64,000 bases of DNA from positions 310,001 to 374,000 of the forward strand of contig SAXG01000013.1 of assembly GCA_012932865.1 (NCBI GenBank). The letters run 5' to 3'. Source of the stretch: Amylostereum areolatum. Its lineage: Eukaryota > Basidiomycota > Agaricomycetes > Russulales > Stereaceae. Of this stretch, positions 1 to 64,000 are shown in pieces. Within the stretch, counting starts at the first letter, position 1. Every line of letters begins with the position of its first letter. A model generated the notes under the pieces. The model made no database searches, was not told where the DNA came from, and was given only the letters and a program-made list of their open reading frames with translations. Both the position numbers and the translations under genes were made by a program.

Positions 1-1048
1 GAGCGAAGCAGCAATGCCCGACCTCGCCTTGAAGTTGTCCGGCGATTCCGAAGAAAAAAACACGGATTGCGTGCCGGGCGCGGAGAACGGGGAGGAGGAA
101 AGGAATCCTGGCGCACGCGCTGGAGAGGTGCCCGGTGAAAACCCGTTCACGCGACCGGACTGGTCATGGGAGGAGGACACCGACCTAGGCGACCCTATGG
201 GGCCTAGATCTGCGGAGTTTGCAGAGTCGTTAATGCGACGAGGAGCAGAGGGGGTGCTGGCGGGGAGCGGCGACGGGGACGAAGTGGACGGAACACCGAG
301 ATCCTTGCCTGGGGAGCCTTCAAACTGGGATGGGGATTCCGATACGCCTGGCTCTTCGTTGGAAGCAGAAGTCGAGGATTTGCGCTGGGCGGGTGCAGTG
401 GGAAGTTTGGTCGACTCGTCAGGCATGCCAAACGCCGCGAAATCGGAGTCCTGGAGAGGAGGCGCCGGTGCCGAGGGGGATATGGTAGCCTTGAGCGCCA
501 TAGGGATGGGCGCGCGCGTTGAACCATGCAAGATCCGCGTAGGAGCAGTCGAGCCCGAGAGGAGAGGATTGCGCCCCTGCCCGCCCTCGCCTCTGCCGTG
601 TCCACCTTTTGATTTTCCACCTTTTCCGCCCTCCCTGGAAGCGCTGTTGGCGGCCTGCGCCGCCTTCTTGTTCTTGCGATCCATGGCCATGCTCTGGCCG
701 GGTAGGATGTGCGCGAGAGCGCATTTGTGACCGAACTTGCAGTTGCCCTTCACGAACCAAGCACATGTGTCCTTGTGCTGACCTGGCTCTAGGATAGAGT
801 GGGAAAACGGACAGGAGGATCCTGCGGTGCATGAGCCGACTCTGAAAAATTTGCAAGGGACATGAGACAGGTCTTTGGCTGATGACGAGAGATCGAGGAG
901 GAGGTGAGCATCGTGAAGGAACGCCTAGGAAGGCGCACGCACGCTTGGACGAACCCTTAGATTTTCCACCCTTCTCTCGGTCACGGTTGCTGTCCTGATC
1001 CAGGTCATGAGTGACATCGTGGTCGTCGTTCTTATCGGCGACGGGCAT
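1..1048 (-). CDS. Tandem CCCH zinc-finger protein (3' end beyond window)
   Basis: The start ATG is at 1048-1046. Removing a GT-AG intron at 942-879 (64 nt, branch-like CTCAC) joins a charged, Asp/Lys-rich N-terminus to two adjacent zinc fingers. The first begins CKFFRVGSC and the second CAWFVKGNC; both follow C-x7-C-x5-C-x3-H, the spacing of RNA-binding CCCH fingers. After the fingers comes a long Ser/Pro/Gly-rich, probably disordered tail that stays open to the window edge, so the C-terminus is missing. Two fingers near the N-terminus plus a disordered tail resemble Lee1-type fungal CCCH proteins. By family this suggests RNA binding or post-transcriptional control; the target is unknown. Confidence 0.8.
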
Positions 1049-1361
1049 CGTTCGAGGGCGAGGTAGAGGGTGACGGGGGGGTTAAGGTTAAACGAAGAGG
1101 AGGTGATGCGGGGAGAAAAGCAGTGAAAGGGGAGGCAGCGACGGCCGCTGAGGACCGGAAGGAGGTCGAGCGGGCAAGGTGGCGGACGCCTCGAGCCCTC
1201 TCATAAAATTATTTATCGAACGTCACGTGCACACACATCTCCTCTGGGTCTCTCCGCGCAAGCTGCCTCGACGGCGTTCGCCCCCATGTCGATTATAATG
1301 TACAGAAATTCACACTCGTTCTACAGCTTCATCGTGACATAACGTTAAAGGTATCCCGCGA

Positions 1362-2149
1362 TCACTGACTGAGGATCGTCCTTACGAACGATTCGTAATT
1401 GACGTTGCCATCTCTGTTTCATGGCGTCAGCCTCTCGCGATCCGAACCAAAGAAGTGGGAAAGGACGTACGCGCCGACCTGCACGCCCTTGAGAAGCTCG
1501 TCAACCTCCTCGTCGGACATCTTCTCTCCTAGCTGCGTTAAGACGTATCGTAGCTCGCCAGCGCCGATAAACCCGTTCCCTTCCTTGTCGAACACTTGGA
1601 AGCCGCGGATGAACTCCTCTGCGATGGCGATGGCGGCAAGGCAACGATATGGGCAGGTGGTCGGGCAATGAGGTGGCAAATAAACAAGGAAATGTTGCCG
1701 ATAGAAAGGATCGTTCGTCAGTTCAAGTCTCGTTGACAACCGACCAAGACGCACCAGGTGTTCCCGCAGGCTTGAATCCGTCTGGCCGGTTCAGAATCGT
1801 CAAGAACGTCTTGTAGTCGACTATACGACGTGTCCAGTAATATCCTCGGAGGGAGAAGGTGATGCAACGCACCATCGCGTGGGGCACCCGCCACTAGATC
1901 TGCGACCTCAGACTGTGTTGGGTTTTGGCCGAGCGCACGGAGAAGATCGCCCAAAGTTTCGCGCGGCACGGCTCCGGTGCCCTTCTTGTCGAAGAGAGCG
2001 AAAGCTTCCTTGTATTCTGAGCAGAGCGCGATCAGTCCACGTCAGCTTTGGTTCAAAGCGCGTTGGAGCTTCACCACGCACCGGCGTTGTCGCTCTGTAA
2101 AGCCTTGGATCAGCGGATATGCGGTAATGGATTCGAGGTAAATCACCAT
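1362..2149 (-). CDS. cdc4: Essential myosin light chain, Cdc4-type EF-hand protein
   Basis: Spliced exons give a small calmodulin-like protein. An N-terminal EF-hand region reads [15 protein letters not shown], a linker contains [19 protein letters not shown], a better EF-hand has [14 protein letters not shown], and the protein ends [14 protein letters not shown] then TGA at 1364-1362. This order, the short length (about 140 residues) and the weak first loop match fungal Cdc4/Mlc1 essential light chains. These bind the IQ motif of type II/V myosins at the contractile ring. At least four short introns are needed. The most consistent start is an ATG at 2149-2147 that is immediately followed by an intron, giving MSDNAEYKEAF. 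The family is confident; the start is less so. Confidence 0.82.
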
Positions 2150-2454
2150 TTCTTAGGCAAGGTGTGTGTAGGGGAAAGGCGTTCAGGGTACGAGGGTAAT
2201 GAGGGAAGTTGAAGGTTCACGCAAGTCGGTGCATTCCAATGTGGATTAGACACGTGATCAAAACGCGTTGAAGTCAAGCACTGCAAGCGGCACCTGCCAT
2301 ATTTTTCCTGGGTGCGCTGTCGCTTTGTACTGTATCGAGTAGTATCCAGAGAATGTAGCACAGCATGTCGTATTCTGGCATGAAAACATACGATCAGACG
2401 TGTACCAGATATGTAACACCCAACGATAACCCGAAGCCTTGACTACATAATGTT

Positions 2455-3031
2455 AGTTTCCCCCCCTTGTCCAAAAAACTGGGAAGTTGCTTGCCAGCCT
2501 CATGGCCAGAACAGATCGTGCCACTAGAAGCACGATGTATGGAGATTCGCGTCTACCTTTGGGAGACCGAAAGGTCACGGTCAGCGATGACTGCGGTATG
2601 GTTCCCCGTGAACGCGCTTCCTTCGCCCTACTTATGTCCGTTGGTCGGCTTGTCCGAGTACTTACATCTCAGCTTTTGGGGACCTTCAGGAGCTGTCCGA
2701 AACTACCTTTTGAGCACGCTTGCGTGGACAAAAAATGTGCAAGCAGCAAGTTCGTGTCACGAAGAATGTACCAAGTAGGGGCCCCGAGATCGATATATTT
2801 TCTTGTTTCATGGAGAAGGCGCCTGCCTGGTGGTCTAGGAGAGCTTTCTTGCTCTTCGGTCCGCGCCATGCCGTGATTCAGAGAAGGAACATCCACCGCG
2901 AGGCTGGCTAGAAGGAGTGCTAACCAGGCCACGCGGACGCGGATAGGGTTTAAGGGAATGGTCAAGGGACTCACGAGAGCGGCATAGAGTCCGCGTTTAG
3001 ACCCGTTCTTTCGAGAAGAGGTCGAGTACAA
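2455..3031 (-). other. Possible small unidentified gene
   Basis: Antisense to the + strand there is a coding-looking stretch. It starts MYSTSSRKNGSKRGLYAAL at 3031, may be interrupted by a GTGAGT...CTAG intron, and continues with TWYILRDTNLLLAHFL. A further open segment downstream (about 2640-2455) contains LTVTFRSPKGRRESPYIV. I do not recognise a family, and the three segments do not join in one frame without an extra base. The rest of 2150-3548 holds nothing else I can support. Confidence 0.2.
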
Positions 3032-3548
3032 TGACGATCCACGATGACTGGGAACGACTGAAGGTCTCCGCCGGGGGGCTATAACAGGACAACTAAGACG
3101 GCCGCTGGGACGAGTTTACCCGTGAGTTCTTCGAAGACTGGTCCGAGAAGAGGAGCAGACTGATAATGGCGAGCTGGACCATGGTGCAGGTCATCTGGGC
3201 GAGACGAGGAGGGCGATGCGGGGAAGAGGAAGAGAGGAAGAGTCGTGGCCACGTGTGGATGATATGTTATCAATGCAGCAAGAACTGCGCTGGACGCAGA
3301 GGGGGTATTTCCGGGTGGGATTTGAGGATCTGAACGAGGTAGGCGAGCGAGTGAATCGAGGGATGGTTACTGGATGAGGGAGAGAAGGGAGCGAGTCGGA
3401 CGACAATAAGCCTGAACGGGCGATCGGCAGTCGGGATCTTGCATAAATCTCGACTTGCATTTGTTTCCCCTTGGCCTTTTCTTCCCCTTCATCGACATCT
3501 TCCGCTCTCAACCTCCTCCCGTTCTCTGCCCCGCCCTCGTCGCCTCCC

Positions 3549-5128
<1,580 letters not shown>

Positions 5129-5403
5129 TGCTCGGACCCGATGTATCCTGCTTGTATGTACTGTATATATATCTTCCCTATACCTCATCACCCACCGGCT
5201 GTGTACTGTATCACCGTGACCTCTTGAATATCGATGGCTCTTACGGAAGTTAACTCAACCCTACCTTCGTCCGACGTTGGGCCAACGCCTCAGAAATGCA
5301 AACATCTCCAAGAACCCGGAGGATCCACCGCGCAGTTTATGCCCCTCCCCCCCAAAAAAAAAATGGCACCGACAGTCCCCCGGTTTGATTGAATCCCGTA
5401 TGT

Positions 5404-6954
5404 CTATAGCAACATCCGACCCGCCCAGCGCGGCATCGCGATACATTCACGTACATTGTCGACGCCGCTCACCCAACTGATCAGCCGCTCGAAGCCCATC
5501 CCGAATCCACCATGCGGCGCCCCGCCGAATTCCCTCAATTCAGTGTACCAGCTATACGCCTTCGCGTCCAGCCCGTCCCTCTTGATCGCCTCCTCCAACA
5601 GCAGTACGCGCTCCTCCCGCAACGAGCCGCCCACAAGCTCCCCGACGAACGGCACGAGCAGGTCGAAGCACGCGACCGTCTTGCCGTCGTCGTTCCGGCG
5701 CATGTAGAAAGGCTTGAGTTCCGTGGGGTAATCCGTGACGAACACAGGGCCCTCCGACGAGCTCCTCCGCGAGCCACCGCTCATGTTCGCTCTGCAGCGC
5801 CTTGCCCCACTTGGGCTCGAACTTGAACGCGTCCGGCACCCGCGTTTGGTGGTCCACCAACGCGTCGACGGCTTCTGTGTATGTCATCCGCCTCCACGAC
5901 GCGTCCCCCGCGGCAGCATCGAGCACTGGCCCTCTTCTCCTTGTCGCCCTTCTCCCAAAGCACGCGTTTGTCCTCGGACTCGGTCTTGAGCACCTCCTTC
6001 AAGTACGCCTCCACGACATCGCACAGCTCGTGCACGCTGCTCGTGAACGCCCATTCGGCCTCGAGCATCCAAACTCGGCCAGATGCCGACTCGTGAGGGA
6101 GCGTTCGGCACGGAAGCACGGAGAAAGCGTCCACGCGCGGGAGAGCGCGTTAGCGACGGCTTCGAGGTGGAGCTGGGAGGACACGGTGAGGAATGCGGGC
6201 GAGCCGAAGAATTCGTGCGGTGGGCTCCCGGCGTCAGACGAGGCGAGGGGGGCGAGACGGAAGGTTTCTCCGGCGCCTTCGGCGTCGTTGCTGGTGACGA
6301 TGGGCGTGTGGACGTAGCAGAAGTCGTGGCGCTGTGAGGGTCGAGGTCAGCAGACGAGACGGGTCCTATTGAGGGGGGGTTTAACCTGGAAGAAGTCGTG
6401 GATCGTGCGCATGGTTTGGTCTCGCAAACGAAGGATGGCACCCGGACCCGCGGTGCGCATCCGGAGGTGGGCGTGGTCGCGCAGGTAATCGACCGTGAGG
6501 GCCTGCTTTTGGATCGGATACGTCTGATACGACGTCAGCATCTGAGACATCGATCCACGGAACGAAACTGCGCACCTCAGGGTCGCATGCGCCCAGGACG
6601 TCGACAGAGGACGCGACGAGCTCCGTTGCCTGCCCCGCGCCGAGGCTAGGGGACAACGTGCCCGTCAGGCGCACGCTCGCACCATTGGTTATTCTGCTCG
6701 GAGTTGCCTTAATTATCTCTCGTAATTAAGAAAAGCTCATCACGTACCTGTGGGGGAGAGATGGGATCGCGGAAGACGACCTGCAAGTTTTCTGCGCACG
6801 TCCCGTCGTGAATCATCGCAAATGCGACGCGTTTTTGAACGCGGATGGACTTGACCCAGCCATGGACTTGCACAACATCATCAGACGGCTTCTTTGCGAG
6901 AAGCTGGCGAATAGTAGGGGCGTTCTTGAGGACGGAGGAGAGGGGACGGGACAT
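5404..6954 (-). CDS. Asparaginyl-tRNA synthetase, bacterial/mitochondrial type, frame-broken
   Basis: The protein starts [19 protein letters not shown] at 6954. An OB-fold anticodon-binding domain ([19 protein letters not shown]) is followed by the class II core: [19 protein letters not shown], motif 2 [16 protein letters not shown]...MLEAEWAF, and motif 3 [15 protein letters not shown] near the C-terminus, stop TAG at 5406-5404. The compact form without a long N-terminal extension matches bacterial and mitochondrial AsnRS (yeast Slm5, human NARS2), which charges tRNA-Asn. An intron ends at CGTATCAG before TYPIQKQ. Four single-base irregularities break the frame: extra bases near 5754, 5934 and 6692, and one missing base in the AAA at 6071-6073. 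The domain order is otherwise complete. The gene is convergent with the MAP kinase upstream. Confidence 0.85.
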
Positions 6955-8364
6955 GGCGAGTCACTTCGGACGCCGGGGTAAATCGTGGAGAAACGGGACG
7001 CGCCGATCACGTGCCTCTGCGTGTGAAAGGCGTCGGACATCTCGGAAAGGACAATGGGTCCGAGTTCTGGCTCATTCTTCGCGCTCACTCTCACCAAGTC
7101 AGCGACGTTCGCTGGCAATTCGCGTCTCTCCGCGCGCCGAATGTCACCCCGAATTTCAGCCCACACGTAAGTCAATATTTTCTGTAAATGTTCCGGCGAT
7201 GGGGCGCGGTGTCGGGCTGACAGCAGGAGTTTACGCGCAGAGATAGGTACGTCGGGATGAACCAATACTGACTGGATCGACCTCGTCCATGCCTACCCTG
7301 CCCACGCTATCCCTTGGTTTTTTTTCCCTGTTCTGTTCCATGAGAACGTTGGCAAGGAGAGGCCAACTCTCGGGCAATAAATCGCTTTCTCTTTCTCGAC
7401 CGTCAGGGGCATGTCTCTTAGTAGTCGCTGCAAACTTTCCTGACGTCCTTCACCGGTCCAGCACGTCATTTGACGACCAAGTTATAGCCGCAGCCCTTCC
7501 GTGCGCAGACGCGTTGGACCCGCTTGGATACGCATAATGAACCCATCGCCCTCGCCCGGCCCCATCAGATCACTCGCACCACCTTCGTCTACGCCCCATC
7601 CGCTGAACTCCCCTGCTCATTACGGAACAAGGCCTGTCGTCAAGCCTGTCTCACGCCCCATTCTCATTGCCTTTCGTTCTACCTTCCCTCACATATACTT
7701 CCTTCCCGAGTCCCCGGATGTCAACAGGCGTCACCCTGACGTGCAGCACCTTTGTCTATTTCCTCGCGGCTGCCTTTCTCGAGCCACATCTCCTTAGCAT
7801 CACGCCGGCCTTCGCTCCCGACCACCGCGCGAAAGACGGGATCTCGCCAACAGAAATATCGCCTTTAGCGCGTCGGCGACGTTCTATCCATAATTACGAC
7901 ACAATACTCGTGCGGGTAACGCGTCGTCGCGTCGTTCCTCCCGTCGGCTACATATGTCGAGCACCTGCGGTTTCTCGGTCCGTCTGGACTCGACGCAATC
8001 TTTGTACCTGTACCTCAAGGCGATCACTGGAGAAGTCCATCCGCATACTCCGTTCAATCAAGACCGTGCGAGCCACGAGGAGCCACCGGGCGGCCCGCTT
8101 GCCTCCGCCAATATTGCCTTGACGATCCACCAAGATCGAGCAGGAATCATATCGCCCTCCTCCATCCCCCCACAAGGCGCTCCCGTACATAGGCACCCGC
8201 CTTAACGCTGGCACAACGCCGACGCACTTCTCTCCGACGTGCCCAGACGTGCCCACACCACCCCTGGCGCGACCGCCCGTTCCCTTATCGTGCCGAAGCC
8301 CCGTTCCTCAAGACGAGGCCCATGGACGGGCTTACCGGCCTCGACACCTGCCTCCTCAGATTCA
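6955..8364. other. Region without an assignable gene
   Basis: The first part is the 5' flank of the asparaginyl-tRNA synthetase gene. From about 7538 on the + strand there are several short, pro-rich open stretches in different frames, starting MNPSPSPGPIRSLAPP. They may be upstream exons of the Mediator-like gene that follows, with the frame obscured by introns or indels. I could not assemble a von Willebrand-type domain from them. Confidence 0.3.
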
Positions 8365-9905
8365 CATGGACCCCTTCTGTCCAATGGTCGTCGACAACTG
8401 CGAACGCTTTGTTCTCTTTGTGGCAGAACAGCAACCCCCGCTCTGTGAGCATGACGCCTCTGGAGGCATGTACTCCGACGAAGACGTAACTTGGGAAAGC
8501 CTGCCACTGCCAGGCGTGTACGACGACGATTCATGACTTTCTGTGCAGAATTAGGACCCCTTCCTCAAGCAAGCGTCCGGGCAGGTATAGCCCACGAACT
8601 CAATGGGCCGAAAATATGTGCAACGCTCTGCACCACTTCTCGAGGCAGGAAATGGACACCGGAAGCCCCCAAACTCTCCATTCCGGAAAAGGTATGTCAT
8701 TACCACACCGGGGCGCGTTCTGTTTGCTTGCCACACCTACTCGGTCCATGGCCGCACACGCGACCGCCTCGTGCTATGGACGACAGGGGCGGGCCTTTGG
8801 TGGGGTTAACGGCGTGTGTAGCCACACCTCTCCCCTCTTACCGGGCTTTCGTTGCGAGGCCAAACCGGACGCTTCTCACCACGGGTGTTCCTGAAGATTT
8901 CATTCCCAAAATTAATATCCTTAGATCTATCTGCCGCTCGGTATTAGAAGTTAAGCTTTGGCGTGGGCTTCCTCAATTATGCTACAAGCCGTGACCAACG
9001 ATTTGGAGTGTCGTCGTCGTCCCTCGGAACATCCCAGTCGCCCCTCAGATCTTGGCTCGTCAGATCGTCGTACCTGTCTGTGGGCACCTTTTAAAGAGCA
9101 AGCAAAGAAAGGGTGTATTTTGCTCAAGATTCATGTCCTTCCGGCTTCCCTCTCATCTCGACTCTTTTATACCTCCTCCGACCGAGCAAGTACCACCAAT
9201 GCGTCCTTGGTCTGGCACCCTCTCTTTGACGTTCGTTACCAACTCGCAAGGCGCACCCCAAGATATCCAAGTGACGACGGCCGATGCAGACGGCGAGAAG
9301 TAAGCGCACACGGGTCGGACACCCAGGCGGACCGACGTGCTCATCCTCCCGCGTCTTTAGTCGCAACGATCTCTGGCCAAACAGGCTGTTCGTCTACATC
9401 AGTCAACATCGAGTTACCCGCGCCGACGTCTCCGCCTGGGTCAAAAGTCATAATCCACCCGTCTGCGCCTTCATGCCCGACAAACATCCAGTCTCTTCCA
9501 ACACCGCCTCCAACCAAGCCAACTTCGCCTCTCTTTCGCGTTTCCTTCTCGAGAACCACATGGTAAGTTTTTTACTCTCTGCGCCATAAATAGGCATCTC
9601 GCTCACAGTTCTGGATCTCCTTTTAGGTGGCGTATGCTCCCTGGAATATCCCCGACAGATTGCCCGGCGCGGGCATCATGCTATACCCTAGTCCATCATC
9701 GCACGCCCTCCTCATCGGCGCGATCTTTTTATCCAGCCCTTTTCCCGAGTTCATTGCGTATTCGCAGCCGGCTACTTCTCGCGTCTCTCCTCTGAATACC
9801 GTCCCGGCTCCTATGCCCTTCTTCCAGCAACCCCATGCTTACGGTCAGCCGGGACCGTCTTCCCAGCACTACTTTCAATACCCAGGCGCCTATTATCCCC
9901 CATAA
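8365..9905 (+). CDS. Probable Mediator subunit 25-like protein
   Basis: The C-terminal half is well resolved. An exon with MRPWSGTLSLTFVTN joins across an intron (GTAAGC...TTTAG) to RNDLWPNRLFVYISQHRV and ADVSAWVKSHNPPVCAFM. A second intron, starting GTAAGT at 9563, leads to VAYAPWNIPD and LIGAIFLSSPFPEF. The protein ends in a Pro/Gln/Tyr-rich tail at TAA 9903-9905. The pattern W-S-G-x-L, WP-x-x-L, then hydrophobic strands ending L-x-G-x-x-F resembles the activator-interacting (ACID/PTOV-like) domain of Med25. Upstream, ERFVLFVAEQQ and DVTWESLPL look like the end of the Med25 vWA domain, but the frame there is broken. The start is nominal. Role by family: activator contact in Mediator. Confidence 0.5.
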
Positions 9906-10462
9906 ACGACCGGTTCCGCTCACCAACGGCGACACCCGAGCGGACCCAAAACAAGAATTTCGGATACCTGCCGATTCCATATACCATCTCGCTACTTCCC
10001 CTCTCTTTGTTAGGCCTCCCGCGGGACGGTACGCCCCCCGCCCGCTTATACGCCGTTATCGTTATTTCGTCCTGCATTCCTCTGCGACACGTTCGTTCGT
10101 ACTCGACTTCGTTCATGTATCCATACTCATCGTCGCTCGCATTCGCTGTTCGACCACCGTGTTGTACCTTACCGTTCGCATTTTCGTCATCTGCTCCTCG
10201 TTGTTTGCCTTCCGTCCTTCGTTGTCATCCCTTCGCACCCCCGTCGGCTCCACTTCCTTATCGTGTTAGGTCGATGTCATTCTGACGATCGACAGCCTCG
10301 TCTCTAGGCACAGAAGTAACCCTCCCTCGATCCAATGTATTACTAGCTGGTTTTCCGTCCCCGCCCCCTCTTTAGTAAAACACCTTGACAGACATCTCCA
10401 AATATACCCCTGCCTCCCGAATAACAATCCTCCTCAATACATACCCCAAACGCCTCCTCAAC
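9906..10462. other. Intergenic region between convergent genes
   Basis: This lies between the 3' ends of the + strand Mediator-like gene and the - strand cytochrome b561 gene. It is rich in C/T and holds only short shadow reading frames. I see no RNA gene or repeat in it. Confidence 0.4.
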
Positions 10463-11341
10463 TCACTCTTTTTCCTTTGTGTCCTGCCTCAGAAGTCTTC
10501 CATCTTTCTCCTGCCTGTATTGGCGTAACAAGAAACCAAGCCCAAGCCCGTACAGTACCCAGAATATCTTCCGACGGCGCGCCGCGCAAACAGAGTCCGT
10601 TAAGCGATGTCGGTGGGGGAGGCGGGGGATGAACCAATGACTCACAACGATCAATGCAAGCCAGGCGTGCTTCGCCGAAGAGGGTACCGGATGTTGATTA
10701 CGGGTCGCCTGGCTCCACTCCGTATACATCCCGTAATGTATCTTCGTAGCCAATAAATTAATCGACTAATGAAACGACAACATAGGTACTGCCGGCGCAC
10801 CTGGACTGCCGCAAGAACAAGAATCACGAGCCCCAGGACGGCATGGAAGTAGTTCTGTGGCGGGCGGTGACCGACGAACATGCCCGGCATCCGTACGAAG
10901 TGGATGAAGCCCCCCAGCGTGAATTGAACGAGGTAAAGGATCATAATCGCTAAGCCCATCCTCTAAATCTCCCGAATAAAGTTACCCCTGGTCTCTCTCG
11001 GCCACGAGCATCACAACGCACCTTGTGTGTATCGTTGAAATGACCCGGCTTAAATCCCTCGTTCACCGCCTTATGGCCCATCGCCCAGCCCGCGAAGATG
11101 AGAGGCGCCGAAATGGCAAAGTTGATCATCCAATGAGCAAACCACCACCTAAATCCGCATCCCTCAACATCCGACCCACTGCCGTAAAGCAACGGAAGTA
11201 TACATACCGGTTAGTGAACGTCCGAAGGTACCGTGCCGTCAGTACACCAAGCGGGAGAAAGATGAGAAAGCTGATCGACATAAGAATAGCATGCGTCCTC
11301 GCCGTCTTCTCCACCGGTATGAGTGGAATGGGGCTCGACAT
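10463..11341 (-). CDS. Cytochrome b561-domain membrane protein
   Basis: Exons joined on the minus strand give MSSPIPLIPVEKTARTHA followed by about five hydrophobic segments. These are AILMSISFLIFLPLGVL, RWWFAHWMINFAISAPLIFA, MGLAIMILYLVQFTLGGF, NYFHAVLGLVILVLAAVQV and a final segment near WLALIVV. The histidines in RTHAIL, WWFAHWM, FNDTHK and YFHAVLG sit where b561-type heme ligands are expected. The family moves electrons across membranes. The first splice (CCG|GTATGT...TTTAG|GTGG) restores NRWWFAH. No DOMON or reductase partner domain is visible upstream, so this looks like a stand-alone b561 protein. The protein ends DTKEKE at 10463. A start further upstream in the same frame is possible. 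Confidence 0.72.
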
Positions 11342-12564
11342 GGTCGACAAGAGGAGCGAACGAGGGAAAGTGAGAAGCTGGGGGAGGAAAGGTGGGGACC
11401 AAGAAGCAAACACGCATCGCCGCTATCGCGCTCTGCCTTTTGAACGGACGGACGGACGGCCATCAACGATGCGTATTGCATTCGTACGTCTTAGAAAGCC
11501 AGTGCAGAATCAACCGTTCCCATGGATGGGGGAATAAATCAGACGGAGGGAGGAATGATGATGATGGTTCCGGGCGTTACACCACCACCGAGGCAGCTCT
11601 GTCTCTTTACGGGATCTCGCTCCCACTTGATCTCGAGATACGAAGCCACGGTCCATAGCCAGGCATCCTGTGCGCGCTTTTAGTCGACTCCCCCGATCAC
11701 GATGTCTGTAGTCACCTGTCTATCCCGTCTTAATGAAACAAATGCTTCGGAAAGCCTTCGTTCCGCTCACTCGCAAGCGTTCTTCTGCATATCCAAGTTT
11801 GCTAGCCACGAGTGGCACGCAGGTATACATAGATTCTGTTAAGAATGTTTGTCAGAACACTCTCAGAAGACATGGCAGATAGATGGGGAGGATTCCACTG
11901 GATGGTGGAGATACGCCCCAATGGTAGATGACCACTGACCGGCGGCTCTTCACTCCACGTGTAGTGGGCCGCGTGCGAATTGAGCATCCGTATGTTCAAC
12001 ATGGGTAGACCAGGCTGCGGCGCGCCCCGGGGTGGGCCTTACCAGTTGATTCCCTTCATCTGTTGCTTGTGGCAGTTAGCACAGGCGGCTTCATATCTAT
12101 GCACATTTATACTCCGTCGAACCCCGGCATGGGTGTGGCTTGAAGCTTGAATAACGCGGCCAGTATTGGTGCCGACGTGTAATATCTCTAAGTCCAGAGC
12201 TGGCTGCCAGTTTTCAGAACAACTCGGTGATGCCAGATTCGAACAGGCGCTAGATTTCGGACGCGACCCTTGTGTGATGTACTTTTTGTCTCATGCCCTG
12301 TCTACTTATTAGGTACGTGCGCTGAATATACATGTGAGAGTAACGGAACTCACGGAGTGCGCCAGTACGAGTCGCGAGAAGGTGTCGCGGTGTCTGCCCA
12401 ATCGGACTTTCAACATCGGTGATATCCGTCTGCCCAGTTCTTGGCCGCCATTGAGTGTACTACTTACTCGCAGACTAAGCTCGCCATCCTTCTGCCATCC
12501 TTCAGGCTAAACATCAGCACCTGCGCATATTTCGCAATTTGGTTCTTCATTGCCCACGACAGAC
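11342..12564. other. Intergenic region, nothing recognised
   Basis: This is the 5' flank shared by the leftward b561 gene and the rightward DUF6914-like gene, so it should hold two promoters. It contains a short minus-strand open stretch around 11802-12002 that matches nothing I know. No repeat or RNA gene is visible. Confidence 0.35.
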
Positions 12565-13229
12565 ATGGTCGGCAAGTTTTCCATCCTCTAGAACTTGCGC
12601 TCGCGCCCCTTACAAGAGGCCTCTCTGTGTCAGCATTCCATACCATTATCGGGAAAAATAAGCCACGCATATACCTGGCTTACGACAGTCGCAGGAAATC
12701 CAATCCAAACGAGGAACCTTTTCATATTGCCCTGTTCGCTGTTCCCAAGGACCCTTCGTCGGATGGCACTTGTAGGCGCTACCATGTAATGAACACCCTC
12801 GAACCCACGGAGACAGGACCGCCGCGACAGATATGGCGGTTCAGATCGGAGGATACCGATACAAACGCACCTCCTTTGGCCGGTCTTTTATTTCTTGGGA
12901 AACTGTCTCCAGGGAAGAACCTGAAAGAGCTCGAGCACACGCTCGTACGTGTGGCGATCAACAACGACGATCCCAAATGGCGCTGCCGGCATTGGGCTTT
13001 GGATGCTATCCAGGTGAGTATCATAGCTCTGCATTGCCCTCGTGTCAGTGTATCTCTGCTGATGACCCTCTAGGCACTCTTTCGAGAGCAGATAATAAAG
13101 CCTCTTGCTCAGTCTCCCAACGACTTGTGGAAGACTGGCAAGGAATACACACTCGCCCATATGTCGGCCGCAAACAAAGAGGGACTTCCCGTTTGCGATA
13201 TGCACGGAAATACTTACGTCCTTCAGTAA
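12565..13229 (+). CDS. DUF6914-like basidiomycete protein
   Basis: The protein contains NKPRIYLAYDS, EEPFHIALFAVPKD, RRYHVMNTLEP, GLLFLGKLSPGKNLKEL, KWRCRHWALDAIQ and, after an intron (GTGAGT...CTCTAG, 13015-13072), ALFREQIIKPL; stop TAA at 13227-13229. The order (short strand, FHIAL strand, YHV..N, LLLGK, D..WRCR.W..DA) resembles the DUF6914 family found in many mushrooms, of unknown function. The open frame has no upstream ATG. The best solution is ATGGTCG at 12565 followed by a GC-AG intron (GCAAGT...TGTCAG, 12572-12633), which gives MVAFHTIIGKNKPRI. GC donors with the GCAAGT consensus are real but rare, so the start is tentative. Confidence 0.6.
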
Positions 13230-13635
13230 TTCCGATCGATGTAGAGACGTATGACTCCAAGCTCTCGTTGTCCTTCCAGTATCGCCCGACAATCTATCGG
13301 TGTTTTTCCTAACCTTCTGTCATGATAGTGATACGGCGGCCTGGAGATATAACTTAGCACCACGAATGCATTGAGTGACAAACCCACGATGGGGGATAAA
13401 TTGTCTCTCCCGTAGTCACCTCACGCGACATGTTTCGCATTGAATGAGATCTTGTGTGATGCGAATGGATGCGAATGAATGAATACACCTCTGCGGTGGC
13501 GATAGGGGCGAGCCGCGACAGACTGATGACCATAGATTCCAAACCTGTCCAAAGAAGGAAAAAAATACTCAAACGACATATAGAAAAGATACATACAAGA
13601 AAGAGATACTCCATGACATGAACATAACGACGTGA
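13230..13635. other. Intergenic region between convergent genes
   Basis: About 400 bp between the stops of the DUF6914-like gene (+) and the kinesin gene (-). It is AT-richer than the genes. I see only shadow frames and no clear feature. Confidence 0.4.
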
Positions 13636-16632
13636 TCACCGACGACTCTTCACAGGCGAAACTGGTTCCCAATCCTCTGCCTCCTCTTCGACCTTGACAC
13701 GGACCCCCTTACGCGACTTCTTCGGCGGCGTGTGCACCTCTCCGTCGTTCTCGTTCTCGTCGACAGTGCGCTTCGTGGGGCTGTTCGTCATCTCGCCTCC
13801 AAAGCGGGTCTTCATGCTTCGTGTAACGCGCCCTGTCTCGACCATGAGGAGCTCCTGGGGAAGCTCCTGTTCCAGAAGGTTTTCTACCGTATCGTCGTCA
13901 TCACTCTCGCCCCCCAGATACAGAGAAGCACCCGAAGCAGCGTCCACCGCCGGCCCCTCATCCTCCTCGGTCTTCACCTTGCGCGTCGCCTTAGCCTTCT
14001 TCTTCGACTTGGTCTTCCTCGGCTTCTTCGGCGACGGACGGAACTCCTTCCCATTCTTGACCGCCCACTCAATTTCGATGATTCTGCGCATGCAGCGGCG
14101 GGGGCGGAAGGAAAAGGTAACGAACGACGATGGGAATTATTAAAGATGCGTAAGTTTATACAAGAACACCGAGATAACGAAGATCATCCACCTCTCTTTC
14201 AATTTCACGTTATCCGGCACATACGTCTCCGCTTGCGGTACAGATCGAGTGCATTCTGCAAGTCGCCCCTACGAGCGAAGCCGACGTCAACGCTGGTTTA
14301 CTTTCAAATGTCACCTATGGCTTACTTCTCGGAATGATCCCGGGCGAGGGCGACGTATGCCCTCCCAGTCTTCTTTCGTGACATCGGCGAAAGACCATGG
14401 GCAAACTCAGCATGGTGACCGCCCCGCTCGCTATCACAATCCATCAGACAAGTGCTCAAGTAAAATAAAAGTAAACGGGACGTACTACTTGCGTTTCAAG
14501 CTCCTGTAGTCGCCTGCGAAGCTCGTTGTCCAGATCTTGATGCTTTTTCAACAGTGGAGTAAGGATGCCCGCTGGGAGAGTCTGAGAGTCTGCTTCCGGA
14601 GGGGGTGGTGTGGGTTTCTCCGCGGCTTCCTTTGCACGGCGTTCCTCCTCTTCCTGTTGCCGTTGTTTCTCAATGGCATCCAAACGCCTTGCAACTTCAG
14701 CTTCGACAGGCCTTGGATATCTTCAACGAATCTGTCAGGTGGGAACGATAATGGAGGCTGGATGATCACATACCCGGTCATCGATGTCTTTGTCCGTGAG
14801 GGAAGGTTGGGACAGGTTACGGTGGATAAGTCCGATGCCGCTCTCTTTACGAGCGTGAGCGTTCGGATACGGCGCTGAGCCTCCAGCGCCGATAGTAGAA
14901 ACACGAGGAACGCGCGAGGGTCCAGAGCGATCAGCTGCACCGAGTTGGACACGGGTGTAATGAAGTGAGGGTCGAGAGGATCCCGCCGGGGGTTGTGATG
15001 GTAATAAAGTGAGAGGTGCGAGTTGGGCTGTAGGTGGGGGTGGCGCGGCGAAGTGGGCTTTGGGCGGGGGACGATTTTCTGCCGTGGCTCGTTAGAAAAT
15101 AAATGAATGGTGGAGCAGAGGACATACCCCGCTCGTTGATTACTGGCTTATTCTCTACGTTCTTAGTATGTACGGCGAAGCTGAAAACCAAGACAATGAG
15201 CAGAGTGGGACAAGAGAACGATATACGCCATACTTGAGGGTATTAAGTGAGTGTTGCCTAAAGCGAGCTCCAGGTGCGAGGTTACAAATCAGCAGGCCGA
15301 CGGACCTGCCCCCAAGAGCGTCTTGCAGGATGCGGGTGAGTTTGGAGTTGCGGTAAGGGATACGGGCCTGCGAGAATTCAATAAGGAGCCGTATACCGAT
15401 ATGTACTCTGAACGATAAATACCTGTCCTTGGTTGAGAGCATGCACGACTTGGCCCAAAACGCTCAAAGACTTGTTAATGGCCACGGACTCGGCCATTCT
15501 TGCAGCATCATTCCCGGTTTCCTGACAGAGGGATTGGACCTGCGGCACGGTGGAGAAGCAGCAGAGAGAACACACCTTGTTGTTCTCTGACCCAGCCAGG
15601 TCGACGAGATTGATTTTTCCCGTGAGAGCTGAGCAGAATGAAATCAGCATTGCACACGGTTCAGAATAGCACTGCGACCGACTCTTCATCTCTGTGGTAT
15701 TGACCATCTTCACTTCCAATGTTAGAACAGCATGCGATCGTGATGACTTGTCATTAAGGTTGGTCGAGCCGACAGATCGTTGTTTATTGGCGCGCCTGGT
15801 GAGAGAGTCGTCAGTACAGTAGTCAGTTGTATATGGGCGAATATGCGTACGTATAAACAGAGTCGAACTCCGCATAGCAAGAAACAGGATTGGATGATAG
15901 ATTGGCGACGAATACCTGACCCGCGCGATCCTCTCGGACTGGCAGTTTGGGAGCCTGTAAATCACTTAGCAAGCATATATGTAGATGGACTAAAGCGCAC
16001 GCACGGTGTCGCGTTGGACGAGCAGGTCGTATACCTCATCCCTGTATATTTCCATGTATGATACCGACACGGATACGTTCGCGCCTGTCATAGCCTCCTT
16101 CTGCGCAAAGACAGCCTAGAGCGGGCGTCAATATAACATAAACGCAAAATAAAGTGCATCCCACCTGGACGGCTCGAGGAATGACTCCGGGATCCTCTCC
16201 GGTTCCCTGCATTGTATGCGTCTTCCCTGAAGACGTGACACCATACGCAAAAATGGTGACGGTCTAGAGCGTCGTTGACAGTAAGCACAACGATGACCGC
16301 CATTACAAGACAACACTCACCGAGCCACTAAAAACCACATCAATCAACGGCTGCACATCCTTCTCAAATATCTCCTTCTGCGTGGAGTTCTGGTCGTAAC
16401 ATGAGGAAAACCTGTCGAGCCTCCGTCAGCCCTCCCACCCGCAGAAAACGACGCAGCTACGCACGGAAACTTGAAAACCTGGTTATTGTCCCTGGGATTA
16501 TTCACATACACTGCGGACATCCCCTTATCCGAGTGTTCAACCCGAATACCGTCGTCAGCCAGCTCGCCGGGATTTGTTGGCCGCAGGCGAGCGGCGATCT
16601 TGACCTGATATGAGTTCGCCATTCCGGGGTAT
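13636..16632 (-). CDS. Kinesin-10 (KIF22/Kid)-like motor protein with TPR-like tail
   Basis: The N-terminal motor starts [15 protein letters not shown] at 16632. It carries the P-loop [11 protein letters not shown], the neighbouring [12 protein letters not shown], switch I NDKSSRSH, switch [12 protein letters not shown], and [27 protein letters not shown] and [13 protein letters not shown]. The combination VVxALNQG plus LAGSEDN-like switch II fits the KIF22/Kid group, which pushes chromosomes along spindle microtubules. A coiled coil follows (around 14683-14460, rich in [12 protein letters not shown]), then a short helical unit [20 protein letters not shown] and a basic, acidic-patched nuclear tail rich in KSKKKAK. 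Many 50-60-nt introns all restore frame cleanly, with no indels. Subfamily assignment is less certain than the kinesin call. Confidence 0.85.
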
Positions 16633-17005
16633 ACTTGCTGAGCCCAAAGCCGAGAGAGGGAGAGAGAGGAGGGCCTGGGGGAGGTAAGGAAATGAAAGTG
16701 AGAGACTGAGAGAAGATGTGGCAGCGGAGAACCATTCAACCAAGTCGAACTGTCGCCAACGCGACCACGTGACGTCGTTCCCGAAAACGGCGACGCGACT
16801 ACAACTTCAAGTAAGTACTTATGTACACGAGGCTTCTATGCTACTTAGGTAACCTGTGCTGGTGGTACTGGGAGGGAGAGTAGTGGTCGGCGAAGATCAC
16901 CAGAATATATGATACAGTAACAGAGTATCGCTACATATAAACATAAGTACAAATTGAGACAGGACCATACAACAAAGCGTGCTACTAGTACTACTAGCCT
17001 ACCAG
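16633..17005. other. Short intergenic region
   Basis: This is the 5' flank of the kinesin gene, immediately followed by the 3' end of the Sos7-like gene transcribed the same way. It probably holds the kinesin promoter. No TATA box or repeat stands out. Confidence 0.4.
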
Positions 17006-18246
17006 TCACAACGCTTGCCGCGCCCTCCCCATGATCGCCCATAGCAGACCTGGCACATCGTTGGCCTGAACATATGCACTGATAACGCTGGACATGTCCA
17101 CAGAGTCCATCCCCTCCACGCGTGCGTCGGCTAGCTGCCGCGTATTCGGCAAGAATAACAGTACGACAGTGACTATTCGAGGTTTTGACTTGGTGCCAGG
17201 AGACTGCGGATGCTCTACGGCGTACGCAAGCCGAAGCTCATTTTCAGACACGGAATGCGACGATTCCATGCTCAGCAGTGAGCGATGCAGGGCGAGTGAA
17301 GCGGTATACCTGTCAGGGAATTGTAAAACACGTCTAAAACAAACGAAGCAGTCGATGCGCACCAATCGTACAAGGTCGCCACGCGTGGAATCGTCCATGT
17401 CTGCTCTGTGAGCCTTCAATTCCCTATCGCTGTCGGCTCTCGCAACGCGCAACCTCTCCACCTCCTTCGCAGCTTCCTTGACGGCACTCTTCACCCTCGC
17501 TACCCGATCATTGCCCGCTTGAATCTCATCCTCCACGGCTTGCATTTCCTCTATCTGTGAAGCGAGATGCTCTTCTGCGGCGCTAACTGTCATTCGAGGA
17601 TGCGGGTGTGACTGCCGGAGGCGGGCGATGGCGAGGCGAGCGTCAAGGATGCTCTTGGTGAGTGCGACGGCCTCGTCCGTCAGTGTTTTCGCTTTTTGGT
17701 AGTCTATGCAGAGAATGAGACACGGAATCAAGGAGAGTATAAGGAGCGTACCATGCTCTACCAAGGGCGCGAGACCCCGGATATCCTGATACTTCTCCGC
17801 CAACTTCAGCTTGGCCGCTTTGAGCGTTTCCTTCTTCTGCACGTTGCTCGCCTGGAGATTGATGAGATCCTCTGGTGTGGTCATGGGAGCCTCGTCGTTG
17901 ACGATCGTCTTGATGTACTTGTCCTTGGCATTCTCCTCGAGGTACTGGAACTTGAGCTTGCGCAGGAAGGACTGGTTCGCGTTGAACAATTGAGACATTT
18001 GCATACATCACAGAGAAAGCCGAGACGCACCATATGCTCAGAAACACCCGCAGAGATCACCTCAGGCGGTCTTGACCCAGGGGTGTATGCTTCCCCCGGT
18101 GAGTCCTCGAGACCTTCGACAACATGGGTATTGAAGCGCGATCGGGACTCGAGGATGTTAAGCTGGGCAGATTCGAGGCGAGATTGGAGGGATTTTGCAG
18201 TTTCCAAGTTCAGAGAGCTTTTCTCGATGTCGGCGCTGGTAGCCAT
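17006..18246 (-). CDS. Sos7-like kinetochore coiled-coil protein
   Basis: The protein starts MATSADIEKSSLNLETAK at 18246. It has an N-terminal helical segment, then SQLFNANQSFLRKLKFQYLE followed by ENAKDKYIKTIVNDEAP, a long coiled coil (VEDEIQAGNDRVARVKSAV, EAAKEVERLRVARADSDREL) and a C-terminal globular end ISAYVQANDVPGLLWAI. The LF.AN..FLRKLK..YLE signature followed by a (K)..I..D.P segment is the hallmark of fungal Sos7 proteins. Sos7 (Kre28/Zwint counterpart) binds Spc7/KNL1 in the outer kinetochore. Introns are short and frame-preserving. It lies next to, and on the same strand as, the kinesin-10-like gene. Confidence 0.75.
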
Positions 18247-18892
18247 GAAGAAACGATGTCGGTGAGAGGCGAAGTCAAGACTCAAGTGCGGGTCCCATGA
18301 ACGTATTCAGATGGCGGTGGGAAACGCGCTATCACGTGCACGCGTAGTTGTTCTTTTGCCCATGAAGCGACCCTTGAACTCGAACTCACCAATCCTGGGA
18401 AATGAACGCCGTCGTCGCTTCCTACAGCCACCTTGTCATACCTAAGCGGACCCATCTGTCCTTTCTTTCCAAGTCCCCTGTCCATTGCTTCCGCCTGAGT
18501 CCATTCTTCTGGCAGCAACTCACATCTCTGCTGATCACAGAACTCCTATGTATGCGGGACGAATGTGGTGGTTGGCCCCGTTCCGCGTCGCCTCCTCTTG
18601 GAATATGACGCCATAGCAATAATATGTTCGGACGTCCAACAAGTACGCTACTTAGACCCCTTTCCGTGTATCCCAAGACTCAGTACTCAGGGCGGCTCAG
18701 TCCACCGTAGGAGATGTTTGGTTCCCTCAAAGGAACGCCTACCAGCGCCGTCGGATCATGAAGCTCGAACATCCATCCACTTGTCACTCCGGCGGGCTTC
18801 CTGCTGGCTGTCGGCGATGTCGGTCACCCCCGATCTGGAGCCCCCGCCCCCGGTATAAAAGAGCGAAGGCTGTCAGCCCGGTTTCCCTCAAG
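18247..18892. other. Divergent intergenic region upstream of glucoamylase
   Basis: This 646-bp gap separates the 5' ends of the Sos7-like gene (-) and the glucoamylase (+), so it must contain both promoters. The right-hand end carries a good TATA box (annotated separately). The small open stretches in it are in conflicting frames and look like chance. Confidence 0.5.
18854..18860 (+). promoter_or_regulatory. TATA box of the glucoamylase gene
   Basis: TATAAAA lies 33 bp upstream of the glucoamylase ATG at 18893, after a GC-rich run. With a start site about 30 bp downstream of the box the 5' leader would be only a few bases long, which is unusual, so the transcription start may lie elsewhere. 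Confidence 0.6.
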
Positions 18893-21052
<2,160 letters not shown>

Positions 21053-22933
21053 ACATAGGCCTGCCTACAACGACACGAGGGAATCTTCTGCCCTATGTCG
21101 ACACGACATTCAAAAGAGCTCTGGTTTTTCTTTTCTTTTTGCGCGGCGTGATCTACACCATTTTTTCTTTCGCAATCTTGTAGTTCCGGTCACTGTATCA
21201 TAGACCCTCCTGTACCGTCATTCCACCTGTAGTATCTGTACGTGTCATACTCACCATATAACGGTGTAATAGATGCAATTTCCACGTTTGAACCTTGTAT
21301 ATGGCCTCGTCACGTGTCCCGGGGATTCCCGCTGTCTCCTCGCCAACTTGACCTCATCGTCCTCATCGTCTTCATTTTCACCATAAGCACAAGCTGCCAA
21401 CAATTTTACCCGCATTTCCACGTTATCCACGGGCGCCATGTCCATTATATTGTCCAGTCATCTTATTCGGCTCCCCATCCAGACGCCGCTATGTCTTCTA
21501 CATCGCCACTCAGGCGCGTCCTTGCAGTGCAAAATCCAACAATGCTCCACGGGATCCTGCCACGTCTTTGCCTGTTACCGATGACCCATCTCCTTCCCGA
21601 GCATCACCCGAATTCTACGCGTCTCTATGCATCCTCGACGCACTCCTCATGACCTCTCATGACGGTCGTCAACTACGCGCGGCGCGTGTTCGTCATCAAA
21701 AGAACCTTGCTCGAACCCATTCATACCGGAACATACCGTGTGGAAGGGCATTTCCTGCACCTGCATCCCGTTCAAGGTGGCTTGATTGCGGGATCGGCGC
21801 CGCGCTGTGCAACGTGCAGGGTGTGTAGCGACGGCGGAGGACCGGAGCCTGCCACTCACAACGTCGTTGGTAAATCCGCTCACAAAGCCAGGTGTCCGAT
21901 CGACGGTCGTGGGTTCAGGTGGGAACTGATGCTTGGGATAGACTGGCACGAAGACAGGTCGCATCCTCAGGCCACGAACGCCTCGGTCAGCATTGCGCTT
22001 GATTACGCCCGTTTCGTCCCGTGATTGTGCGCCCCGCTGGACTTGGCGACGCCATGTGGAGATGGAAGCCTGTTGGGACGTCGTATCGCAAACCCTCTTC
22101 GTCATCGCAGGCCTGGAAGGGCGGTACGGAAGAAGATGAACGATGGAGGAGGCCTGTGCTGCGCAATGTCCTAAACGAGTTTCGGAAATTCGGGTGCGTG
22201 TATCGTACGGTTGGTTTGTATGCCAGCGTGCATTCATAATTTACTGAATACTATTCTTTGTCCACTAGCGCAATCTGCCACCCACCCAGTAGTCGACTCA
22301 GACCTTTGACCGCAGCTGGGCGCTAAGCACGAAATAACTGGCAGCTTCCTCGGCTGTCTGGCCAGCTCGGAGAAGGTGTATCTTCAATCATCGTACGAAC
22401 ATCTCCGGATATTCGACGAAGTGGCGAAATGGCAGGAGGATGTACTGGCCTCGTGGCGGGTTTCTGGACACCTTGCGTGTCCATCGGTGCGTAGGCGGAT
22501 CTTTCAGCAGGAGATGAAAAGACGCTGAGTATTTTGTGCCAAATGTAGGCATGCGCGGGGACTCGACGCAGAAAGAAGCCAGGACGAGGATGCCCTTAGA
22601 AACGTGCAGAGTGCTCGGTGGCGTGGACGCGATCCGAGAAGCGTGGTGCATTCGCCGGTGTTTGATCAGACGATCTTCCGAAGTCAATTCGTTATCAGAT
22701 AAGCCACGCAGGACGGCAGCTTCGATGCCCGTTTGTGACCGCCGAGTCCAACTCCAATGCGACGTCTCCTTTCTTGTCCGACCTCCTTCCTGTTCAAGCT
22801 TCGAGTCTCCACCCCCGATGCGTTCGGGCCTCCCGCCCCGCTCCATGTGCTTTTAGCTTATAAGGCCAGCGTCCTCAACCATCGAACGAGTGATCTTATC
22901 CCCCCAGGTCTGCTACCCGTTCACCTCGCCGAC
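21053..22933. other. Region with unassigned open stretches
   Basis: Between the glucoamylase and ferric reductase genes, + strand segments around 21659-22020 (TVVNYARRVFVIKRTLLEP...) and 22320-22530 (YLQSSYEHLRIFDEVAKWQ...) look mildly protein-like. They cannot be joined and match no family I know. They could be a decayed or frame-broken gene. The right end must hold the ferric reductase promoter. Confidence 0.25.
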
Positions 22934-25900
22934 ATGGCCTCGGCGACTCCCACTGTCCCTCCCCTCCTTGTGCCCTCGCTCTCTCAAAAGGCATTGAAGA
23001 GCATAGACAAGGTCCTTCGCATCGACCGAGCCGCCGACTATCCTAAGCAAGTCTGGTATTTCCTCGCCTGCTTCATCTTCCTCGTCGGCCTCGTCAACCA
23101 CCTCGCCCTCCTCTCCTTCCACCGTCGTCGCCGCACCTCGACCAAGCCCGACGCAGAGTCCCACCATGCCGCCCCAGCTCGCGCCATCTCGTATAGAAGG
23201 CTACCGTTGGCTGTCGTCAACGCGTGGCGCATCGTCGCATTCCGCTCCCACATCCGCATCGGCAGCTCCTACTCCCTCAGTCTGGCCGAGATATTCATGA
23301 CGGCCACATACATCACTATCCTTTTTGTTTGGACGCTACACAACTGTCCGTATCCCGCCGTTCAGTTCGTCTGTGCAATCCCTCACATCGCCCTCCAGCG
23401 GATTCGCTCGTCGGCGTCCACTACGACCCTCAATACTTCGCCAACCGGGCCGCCACCATCGCTTCCCTTCAGCTCCCACTCATTGCTGCGCTCGGCATGA
23501 AGAACAGCATCATTGGCTGTAAGTGGGGGTCTCACCGTTACGTCTTCTGTGTTTCACGCATGCCGCCGTCTCCCAGGGATCACCGGTGTCAGTTATGAAA
23601 AGGTTGAGCGCTGACATTTTTTCTTTGCTTCCATTTCGCTGACCTCGCCAGTTGAACTACCTCCATCGCATGTGCGCTCGGACGGTCATGGTCCTGATAT
23701 GGCTCCATGCCGGTGGAAGGGTAAGGCTTTTCCAACCTTTATTATCGTTGTCCTTGTTCACGAGCTGCTTTTCTAGATCAAGATCGGGTACGCCTTGACC
23801 GTTTACTTCGATCACCCTCGGAGATTAATCCTACAACTAGGCTCGTCGCGGACGTCGGGGTCGCCAACTACTACATCCGATGCGGAATCCTTGCTGCGAC
23901 TGCCTTGACCCTCCTCTGCATCGTCTCTATTCGACCTGTCCGTGAGACGACATACGAATTATTCTTGGTGACCCATTTCTGCCTCGTCCTGTACGTAGCC
24001 CTCCCTCCCCTTCCCGAGCTTGGCTCATATATCCTCCTAATCAGGGTCCTCCTCCTCGCGGCCTACTTCCACACACGTGAATACGAGTGAGTTATCCACC
24101 TCATTCACTCCCCAACATCCCGCTCATTTTCATGTGCCCTCAGCTTCTCCGTCCATGTCTGGCCCGCCTTCATCTTCTGGGGCCTCGATCGCGTGCTCCG
24201 CCTCGCGCGCTTTGTCGCCTTCAACCACTCTTACTTCGGACTCAAGTCGGGCCTTGGCACGTTCAACGCTACCGCCGAGCTGGTCTCTCCCGGCTTCGTG
24301 CGTCTCCGCCTCCGACGGCCTCGCCATTTCCGCTGGACGCCCGGCCAGAATGCGTGGCTCACCATGCCTGGCGTATCGGCGCTTCCGTGGGAGGCGCATC
24401 CTTTTACCATCGCCAGCGTCTACGATGACGAGGCCGATCTCGCTCACGCCGACAAGACGGCGGACCGCCGCACGGTCGAGCAAGGGAAGGAGCTTGTGTT
24501 TATCATCAAGGCACAGCAGGGATTCACGCGCCGGCTCGAGGACGTCGCGCAGAAGTCGGGCACGGTAAAGGTTAGTCTCCGTTGCTGACCTTATACAGAA
24601 GATAGTCGTTCTGTCTTTAAGGTCTGCCTCAAAATTAGGGGCCTTGGCTGGCCTGATCGAAAAAGGAAATTCGCTGCATCCCATCTCAGTTCAGAGCAGC
24701 ACCGGTCCGAGGAAAAAATATAGATTGTGTAATCAGGATTATACGCATGACGTCAGAGGTCATGCCAACGAGTCGACGCGACAATTGCTAAGTTCAGGCT
24801 TGCGCTTTCCAACATCCCTCATCATGGATTTTGTTTTCGTCACCGAGGTATGTATCCCCTCCTTTCCGCTAGATACCGTTGTGTGCTTATAGTGCTCAAT
24901 GATAACGAAGAATCCCGCTCTGAGCGATCTGGACAAACTCGGCAAAATCTGGGATGCTATTGCAGCGGCGGGATGGGGTCTTCCCGAATTCTTGTACAAC
25001 CTATTCTCGGTCGATACGAAGTCGAACACACGCCTCCATTCTTCTCTGAGGAGCATACTTGGGACTCAAAAAGCAAGATACAAAGCCACCGACATTGTTG
25101 ATCTCATGTACACCCACCCCCTGTCCCGACCTCCTGCCCGTCATAAAGATATTCCAAAGTACTTCTCTGCCAAACCCGACCCGGAAAACCCTGCAAAATA
25201 CTGCCAGCCCGCGCTCTCAACATGGGCCTTTCAGCTTGTACTCAAAGAGATCATCGTCCAGGCACGGGTTCTTGAAAAATGCAAAGAGCTTCGTGTCCGC
25301 GCGACCAGGCGTCAGTCAGCAGCTGGCACCGACAGTCGCCCACGAGAAGAAGAAGCAACTGCTTCGCATGAGGGGCGGCAGGTGGTGGCACAGCTACCGG
25401 AGGATCTGGACGAGGAGGCCTTGATGCATTGGGGAACGGTTGGCGACGAAGGTGCATTGTTTTTTCATGCGTGTTATATATTTGTTTTAATTCTTGAACG
25501 AAGCTCGCGAGGACGAAGACGACCCCATGGACGGAACACGCTCGAATACAGTCGCTGCCCCTGGATCTGGTCGACGCACGCCGCCACGGAAACAGAAGGG
25601 TTCCACCTCAAAAGACGACCTTGCGTCATGGCAGGTTCTCGATCACTTTTCGTTCGAGAAACTGGCCCACCTCTACAAGCGCGAGGCACCCGTTATCTGG
25701 GCGATCCTTCTCGCCATCGTCAACTTCATCGAAGAAATGGGGACAACAGGGTACAGACCGAAGGAGACAGTGAGCTGATAGTTTCGTCTCAATCTCGGAT
25801 CATTGTTCTGACTTCCATTTGACAAGGTGTGTACAAGTGTACTGAGCGAGCTCGTGTTCAGTCGCTCGCAGTGGACGAATCTGTTCCCGTTGGTTCGGAG

Positions 25901-28900
25901 TGTGGCGCTATTCGCGACGAGGGCTCACCAGTCTGCGTATCGCGTTGGGAGCCGCCTTGGGCAAAATCTCACGTACTCGTCAACACGAAACCTACTCGTT
26001 ACGACCGCGAACCGCGAGCTTGAACTCCTCAAGAATCGATTTCAAAATCTCGGCGACGAGGATCCAATTCTCATCGTCTTCGACAACATGCAAACCTTGG
26101 CTCGTCGGCGTGACATCCGTATTGGCACAAAAAACCGGTTCATCATCGGGACGGGGGCTACCGCAATAGAGATGCAAGACTGTCCCCCCGGCGCGTTCAA
26201 GCTCGATCCTATCAGGGAGAAATACAACTCAGGAGCGCGGCGCAACCTTCGTGTCGAGGACATCCTGAAGGAGTACGACTTGGACCATTTCGACGTCGTC
26301 TTTCAGTTCCATTTCCTCGAGGCGCTGGTGTCGTATGTCCCTGCATTGGCCGGCTATCGGAGCGAAGTGAACGAGCTGTTCGAGCTGCGTACCAAGAAAC
26401 ATCAAATCAACCCCCATAGAAACACAAAAGTCCACCCCCTCGGGACCAATAGTTCCAACGAAACAACTACAAAGGGGATGAAAGAGGCGCTATTCGACTT
26501 TATTCAGCAGCTTGGTATCACCCCCGATTCGTCGAAGGGTCATTTCATGTTCTTCCACGGCGATGGCAAGAGCTATGAAGGCATGCTCACGGTGAAGCGG
26601 CTGCTCTCCGGCAACCCTAACGACTTCAATGCTCTTCGCATGGTTCAGCCAGTCCTAGAGCTCTGGCACACGAAGGCGACAGCATTGAGCCGGATATGCG
26701 GTGGGTTTTGGGGCTCAGGGCATGATCTCGATGACCCGTCGACGTTGGGCTTCATGGCGAAGTTGCTGGGCTTCTCGACGCCATCCGACATGCACAAGGT
26801 GGACTTTTATCAAAATTCTCATCTCCTAGACATCGTCGTACGCGGCCATATGCTAAACGCATGGGAGTGAGTATTGGTTGCATCTGGGCATGTTCGAAAA
26901 CTCACTGGGTTTTAGGACTCTTTGCAAAGATGACCTGGCGGAGGGATCGGAAGCGCAACGCCCATTCGATCTGTGCGAGCATTACGCTCAACTCGCAATG
27001 GGGGGCAACCTACCACCGCTTGCGGAGTTGGTGACAGATGCGGCCCTTCTTGCACGTCGATACACGTCTACTCAGGCTTTCGAGAAAGCGACCCTTCCTC
27101 GGACATCCAAGAACAAGCATACAGACGACGCCCCGCAAGGTCCCGCATCACCTACACCCAAGTGCGATGGTGACCAGGCTCTTGCGAACAGCTGTATGCT
27201 GATGCGCGAGGGTACAATGTATCTTGAGGTCTGTCGGGCGACTGCCATAGGTGATGTCGGGCGAATCTGGCAGGTTCTCTTGGTATGTATTGTTATTTTC
27301 GCCTAAAGATTAAACTCACATCTTGGACAGCGATGGATCTTCTCTTTTTCGGGGGCAGGTCATTCAAACTATGCCGCATATCTCACAGAGATGTTTTGTG
27401 CAATCATGCACGAGTTCCCCCCTGAAACGGTCATCGCATTGTTCAACAACTGGCTCGTCAACTTTGTCGGCAAACCCGGTCACTTCCACGAAATCGACTT
27501 AATGCAGGAACACTTCAATGGCTGGCTGGAGGAGCTTGCCCAACACAAGGGACAAGAATTCGACGAGGAATGGTACCGTGAAGTTCTTTCCCGACACGTC
27601 CATCGCTTCGTTCGTGTTATCCAGGAGCTGGAGAAGAAGGTTGGCCTTGAAGCGAGACGGACTACTCACGGCGAACCTCCTAGCACCAACGAGATTCGGG
27701 AGGTCAAGCGCGTATGCCGCGACAATGATTTGCATCGACGACACGAAGGTCGTCACCTTGGGTTTGAGGTACCCGATCACTGGACTATGGGATACACGAG
27801 AATGGCAAATGGAAAACTGGGGCAATATATTGAAAAATCGATGCAGGAATGGGACAATATGCACAAGGATATCCCGATGCCGAGGGGGTATGAGGACATG
27901 ACGGTATACATGCACGCGCCAATCACGGTGGAGGACGGAAGGATGGATATCGTGGGGGATTATGATAAAAGTGTTGTAGGTGACATCGTACTAGCGTAAT
28001 CGCATGGATTTCGGGGTGCGTTCATGGAACATTGTCGGACTCCTTGGCCGTTTTGTTGGTGTGACCGAAACAGCACGGAGGTGGCGAGCGCCATGCCGAG
28101 AGGGCGTTGCAGGGACGTTCTCACCGCGAGAACGGGTGGGCGTGGATGGAGGGGACGCCATACTAACGGTGCTGCCGATACGGTAGGTCAGTGAAGCATT
28201 CAAACGGAAGTGTGTGTGATAGTACGCACCTCCCATCAGCAACATTGCCCTGCTGCCGCAACGCAGGCCTTGCAACGCCACCAATTTCCTCGGAATCTGG
28301 CTCGGTGCAGCCTTGTAAGCACTGGTCGTCTATACCAGATCGCATGTACGGACGCACCTGCCACTTGTTTCTTTGCCTGAGTCCGCCGACGCTTCGCTGC
28401 CTGTTCAAGTCGCGCTTCTTCTCGCATCCGGTCAAACTCGCGGTTCAACCGCTTCACCTCGTCGAATAATGCGAACCCATGCTCCTCTAAGAATTCCCAG
28501 CCATCCATGACCCCGGCCAAGGTCTCGCGATCATGAATCGAGGTGAGTGTACCCTTCAACTTTGTGCGGAACGACGGTGGAATGAGCGTGATGGACGACA
28601 GCTGTCGGAAGCGAGGTCCTTCGTGTTCGCACCATGCCACGCGGCAGAAGTGATCCATGGCTTTGTCCAAGACTTGCTCCATTTTGGCCGTGAGCTTTGG
28701 ATCTTTTGATGGCTTGTCCTCCGTTGCGGTGTCATCAGGATCTCCTATGGCGGCCATGGCGGGGGCGGAAGGTACGTCTTCGGGTGCTGTGCTAGGAGGT
28801 GGTAGAGGGAGGATCGGCTCTTCCGCTACGGCGGAGACGTAACGAGCAGTGGGACGTAGCGAATGGTTGGAAGGAAGCTGGCGGAGGCAGCTAGAGCAAA

Positions 28901-31837
28901 GAAGTGGGCGCTTGGCCTCGAGGCAGGGTGCGAGTTCGATGGCTGACGCATCATACCTCCCAAACATCCTATTCAGTTCCGCGTTGATGCATAGACACTT
29001 TGCATGGCATTCGACCAGTCGACGTAAGTCCTGATCTGCCATGCGCGAGGTTGTCTTTGTCTTTGTCTCCCCCACCATTTGTGACGCCCCACGCCTTTGA
29101 TACTCGGCAGCGGTGAGTCGGGTGTCTTCTACACCGCGCGCTAACGCCTTCTTCTCTTCTGCGAGGATTGCCTGTACGAACGATCGTTCGACATACACAA
29201 TTGACACCGCAAACCGTGAGCGATCCCGCCCTGCTCGTCCGTCATATTGTGGGATGGCCTCCGCCGTGTCAGGTAGCCCCATGATGAGCACATAGTCAAC
29301 CCGCCGAAGGTCAACACCCATCCCGAACTTGACGGTTGCCACGACTATGAAGCATTCTGGATTGTTTCGAAAAGCTTCCAGAGTCTCGGCATTTGCGCCC
29401 GCCACCACGTTGCTTCGACTTCGGCCCTCCACAAGCTCGGGGGCGTCTGCATGGATGATGTCATTGTCGTCGGTGAGTCCATCGTATATCCGAACGTGCC
29501 GCTGACGATCTGCACTACTTGGATAAAGGCGCTGCAGATACGATGCCACACGGAAGCAAGTGTCGTAATCCTTGCAGTATACAAGGATCTTCGCCTTTGC
29601 TGTCACTGCCCAGGCAATTTCCGGGAACTCTTCGCTCTTGAGTCCATGCCGCAACGTCCAGAACATAGTGCGTACGTTGGGTCGTTCAGTGGCGCGCCGA
29701 ATAACTTCATACCCTCCAGGCTGAAGCTACATCAACGAGAGCAGCTTCTTCTCGGGCTCCAGGCTCAGCGTAGCTGTCATGAGGAGGATAGGTATGTGCG
29801 GCCCAATCCGTGCTCGAACACGGTCGATCTGTCCGAAGGCCTCGCGGAAAGCTTTACTCCATGGACAGACGACGTGTGCCTCGTCGACTGTGTAGAGGAC
29901 CAGATTTTGGAGGAAGTATACGTCCCGGAGGACCATGTCGAACTCTCGTGCGGTGAGGCGCTCCGGTGAAACAATGACCACTTCCCAGATGCACTGACAG
30001 ACCTCTTTCAGGACGTCACGGCCTTGTTGCTCGCGGGCGACCTGGATGTAGTGGCGATCAAGCGCGACGGCCTTGATACCCATGTGTTCCATCTCCGCAA
30101 CCTAGTAAAAAAGGTCTGTATCCATCAAATTATGAACTCGGGTGGTGACTTACCTGGCTTCTGCCGAGGTCAGATAGAGGAGTCACTACCAGTACCACCG
30201 GCTTGTCGACGAGTTTCAGGCCGAAGCGAGGAAGTGTGGGGTCTTTCTTTAGCTCCTTGATGAGAATAAGGTGGAGGTACATGGCTGCTGTTTTGCCATC
30301 TCCGCATGCCGCAACGAGGAGCTGGTGCTTTCTATCAAGGATGTTTGCTGTTGCGTTGACTTGCCAGTCGTATGGACCATCTGGCCATTGTGGAAGTGCC
30401 GGAATGAGGGCAGATTTGATAGCGTGGCAACCCTCTGGACTGGACCAGGATGCCAGAGGGTTCATTGGGAGGGTGGTGGTTGAAGGAGAGAGCGGGCTCG
30501 TTGCTAGCAGGCTCAGCGGTCCCAATCAATTTTCTGAGACATTTCAAACTATTTGTCACCAGTAAGAGTACAATGAAGATACAATGGACAATTTAGAGCC
30601 TGAACTGGGATACTATGTCAACAGAACACCAAACGGGGAGAGTACAGTGGCTCTAGATGCCAAAAGTCGGGAACCTCACTGCAGAACATGCTTCGAACGC
30701 GTACACTGATTGTCGACGCGCTCATCACGTGCACGGTCGATGACGAACAACGATGACCATATAGGAACAATCCGGACAATCGGGAGCACCTGCCGGCTGC
30801 TGCGGATTTCCTTATAGGATCAGGCCAGCCAAGGGCCCTAATTTTGACTTAGACTAGGTAAAGGTGTTCGTCGACGGTCCGTACGGGGCACCTCCCCGCT
30901 TGGCAGGCTACGACACGGCGCTGTTCATCGCTGGTGAGAGCATCCACCACTCTTTAGCCGAGACCTTTTTTGATCAAAAGATATGTCCACTCAGGCGGGT
31001 CGGGCGTCTCGTTCACACACCCGCTGTTCGTCGATCTCGTTCGGTGCGTCCTCGTCCTCCATGTTCCATGATTCATCGTGCTCATATACGTATGGACCTT
31101 CATCAGTCGTGCACGCCACGATCCAAGCACTTGCAGACGCGCGGTTTTCCTCTGGGCAGTGCGTCATGCAGGTGTGCACCCCTTCTTACCCCTCCCTCCT
31201 TACCCCTTCTCATCTTGCCTCTCAGAGGACATCGATCTTATACACTCAAGCCTCTCCAAGGCTCTACACACCGTCCCGTCCTCTCTCGAGGTCGAAGTGC
31301 ACATTTACATCACCGGCGGCGACAGCTCCGGCTCGAGTGAAACCTCCCTCGTTCACAGCGAGCTCGATCCATCCGAGAAGGAATCCAGCCCGCTCAGCAA
31401 GCTCGCGCGCATCCCTCGCACCCGAATCAAGAAGGGACGTCCGGATGTGAGGGAAGCGATTGCGGAGGCGGCCGCGCTGGCGCAGGGGAGCATGGCTGTC
31501 GCGCGTGCGTCTTCTTTCTTTTCTTCGGTGAAGCGAGTGGAGAGGCTGATCGTTGGTGGCGATAGTATGTGGTCCGTCGAGCATGGTCGTCGATGGGCAG
31601 AGGGCGCTTCGCTCGTCGCTGGCGGGACCCGCGAACGTCCTTCGCGGCGGTCCGAGCATCACGCTCTTCGTCGAAAGCTTCGGGTACAACGTGAGTGGTC
31701 TCCTACCTCTCCTAAGTAGCTCGCAGTACTCATTCGTGGTCTCTTTTTTACAAAGTGAGTCGCGTTGGGCCAAGTTTGGAAGACGCCGCTGTATTGTTAT
31801 TCTTAACTTCTTGTGCTTGCAGGAGGGGGGTGTCTAA
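22934..31837 (+). CDS. Ferric/cupric reductase transmembrane protein (FRE family) with a mobile element in one intron
   Basis: The protein starts MASATPTVPPLLVPSLSQKA at 22934. An N-terminal membrane segment is followed by the ferric-reductase heme domain, including NRAATIASLQLPLIAALGMK, NYLHRMCARTVMVLIWLHAG and a distal HFCLVLVLLLAAYFH. The FAD-binding domain follows (FRWTPGQNAWLTMPG and the HPFTIAS motif). After AQKSGTVK at 24570 the reading resumes only at 30863 with VFVDGPYGAPPRL. Next come the NAD-binding GGSGVSFTHPLF and a C-terminal end ITLFVESFGYN, stop at 31835-31837. All junctions keep frame. The gap is a 6.2-kb element inside an intron. Role by family: reduction of extracellular metal for high-affinity uptake. 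Whether this allele still splices is unknown. Confidence 0.85.
24629..24678 (+). repeat. Left terminal inverted repeat
   Basis: It starts TCAAAATTAGGGGCCTTGGC and matches the reverse complement of 30798-30847 at 44 of 50 positions. Mismatches fall at position 13, at 31, 32 and 34, and at 43 and 47; the first 30 bp differ at one base only. Confidence 0.85.
24824..27999 (+). CDS. DUF6589 protein, putative transposase of the TIR element
   Basis: The likely start is an ATG at 24824 (MDFVFVTE, then an intron); an internal start MITKNPALSDLDKLG at 24899 is the alternative. Five exons join without frame errors to about 900 residues. DUF6589 landmarks appear in order: HFSFEKLAHLYKREAPVIWA, DPILIVFDNMQTLARRRDIR, GTGATAIEM, KGMKEALFDFIQQLGI, HFMFFHGDGKSYEGM, LELWHTKATALSRI, DPSTLGFMAKLLGF, FNNWLVNFVGKPGHFHEIDL and MQEHFNGWLEEL. 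Asp in VFDN, Asp in HGDGKS and a later Glu are spaced like RNase H-fold (DDE) transposase residues, but that is my inference. DUF6589 is abundant in basidiomycetes and has no established function. The gene meets the helicase tail to tail. Confidence 0.85.
28236..30465 (-). CDS. RecQ-type SF2 DNA helicase of the TIR element, with an in-frame stop
   Basis: The first ATG is at 30465 (MNPLASWSSPEG). Helicase motifs run in order: YDWQVNATANIL (Q-like), AACGDGKTAAMY (motif I), VVLVVTPLSDL (Ia), YTVDEAHVVCPW (DEAH, motif II), LLMTATLSLE (III), KILVYCKDYDT (IV), VVATVKFGMGVDLRRVDYV (V) and IPQYDGRAGRDR (VI). After the core is a Cys-containing segment (CHAKCLC, CSSCLRQL) like a RecQ zinc region. An intron near 30100-30160 restores frame. 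A TAG at 29729-29727 interrupts the coding frame between EKKLLSLM and LQPGGYEVIRR without any frame change, so this copy should be truncated unless the stop is a sequencing error. A Thr/Pro/Arg-rich open stretch ending at 27991 may be a further 3' exon. Confidence 0.85.
30798..30847 (-). repeat. Right terminal inverted repeat
   Basis: Read on the minus strand it starts TCAAAATTAGGGCCCTTGGC and pairs with 24629-24678. It ends 15 bp before the ferric reductase exon that resumes at 30863. Confidence 0.85.
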
Positions 31838-32279
31838 ATACAGACAATTTCTTTCCTGATCGGTCCGAGTTTCGGTTTGAACGTGAACGGCGAGTCGGTG
31901 ATGTCATAGTTCACGTTCACGTGACAAGGCGCCGGCGACGCGAGTCCTGTCCATTGACCCAATCCAAATTTAGGTCTATCGCGCAGACAACCCATTCGGT
32001 TTCCACTCCGTCCCGCCTTTCGTGGTCGTCCACAACGTGTTTTAGCGCAACAAAGATGCACATATCCACGCGACAGTACGGAATCCGGCAGTTTAAGGGA
32101 GGGAGGAGAGGCGGCGGGAAGCAAGGGAGAGTCAGACATCCTCCAACTGTCAACTCCCCGGACCAGATCGAAATCCGTCTACATATTCCAGCTCCCCATC
32201 GCCCCTAAACCCCAGGATTCTCTTCTCTCTCAACCGCCAACCACCACCACCACCACCACCACCACCAAGCCATCCCACC
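31838..32279. other. Intergenic/promoter region
   Basis: This 442-bp region lies between the ferric reductase stop and the proline-rich protein. It ends in a CAC microsatellite just before the next start codon (annotated separately). No other feature was recognised. Confidence 0.4.
32240..32267 (+). repeat. (ACC)n microsatellite in the 5' leader
   Basis: About nine ACC trinucleotides lie 13 bp upstream of the ATG of the proline-rich protein gene. It is probably transcribed as part of a short 5' leader and is likely to vary in length between strains. Confidence 0.8.
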
Positions 32280-33770
32280 ATGTCCTCAAAGCCCACCTCC
32301 ACTTCCCCCGCCTCCAAGCACCCCTTCTTCGTCTACGCCCTGAACACCCGGCACCTCTCGAACGCCAAGGAGAAGCAGCAGCAACAGCGCGCCGCCCGCC
32401 TCCCCGTCAAAGAAGCGGTGCCGAAACCCGCGCCGGCGCCCGCATCGGCCAAATCCCGCGCGCCCAAGCCCATCCGCAAGCTCGTGCGCGCCATGGCGCT
32501 CATCGTCCCCGCCAAGCCCACGCCTCCCCCGCCGTCGACGCCCGCGCGCCGAAGCGCACCCCCGAAGCCGTCCAAGGCCGCCGCCGCCGCTCGCGCCCCT
32601 ATCCCTCCCAAGACGCCCGCGCCCAAGCGTCCCACCCCCGCCGCGCGTCCCTCGATCCCCCCACCCTCGATGCGCACCCAGCGCCAGGCGCAAATTTCGC
32701 GCGGCGTCGTGTCCCCCGCGCCTGTCACGCCCCGTGCGCCCGCCAGCCCTCGCGCGCGCCCCGCCGCATCTCCCTCGCGCATTCCCCTGGCCGTGCGCCA
32801 CGCCGTAGTGAAGGAGAAGAAAGTCCTCGTCCGGAGCAGCCTCGCGCGCATCCTCGCCCCGCCCTCCCCCTCCCCCTCCCTCTCCGTTTCCGATGCCTCT
32901 GTCCCTCCGTCCCCGACGTTCGACGGCGGCGCGTGCACGCCCACGACGTCGACGGCGCCTACCACGCCCGCCTCCTCGCCCGTCCCGAACGAGAACGAGC
33001 AGGAGAAGGCGCAGAAGGCGCTCCCCGCCCTCCCGGCGATGATCCTCGTAAGTCTCGTCCTCCCCCTCGTCCGCCCTGGGCGAGCGCTGACGATGCCGGG
33101 ATACGTAGGAGACGCAAGCGGATAAGCCGCGCGCATCCGAGTCGACCCCCGTCCTCGCGTCGCTCACCCCCGTCGCGATCGTCGACAAGGCCTCCAACCC
33201 GTTCTTCGTACGTCCTGCTCTCCGCCCACCCAACCTCGCGCAGACGACTCACCGATTCCTTGCCAGGTTGAGGCCAAGGCGGAGCCCGCACCCGCCGTTC
33301 CTACGCAGGAGGTCACCGTCCCAGAACCTGTTCCCGCGGCGGCACCTTCGACGGAGCAAGTCCAGGTCAAGGCCGCGCCGAAACAGGCTCTCGTCCACGA
33401 GTTGATGCAGAAGCTGCAGGCGCGCTCAACCACCACCACGCCCTCGTCGTTCTCCCCTTCCCCGCAACCCACCTCCCCCACCGCCGCCACCACCATCGAC
33501 ACACCCTTCGGCCCCCGCCGCGTCCGCAAGATCGTCGTGCCGTCCTTCACCGGCGCGACGCCCGCGTCCGCGAACAGGGACATCCAGCGCGAGGTGGAGG
33601 CGCTGCGCACGCAGGGGCGCGTCGGCGGGAAGGGGCTCGCGCCGGGCGGGGCGGAGAATGGGGTGTCGTTGCGCGCGTTGGAGACGATTAACAGGCTGAG
33701 GAGGGAGGCGGGGAAGGACGAGGTGCGCGCGGTCGCGCGGAAGAGTTTGGTGGTGTGTGCGAGGGTTTGA
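32280..33770 (+). CDS. Proline/alanine-rich disordered protein, unknown function
   Basis: The start MSSKPTSTSPASKHPFFVYA is followed by about 240 residues very rich in Pro, Ala, Arg and Ser (for example AKPTPPPPSTPARRSAPPKP). Two short introns follow, after PALPAMIL and after KASNPFF. The C-terminal quarter is less repetitive: LVHELMQKLQARS, then FGPRRVRKIVVPSFTG and a helical end SLRALETINRLRREAGKDEV. The composition and many SP/TP sites suggest an intrinsically disordered, possibly phosphorylated scaffold or cytoskeleton-associated protein. I recognise no domain. The coding bias (GC-rich third positions) and clean splicing support a real gene. The stop is at 33768-33770. Confidence 0.65.
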
Positions 33771-34508
33771 GGGAGGGCCGAGGGAAGTCGTCGCCGAGAG
33801 CAGCACGTCCACAGTGACTCCAGTGGGCACTGTGTTTTTACTTTTTTGGGTTTGGGTTTTCCGGCTGGTATCTTAGTGCACAGTGCATGATTTATACATA
33901 CCTTTTGTGATTGCTTGTGATAAATCAGTTTGCGAGCAAGCTCTAATTATTGGTTTAAGTTGAACTAGGTTAAACCTCAATCCTGCTACATTTTAAATAC
34001 TCGGACCCACACCAGTGGATACATGCTCAGCTGATGGCTGCTCACATCAAAAGTTGTTATTGCCAGTGGTTCATATCATCACGGGATTGGGGAAAATGTG
34101 GTCAACCCTTATATAGCTATATCTAAATCAGCATGCACGAAATCTGCATCAGTCTGATGAGCACCTAGATCAGCCTATATATTCGACAGTGAGCTTGCTG
34201 CACATTCATCAGGAAGACATGTGAATATCACAAAGAAAAGGGTGTTCTGATCTCGCCGGAAAGCTCAGGAGTACAGCTCTGTATCAGGAAGGTCCTTGTG
34301 GAATCCATGCTGATACTTAGCTGGGTAGTGCTATCTCAGGAAGATCCTTACTAAGTAGTACATATCAAATTCCCCTCCTTTTCCAGTATACACTTCATGG
34401 CCACTTAACATCAGGTGTGAGCATGAAGTTCTGCATCTGCCTATTTTTCTGCTAATCTTTAAAACATGTAATTCTAATTCAGCTCATTATCCTAACTAGA
34501 GTCTAGTA
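33771..34508. other. AT-rich non-coding stretch
   Basis: A sudden drop in GC begins around 33,830 and continues through the ankyrin exon of the next gene to about 36,420. No open frame of interest, RNA gene or terminal repeat is visible in the non-coding part. Confidence 0.5.
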
Positions 34509-37500
34509 CTAAACTGCTCCTCGTTCTTGAAGGAGCAGTACAACTTCTTTGTGGTTTTGAAGTACAGCTGCTTCTAATGCAGTGTTAAAGTAGCTATAGT
34601 TATACTGTGCATTCACTGATTCCACTTCTGCACCTTTGTCAAGAAGGATGTGCACAGCCTTGAGATGGCCCATAGATGTAGCTGCTTGCAGTGCTGTACC
34701 AAATTGACCACCTTTTGCATTAACATCTGCCCCATGCTCAAGAAGGAGATGCATTATATCAAGGTGGCCTTCAGATGCAGCTGCTTGCAAAGCTGTTCCA
34801 TAATCACCACCCTGCCCATTCACATCTGCTCCAAGCTCAAGAAAGATATCCATAATGCCAATGCAGCCACCCAATGCAGCTGCTTGCAATGCTGTGCCAG
34901 TTTTACCACCCTGCAAATTTATGTCTGCACCATTGTTAAGAAGGAGTTGCACACCCTCGAGGTGGCCTTGGACCGCAGCTGCTTGCAAAGCTGTACCCCA
35001 CACACCACCCTGTGTATTAACATCCACCCCATGCTCAAGAAAGAAATGCATCATATCAAGGCAATGGTGGCCTTTAGATGCGGCAGCTGCTTGCAATGCT
35101 GTGCCGGAATCACCACCCTGCAAATCTATGTCTGCACCATTGTTAAGAAGGAGTTGCACACCCTCAAGGTGGCCTTGGAATGCAGCTGCTTGCAAAGCTG
35201 TTCCATGATAGCCACCCTGCTCATTCACATCTGCTCCAAGCTCAAGAAAGATATTCATAATGTCAATGCATTCACCTGATGCAGCTGCTTGTAATGCTGT
35301 GCCAAGTCTACCACCCTGTATATTTATGTCTGCACCATTGTTAAGAAGGAGTTGCACACCCTCAAGGTCACCCATAGATGCAGCAGCTTGCAATGCTGTA
35401 CAAAACTCACTACCCTGTGCATTGATATCTGCCCCATGCTCAAGAAGGAGATGCATAAGATCAACATGACCCAAGCTAGCAGCAATTTGCAATACTGTAT
35501 CACCACTAAAATCCTGTTCTTGTACATCTATGCCTTTATCAAGAAAGAAGCGCATAATGTTCAGGTGACCTCCCCATGCAGCTGCATGCAGAAGTAGAAA
35601 TCCCCATAGCTCCATATCATTATCAGCCTTCTGTCTTTCATATAGGGTATTAGTTTGCCTATAAAATCCACATAGGGAAGTATAAAGAATAGGCATCAAC
35701 AAGCCAAGTTCAGGGTAGCCATTCCTGAAAACTGTATCTGAAGCAGGATCAAAGATAGCCAACCATCTGGACAGGAAAGAAGTTTGGGGGTTAAACAGTG
35801 TGTCCATCATCATCTCCACCTTAACATTGTCAACTACATTTTCATGTTTTGCATGTGCAACCCAGGATCTGGCTGCATATTGCAAGAAATGAGGATTACT
35901 ATCATTATCTTCTGGCATCAGCACACCTAAGCAGAGCTGAGTGATGGTGGTGTGTGATGATCCACTGCTAAGATGATATGATGAAATTTGCTCAGTTTTA
36001 GAAAGACGTTCAGAGACCAGATATTCTTGCACTGAGAAATGTGCAAATTGCACAAGCTCGTTGTTCAAAACTACAAGGCCTGAACATATCTGCAAAACTT
36101 GGGTAGTAGATGGACGGTATGAGCTGATGAATATTGGCACAGGATCAGCATCAAGGTCAACAGCCAGGATATCGGCTAGCTCCTCAATGGTGAAGGGTTT
36201 CATGGAGAAGGCAAGGCATTGGAAGAGGTGAAGAGCATCCTGTGAGAGATTCTCAGGGATTCCTTCTAGAATCCGTTGGTATGTTTCATCCAATGTCTTG
36301 GGCAGGTTCTTGAGGGTGCTTCTTATGTGCTTGGGCAAACAATGCCTGAAGTTGGCAGAATACCCAGCGGAACCTACATCCCAGAAATGTAAGAAAGCCA
36401 TTTATAAGAATGTAGTAAACAAAAGTACTTACATCCCATTTGCTTTCTCCGTCAGAGTGCGGATGGCAAGGTCAGTGTCGCTAGGCCTCCATGTTCGAAA
36501 AACTGGGTCCTGTTGAAGGACATGGCGAACATATGAATTTATGTCTTTGGCCTGTTGATCAACCAAGTGTAGGTTGACCTGATCCGTGACCAACAGCCCT
36601 ATCCTCATTCTGATATCATGTTCTGGTCGACTCGTCACGTAGAGATGAAGCCTATCAAGTTTCCAGCTGACAAGTTCCTCGATCACGGTCAACACCTTTG
36701 CACGCTCCGTGTGCTCAGGGCACTCATCTAAAGCATCCAAGACAACAGAAATTCCATCACATCCCGAGAGCAAGCTTTTCGTGCATCGTAAGAGAGAATC
36801 ACGGCTGGGTTGTTCGCACCCATCACGGTGCCTCGAGTACAAGTCACGCAGAATAGAACCGCCTTCAGAAGCCAGATACGCCAGTTGGGTGACCAGAGAT
36901 ACCAAGAGACCGCGCGCGCTGTGTTTTGCTTCATCTCTGAAGTCGAAATAATAGTAGACCACGCAGGAATCTGGCGATCGCTTGAGTTCTTGTATGGTTG
37001 TGGAGCTATTGGGTCAACACAAACGGTCAGCCAGGCTTCCCAGATACGAGCGCAAGACGTACCATAGGACGCTCTTTCCCGATCCAGCTATGATTCGCGA
37101 TAAGCTAAGGCAATGCTGACGATGGACAAGAAATGAACGAACGTTTGCCGTGCACCCACAAGAACGATGCGTCGGTGGTCCTCCAGTCCTTGAAAGTATC
37201 GCTGCGGAGGTGCCATTCGCCCGTGCCGGGGTGATGCGATTCGCTCATCAAGTTGTGGTTCGTCGACGGATCCGGCGGGGAGAGCCAGCGTATGATCTCC
37301 TTGTCCACTTGTGTTTTCTTGATCGCGTCCAGTTGTGATGTCATGTTCCGGGTGTTTTCTATGCATAAAAGAAGGTCAGCTTCACAACAAGCCGTCGCAG
37401 CGTGTGCACATGCCTTCTGACACCGTGTTGAGCTCGCGGATGAGGGTATCTATGGATTTGAGGATGCTCTCGATGTGGCTGTGGGATGCGTCCTTGTCTT

Positions 37501-38906
37501 ATCGCGAACATCAGGGGATTGGCACCACGCGCGACTGAAGGAGCGCACCAGCCATCATCGCGTTTATACGCTCGAGCACCTTGCATGTGTTCACGAAGGT
37601 CTCCGTCGCCATCATGCCCGAGTCCTCCGCTGTCAACTTGTCGAGTTTGGCCACGGCGTCCTTCACGTCTTGATTTCCAGACAATATCGAGATGTATTGA
37701 CCTGCCACCCGAATCATCAATGAGTCATAAAGCATCCAAGTACGCGGCGGCGCGAGACGGACTGACCGAGACGCTTCTTCTTCATTAGCTTCGTCGTGAG
37801 AGCCAGCACGGAGAGCAACTCGACGAGGATCCTAACGACGATGTCCCTCGACTCCACCCCCAGTCGCGTCTCTTCCCGGACCTTCAAACGGTTAAGGAAT
37901 GCTTTGAGAACGTCGAACAAGTCCACAAGGGAGTCGTAGCTGGCGGTGACGCCTTTAGTAGCCTGTAGAAAATAGCGTTGAATGGAAAGCGTCACGGTGG
38001 TATGTGAACTCGAGCGCACCGCGAGTAATATGCCGATTGCGGCGAATATCGTCTTCCCGGCGGGGACGGCCTATAAGACGAACTGTCAGAAGACGAGATA
38101 TTATGCGTATAAGTGTCAGCAACGGCCTTAGTGACGAGCACTAGGCGACGACGTGTGACACAAGTGAAGAGGGACGATGGGGGATTAGGTCGGTAGTATT
38201 GACTAGGTCGAGATGGGGAATATGTACAGGAGGAACGGAGCCCTTATATACTACGAGGCAGAGTCACTTAGTAAGCTACGACACACGGCCGTCAGTAAGC
38301 AGAGCTAAGTATAGATACATGCGCAGCAGGATCAGTAAGCGAGACAATAAGGATGAGCCGGGTCCGGAGCGGCATGATGTCATGCATAGCATTATGATGT
38401 CATGTGGAGTCAAAGGAAGCGATGATAAGACGAGCCTGGAGTCATGACGTCAGGAAGGAGCAAGGATAAGCCGAGTCTCCACCGGAGTGACGGAGTGTTA
38501 CTAAGTGATGAGTAGTCAGATAGAAATGAAAATAAAAATGAATTGGGATATTATCCCCGAGGTCCCCGAGGTGTCCGAGATGTCCGGAATGGTAACGTTC
38601 ATGACAATAAGTGTGTCTACGTACCAGCGCGACGCCCTCGCCTGTCGCATCAGAAACCAATGAGACGACGTGCACGATCGGCTTCAGGGCTCTCGTCAGC
38701 TTCCCCCACGTCGGGTCCATCGATCTGAATTTCTTGAAGGTCGTCATTTGTTCTTCTACTACGGACAAAATGCCGTCGACCGAGTCGCATGCGCCCAGGT
38801 CGCCGAAGATGTCCTCGGTGGTGAGGTCTGTGCCTGTACGCTCCTCGTAGGCATCTAAAGCGGCCTGCCACAGGTCTGGAAGCACGCTGATTGAAGTTGG
38901 GTCCAT
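34509..38906 (-). CDS. NLR-like receptor: Goodbye-like N-terminus, NACHT NTPase, ankyrin repeats; probably frame-broken
   Basis: Exon 1 starts MDPTSISVLPDLWQAALDAY at 38906. With later exons (GKTIFAAIGILLA, ATKGVTASYDSLVDLFDVL, IVVRILVELLSVLALTTK) it matches the Goodbye-type N-terminal domain of fungal STAND proteins. The NACHT NTPase follows: Walker A GKPGSGKSVL, YYYFDFRDEAKHSARGLL, Walker B VVLDALDECPEH, RPEHDIR. After ANGM the expected FRWVFCQL...RHCLPKH is out of frame in two places around 36345-36375. The last 1.9 kb is one intron-free exon with a winged-helix-like part (MKPFTIEELADILAVD, FAHFSVQEYLVSERL) and 11 ankyrin repeats ending QERGAV. Such proteins act in fungal self/non-self or xenorecognition. 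The exon-1 intron is unusually long (554 nt). Confidence 0.82.
34600..35590 (-). repeat. Near-identical ankyrin repeat array
   Basis: Eleven ankyrin units of about 33 residues; seven share the core GTALQAA. GVQLLLNNGADI occurs three times and the DNA block beginning TCTGCACCATTGTTAAGAAG recurs at about 34925, 35131 and 35331 almost unchanged. Units alternate between types (LLLNNGADIN, IFLELGADVN, LLLEHGADVN), suggesting recent duplication of multi-unit blocks. Confidence 0.85.
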
Positions 38907-39260
38907 TGTAGATGAAGGGCTTGATTGGAAGGTAGAGATGAGGTGATGAGGTTGGATAGTGATAGTGACTGGTAGTCGGACGGAGAGAGTGGGCGAAGGA
39001 CAAGTGGAATACATGTCGGAAATTTGGGAATTGCTTTATAATCAGTTATAATCATCTAATCGGGTCTAATCGGGGGTGGGGGTTTATAATGGTTATAATT
39101 GAACCTGAATTGATTATAAACATGCCATTTTTAGGTGATAAAGTACCTTATAAGAGGTTTTTAATCTGATTACAAATCGTGTATGGCTATTCAAGTGCTG
39201 GAAATTGCGGGTAAGATAGCTTATCAACCGCTTACATCGGCTTGAAAGGAGTTTCTCGGA
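38907..39260. other. AT-rich NLR promoter region with TTATAATC-type repeats
   Basis: The 5' flank of the NLR-like gene carries several copies of TATAATC/TATAATT in a short AT-rich interval (about 39035-39120). It ends where the DIRS inverted repeat begins. No gene is visible. Confidence 0.45.
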
Positions 39261-39272
39261 GTCGAATCAGGC
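39261..39272 (+). repeat. Left inverted terminal sequence of the DIRS element
   Basis: GTCGAATCAGGC is repeated in inverted orientation at 44088-44099. The next 15 bp are partly conserved between the two ends. Confidence 0.55.
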
Positions 39273-39388
39273 GTCGCTTTCGCACGGTGCCGTCCTCGTG
39301 TGGGCGACTGCTCCCGACGCCCGTCGGAGCCACCACCTACTTGTTGGGATGCGCCCGCGGCTGCGCACGACCTGGCACCGGGAGCCCG

Positions 39389-39423
39389 CCTAGCCCGTAG
39401 CGGGATGCTACAGATGGGCTAGG
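39389..39423 (+). promoter_or_regulatory. Two-stem hairpin just upstream of gag
   Basis: The outer stem CCTAGCCC/GGGCTAGG (8 bp) encloses an inner stem GTAGC/GCTAC with a five-base loop and a four-base bulge. It ends about 52 bp before the gag ATG at 39476, so it would fold in the 5' leader of the element's RNA. Function is unknown. Confidence 0.6.
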
Positions 39424-39475
39424 TTTGGAAGTACCCGCTCGAGAGAGTACAAGAGTCGCTCGGGGGGCACCGCTG

Positions 39476-41083
39476 ATGCCCCCAACTCTTGCCAGCACCT
39501 CGTCTCGCCAGGTCCGTCCCCATTTCGTCGCTTCGAACCGTTCCGCTGACGCCCTCCTCTCGCCAGAGTCTGCCTCGCCGCGTCGCCCACGCCGCTTTCG
39601 CTCTCAACCCTCGCGCAACTCCCATATGGCCCAGACTGAACATGTTGTACCGCAAGAGGAAGGACCGCACGCAGGGGGGCCGGGTCCTGACGCGCCGCAA
39701 GGTGGGCGGCCACTCTCCCGACGCATCCAGCCCGACCTGTCCCAGCTCTTCGTCGCCGGCATCGCCGACGACTGCATGCGAGTCGTCGAGCAGCTCGAAG
39801 GTGGACACTTGCGCCTCGCGGATGCAGCCACCAACATCGACGGCCTCCTCGCCAGCGGTACGCGCGCAGACCTGTCCGAAGAAGACGAAGACGCCGCACG
39901 CGGGGCGCGGGCCCAAGCCTACAACCACTTCGTCTCGCTCCTTGAGGAGGCCCTCGAGCGGCGACTCACGAACGAGGAGGACAGTTTCCGCCGTGTGCGG
40001 GGACTCGGCGGGAACGACGTCGGAGAGACCCGCCGCCGACGCTCGCGTTCGCCGGCCAGCACCGCGCGTCGCGGCAGGAGCTACGAGCGGGACAGCCCGC
40101 GCACCCCGCGTGAGCGCGCTCGCCGAAGGCGCTCCCACTTGGACGACAGCCGGTCCCCTCAGCGCGCGCGCTCTCGCCAGCGCCAGCGCGGACGCTTGCG
40201 CGACAGCGACCTCGACTTCCGACTTTCTGGCAAGCATCGTCGCCTCGATGGCGACTTCAGCGACGACGGGTGCCCAGCCAAACGCAAGCTCGACTACTCC
40301 TCCCTCCCTTTCCTCTCCGGCCGAGCGGACTCAGCGCTCTCTGACAACTGCCGGCTTACCGTCAAGCTCAAGGCCAACTACCTTCAGCACCTCGACGAAA
40401 TCAAAACCATCGTCATCTCCATGCCCGAGTGCCCCGATTTCCCCCAGTCCGGATGGAAGGCAGTCCTATCGGACACGTACTTCGACCTCAACATCGTTTT
40501 TTCCAGCCTCTACGCCATTGGGGGAGACGGGCGCGACATCCAGAAGCTCGGGGAGTATGAGCTACACGGCGGACCATCCAAGCCTGCGAAGCACATCGCC
40601 ACATCCGGCGAGTGGGGAATGGCATTCGAGCGCTACCAGGACGCCGTCACGTTCGTCTACCCGCATCGACGCGACGAGTTGGCCGCCTATCGCAGGCACA
40701 TCATCAACTACTTCGGCGCCGTCCACGGGCACGACGACCTCGTTCTCAACTACGACCGCGCTGTCCGCGCCCGCGTCGGCAGGTCCAACGCCCTCGAGCT
40801 TTCAGACACCAAGGAGTTTACGGCACTCGAGACCATGCACATCACCGCTGGACTCGCCTCGCAACCGGCCACCAGCAACATCTCTCGCGCGCGAGGCAGC
40901 ACTGCGACGGGAGCTCGCCGCTCGCAAGGCCCCCAGCAGTCCACCGAAATCTGCCGACGCTTCAACGCCGGGAACTGCTCAGGCAAAGGGTGCAAGTACC
41001 GCCACGCGTGCTCCTCATGCGGAGGAAAACACGGTGCTCACGAGTGTGGCCGCGGCGACGGCTCCGCCCACACCAACCACTGA
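39476..41083 (+). CDS. DIRS Gag-like nucleic-acid-binding protein
   Basis: The first in-frame ATG gives MPPTLASTSSRQVRPHFVAS. The N-terminal part is acidic and helical (LSQLFVAGIADDCMRVVEQL), the middle is a long Arg/Ser-rich region (RRRRSRSPASTARRGRSY), and a conserved-looking domain follows (LKANYLQHLDEIKTIVISMP; SGEWGMAFERYQDAVTFVYP). The C-terminus has Cys/His clusters: CRRFNAGNCSGKGCKYRHAC, then CSSCGGKHGAHECG, resembling CCCH and CCHC fingers. This arrangement fits the Gag of fungal DIRS elements, which packages element RNA. The frame is open for about 535 codons without an intron, and the reverse transcriptase frame overlaps its end in the +1 register. Confidence 0.75.
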   Translation: MPPTLASTSSRQVRPHFVASNRSADALLSPESASPRRPRRFRSQPSRNSHMAQTEHVVPQEEGPHAGGPGPDAPQGGRPLSRRIQPDLSQLFVAGIADDCMRVVEQLEGGHLRLADAATNIDGLLASGTRADLSEEDEDAARGARAQAYNHFVSLLEEALERRLTNEEDSFRRVRGLGGNDVGETRRRRSRSPASTARRGRSYERDSPRTPRERARRRRSHLDDSRSPQRARSRQRQRGRLRDSDLDFRLSGKHRRLDGDFSDDGCPAKRKLDYSSLPFLSGRADSALSDNCRLTVKLKANYLQHLDEIKTIVISMPECPDFPQSGWKAVLSDTYFDLNIVFSSLYAIGGDGRDIQKLGEYELHGGPSKPAKHIATSGEWGMAFERYQDAVTFVYPHRRDELAAYRRHIINYFGAVHGHDDLVLNYDRAVRARVGRSNALELSDTKEFTALETMHITAGLASQPATSNISRARGSTATGARRSQGPQQSTEICRRFNAGNCSGKGCKYRHACSSCGGKHGAHECGRGDGSAHTNH

Positions 41084-42911
41084 AGCAACCCCTCCGACGG
41101 GACCGCGCCGTTTCCGCGGCTTCGTGTGGGGTCAAGAGCAGGCCTCAATCCTCACCCCGTCGGCCCTCGCTACGGAGACGGCAGTGCCGCTCCCTGGACC
41201 TCCCCCTTCCGCACTCAACGACAAAATAGCACTCGCGACGCTTCACAGATACCCAGAGCTGTTCAAGGTCGTCTCCCCCATCAATATAGACAACTTCGAG
41301 TCGCTTCTCGTCACCCACCCCAATCGACCGTTCGTCCAGTCTGTCATTCGCGGTTTCCGCGAGGGTTTCTGGCCGCACGCCGACTTCCCGGACGACTACC
41401 CAATTACGCGCGACCACCCCGAGCGCCCACTCGCGCCCGCTGAGCTCGAGTTTGCGAAACAGCAATGCCTCGAGGAAGAACGTCTCGGGCGTTTCTCCCC
41501 ACCTTTCGGCCGCCCCGGAGAACCCCTCCTCCCTGGCATGTGCAGCGTCCCCGTCAGCGTTATCCCCAAGAAATCGGGGAAGCTACGCCTCATTGTCGAC
41601 CACTCTGCCGGCGAGTTCTCACCCAACTCAACCATAGACAAGGATGACGTACACGTCCGTCTCGACACAGTTCAGCATCTGGCGCACAACCTGTTGCACG
41701 TCCGCCGGCACCACGGCAACGTGCCGATCTATCTATTCAAGTCTGACGTCTCCCAAGCCTACCGCCGCATCCCTATCCACCCCTTATACCAGCTCCGCCA
41801 GGTTGTCACAATCGACGGTGTCCGCCGTGTCGACCGCTGCAACAACTTCGGAGGCCGCGCCTCCGGGAATCTGTGGTGCTCCTTCTTCGCACTAGTCCTG
41901 TGGATCGCTGTCAAGATCCGCCATATTGAAGCCCTCCTTGCCTACATCGACGACACGTTCTCCCATGACCTGTCACCCCGCTGCACCTTCTATGAGCCCT
42001 ACGGTGCATGGCTTCCCCCAAAGCAGGTCCAACTGCTCCAGTTATGGGACTTCCTCGGAATTCCGCACGAGAAGAGCAAGCAGGAGTTTGGCCGTGTTCT
42101 CGTGATCACCGGCTTTGAGGTCTCCCCGGTCAGCATGACCATTTTTCTCTCCGCCGAGAGCATCTCCAACCTAGTCACCGCCATCCACGCGTTCATCGAC
42201 GAGGCCCCCGACCGCCGCCGTCGCCTCGTCGAGTGGCAGCGCCTGCTCGGCTGGATGAACTGGGCGCTCAATGTGGCACCACTCCTCCGCCCTGCGCTCG
42301 CGTCCTCGTATGCCAAAATATCCGGAAAAAAGAAGCCCAATGCCCCCATATTCCTCAACGGACAGGTCTCACGCGACCTCCGCTGGTTTGCGACCACCCT
42401 GCAGCAGTCCTCCGGGATTCACATAATACGGGCGCGCCTATGGGATCCGTCGACAGCCGACATGGTTATCTTCTGCGACGCATCCCTGTCCGGCCTCGGC
42501 TTCTGGTCACCACAGGCTAGGCAAGGATTCGCATCGACGCTCCCCCCCGCCCCAAACACAGAAGACACCATCTTCTGGTACGAAGCACTGTGCGTCCTCG
42601 CGGCACTCAGCTGGGCGGCCGCCCTCCCCCAGGTCCCCTCAAAGCTACTTATCTACACCGACAACCTCAACACAGTCCAGATATTTGACTCGTTCAAAGC
42701 GCGTGCCGGTTACAACGACCTCCTTTTCCGGGCAGCCGAAATCCTCATGGCCTCCCACATCAACCTCCGCGTCCACCATATCCCAGGTGAGAAGAACACA
42801 GTTGCCGATGCCCTATCCCGGGGGCTTTTCAATGTGGTGCGACAGTACCAACCATCCCTCCGTGTCCACGGCTTTTCACCCCCACACTCGACACTGGGGT
42901 CGCAGGGCTGA
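41022..42911 (+). CDS. DIRS reverse transcriptase / RNase H
   Basis: The coding frame is open well upstream, overlapping gag, and has no obvious ATG at its functional start, so expression may need frameshifting or re-initiation. RT blocks are visible: PVSVIPKKSGKLRLIVDHSA, YLFKSDVSQAYRRIPIHPLY (first Asp), NNFGGRASGNLWCSFFALV and the active-site YIDD in LLAYIDDTF. An RNase H domain follows (VIFCDASLSGLGFW, LCVLAALSWAA, LLIYTDNLNTVQIF, HHIPGEKNTVADALSRG). The FKSDVSQAYR and NFGGRAS forms are characteristic of DIRS rather than LTR polymerases. The stop TGA at 42909-42911 overlaps the ATG of the recombinase. Confidence 0.85.
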   Translation, partial: EENTVLTSVAAATAPPTPTTEATPPTGPRRFRGFVWGQEQASILTPSALATETAVPLPGPPPSALNDKIALATLHRYPELFKVVSPINIDNFESLLVTHPNRPFVQSVIRGFREGFWPHADFPDDYPITRDHPERPLAPAELEFAKQQCLEEERLGRFSPPFGRPGEPLLPGMCSVPVSVIPKKSGKLRLIVDHSAGEFSPNSTIDKDDVHVRLDTVQHLAHNLLHVRRHHGNVPIYLFKSDVSQAYRRIPIHPLYQLRQVVTIDGVRRVDRCNNFGGRASGNLWCSFFALVLWIAVKIRHIEALLAYIDDTFSHDLSPRCTFYEPYGAWLPPKQVQLLQLWDFLGIPHEKSKQEFGRVLVITGFEVSPVSMTIFLSAESISNLVTAIHAFIDEAPDRRRRLVEWQRLLGWMNWALNVAPLLRPALASSYAKISGKKKPNAPIFLNGQVSRDLRWFATTLQQSSGIHIIRARLWDPSTADMVIFCDASLSGLGFWSPQARQGFASTLPPAPNTEDTIFWYEALCVLAALSWAAALPQVPSKLLIYTDNLNTVQIFDSFKARAGYNDLLFRAAEILMASHINLRVHHIPGEKNTVADALSRGLFNVVRQYQPSLRVHGFSPPHSTLGSQG

Positions 42912-43916
42912 TGCTCCAGATCTCACGCTCGTCCAGGCAGCCGCGCCGCGAAGCCTGGACATCCGAGCGCCTCGTTCGCGAACGGGCGCTCGCTCTCGGA
43001 GCCGTGATTGACATTTCCACGTGCCTATCATACACATCCCACCTCCAATCATACCTGACCTTCTGTAAGCTCCACAGCTTTGACATCGAACCCACCGCCG
43101 ACACCCTGTCCTTCTATGTGGTCTTCATGGCCCAACACATCTCTCCCCGCTCAATCCCCGCATACCTATCAGGGATCTGCAACCAGCTTGAACCCCACTT
43201 CCCACATGTTCGCGCCACGCGCCGCAGCGCCCTTGTCACACGGACACTGGCAGGCTGCAACCGCCTCTATAACTCCCCAATCTCCCGCCGCGACGCCTTA
43301 TCCCTCGACGACCTCGAGTTCACAATCCGCCACTACCCAAACCCCACCCACGACGACCGCCTCTTCCTCGCACTCATCACGGCAGGGTTCTTCGGGCTCC
43401 ACCGCCTCGGTGAACTTGTCTGCAGTGACAACGGCGCCCTGCGCTCACACCGCAAGACGATCCGGAGGTCGAGCGTGGAGTTCCTAGACACCGCGTACTC
43501 ATACCTCCTCCCAACACACAAGGCCGACCGATTTTTCGAGGGCAACAGGGTGGTCATCCCGAGACGTGACACGGAAGCCGTCGACCCCCTACCAGCTTTT
43601 CCGCGCATACATCACCGGCCGCGACCGCTTTGCCACCCTCCTTCCCGAGCTGTGGGTCAGGCAGGACGGGACGGTCCCCACGCGCAGCTGGTTCATTAAC
43701 CGCCTCGAGTCGCTCTTCCCCAACTCGAACATCGGCGGGCACTCCCTCCGTCCCGGAGGAGCCACCTTTTACGCCACTGAGGGCTACCCCGACGACCGTA
43801 TCCAGGCCATCGGGCGCTGGAGCTCGGACGCATTCAAGCAGTACATCCGCAAGAACCCCGTCCTACTTCAAGCCCTCATCCACGCCCGCCGCGCTGCTGA
43901 GGGCACCGGGGCATAG
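42911..43916 (+). CDS. DIRS tyrosine recombinase, one-base frame break
   Basis: It starts MLQISRSSRQPRREAW at the ATG of an overlapping TGATG. A core-binding part (TCLSYTSHLQSYLTFCKLHS; LSGICNQLEPHFPHV) is followed by the catalytic domain with the first Arg in FFGLHRLGELV, the H-x-x-R box in GGHSLRPGGATFYA, and the tyrosine nucleophile in SSDAFKQYIRKNPVL, ending GTGA at 43916. These four residues are those expected of a tyrosine recombinase that integrates circular cDNA. An extra C in the run at 43585-43589 shifts the frame between TEAVDP and YQLFRAYITGRDR. Removing one base would restore a continuous protein, so this copy is either recently inactivated or mis-sequenced. Confidence 0.85.
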
Positions 43917-44013
43917 CGCTCGACATCCCACACTTTCACGCACCACCATCCTCCCTTCCTCCTCCTCAATTCTTACGCCTTTTACGGTCTCGTCTCGCAC
44001 GCAATCCATACAT

Positions 44014-44027
44014 GCCCCTTCGGGGGC
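44014..44027 (+). other. GCCCC-TTCG-GGGGC hairpin in the DIRS 3' region
   Basis: A five-base-pair GC stem capped by TTCG, a very stable RNA tetraloop. It lies about 100 bp after the recombinase stop. It could mark an RNA 3'-end, transport or reverse-transcription signal, or be chance. Confidence 0.45.
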
Positions 44028-44087
44028 GGTTTCCCGTACCTCCCGCGTCGCAAGCTCCCGCCTCACGCTTAGGCCGCACGAAATCAA

Positions 44088-44099
44088 GCCTGATTCGAC
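44088..44099 (-). repeat. Right inverted terminal sequence of the DIRS element
   Basis: The reverse complement reads GTCGAATCAGGC, matching 39261-39272. It lies about 170 bp after the recombinase stop codon. Confidence 0.55.
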
Positions 44100-44277
44100 C
44101 CAAACATATTATAAAGTCAAAACCTTTTTTCCGACACACCGCCTCCGCGCAACTGCCAACGAACCGAACCGAACCGTTTACAGCAGGCCTACGATTCTAA
44201 GTAGTACGAAGACAGTCGTTCTGATATATGTATTACACCAACATTACCGTAGTTGTTCATCGCCTGAACATCGAGCA

Positions 44278-45710
44278 TCATCCATCCAAAGGAGGCGCCA
44301 CGAACCGCAACACTCCCCACCCGTCCTCTGTATATTTCCCCTCGCCATTCCACCACTCCTTCGCCCCGAGCAGTGCCTTATCCTGCCTCTTCAACCGTCC
44401 CACCCCCAACACCGTCTCCCCCGCGCACGCGATCGCCACGCACCCCGTCGCCCGGTCGTAGTACGCGAGCCCGGGCACCGTCGTCCTCGGTCGCTTTTCA
44501 GGCGGTGCAGGGAGCGCGACGGGGTCGTGCAGTTGCACGCGCTTGACGGCGGCGAGGGCCCCGTGCGACGCGTCGAGCGCGCCGGAGCCGTGCGAGACGA
44601 AGAAGGCGGTGAGGGGCTTGTGGTGCGCGAGCGCGCGGTGGCGCCGGACGATGTCGGACGCGGTGGAGGCGGAAAAGTCGACGGTGAGGTCGGAGGAGCG
44701 GATGAGGGGCGCGCGGGGGTGCGTGGGCGCGGCGTTGGACGAGGCCGTTTGGGGGACCGGGGTGAGGGGGCCCGCGAGCATCTTGCGGAGGGTCGAGACG
44801 AGGAGGGCGCCGCCGGTGTGGGCGAGAGAGTCGCGTAGGGTGGGGAAGGTCGCGTTCGGGGGTAGGGGCTGCGGCGGGAGGAGGCGCGTCAGGGAGGGGG
44901 ACGCGACAAGGAAGGAGGGGAAGAGCGAACGCACCGCGCGGGTCTGCGCCCATATATCGCCGGCGTCGATCTCGCCCCGGCCTTTGCGCACGGGCAGCAT
45001 CTCGACGACGCTGACGCCGGTCTCGCGCTCCGCGTTGAGGATGGCGTGTTGGATGGGGGCGGGGCCGCGGTAGGAGGGGAGGAGGGACGGGTGGAGGTTG
45101 AGTTTGCGGCCGGGGGCGAAGAGGGCGAGAAGGGAGGCGGGGAGGATCCAGCCGAAGGAGGCGGTGAGGAGGAGGTTGCGCGGGGAGGGGGGCGTGGCGC
45201 CGGGGAAGAAGGGGGCGGGAAGCTGTTGGGGGAGGTGAGAAGGGGCGAAATGTATGGGAGAGAAGGCGTACGGGGAAGGAAGAGAGCATGGACTTGTGGG
45301 GAGGCAGGGAGAGCACAGGCGTCGAGAGGGACTGTCCGAGTGTCTTAAGAGGCGCTGAGAGGCGAAGTGAATGAGCTGGGGATGGGCACCGGCGAAGGCG
45401 ACTGACAGACGGAAAGCACGGACTTGCGACGACCGACGTACGCATCTTGGTGGGTGGCGATGGTCATGCTCTCCCAGACATCTGCATCGTGAGCGTTGAG
45501 CTGGAGGTGAACGGGCGTTCAGGGACGTGAAGGCGTACCGGGCGCGGCGTGAAGGTGTTTGAAGACCTCGCAGGAGAACTCGTCCCGTCCGAAGAAGAGG
45601 ATGCGAAAGCGCGGGGTCTGTGCGTAGTTGTGGTTGCGACGACGGTGAAAGGGCTTGGAGGAGAGGCGAGAGAGGCGTCTTGTGGCCTTCACGAGAGCGG
45701 AGGATGGCAT
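44278..45710 (-). CDS. fmt1: Mitochondrial methionyl-tRNA formyltransferase
   Basis: The protein starts MPSSALVKATRRLSRLSSKP, a basic, Ser-rich presequence that looks mitochondrial. RFRILFFGRDEFSCEVFKHL opens the Rossmann-like formyltransferase domain. After two introns come DVWESMTIATH, NLLLTASFGWILPASLL, and the conserved catalytic/substrate block LHPSLLPSYRGPAPIQHAIL followed by TGVSVVEML and DAGDIWAQ. A C-terminal domain ends GWGVLRFVAPPLDG. This is the layout of Fmt1, which formylates Met-tRNA to start mitochondrial translation. The long last exon reads without frame errors. It shares a 346-bp upstream region with the divergent Tup1-like gene. Confidence 0.85.
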
Positions 45711-46056
45711 GATGTTCCAAGCCAAAGCTTCAACTTGTAACTTTCAATCGCTTGGAGCTTGCTGTCACGGTCACCGCGCCTAATACTTCAGAACTTTGGT
45801 CCGAGCAAACATCGCACTCGAAACATGAGCGCTTGAGCACTTACCTGCCGCACCGTTCAAAAAGGTTGGTCACCGTCGTTGGTGGAAGAAAGGCACGGTG
45901 GGCGCGACCAATGAGCTGATGGAACTAGCCTTTTAGATCGGGTCTGGACTGGGTTCACTCCCCCTCCCCAATATCCTGGCAGATCCCCCTCCGACAATAT
46001 AAATAACAATATAATTTATCCCCCTCCTCTCCTTCCCTACCATCCCCATCCCCACC
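45711..46056. promoter_or_regulatory. Bidirectional promoter region of fmt1 and the WD40 gene
   Basis: The two start codons point away from each other across 346 bp. A TATAAATA sequence at 45998-46005 lies 51 bp before the WD40 gene's ATG. No TATA box is obvious on the fmt1 side. Confidence 0.55.
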
Positions 46057-47511
46057 ATGTCCACCACCAACGACCAAGCCCTCGACCCGTCCGCCGTGCC
46101 CATCGAGTACCTCAAAGAAGGCCCCGACTGGCTCGCCGTCTTCAACCCCCGCGTCCAGCGCGTCATGGACGTCAAACTCCTCGCCCGTTTCCCCCACGAC
46201 AAGTGCGTTTCCACCCGCTCGTTCAATCACCCAGAGCTCACCGTGATCCTCGATCGCAGGGTCGTGTGCAGCGTTCGTCTGTCTCCGGACGCGTCGCGCG
46301 TCGCCGTGGGCTACGACGGCGGTGTCAACGTCTACGACCTCGAAGGCGGCCTGAAGACGAGGTGCGCATGGCCCCCCTCCCCCCCCTTCCCGACGCGTCC
46401 CGATTCACATTCTATTTTCAGCATGCCTTTCACGTACACGGACGAGCCCCCCGCGCGCAATTACGTCCGGAGCGTCGCCTTCAGCCCAGACGGCGCCCTG
46501 CTCGCGGCCGGCTCAGAGGACAATCAAATCAGAGTGCGTCCCTCAGCTCGCCCGTCCCTTTTCTTCCCCTTTCACCCTTCACCCCCCGATCGCACGACCG
46601 ACCCCTCACCGACGATCGCCCGCAGATCTGGACTCTGCCCTCCGCCGAACCTCTCCACACCCTCGCCGCCCACCGCCGCGAAGTCTACGCGCTCGACTTC
46701 GCACCGGACGGCACGCTCGTCTCGGGCTCGGGGGATCGTAGCCTGCGCCTGTGGTCCCTCTCCCCCGACGTCCCCCTCTCCCGCCGACCCAGACAGCACC
46801 GTCCTCGCCGTCGAGGAGGACCGCGCCAAACCCGACACGGGCATCACCGCCCTCGCCGTCTCCCCCGACGGCGCACACGTCGCCGCGGGCGCGCTCGACG
46901 GCTCGATCCGGGTCTGGAAGCGCGAGGGCGGCACGGCGCTCGTGCGGTGGGCCGCGCACGCGAAGACGGTGTATGGGCTGCGGTGGGTCGGGAAGGCGCT
47001 CGTGAGCGGGAGTTTGGATCGGACGGTGAAGAGGTGGGAGGTCGATCTCGAGGACGGGTCGGAGGGCGGGCGGTGCGTGAGGACGATGGAACATAAGGTG
47101 CGGTTCATCCTCCCCCTCCCCCCTCCCGAGGCTTGCCTTCCTGTTCTGACACGCTTTTGACCTCGCGCGGTAGGACTACGTGCTCGCCACCGCGACGGTG
47201 CAGTACGGACTTATGCAGCGCGCCGCGTCCGCGACGCGCGACGGGCGGCTGGTGCTGTGGGACCTCAAGACGGGCGAGGCGTTGTTCCTCGTCATGGGCC
47301 ATCGGAACAGTGGTACGTCCCTTTTTACGCGCTGCTTGGCGACTTGAGTAGAATGCTGAGGGGTTGAACAGTGACTTCCGTGGACTTGAACTCGTCGCTC
47401 GTCGTGTCGGGCAGCGGGGACGGCGAGGTCCGCGTCTGTACGTGCCCTTGTCTGATTGTGCTCCCGGACGCTAATGCCTTTTTTTGCGAAGGGAATTACA
47501 GCGTTGTGTAA
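46057..47511 (+). CDS. Tup1-like WD40 repeat protein, one-base frame break
   Basis: The start MSTTNDQALDPSAVPIEYLK is followed by FNPRVQRVMDVKLLARFPHD and at least six WD40 units. Visible blades include VVCSVRLSPDASRVAVGYDG, VRSVAFSPDGALLAAGSEDN, VYALDFAPDGTLVSGSGDRS, ITALAVSPDGAHVAAGALDG, VYGLRWVGKALVSGSLDRTV and VTSVDLNSSLVVSGSGDGEV, then WNYSVV and TAA at 47509-47511. The short lead-in and the EHKDYVLATA stretch between late blades resemble the WD40 propeller of the Tup1/Groucho corepressor, but the N-terminal tetramerisation helix is absent, so it is a Tup1-propeller-like protein. An extra C near 46762-46766 breaks the frame after LRLWSLSP. Introns are short. Confidence 0.7.
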
Positions 47512-47948
47512 GAATACATCCCATGGATGCGTGGTTTCGTGATTGCGCATACCCCGGACTTTGCTCATTCGTACTACTAAGTACTGACTCGCTGCGGTGG
47601 ATGTTCTCTGATCTTTTGGATGATGGACTCTTTCAAACCCTCCCCCCTCCTTTCCGCTTGTGTGTATCGTTGTTTAGATATCGGACATTTGGTTTGGCTA
47701 CATAGCACAGGGATATCATCATTGCTATCGTTTTTTAAGAATTCTGAGTTCGCGGAGTCTTTGCGATACACCGTAATCGAGGTGTGTTAGAAAAAAGTGA
47801 TTGAGCGCTAACGCAAGCAAACCCTAACCCTATTCCAAGGGCTCAGTCAAGCGGGTCACGATCAAGCCGAAGTGCACCGCCGTGCCGTCCCTCAGCGGCT
47901 CCCCACGGCACGGGCCCCCTCGCCTCACCCTTCGCTCGTCCGCCCATC
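47512..47948. other. Intergenic region
   Basis: This holds the WD40 gene's 3' end and the 5' flank of the next gene. Two telomere-like CCCTAA units occur at about 47821-47832 but are too few to call a telomeric repeat. Nothing else was recognised. Confidence 0.4.
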
Positions 47949-48821
47949 ATGTCGTTGTCAACTTCGAGGACATCACCGCCCCAACTCCTCCTTTCGCCCT
48001 CCGTCTCCTCCCTCGGATGGGCAGACGAGATCCTCGCCGCGACCGCGGGCTCGCGCGCCGCGCACGCCCGCGCCTCCCGCCTTCCCAACAACGAGATGAG
48101 GCCGCTCACGTCCGTGGGGGATGCGGGGGGGTACGCGCCGGCCTCGGCTTCGGTCGGTCCGAGGAATCGGGAGGGGGGTGAGTGGGGAACGCAGTGGCAG
48201 GGTGAGCGGGAGAGGGAGCAGCGGCGGGCACAGCTCAAAGTGAGTACTGACCAGGTGCTTATTTTGTACCCCCGCGCCATCCTTTCCGAAGGCCTCTCAC
48301 CGCGACGCTCGTCCATCGGCTATCCGTTTCTCTGTGCTGTTGTCCTTACTCGCTCCTTGCAACTCTTGTAGCGGTCGGCGTCGCAGCCCTCCCTGACACC
48401 CCTCGTCATCGCGTCGAGCCCGTCCAACCCGGTTCCGCACCACCCATATCCTTACCTGCCGCCCCCCGCCACCACAGCCGCCCTGACGACGCACCACTCC
48501 TCCGCCAATCTCCAAACCAACCAACCCGCATCCCAATCCCAAGGCTCCTACCGCGCCGCGCCATTTCCGAGCGTCGCGGACGCCGTGAGGATACGCGGAC
48601 ACGGACACGGACATGTGTATGACGGGAGCACTGGGAGCGCGGCGGATGGGAGTTTTGCGTCCTCGACGCCGTCCCAGATGAGCAAGAAGCGGGGATTCTT
48701 GGGGAAGGTGAAGGGCGCGTTTGGGTCCGTGGGTCGGTTTGGGCGGCGGGAGCGGAGCTCATCGGGGCTTGTCGGCCGCGGATTCGATGCGTTCCTAGAG
48801 CAAGGTAAGGCATCGGCATAG
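47949..48821 (+). CDS. Ser/Pro-rich protein of unknown function
   Basis: It starts MSLSTSRTSPPQLLLSPSVS. The first exon ends with a charged helix (EREREQRRAQLK), an intron of about 130 nt follows (donor GTGAGT at 48241), and the second exon is rich in Ser, Pro, His and Asn. The C-terminus contains a basic patch SKKRGFLGKVKGAFGSVGRF and ends GFDAFLEQGKASA. I do not recognise a domain. The basic amphipathic patch could bind membrane or nucleic acid. It lies between the WD40 gene and the MFS transporter on the same strand. Frame and splice signals support expression, but conservation cannot be judged here. Confidence 0.5.
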
Positions 48822-49075
48822 AGGAATTGTTTCTGGTCACGATCGTGTCATGATTTATGGGGGTGGGAGACGAGTGGACGGGCGGACATTCGTGGGTGTG
48901 GTGGTGGATAAGGCACGGGTTGCTTATGATCTGATCTGCTTGCGGACTCTTATATGGCTCGCGAATCGATAATGGAGGTGTACATTAGGCGTACTATTCT
49001 TATCTACCTTAGTTCGAGGAGGAGGAGGAGGAGGTTCGGGAAGACCCCGTGACACGTTTACCGAGCCGTCCGAAT

Positions 49076-52000
49076 ATGGCAAGGGACGGTCCATTTCCAA
49101 CGACGACGTCAGCGACAACGTCCCATTTCCATTTTCCAAACGACTTCCTCCCGAAAACGATCCCCAAGGAAAAAAACATGTCCAAAATCCGACCGCTGTT
49201 CGATCCTCCCCCTCCCGAGCCCACCGCCCCCACCCACGCCGCCTCCTCCTACGCTCTCCCCACCATGATCCCCGCCTCCCGCCCCCGCCGCGTCTTCGGC
49301 CAGGACGACTCCGCCCTCACAGACGCTGACGAGGACTCGCCTCACCCTCCCCGTCGGGCGCCTGGTCGTATCTCCTTTTCCCGCCTTCATCGGCCCTGGC
49401 GCGGTGTGGCCGTCGGCGACATCGAGGACGGCGAGGGCCCGCCCAGTCCCGTGCCCTCCGACCGTCCGCCCATCCCCAGCGCGCTCCAGTCCGCGGGCGA
49501 GGCGTCGTATACGACGCCCCTTCCCCTCCTCTCCATGATCGTGCTTTCCATCGTTCGTGTGGTTCCCCTTCGCACATTGGTCGTCCGTTCGCTCACCGCT
49601 CGTCCCTTTGTTCGCTCTGCACCGCAGACGCTCCTCGGCGAGTTCCTCACCGCCAACGTCTCCATGCCGTTCTTGCTCTTCATGGTCGAAGGTGCGCTTC
49701 CCCCGATCCTAGACCCCGTATATGCGCTCTGATGCACCGTGTATGCCCCAGGGTTTTCCGAGTTTGCGAACGACGACGAGGCGGACGTCGGGTTTTGGAC
49801 CGGTGTCCTTGGTTCGGGTTTCCCCTCTTCTCCCGTTCTCCCTCGCTCACATCTGCCCCAGTATCCAGCTTCTTCCTCGCCCAGTTCCTCACTTCCCTCC
49901 TCTGGGTTTGTCTCCTCTCATCCACCTTCCCCCACCCACCCTCACACACATCCAGGCCACCATCGCCGACCGCCATGGCGCGCGTCTTGTCATCACCATC
50001 TCCCTCCTCGGCGGCTCCCTCTCCTGCGCCCTCTTCGGCACAGCCACATCCCTCAAACAAGCCATCGCCATCCGCTTCGCCCAGGGCGTCTTCGCAGGCG
50101 GTATCGGCGTCGCCCGCGGCTGCGTCTCCGTCATTACCGACCCGTCCAACGAAGGTCGCGCCTACGCCATTCTTGGATTTTGCTGGGGTTTCGGCGGTGT
50201 GGCCGGCGCCATCGTCGGAGGAACCTGTGCGTTTTGTTTATTTCCTCCCCTTTTGTTGGTGTGGATGTATGCGCGAACTGACCGTGGTCCACGACCAGTC
50301 GAATCTCCCGCGTTGAAAGTGGCCGGGCACCTTCGCCGCCGCGCCGCTCTTCGTCAAGTACCCCTACGTCCTCCCAACCTTGATGGCCGCGTCCGTCACC
50401 ATCATCGGTACGTCTCTGTTTCCCGCCCCCGGTATCCTCTAACACACCTCCTTCTCCAGGCGCCTTCCTATCCCTCTTCGTTGGCCCAGATGGTGGACCC
50501 CGCGAAGGCGCTATCCGCCTTTCCCCCGAAAAACCCAATGGCGAGCCCAACGTACCCCCCACGATCCCCGAAGAAGGCTCTACCACACCCACCGCGCCCC
50601 TCTCCCCCACCGTCCCCGCCACGAAGAACCTCTACGGCGGCCTCCGTCGCGTCTCCCACAGGATCTCGGGCTACTTCGCCTCGCGCGTGCGCGACGCCCA
50701 TGGAGACATCGACACCCCGCCCGTCGCGCTCTCCCTACCTTCCTCCACTGGAGCGGCGCCCCGTCGACGCACGAGTCGCGCGAATGGGTCCGCGTACGGC
50801 TACGGCACCGCACGCACGGCGAGCTTCCGCACGCGCCTCGCGAGTCGCGGGAGCACGGGCAGCGCTCTGCGCCGACGGGGCAGCACCGCCGCTGGCGGGG
50901 GAGACGGGCTGCCGCGCTCGTTCGGCATGGACGGAGCCGACCTCAACTTTGCGCAACGGCTGCTGATGGCGAACGAGAACGCGGTGACGAATATCGCGGA
51001 TCTGTGGGTGGCGGCGGCGATGAACGTGGACAACGAGGAGGTGTTCGAGAGCGAGGACGAGGAGGACGAGATGACGAATTATGGGGACGTGATCGGTGGG
51101 CTGAGCGATGGCGAGGGCGTGTTCGACTGGGAGGAGGAGATGCGCGGGGTCGGGGAAGGGTCTGAGCCCGATGCTAGGCCGGGAGAAGGACTCGAGGACA
51201 CGCCCACCCGCCGCGGACGACGCAGCACCTTTGGACCCGCCACGCGCACCTCCCTCTTCGGCTCCCCCAGGCGTCCCTCAGGCCCCTCGCAAGCTCTCCC
51301 CCCACGCTCCTCCCAGCTCCGCCGCGTCTCCCGCCTTTCCGCATCTGACATGCCGCCGTTCTCTACCGGCGGTGGCGGCCGACGCGCGTCGGGCGTACCG
51401 TCGATTTTCGCCCATCCGGGCGTGCGCACGCCGCCGGCGGTGATCGAGGCGCAGAAGCTGCTCGAGGCGGAAGACGTGTTCACGGCGTCGGCGAGCAGCG
51501 CGGTGCCAGGAGGGGGACGAGGACCCCGAGGCGGCGAGGCCGGTGGGCGTGATGGGGCAGCTGCCGTGGTTGATGATCGTGCAGTACGGGCTATTGGCGC
51601 TGCATTGCACGACGCATGACATGATCTTTTTGTCGTATCTCGTTTCGTGAGTAGTTCTTTTCTCCTACCGAAGGTGCAAGAAGAGGGCTGACAAGGCGCA
51701 CTTTGGTCGATTGTAGGAAGTACGAGTCGGGAGGGCTGAATTTGAATGCGGGCCATTTCTCCCAGCTGAGTACGTCGGATGTCATATCTTTTGGGGGGGT
51801 TGGAGGCTGACTTTGATGTTTTTTCTACCCCCACGGTGCAGCGGCGCTCATGTGTCTCTTCCAAATCGCATACCAGTTCTACCTCTACCCGTACGTCCTC
51901 TCCTCGCCCATTTTTCCTTGCACGTACTAATGCGACGCTCTTACAGGAACATTGGGTACGCGAAATCCCCAGAGCCTGCGTCTTTAACTTTGGTGCTGAG

Positions 52001-52713
52001 TTGCTTTATAGACCTCCGAGAGGCCGCTTCTCACACCTCGCCATGTTCCGCCTCGGCTCAGTGCTTTTTATTCCGGCTTACCTCGGCGTCACGACACTGC
52101 GCGTCTTCGCGTCGCCGGATGATGACGGAAACTTTGTCCTCATGGCCGGTCAGTTTCTCTTAGCCTCCGCAGACTACCCTTGCTAACGGCCTTGCGAACA
52201 GCGTTGGCGGTGAGCCAGTGAGTAGTAGTTTTGAACCCTGGTAAGGAGCGAAAACTGATGTGCGGCATCAGGGCGATTCGATACTGCGGGAACACGTTCA
52301 CGTATACGTCGGTGTCCATCCTGGTGAACTACAGTGCGCGCCTTTCCCCTTCCTCGTTGTGTCGCACTTTTCCAACCTTTTTCTGTGGCCTTCTCCTCTA
52401 GTGTCGCCCCCGCCCGTGGTTGGCCTCGCGAACGGGATCGCACAGAGCATCGTCAGCCTCGCGCGGTGCATTGGGCCTATCCTTGGTGGATACGTGCGTC
52501 TTTTGTCTTCCCCGTCGTCTTCGTTCCTTGCCCTCTCTGTTCACCTCCCAGCCTCTCTCCGTCCTCCTTCTTATTATGCACGCTAACGCGACGCACTCTC
52601 CGCAGATCTGGTCCGTCTCCCTCGAGGACAATCCTTCGGGGTTCTACATCCCCTTCTTCATCATCTCGGGCGTGACCGCGCTCGCGATCCTGCACAGCGC
52701 GTTCATCCGCTAG
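49076..52713 (+). CDS. MFS transporter with very long central loop (ZIFL/YCR023C-like), frame-broken
   Basis: A long cytosolic N-terminus (about 150 residues, Pro-rich) precedes the first transmembrane helices. The N-half includes LLGEFLTANVSMPFLLFMVE, FWTGVLVSSFFLAQFLTSLL, the signature loop ATIADRHGARLVI and VFAGGIGVARGCVSVITDP. After WPGTFAAAPLF comes a roughly 330-residue Ser/Arg/acidic loop, then the C-half: QLPWLMIVQYGLLALHCTTH, HLAMFRLGSVLFIPAYLGV and ISGVTALAILHSAFIR. The split 12-helix layout resembles ZIFL-type and yeast YCR023C-like carriers; the substrate is unknown. At least seven introns, one flanking a tiny exon. Extra bases near 50319 and 51509 break the frame. Start: the first ATG (49076); an ATG at 49178 is possible. 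Confidence 0.75.
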
Positions 52714-54316
52714 AAGCAGCACTCATTCCTGTTTCTTTCGTCTTTCCCTCCACGACGCCCTGCTCCTCCTTTCCCTCCCACCCCACGTCGATGTTGTCAG
52801 CGAGCGTACTTATATGTTTTTAAATAAAGCCCTGGACCAAGCTTTTCCCGTCGTGTTTTCTTGCATCTTGCGTCTTGCCCCTTCCCTCCGCCATGTTTAC
52901 ATACACGCCTACGCTTGTGAATTGCAGTATAGAGTCAATTTCTTCTGACTCCACGTCGGTTGGGATGCGTGGGCTTGTTCCGTTGTACACGCCGTTTCGC
53001 TTAGGGACCGTACACTTAGACTTCCACCAGCACAATTCCACCCCAATCTTCCACACGCACGCTTCAACGCCTTCAGGAATGTTACCGCGTGCTGGACCTC
53101 GTCGAGGAGAGCCTGGTTGCAGGCCACGAGCAGGTGATGAGGACTACCTTGTCCCTGAAGGACTTGGAGGTGACCGGTGAAGCTTGAAGTGTTCCGTGGT
53201 ATCGACAATGGTGCATTCTACACGCTGAACGACGGGGAACCTGAGCTTGCGAAGGTTGACTGGGTATTTCGTCTGCCTCGGGGAGACTGGGCGACCTCCT
53301 CGCCGCGCTGAATGATGAAAGCGTTGGTCAAACCGAAAACCCCCACCTGCGAGAGCGACGGCACGTCGCGCAGCGGCCACACTTTGTGCACAATGGGGGC
53401 ATCGTAAAGTCCATGCGAATATGAGATTTGGACAGTGGGGAAACCGACCGAGGCTACAGATACAAACATGAATTTTTTTAAAAAGACGTCAGAAGACGCA
53501 GGATTGGAAAAAAAATTAGAGCACGACAGCCCAAGAGCGGCCTGAGCAAGCTTCACCGACGCAACGTTCGGCAGCCGCATACCCCCAAGGACGCGATCCC
53601 GCTTCCCAACACGCAAATAACCCCTGCCGACAGCTCCTCGTACGCCGCCTGGCTCAGGCATCGTGTGCCCCAACAACGCCTGTAGAGTCCTTTGACTCCG
53701 CAGACACGATGTTCGAGCACATAGGGAAGGCGCTGGACTCAGGAAGACGCGCTCCAAGTCTCCTCACAGACGGGGTCCATGCGGATCGACGCGATTGGGC
53801 GTGCAGGGGGTGGTGTGGGTAGCGATGCCGCGCCCGAGCCTTTGTTTTTTGGGGGGGAGACAAAGACCTGGACGGTCGGTCTGGAGATGAAGGGAACGAC
53901 ATGCAGTCACGACTCAACGAATCGCTCGGACCGCGTTCACCAAACACAATCGACGCGCTTTCGACTAGATCGACCGTGTCCATCCCCAAAACCTGGATAC
54001 TCAGTGTATCCAGATGACCGGCGCATCCGATACGTATCCTCAGGCCATGCTCGCAAAGATAGATGCATAAAGCATCTTGTGCAGCGCGAGTAATGCGGCC
54101 TTGGACTGTAGTGCCGAACACGGTGGAGTTCACAGAAAGCGCGGAGCCGCCGGGCGACGCGCGTCCACTTGTACTGTTGTGACTCAGCCGACTGGGGACT
54201 GCGCTTGGACTGCGACTGAATGTCTCAGACTTGTCTCAAACCACTTGCAAACCAACTTTCAACCAAACCACCAACCACCAAATCGAACTCACATCATCAC
54301 ATTCCGCTTAACAAGC
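52714..54316. other. Region with one doubtful minus-strand open stretch
   Basis: After the MFS gene, a minus-strand open stretch at 53218-53757 contains YLRVGKRDRVLGGMRLPNVA, SYSHGLYDAPIVHKVWPL and VGVFGLTNAFIIQ, which look protein-like. No family was recognised, and the upstream continuation (to about 54133) is in another frame. It may be a decayed or frame-broken gene of unknown function. The right end is the promoter of the coiled-coil gene. Confidence 0.3.
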
Positions 54317-55525
54317 ATGCATACGCGAAGGATCTCCCTTTACACCAGCTTCCCTCTCGTTTCTCAGACCATCTCCCTCTCGGAATCGGAGGAACAGGTA
54401 CTAGGAACGCAGTCTATCTCCCTTGCGAGGACGTCCTTTGCGAAACTCTTCAACGCCACTTTCGCTCTCCCTGGGATGAAGGACATCCCCGAGGATGCAT
54501 TCGTCCCGCATCTCATCTGTCCGACTTCCGACTACGGCAACGAGGGCTCCCTCCTGGACCCCGACGAGAAGCCGAAGAACATAGAGGGAGATTTCAAGGG
54601 GGGCGTGGAGATCGTCTTCGAAGTTGACAAAGACAGGCTGGAGGAACTGGCAGATATCGCTCCGCGGTGCAGCTTCATACTGAGCTCCACGATCAAGCTC
54701 CTCGAACAGACGAACGTCCAGCTCGAAGAAGCCCGTGCGCGCGTGGCGCTTCTGGAGGCACAGGCAAACGCGACGCAAAGTTCCAGCGAAAAGGACTTGC
54801 AACAACAAGAAGGGCAGGAAGGGGAGGAAGGGGAGGAAGGGGAAGAGGAATGGAAAGAATCCACCGAAGTCGCCTGAAACCGCCGATGAGCTCGCTACTA
54901 CCATGAAGAAACTTCAGGAAGACCTTGCTCTTGAGCAGAGCACGCGCAAGAAGAACCTGGAGGACGAACGCAAGAAACACAAGGAAGCAATGGAGGGCGT
55001 GGAGGCGCGGCATGCGAAGGAATTGGCCGCCCAGGACGAGGACATAGCAGCGTTGAAAACCGACCTCGGAAGAGGTCCAGACCCTCAATCGCGAGCTCGG
55101 CGAGGTTTTTACGAGCAACGACCAGGACGCAGCGCGACCGCCTCACCCGCCGGGTGCTCCTCGACATCGGCCACGACGTTATCCGGGAGAAGGTATACGA
55201 CCTCCCCAAGAGCACCCAATGGAATCGGTGGAATGAAGTTCACCACTGGCAAGCGCTTTGCATCGATGAAGGAGTTCGTCGAGGAGACGTTCCCTATATG
55301 CCAAGAGAGAAAGATCATTCTTTCTAAGGACGCACTGAAGAGGATATGGCAGCCATGGTCCAAGATGCGCAAGGCGGGCAACGGTGTCGCGCACGGTAGC
55401 GCAAGCGACGAGGACCCACTTCGAACACGCGATTGCCGTCATGCCCCAAGAACTCAATCGACCGAAAAGCGATGACGGAGATCTTTGAAGTTGCTTGCAA
55501 GTTCGGCTATGTTCCCGCTGCTTGA
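54317..55525 (+). CDS. Coiled-coil basidiomycete protein of unknown function, frame-broken
   Basis: The start MHTRRISLYTSFPLVSQTIS leads into an N-terminal region with FVPHLICPTSDYGNE and FEVDKDRLEELADIAPR, then a helix (LEEARARVALLEAQANATQS). A run of GGGGAAGGA repeats near 54808-54850 follows. A strong coiled coil comes next (LEQSTRKKNLEDERKKHKEA, VEARHAKELAAQDEDIAALK). Later segments SEEVQTLNRELGEVF, DRLTRRVLLDIGHDVIREKV, LKRIWQPWSKMRKAGNGVAH and MTEIFEVACKFGYVPAA lie in successive frames, each shifted by one base, so at least three or four single-base excesses are implied. The W..LR..GN..AH block resembles a common mushroom hypothetical-protein motif. I cannot assign a function. Confidence 0.5.
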
Positions 55526-56510
55526 CTGTAAGCGTCCACCATGCATTTGCCTTCAAGAACACTTTCCCAACACGCTCTCCAGCCCACTCTGCAGGTCCGT
55601 CTTCTAAATGCAACATAATTTGTGTTGACAGGACAGCGCAGAGGCTCCCTGCTGACACGAAGGGCCCTTCTCGTCAACGGGGAGCCTCTGCGCTGTCCTG
55701 TCAACAAGCACTCACGCCTATCGAGGCTAGCCGTAAGACCGGAATCACAGGAGCGGTGGAGCGAGGTATATGATATGGGGATCGTCCAACCCTTTCTTCA
55801 TTCCAGTAAGTCCTCAATGCCTCTCAGTCTGTCGTACGCTCTCACTGTGAATGTAGACCGGTCCACCGCGCGAGGGAAACAGGTCCCGTTGACGGCGACT
55901 GTCCGTCTCTTCCAGGTCGACGGTGAGAACGCCTTCTCAGAGTACGCTGGGACTCAAACTGATAAGTACGCACAGACACAGACTGGATACCGGGGTGCTA
56001 GCAGCCGTCGACGCAGGCTTCGCTGCGGTTCGAGATGTAGAAGGCGAAGTCGGACAACGACGAAGATTGGTACATCAACACCTCCAAGATCGTGGGCGCG
56101 CTGCCCCAACATGCGACGCCGCCCGCCACACCAGGTGCTGACGGGCTTTTTCGAGATGTTCTGCACGTATTGAGGTTTTGACAAAGTCTGTCTTCCTGTT
56201 TCATAATGCTCCAGGATGACCCCTCTGAGTCATGTTACTCGGAGTATACTTCTATAGCACGTCGCTTTCACGGATGACTGTTTCTGTATGGCCCCCCACT
56301 GTGTAATCTATGTATCTCTGTATCTACTTCATACGAGGATATGCAAAGAGTTCCTTCAATTTGCGAATATGGATCCAAGGGGCCAGCAAGCTGGATCTAC
56401 CGTGAACGAATGAAGGCATATGGATACACAATGCGAGGTATTCTACTATACACGAGCATACATGCTACATCGGAGCGAATACCCGTCGGTTCTAGCAAAA
56501 CAGAGACACA
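55526..56510. other. Region with palindrome and short coding-like fragment
   Basis: It contains the 88-bp palindrome (annotated separately). Around 56040-56181 a fragment reads KAKSDNDEDWYINTSKIVGA and ends DVLHVLRF with a TGA. The fragment has no start and may be the end of a decayed gene. Confidence 0.3.
55621..55708. repeat. Near-perfect 88-bp palindrome (foldback/MITE-like)
   Basis: Two 44-bp arms meet at GAAGGG|CCCTTC (centre 55664/55665). The outer part is nearly exact: TTGACAGGACAGCGCAGAGG on the left reappears inverted at the right. The few mismatches are near the centre and at the outermost bases. No flanking target duplication was seen. Confidence 0.85.
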
Positions 56511-57889
56511 CTATACACGACCCAACGCCGAGCCAAAAAAGCGAGTAGCAGAACCCGCGACGTGCATCATGTCGAAGATGACAGAGGACAGCAAATTCTC
56601 GTTTCGCTTCTTCACGCGCGAGGCCCGGTGTAAAGTAGATATACCAGCTCTGGTGGCCTTCCACTGGGCAAGGGCATCCGCTGCAGTCGGTCGGGCATTC
56701 GGGTCTGAGCGTGTCATCTCGAAAATCAAAGGTGCGATGAAGACGAGGTTGGTAAAAACCTGCGCCACAGGTTAGATATCGTCATTCTCCTCCGCGGAAA
56801 GTGAGGTGGAACACGCACATCGTAAAACTCACACCTCAGCATGTTGCCTATTGTGAAAACGTCCACCATGAAGGGATCATAGGGTGCTTCATCTGATAAT
56901 TCTGGAACCTGCTGATCGCGACCAAAGCAACCTACGACGAGCCTCTCCTCCGAGTCTGAAGGAATGTACGACGAAATACCGAAATCCACAAAATAGTACT
57001 TCACGGCGGTCTGAGAGCGAGGTATGTGGTCGGCGGGGACCGTGATGTCATGCTGGAGAAAGTCGTCCTTCACAGGATGGAAGCCCGATGGATACATGCT
57101 GTCGGCCTCCATCATTAGGTTTGCGCGCGAGCAGTCCCTGGGGGTGACCCGTGAGATGGTAATAAGTAATAACTGGGGAAATCCTTACCTGTGAGCCACG
57201 CGGTGCTCGTGCAGAAATACAAGTCCCTGCTCGCCGGCGCCATTACTTAGTCCGCCACGCGCCACTCCGCACGTATCAGAAGACGGGGTGCTTACATCTA
57301 ATATCTGGTCGATAAAACCAACAACTTCCCCCACAGTCTCGAATTCCGGGTTGTCCATCTGACGAAGGAAGGGCATGACCATGTAAGACGTGCCAGGATC
57401 CTCGTCGTCTTGAAATATATCTAGGATTGGTACGGAATGATTCCTAGGGTCGGCGCGCAAGATCGGGCTGCTCAGCATGAGAGCGATGGTAGACTCGTTG
57501 TCCCCGGTCTTGACTCGCTTGATGTATACCAGCTTCCCAGTGACAGTTTCGGTTGCATCTACGAGGTGTAATCGTGCCTGCAGGCACCGGGCCCATGTCA
57601 GACAGATAGATAGATACTACGGCAGTCATCTGTCACTCACCGGTAGCTCCAGAAAATCCTCGCACCGAATGGGCGACCTCCCATTGGTCTTCCATGACGG
57701 TTTCCATCCCGGTCGAAGCCGTGGCCTCAACAGATAACCCTTCGATTGCAGAAATACTTGACGGTCCCTCCATCGCAATTCGTTGACGAAAAGTTTTTCG
57801 AAAATTTCAGAATCGTTGCCAAGAGAAGTGCCAATTGAGTAGTTCTCGAGAGCTACACCCGTTTTGCGGCAAGGAGCGACACTGTGCAT
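56511..57889 (-). CDS. Atypical protein-kinase-like gene, tandem copy 1
   Basis: The protein begins near MHSVAPCRKTGVALENYSIG (57889; an ATG at 57917 is also possible). The family N-terminus ELRWRDRQVFLQSKGYLLRPR is followed by SYMVMPFLRQMDNPEF (hinge), GEVVGFIDQILD, the catalytic loop AHRDCSRANLMME, DFGISSYIPSD in the metal-binding position, VPELSDEAPYDPFMVDVFTI, and DPNARPTAADALAQWK near the end. The loop is HRDCSxxN instead of HRDLKPxN, no glycine-rich loop is evident, and there is no APE motif. The proton-acceptor Asp and DFG Asp are kept, so activity is possible. It is related to the two genes downstream but more diverged, with a different C-terminal tail (FFGSALGRV). Confidence 0.75.
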
Positions 57890-59435
57890 GATCGCAGAGT
57901 GACAGGCGGGTAAACACATAAAGAATACAAGGTCTGTAGCAGGGACTTGCGGCGGAAAGGCTGGCCGCGCCAATGCTCGGGTAATGCCGTGAACCGGCCG
58001 CTTGGTCTTCCGAGTCGCTGTCGCCACAAGCACGATTGCTATGCTGCTCTCAGATCGATGCTTTCGTCTCACCCCCAAATTTGACTATTCATCTTTACCG
58101 CGTCGTACTTTCCGAATAACTGGAAATCGGTGCACGTAATCAGCCAGCCACAATCCGACGCCACGTCGTGACTCGGAGTCACTTCTTCATTGGCGAGTGA
58201 CCGCGGGTCTTCTGCGACTGTCTTCCGCCGTACGATCAGTGGTCAGTAGCCGTGTGTACATAGAATATCGACTAAATCAGACGGATGCCAGGTCCGCGTA
58301 GGATGATATTTCTTGGCACCCGTGGACATAAGAGGATTCTGATGGTCCCCATTCACTGATTCAGTGCGAGCACGATCCGTCGCGCAGCAAGTTGACATGT
58401 CACATGAATGGCCCCCCCGCCACCAACTCCAGTACAAATACATACCGAAGGGCAATGTTAGTTCCTCCCTTCATCAGCGAACGGGATGCCGTTTGGTTCT
58501 TCTCTTGCTTCGCGTGGAAACAATACACTAGGCTCAGCAATCCAGTGAACAAAAATGTAGAAGGCGGTTGGAAGGCGGTTCATCCGTACGATTCAAGAGA
58601 CTCATCCTTTCGCGTCATAGAATGTTGTACTATGTATCCTTACTACTCCTTTACCCTGTTGTAAGCGCTGTTAAATGGGTACGTGGAGAGAATCTTCTAA
58701 TCTGGTAGGTAAGTAACTTGATCATTCAGCGGCTAAGTCATGGCCTCTTGTTCAGTTTGTCACAAGGTTCGACGCGGCCTACTATGGCAATACATGTAAC
58801 ATGCCTAGTACTCGTTCGCGGGGAGTTATTCACATCCACAGCGACACGTCAGGCCTCAGGCCTTGGGAGCCGCAGGTAATGGGAATACCTATTCATCGAC
58901 AAACCAGACCGTCTGTCGGTGATGGCTTCGGCAACATATATCGTTAGCCTCGTCATGGCAGTCTCGAGGCAGTCGCGTGTTCCATCGATTCATTGTTTGG
59001 ATATGGAACAAAAGGGCTCCCTGGTGCTGAAGCGCTGAAGCTTGAAGGGTCAGATCAACCTTTCAAGCCCAAAGGAGTCCCGCCCCTTTTACGTACCGAT
59101 TCAGACTTCGTTCCCCTAGTCCCGCGACATCGGATCTTGGGCGGCGAGGTCCTGGTGTCAGGAAAATGCCTGGCGTCTCGCTCATGTCGCCATACGATGA
59201 ATCCTTATCGTTGAGCCATATGAGCGAGTTTACATATCGTATCCTGTCTCATCTTGAGTACGATGATCGTTCTTGATCTTATAAAGGCAGCTCACCACGA
59301 CAAAGATTGTGAAAACACCGTCAAGTCGGAGGCAACGATATGATGGATTCAACGCACGTACGTCAAGAATAGCCTAACAAACGTGAATTCTTTGTATAGC
59401 GACCGTTGTTCACGACACGGACCTTACGCCCAACC
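57890..59435. other. Long intergenic region inside the kinase-like cluster
   Basis: About 1.5 kb between copies 1 and 2. It should hold the promoter of copy 1. I found only short conflicting frames and no repeat shared with the other spacers. Confidence 0.4.
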
Positions 59436-60723
59436 CTACTTCTTACCGAAGACCCACTTGGTTACTTGCGACGCCGAGGATAGAACGTGTGTCGTGCCCC
59501 AAATAGTCCGCGCGACAACATGTTCTCCGCGAGGCCGCAAGCGCCAGTACTTGTCTACAGCAGAAACACCCTTCCGAATGTCCCTCCAGTAGCTCAGTGC
59601 CTCGACAGCAGTCGGCCGATCGCGAGGCGTAGCCTTCATCATCCTTGTAATGAGAGGTGTAAGGAAGATGACGTTAGAGTATGCCTATATTACTCGGAAC
59701 TCGTAAGCTTTTCTCAATCATCCGAGCAGGGAACAGCGACTTACGTTTACAAACTCTTTCTGAAACAAGTTTCCAAGAGAAAAGATATCGACCTTGAAAG
59801 GGTCATATGGAACAGTGTCGGACAGCTCAGGAACGTCGCGATCGCGTCCAAAAATTCCAGTGACCAGCTTCGTGGGATGGTCGGAAGGAATTTGGGAAGA
59901 GATGCCGTAGTCGACGAAGTAGTACTTCACCCCAGCCTTCAGCCGTGGAATCATTGAACGTGAAGCAGCCGTTCTGGCATCGGGGAGGTATAAGTCGTAA
60001 ATCGGATGAAACCCGAGCGGGTACATGGCAGACGCATCCATCATGATGTTCGGCTCGGATAAGTCCCTGAGGGCAGAATGAGAACTTGCAGAACCAGAGA
60101 CGCACGCGACGTACCTGTGTGCAATGTTCTGATCGTGCATGAAGACCAAACCCTGTACACGAGGTTGGTCATCGCATCGCGGAGTAGCCAAAATTGCGAA
60201 TCACTCACCGCCAGAATCTGGTCGACAAAATCAACCACCTCTCCGACTGTCGAAAACTCGGGCCTACTCATACGGCGCAGAAACGGCATGACCATGTATG
60301 AGATGGTCGGATCGTCTGCGTCTTCAAACACTTCAAGCACCGGGACCGAATGATTGTCCGGGTTGCGACGCAAAGAGTCCGCGTTGAGCAATGTGGCGAC
60401 AGTTGACTCCTGGTCACCCGTACGGACGCGTTTGATGTAGACCAGTCTACTGTCCGATATACGAGTAGCATCAACCAAGTGTGTCCGAGCCTGTGCTCAC
60501 TGATGAGGATAACGAGTATTATAAGTATGTACATACGCACGGGGAGGGTGATATGGTCTTCACAGTCAAGGTACAGCTCGCCAGTTGTCTGCCACGACGG
60601 TGTCCACCCTGGACGAAGTCGCGGTCTCAACATATAGCCCTTGGAAGCGAGGAATGGTTGGATATTCTTCCATCCGATCTCGTGTCGGGCAAGTTTGGCA
60701 TGGGGGACCTCTGGAAAAGGCAT
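59436..60723 (-). CDS. Atypical protein-kinase-like gene, tandem copy 2
   Basis: The start MPFPEVPHAKLARHEIGWKN is followed by FLASKGYMLRPRLRPGWTPS. Kinase-like features are VYIKRVRTGDQES (beta-3 Lys), SYMVMPFLRRM (hinge), VDFVDQILAGLVFMHDQNIA, catalytic HRDLSEPNIMMD, FVDYGISSQIPSD (DYG in place of DFG), then VPELSDTVPYDPFKVDIFSL and PRDRPTAVEALSYWRDI. The C-terminus ends TKWVFGKK. Five or so short introns split it at the same places as in copy 3. The family is expanded in mushrooms and usually annotated only as protein-kinase-like. It is closer to copy 3 than to copy 1, so the copy 2/3 duplication is the more recent. Frame is intact. Confidence 0.8.
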
Positions 60724-61158
60724 CGAGCCGGGTATGAGGGCGTGCAATGGAGAGAAGTGTGAGTGAGGAAAATGCGCAAAAAGTAGTAGAAAGGATAACA
60801 GGAAAGCAGGGAAAGCGGGAAAGCAGGGAGGACCAGAGCTAATACAGTACAGAGAACAGGAAATGATGAACGGGTACAGACTGAGATGCGCACGCTTGCG
60901 CGCCGCGGCGATCAACTTGCTCAGTGACCGTGGGAATATGGCGGCGCTGGTCCGGCCAGGGTCCGACTGAACTTGAACGTTCCTTGAAGTTGAACGTTGA
61001 GCAGCGGTTCCGGTCAACGCGCGTACTAAGTACTCAGTACCACTATATTACATATCCACGCACATGAAGATACAGCACAAGGACGCACCCAAATCCCATA
61101 CGATATACAGATAACACGTTCGAGGACGGACCGAGTGAAGAGCATACAGAACAGCAGT
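60724..61158. other. Spacer between kinase-like copies 2 and 3
   Basis: This 435-bp region contains the promoter of copy 2 and the 3' end of copy 3. No coding or repeat feature was recognised. Confidence 0.4.
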
Positions 61159-62452
61159 TTACTTCTTACCGAAGACCCACTTGGTCGCTTGCGACGCCGA
61201 AGACATGACATGCACAGTGCCCCAGACGACGCGAGCAATGGCATGTTCTCCGCGAGGACGCAAGCGCCAGTACCTGGCAACAACGGAAACACGCCTCCGG
61301 ATATCCCGCCATTGGGACAATGCTTCGATGGCCGTAGGTCGGTCACCAGGAGAGCGCTTCATCATCTTGTTGATGAGCGGTTCAAGAAACGCAACGTTTG
61401 AGTAAACCTATGTAGAATCAGTTTCCGAGTATGGTGAGCACAAGAAAAGAACGTACTTTTGTGAATTCTTTCCGGAGCAGCAGCCCTATCGAAAATATAT
61501 CGACTTTAAATGGGTCATATGGGACAGTGTCGGAGAGCTCTGGGACGGCACGGTCGCGCCCTAAAAGTCCAACGACCAGTTTCGATGGCTGATCGGACGG
61601 GATGTGCGACGAGATGCCATAATCGACGAAGTAATATTTGACCCCTGCCTTGGAACGAGAAATCATGGAGTCGGATGAAGGGGTGATGCCATCGGGAAGG
61701 TAGACATCATAGACGGGATGAACTCCGAGCGGATACATCGCGGACGCGTCCATCATGATGTTAGGTTCAGAGCAATCTCTTTGGATAAAGATGAGAGAAA
61801 ATAAGCCGCATAAGTACGTTGTACTCACCTGTGCGCAACATTGTGTTCGTGCATAAAGACCAGACCCTAGTTCATTCGGACGTCAGCTCATAAAAAGTTT
61901 TGATGGCAGGTCACTCACCGCTAGAATCTGGTCAACAAAATCAACCACTTCTCCGACAGTCAGGAATGGTGGATCGCTCATGCGAGAAAGGAATGGCATG
62001 ACCATGTATGAAATATTTGAGTCTTCCGGATCCTCAAAAATCTCGAGCACAGGAACTGAATGGTTGTCCGGATGGCCACGCAAATGACCAGCATTGAGCA
62101 TCATGGCAATGGTCGACTCTTGATCACCGGTACGGACGCGTTTGATATAGACCTGCCTACCATCGGACTCGCGCGTGGCATCAACGAGGTTAAAGCGAAC
62201 CTTGCGGGGTCGCGTCTTCAGCCAAATAGATATCACCAAGAGATGCGCAAGACGTACAGGAAGAGATATGTGGTCTTCACAGTCGATGTATAACTTTCCG
62301 TTCGTCTTCCACGACGGGATCCACCCTGGGCGAAGCCGGGGACGAAGAGCGTAACCCTTCGATGCGAGAAGGGGTTGAGTCTCCCTCCATTTGAGCTCGT
62401 GGACTGCGAGTTGGGCATGGATATCATCCTCGTCGGACTGTGGGGAAGACAT
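61159..62452 (-). CDS. Atypical protein-kinase-like gene, tandem copy 3
   Basis: It starts MSSPQSDEDDIHAQLAVHEL at 62452, then RETQPLLASKGYALRPRLRP. It contains VYIKRVRTGDQES, ISYMVMPFLSRMSDP, VDFVDQILAGLVFMHEHNVA, HRDCSEPNIMMDASAMYPLG, YYFVDYGISSHIPSD, PELSDTVPYDPFKVDIFSIG and SPGDRPTAIEALSQWRDI, ending TKWVFGKK. The catalytic Asp of HRD and the Asp of DYG are present. The DASAMYPLG/HPVYDVYLPDG insert between catalytic loop and DYG is longer than in canonical kinases and is shared by all three copies. Introns match copy 2 and the frame is intact. The substrate is unknown. Confidence 0.8.
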
Positions 62453-63245
62453 AACTTGTTGCCCTGCAATATCAAGTTGGGAAGTGACTAAGAGGGGGGG
62501 ACGATGGAGGAAGAGGCTCTGACAGCAAGTAAGAGCGAATCGGCGATGTAAAAAGCAGAATGGGCCTGAGGAAACTGAGGAAACCCGGAAATTGAAACCC
62601 TCAGAGGGAACCGCCAAGGAACCGAACCGTGGGGACCAAGGGAACTTCGCGGGCGGGTGGGACTCCGGCAACGCCGGTGCTCAAATTCAAATCTCCGTTT
62701 TGCACTCCGCGTTGCGTGCGTCCAACAAAAACTGGCCAGCTTCCTGTTCTGTAACACTGTTGTTCTCGGTTTTGTCTTGGTTCTCTCTCTGGCGCTCCGT
62801 TGACCGACCCCTTGGTATGACCCTGGCCTGTGCATTTTACGTCTCGTTGCTTCGAACTTCCATCGAAACGCGAGCCCCGGGATCGGACACTCATGCTGAC
62901 TAGTGACTCCTTGTATTCAAAGTCTCGCCCAGACTAGTGATAGTAGGAAGGTAATCTCACGGCGGTTTGACGACGGGGATCTTGCTATTGTTCTCCGCTC
63001 AGTATCATTGAGACGTCAGATAATTCCTCAGAACGTGGACGCGTATGGGTCCCGGAAAGATCGATTGTGAGAAACCCTCCTTCGCGCGCTCATATAAGTA
63101 TCGCACCCCTTGTGTGGTACTGGCGTTTACTACTAATTTCCAACAGTCTTTTCCTCTTGTTCGTTCTCTCTGGAAGAGGACGAGACATCGCGACTCACAT
63201 CTACCCTTCACACCCACCCTCGTTTTGGGCGTCACATTCGGCATC
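62453..63245. promoter_or_regulatory. Divergent promoter region of kinase-like copy 3 and the last gene
   Basis: The flanking genes diverge from this 793-bp region. A TATAAG sequence at 63093-63098 lies about 150 bp before the ATG at 63246. I see no other feature. Confidence 0.45.
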
Positions 63246-64000
63246 ATGTCCGTCGTTTTCTGGGGCGTCGTCTCAAACGTGGCCAATGTATGTCAGATAT
63301 CTGGCGCAGGTATCTCGGTTGGGTCCGCTGTATGCGACATACTGGGCTTGTCCCCGCCGAGCACCAAATTGGAATCGATTGCTACCTGGCTCAAGGAAGC
63401 GGAGAGCTTGCTAAGCGCTATCACTCCGGAGCAAGAGGAAAAGCTCAGAGCATTGCAGGGAGACTCTTCGAACAATGTGGAGGGCCTCCGGGCGGTGCTC
63501 ACAAAGTATGTCCTCCGACCGATTCCGAGACTTGATGATAAATGGATGACCACGTTAGATGCAAGCAAGACCACAATCTTATTAGGATTGATAATCTTCA
63601 GAGCTCGGCAACTCGTCGGTTCAGTGACGGAGGTCTCCGCGGACGGCGCCTCAAGGCTCTCTTTAAGATGGCCAACATTTTGCTGCTGGATACTCTAGTG
63701 CGTTGTATTCACACTCTCGCAGGCATCTCCACCTAAGCTTTCTATATGATAGCGTACATCGGTTCTCGCCAACGGGGGAGAAGACGCGCTTCTAGAACAG
63801 GAAACCGAAGTCACTAAGGAGGAGCGAATGAAGGAGGCCCGTAGCCTTAAGAGGTCCCTGCAGAACATGCGCCGATACTTTGCGCAGCGGACGGCTCCTG
63901 AAGAAACTGCTCAAGGTAAATATTGAACCCTTGGTCGCAACACCTCTGTGGTTCCTAATCGAACCTCCAACTCTTACTAGAATTCGAAATGGCTGAAGGC
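63246..64000 (+). CDS. Unidentified gene, 3' end beyond window
   Basis: The start MSVVFWGVVSNVANVCQISG is a hydrophobic N-terminus that could be a signal anchor or membrane helix. A helical region follows (SIATWLKEAESLLSAITPEQ, then EEKLRALQGDSSNNVEGLRA). After introns come ETEVTKEERMKEARSLKRSL and QNMRRYFAQRTAPEETAQ, and the frame remains open at EFEMAEG at the edge. The heptad-like Leu/Ala spacing suggests a coiled coil. I recognise no family. The exon around 63542-63700 is not settled because competing frames are possible there. Confidence 0.5.

Follow-up and report, generated by a model that had tools for sequence, protein, structure and literature searches.

A DNA transposon of Amylostereum areolatum that combines a predicted DUF6589 transposase with a RecQ-type helicase gene and likely belongs to AcademH

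AcademH, a lineage of helicase-encoding DNA transposons within the Academ superfamily, was reportedly described by Kojima in 2020 (doi 10.1186/s13100-020-00211-1). As described in excerpts of the literature, its target-site duplications are 9 or 10 bp long and those of AcademX 3 or 4 bp, a difference that seems tied to the helicase and the nuclease (PMC10045372), and it is found at low copy number in Basidiomycota, Ascomycota and Mucoromycota (PMC10799480). Fungal Academ copies, in the excerpted account, carry DEAD/recQ_fam helicases that are often annotated as host genes (PMC6416283), putative non-autonomous Academ elements are stated to be widespread in Marasmius (PMC8290104), and KolobokH is reported to carry RecQ (PMC9587614). 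A preliminary description of the locus presented here had known of no named class with its pairing of genes; given helicase-encoding AcademH, fungal Academ with recQ_fam and KolobokH with RecQ, this view is not supported. Its second idea, that such helicase genes belong to a transposon, is already in print.

The window analyzed, a stretch of 64 kb (64,000 nucleotides), contains a DNA transposon between 24573 and 30856, delimited by the following features:

24573..30856, no strand: whole transposon, 6284 bp, ends TAGTCT...AGACTA
24564..24572, plus strand: 9-bp target-site duplication GGTAAAGGT, left copy
30857..30865, plus strand: 9-bp target-site duplication GGTAAAGGT, right copy
24629..24678, plus strand: left inverted-repeat arm, 44/50 matches
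30798..30847, minus strand: right inverted-repeat arm, pairing with the left arm

The left end begins TAGTCTCC at 24573, and the GGTAAAGGT duplication is exact on both sides. No other TAGWCT/AGWCTA pair with a spacing of 4–8 kb in the 64-kb window has a 9-bp duplication, and none of 300 block shuffles of the window yielded such a pair. The inverted repeats from which the preliminary description had started were confirmed on recounting (44/50 matches, 29/30 in the outer part; the next-best plus-strand placement of the left arm's reverse complement in the window reaches 27/50), but they are inner sequence and not the ends of the element, which extends beyond them by 56 bp on the left and 9 bp on the right. 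Because the arms are inner sequence, a genome search with the 28-bp outer arm, the family marker tried first, retrieved only the element's own two arms at up to three mismatches, an outcome that the preliminary description would have taken as evidence against its proposal; the marker was dropped for the true ends, which do have relatives. That the locus is a mobile element was borne out by the duplication and by four other copies possessing both ends.

As read from the letters on either side, the insertion interrupts an exon that codes for part of a ferric-reductase-like protein:

24091..24572, plus strand: 5′ part of the host exon, ferric-reductase-like gene
30866..30933, plus strand: continuation of the host exon, right limit approximate

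Once the flanks are joined, the frame reads ...GTVKV/FVDGPYG... without interruption, and the match to FAD_binding_8 grows from profile positions 6–62 (47.6 bits) to positions 6–108 of 109 (59.7 bits); this domain and the letters suggest that the host gene encodes a ferric reductase. Insertion into an intron, considered for the GT at the start of the left side, was ruled out because excising the element with one duplicate restores the exon. The window also holds an ankyrin-repeat gene, the repeats of which form a 99-bp tandem array:

34509–36401, minus strand: ankyrin-repeat gene, 630 aa open frame

Between the arms, the preliminary description had placed two convergent genes, and both were found, on opposite strands; the same convergent arrangement is present in two further families of the genome, A and B (see below). 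The first of the two is the likely transposase gene:

24824..27999, plus strand: DUF6589 gene, likely transposase, 974 aa, six exons
24824–24847, 24893–25451, 25504–25769, plus strand: exons 1–3
25827–26866, 26916–27282, 27331–27999, plus strand: exons 4–6
26082..26084, plus strand: predicted catalytic Asp D369, in VFDN
26562..26564, plus strand: predicted catalytic Asp D529, in HGDGKS
27508..27510, plus strand: predicted catalytic Glu E812, in DLMQEH

With splice sites set by eye from GT/AG and frame, the six-exon model is stop-free across 974 aa, and the protein matches PF20231 over profile positions 2–410 of 410 (E 1.9e-119), with no Pfam domain other than DUF6589 at E up to 1. The Asp residues in VFDN and HGDGKS and the later Glu, already pointed out in the preliminary description, are present, and D, D, E are invariant across a DUF6589 alignment of the protein of locus L006 and 38 of the 151 proteins listed; another alignment took 28 of the 32 proteins found. 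Structure models from two DUF6589 clades had the Hermes and P element transposases as best matches. An RNase H fold is favored by both models ranking transposases first and by the retained triad, but not by Foldseek alone, the E-values of which were weak and by themselves not significant. A PDB sequence search with the DUF6589 exon of the window gave zero matches at E up to 1, and one with the DUF6589 profile gave only a designed protein (E 0.26). The predicted fold and the conserved D, D, E support the earlier proposal of DUF6589 as transposase, and the protein is predicted to be an RNase H-fold DDE transposase. Hypothetical proteins with DUF6589 recur in the proteomes of agaricomycetes (403 in a protein search at E up to 0.001, 120 of which were listed; among the matches listed, the closest to the L006 frame, at 91% identity, was from A. 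chailletii), and the predicted fold and active site turn such proteins into likely transposon genes.

The second gene encodes the helicase:

28239..30465, minus strand: RecQ-type SF2 helicase gene, apparently broken
30154–30465, 29730–30101, minus strand: helicase exons, limits by eye
29727–29729, minus strand: in-frame TAG
28239–29726, minus strand: helicase open frame, C-terminal end uncertain

Its assignment to SF2 with similarity to the RecQ type was upheld (DEAD and Helicase_C pieces; C-terminal cysteines common to the window helicase and several relatives), but an in-frame TAG separates the ATPase half from the C-terminal half and, barring an unseen splice that removes it, the gene would be broken. 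With 28 of 110 candidates scored, the genome yielded 27 RecQ-type loci. For 20 of them, a DUF6589 locus is present at a distance of less than 6 kb (2.6 kb at most), in convergent order in 15 cases and in divergent order in 5. The number expected from coverage at 6 kb, a simple estimate, is 0.37, and near-identical copies inflate the count, 7 of the 20 being family B copies. The suggestion that pairing within a transposon explains the abundance of RecQ-type genes accounts for 20 of the 27 loci scored in this genome, making these likely transposon genes. Two RecQ-type loci without a DUF6589 neighbor (C139:519964–520614 and C3:15685–16728) have a family-B-like end within 1–2 kb, and may be deleted or diverged elements.

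In other genomes, co-location was scored for six named fungal helicase relatives, four further fungal-like matches bearing no name, and was found in part. In Meripilus lineatus, helicase and DUF6589 carry consecutive gene numbers (g4816/g4817), and three of the six relatives are on contigs equal in size to a DUF6589 contig of the same species (Auriscalpium, 28270; Panus, 61399 and 64508), from which we infer that the contig is the same. The Cerrena relative also lies on an equal-size contig, yet 59 gene numbers away from DUF6589, and the Peniophora relative showed no DUF6589 pair.

Genome-wide, 112 DUF6589 exon matches cluster into 58 loci (102 of 130 candidates scored). Six left ends represent family A, of which five copies were examined, four with both ends; family B comprises seven complete copies by paired ends, of which six were examined. 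Both have a DUF6589 gene, as does the window element, and their copies are 99.8–99.9% identical over 6.3 and 6.8 kb, respectively (truncated L012 was compared over 3.4 kb). The duplications are 8 bp in family A, exact in 4/4, and 9 bp in family B, exact in 5/6, L019 included, the sole copy for which none was found being L015. The right flank of L015 has a match in L024, close to the C162 copy there, which suggests that one such element inserted into or beside another. The C153 family (L023) has a 9-bp duplication, which L024 has as well, and end bases matching at 7/16, and is the weakest pair accepted; the C170 family (L027; 7637 bp), the ends of which were settled using more flank, has a 9-bp duplication and ends matching at 12/16. 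In families A, B, C153 and C170, the ends are all TAG...CTA. The duplication length, anticipated to be constant, is near-constant, with 9 bp in the window family and most others and 8 bp in family A. The genes of L027, L028 and L006 are divergent rather than convergent. The end scan covered the window and 20 loci (null, 0.15 hits per locus); a TAG-ended pair was not found for L012, L015, L021, L025, L026 and L028, and L020 and L022 gave only 7-bp matches. Empty alleles were sought in the same assembly for three sites, namely that of the window element and one each of families A and B, but only the two half-flanks were retrieved, and a plasmid collection searched with a family A copy gave zero matches, which is uninformative.

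The window element has close relatives of its own. Four sequences in the genome differ from its 21-nt right end by one mismatch (reversed-pattern control, 1 match with up to three mismatches allowed). They belong to non-autonomous copies of 1174, 1174, 1181 and 1712 bp, the last rearranged, in which both ends are like those of the window element. They occupy four different sites, with three exact 9-bp duplications and one of 8/9, and the window element's first 126 bp are 83–84% identical to them. The left-end 30-mer has 56 genome matches at up to three mismatches, the window's included, and 0 in the reversed control. In the largest left-end subgroup, 33 left and 17 right ends combine to 16 complete elements of 1074–1084 bp, and both of the two read through have exact 9-bp duplications. 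This 16-copy non-autonomous family (for example, L043+L069 and L047+L070) has a window-like left end and falls into length classes of 1074–1075 and 1084 bp.

The left end differs from the right in a predicted hairpin, and many of its relatives stop within it:

24584..24627, plus strand: predicted hairpin, left end only, outside the inverted-repeat arm, −9.4 kcal/mol
Remnant rows: L044–L046, L048, L050, L051, L057, L060–L062, L064, L068, L072–L074, L076, L077

The hairpin has a z of −3.94 in the window, with 0/200 shuffles as good, and of −4.6 and −4.7 in two relatives. Of the 56 left-end matches, five are the window and L039–L042, 43 rows were read and eight remain. Among the 43, 14 run on into an element, 12 do neither (some of these look like older scars, 7/9 matching), and 17 are remnants in which 40–49 nt of the left end are directly followed by the second copy of the duplication. 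The 17 rows represent 16 sites, as L044 and L045 have one flank in common (L084 and L085 also share a flank, L078 and L081 nearly). Thirteen remnant rows have 9/9 duplications (in one row, at two bases from the end) and four 8/9, against 0.6% in the flank-swap control. Their break points, at lengths of 40, 41, 43, 44, 45, 48 and 49, fall in the 3′ arm of the hairpin. The largest subgroup has 17 unpaired left ends (14 remnants, one running into an element and two ambiguous) and one unpaired right end.

We infer that the 40–49-nt remnants are likely products of excision or of aborted repair. That they are instead independent mini-elements, inserting by themselves with 9-bp duplications, appears somewhat unlikely: seven of the 17 rows (6 sites) have the same length of 49, and the hairpin could serve as a transposase signal, but remnant lengths vary from 40 to 49, L076 agrees with the left end of the window element at all 49 nt, and L046, L050 and L062 retain a TA that may represent the right end's final two bases.

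The analysis as a whole makes it probable that a transposon inserted in the ferric-reductase-like exon carries a predicted DDE transposase, DUF6589, and a putative helper helicase, broken in this copy, and is likely of the AcademH class. DUF6589 would fold as an RNase H-type transposase with the active site D369, D529 and E812, bind the inverted repeats, cut the element out and join it to the two strands of the target at positions offset by 9 bp (8 bp in one family). Movement would be by cut-and-paste, a reading adopted because 16 sites keep 40–49 left-end nucleotides between the duplication copies, scar-like. The least certain steps are that the helicase would help to restore the element in the donor gap by copying of the sister chromatid, and that a scar would form when this copying halts at the left-end hairpin; the helicase of the window copy, now broken, would once have assisted. 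BLM is a RecQ helicase. Its activity at P-element gaps in flies, where, in the excerpted report, it promotes synthesis-dependent repair and blm mutants show shorter repair synthesis (PMC8951532), is the analogy for the helicase role, which is the weakest step of the proposal. It is doubtful that all three parts hold together, that is, that the left hairpin sets the break point, that the element's own RecQ helicase copies through it and that DUF6589 is the transposase. If true, a departing element would leave behind a 40–49-nt tag between the copies of the target duplication, and the purpose of the RecQ helicase would be to have the element restored at its donor site. With the scars and the non-autonomous copies, substrates and predictions are at hand for directly testing the mechanism of a helicase-encoding transposon.

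The class assignment has to be weighed against an undescribed superfamily, in which DUF6589 is unrelated to the Academ transposase and helicase and duplication length are convergent. No mention of DUF6589 was found in the literature searched, and among the matches listed PF20231 appears only in a paper that is, by its title, on optics; moreover, family A duplications are 8 bp and not 9–10 bp, and RecQ also occurs in the Kolobok superfamily, once on the complementary strand, according to excerpts of PMC9587614. Such a superfamily is nevertheless improbable, in that helicase, duplication length, host range and host-gene annotation fit AcademH and fungal Academ as excerpted, and putative non-autonomous Academ elements are described as widespread in another mushroom (PMC8290104). 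As the published descriptions of Academ and AcademH match, the class is most likely a known one. A link between DUF6589 and Academ was not found in the literature searched by family names and Academ; the DUF6589 assignment, the element ends and the scars are new here. That DUF6589 is a passenger and another transposase mobilizes the element in trans, a notion fed by weak Foldseek E-values and by no description of DUF6589 activity having been found in the literature searched, has a negligible chance of being correct, since DUF6589 is present in the window, A and B elements, is open in the window copy beside a broken helicase, yielded no further Pfam domain, and has a conserved triad and models that both place transposases first.

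Helitrons, which have a Rep/HUH protein, no inverted repeats and no duplication, were ruled out by the inverted repeats and duplication of the window element. Pfam covers the KDZ transposases (Zisupton, Dileera and Kyakuja), and these were rejected, DUF6589 being the sole Pfam match (E up to 1); Zisupton differs also in its 8-bp duplication from the 9 bp of the window. hAT transposases have a C-terminal dimerization domain, for which no Pfam match was found, and 8-bp duplications, compared with 9 bp in the window; P element transposase domains likewise had no Pfam match in the DUF6589 protein. Both groups resemble the element in providing the best fold matches to the DUF6589 models (Hermes for hAT) and in duplications of similar length, 8 bp in both, and neither is known to encode a helicase. 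KolobokH was rejected as well, the Kolobok target being TTAA, whereas GGTAAAGGT and the other 8–9-bp duplications vary in sequence. In excerpts of PMC9587614, KolobokH shares a RecQ helicase in a fungal DDE transposon, and a Kolobok of a red alga has its helicase on the complementary strand, as here, but the KolobokH helicase lies downstream of the transposase domain, whereas the helicase of the window element is a separate gene on the opposite strand. Fungal Academ (PMC6416283) corresponds in carrying a RecQ-type helicase that often bears a host-gene annotation, although the excerpted descriptions name neither DUF6589 nor the ends. AcademH differs in that family A of A. areolatum makes 8-bp duplications and that the extra left-end hairpin of the window element is absent from the excerpted AcademH descriptions. 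The element likely belongs to AcademH, which it resembles in having a helicase beside the transposase (with one stop in the window copy), in the 9-bp duplications of the window family and of families B, C153 and C170, and in being a DNA transposon, predicted to be of a DDE superfamily, in fungi including Basidiomycota, as AcademH is described in excerpts.
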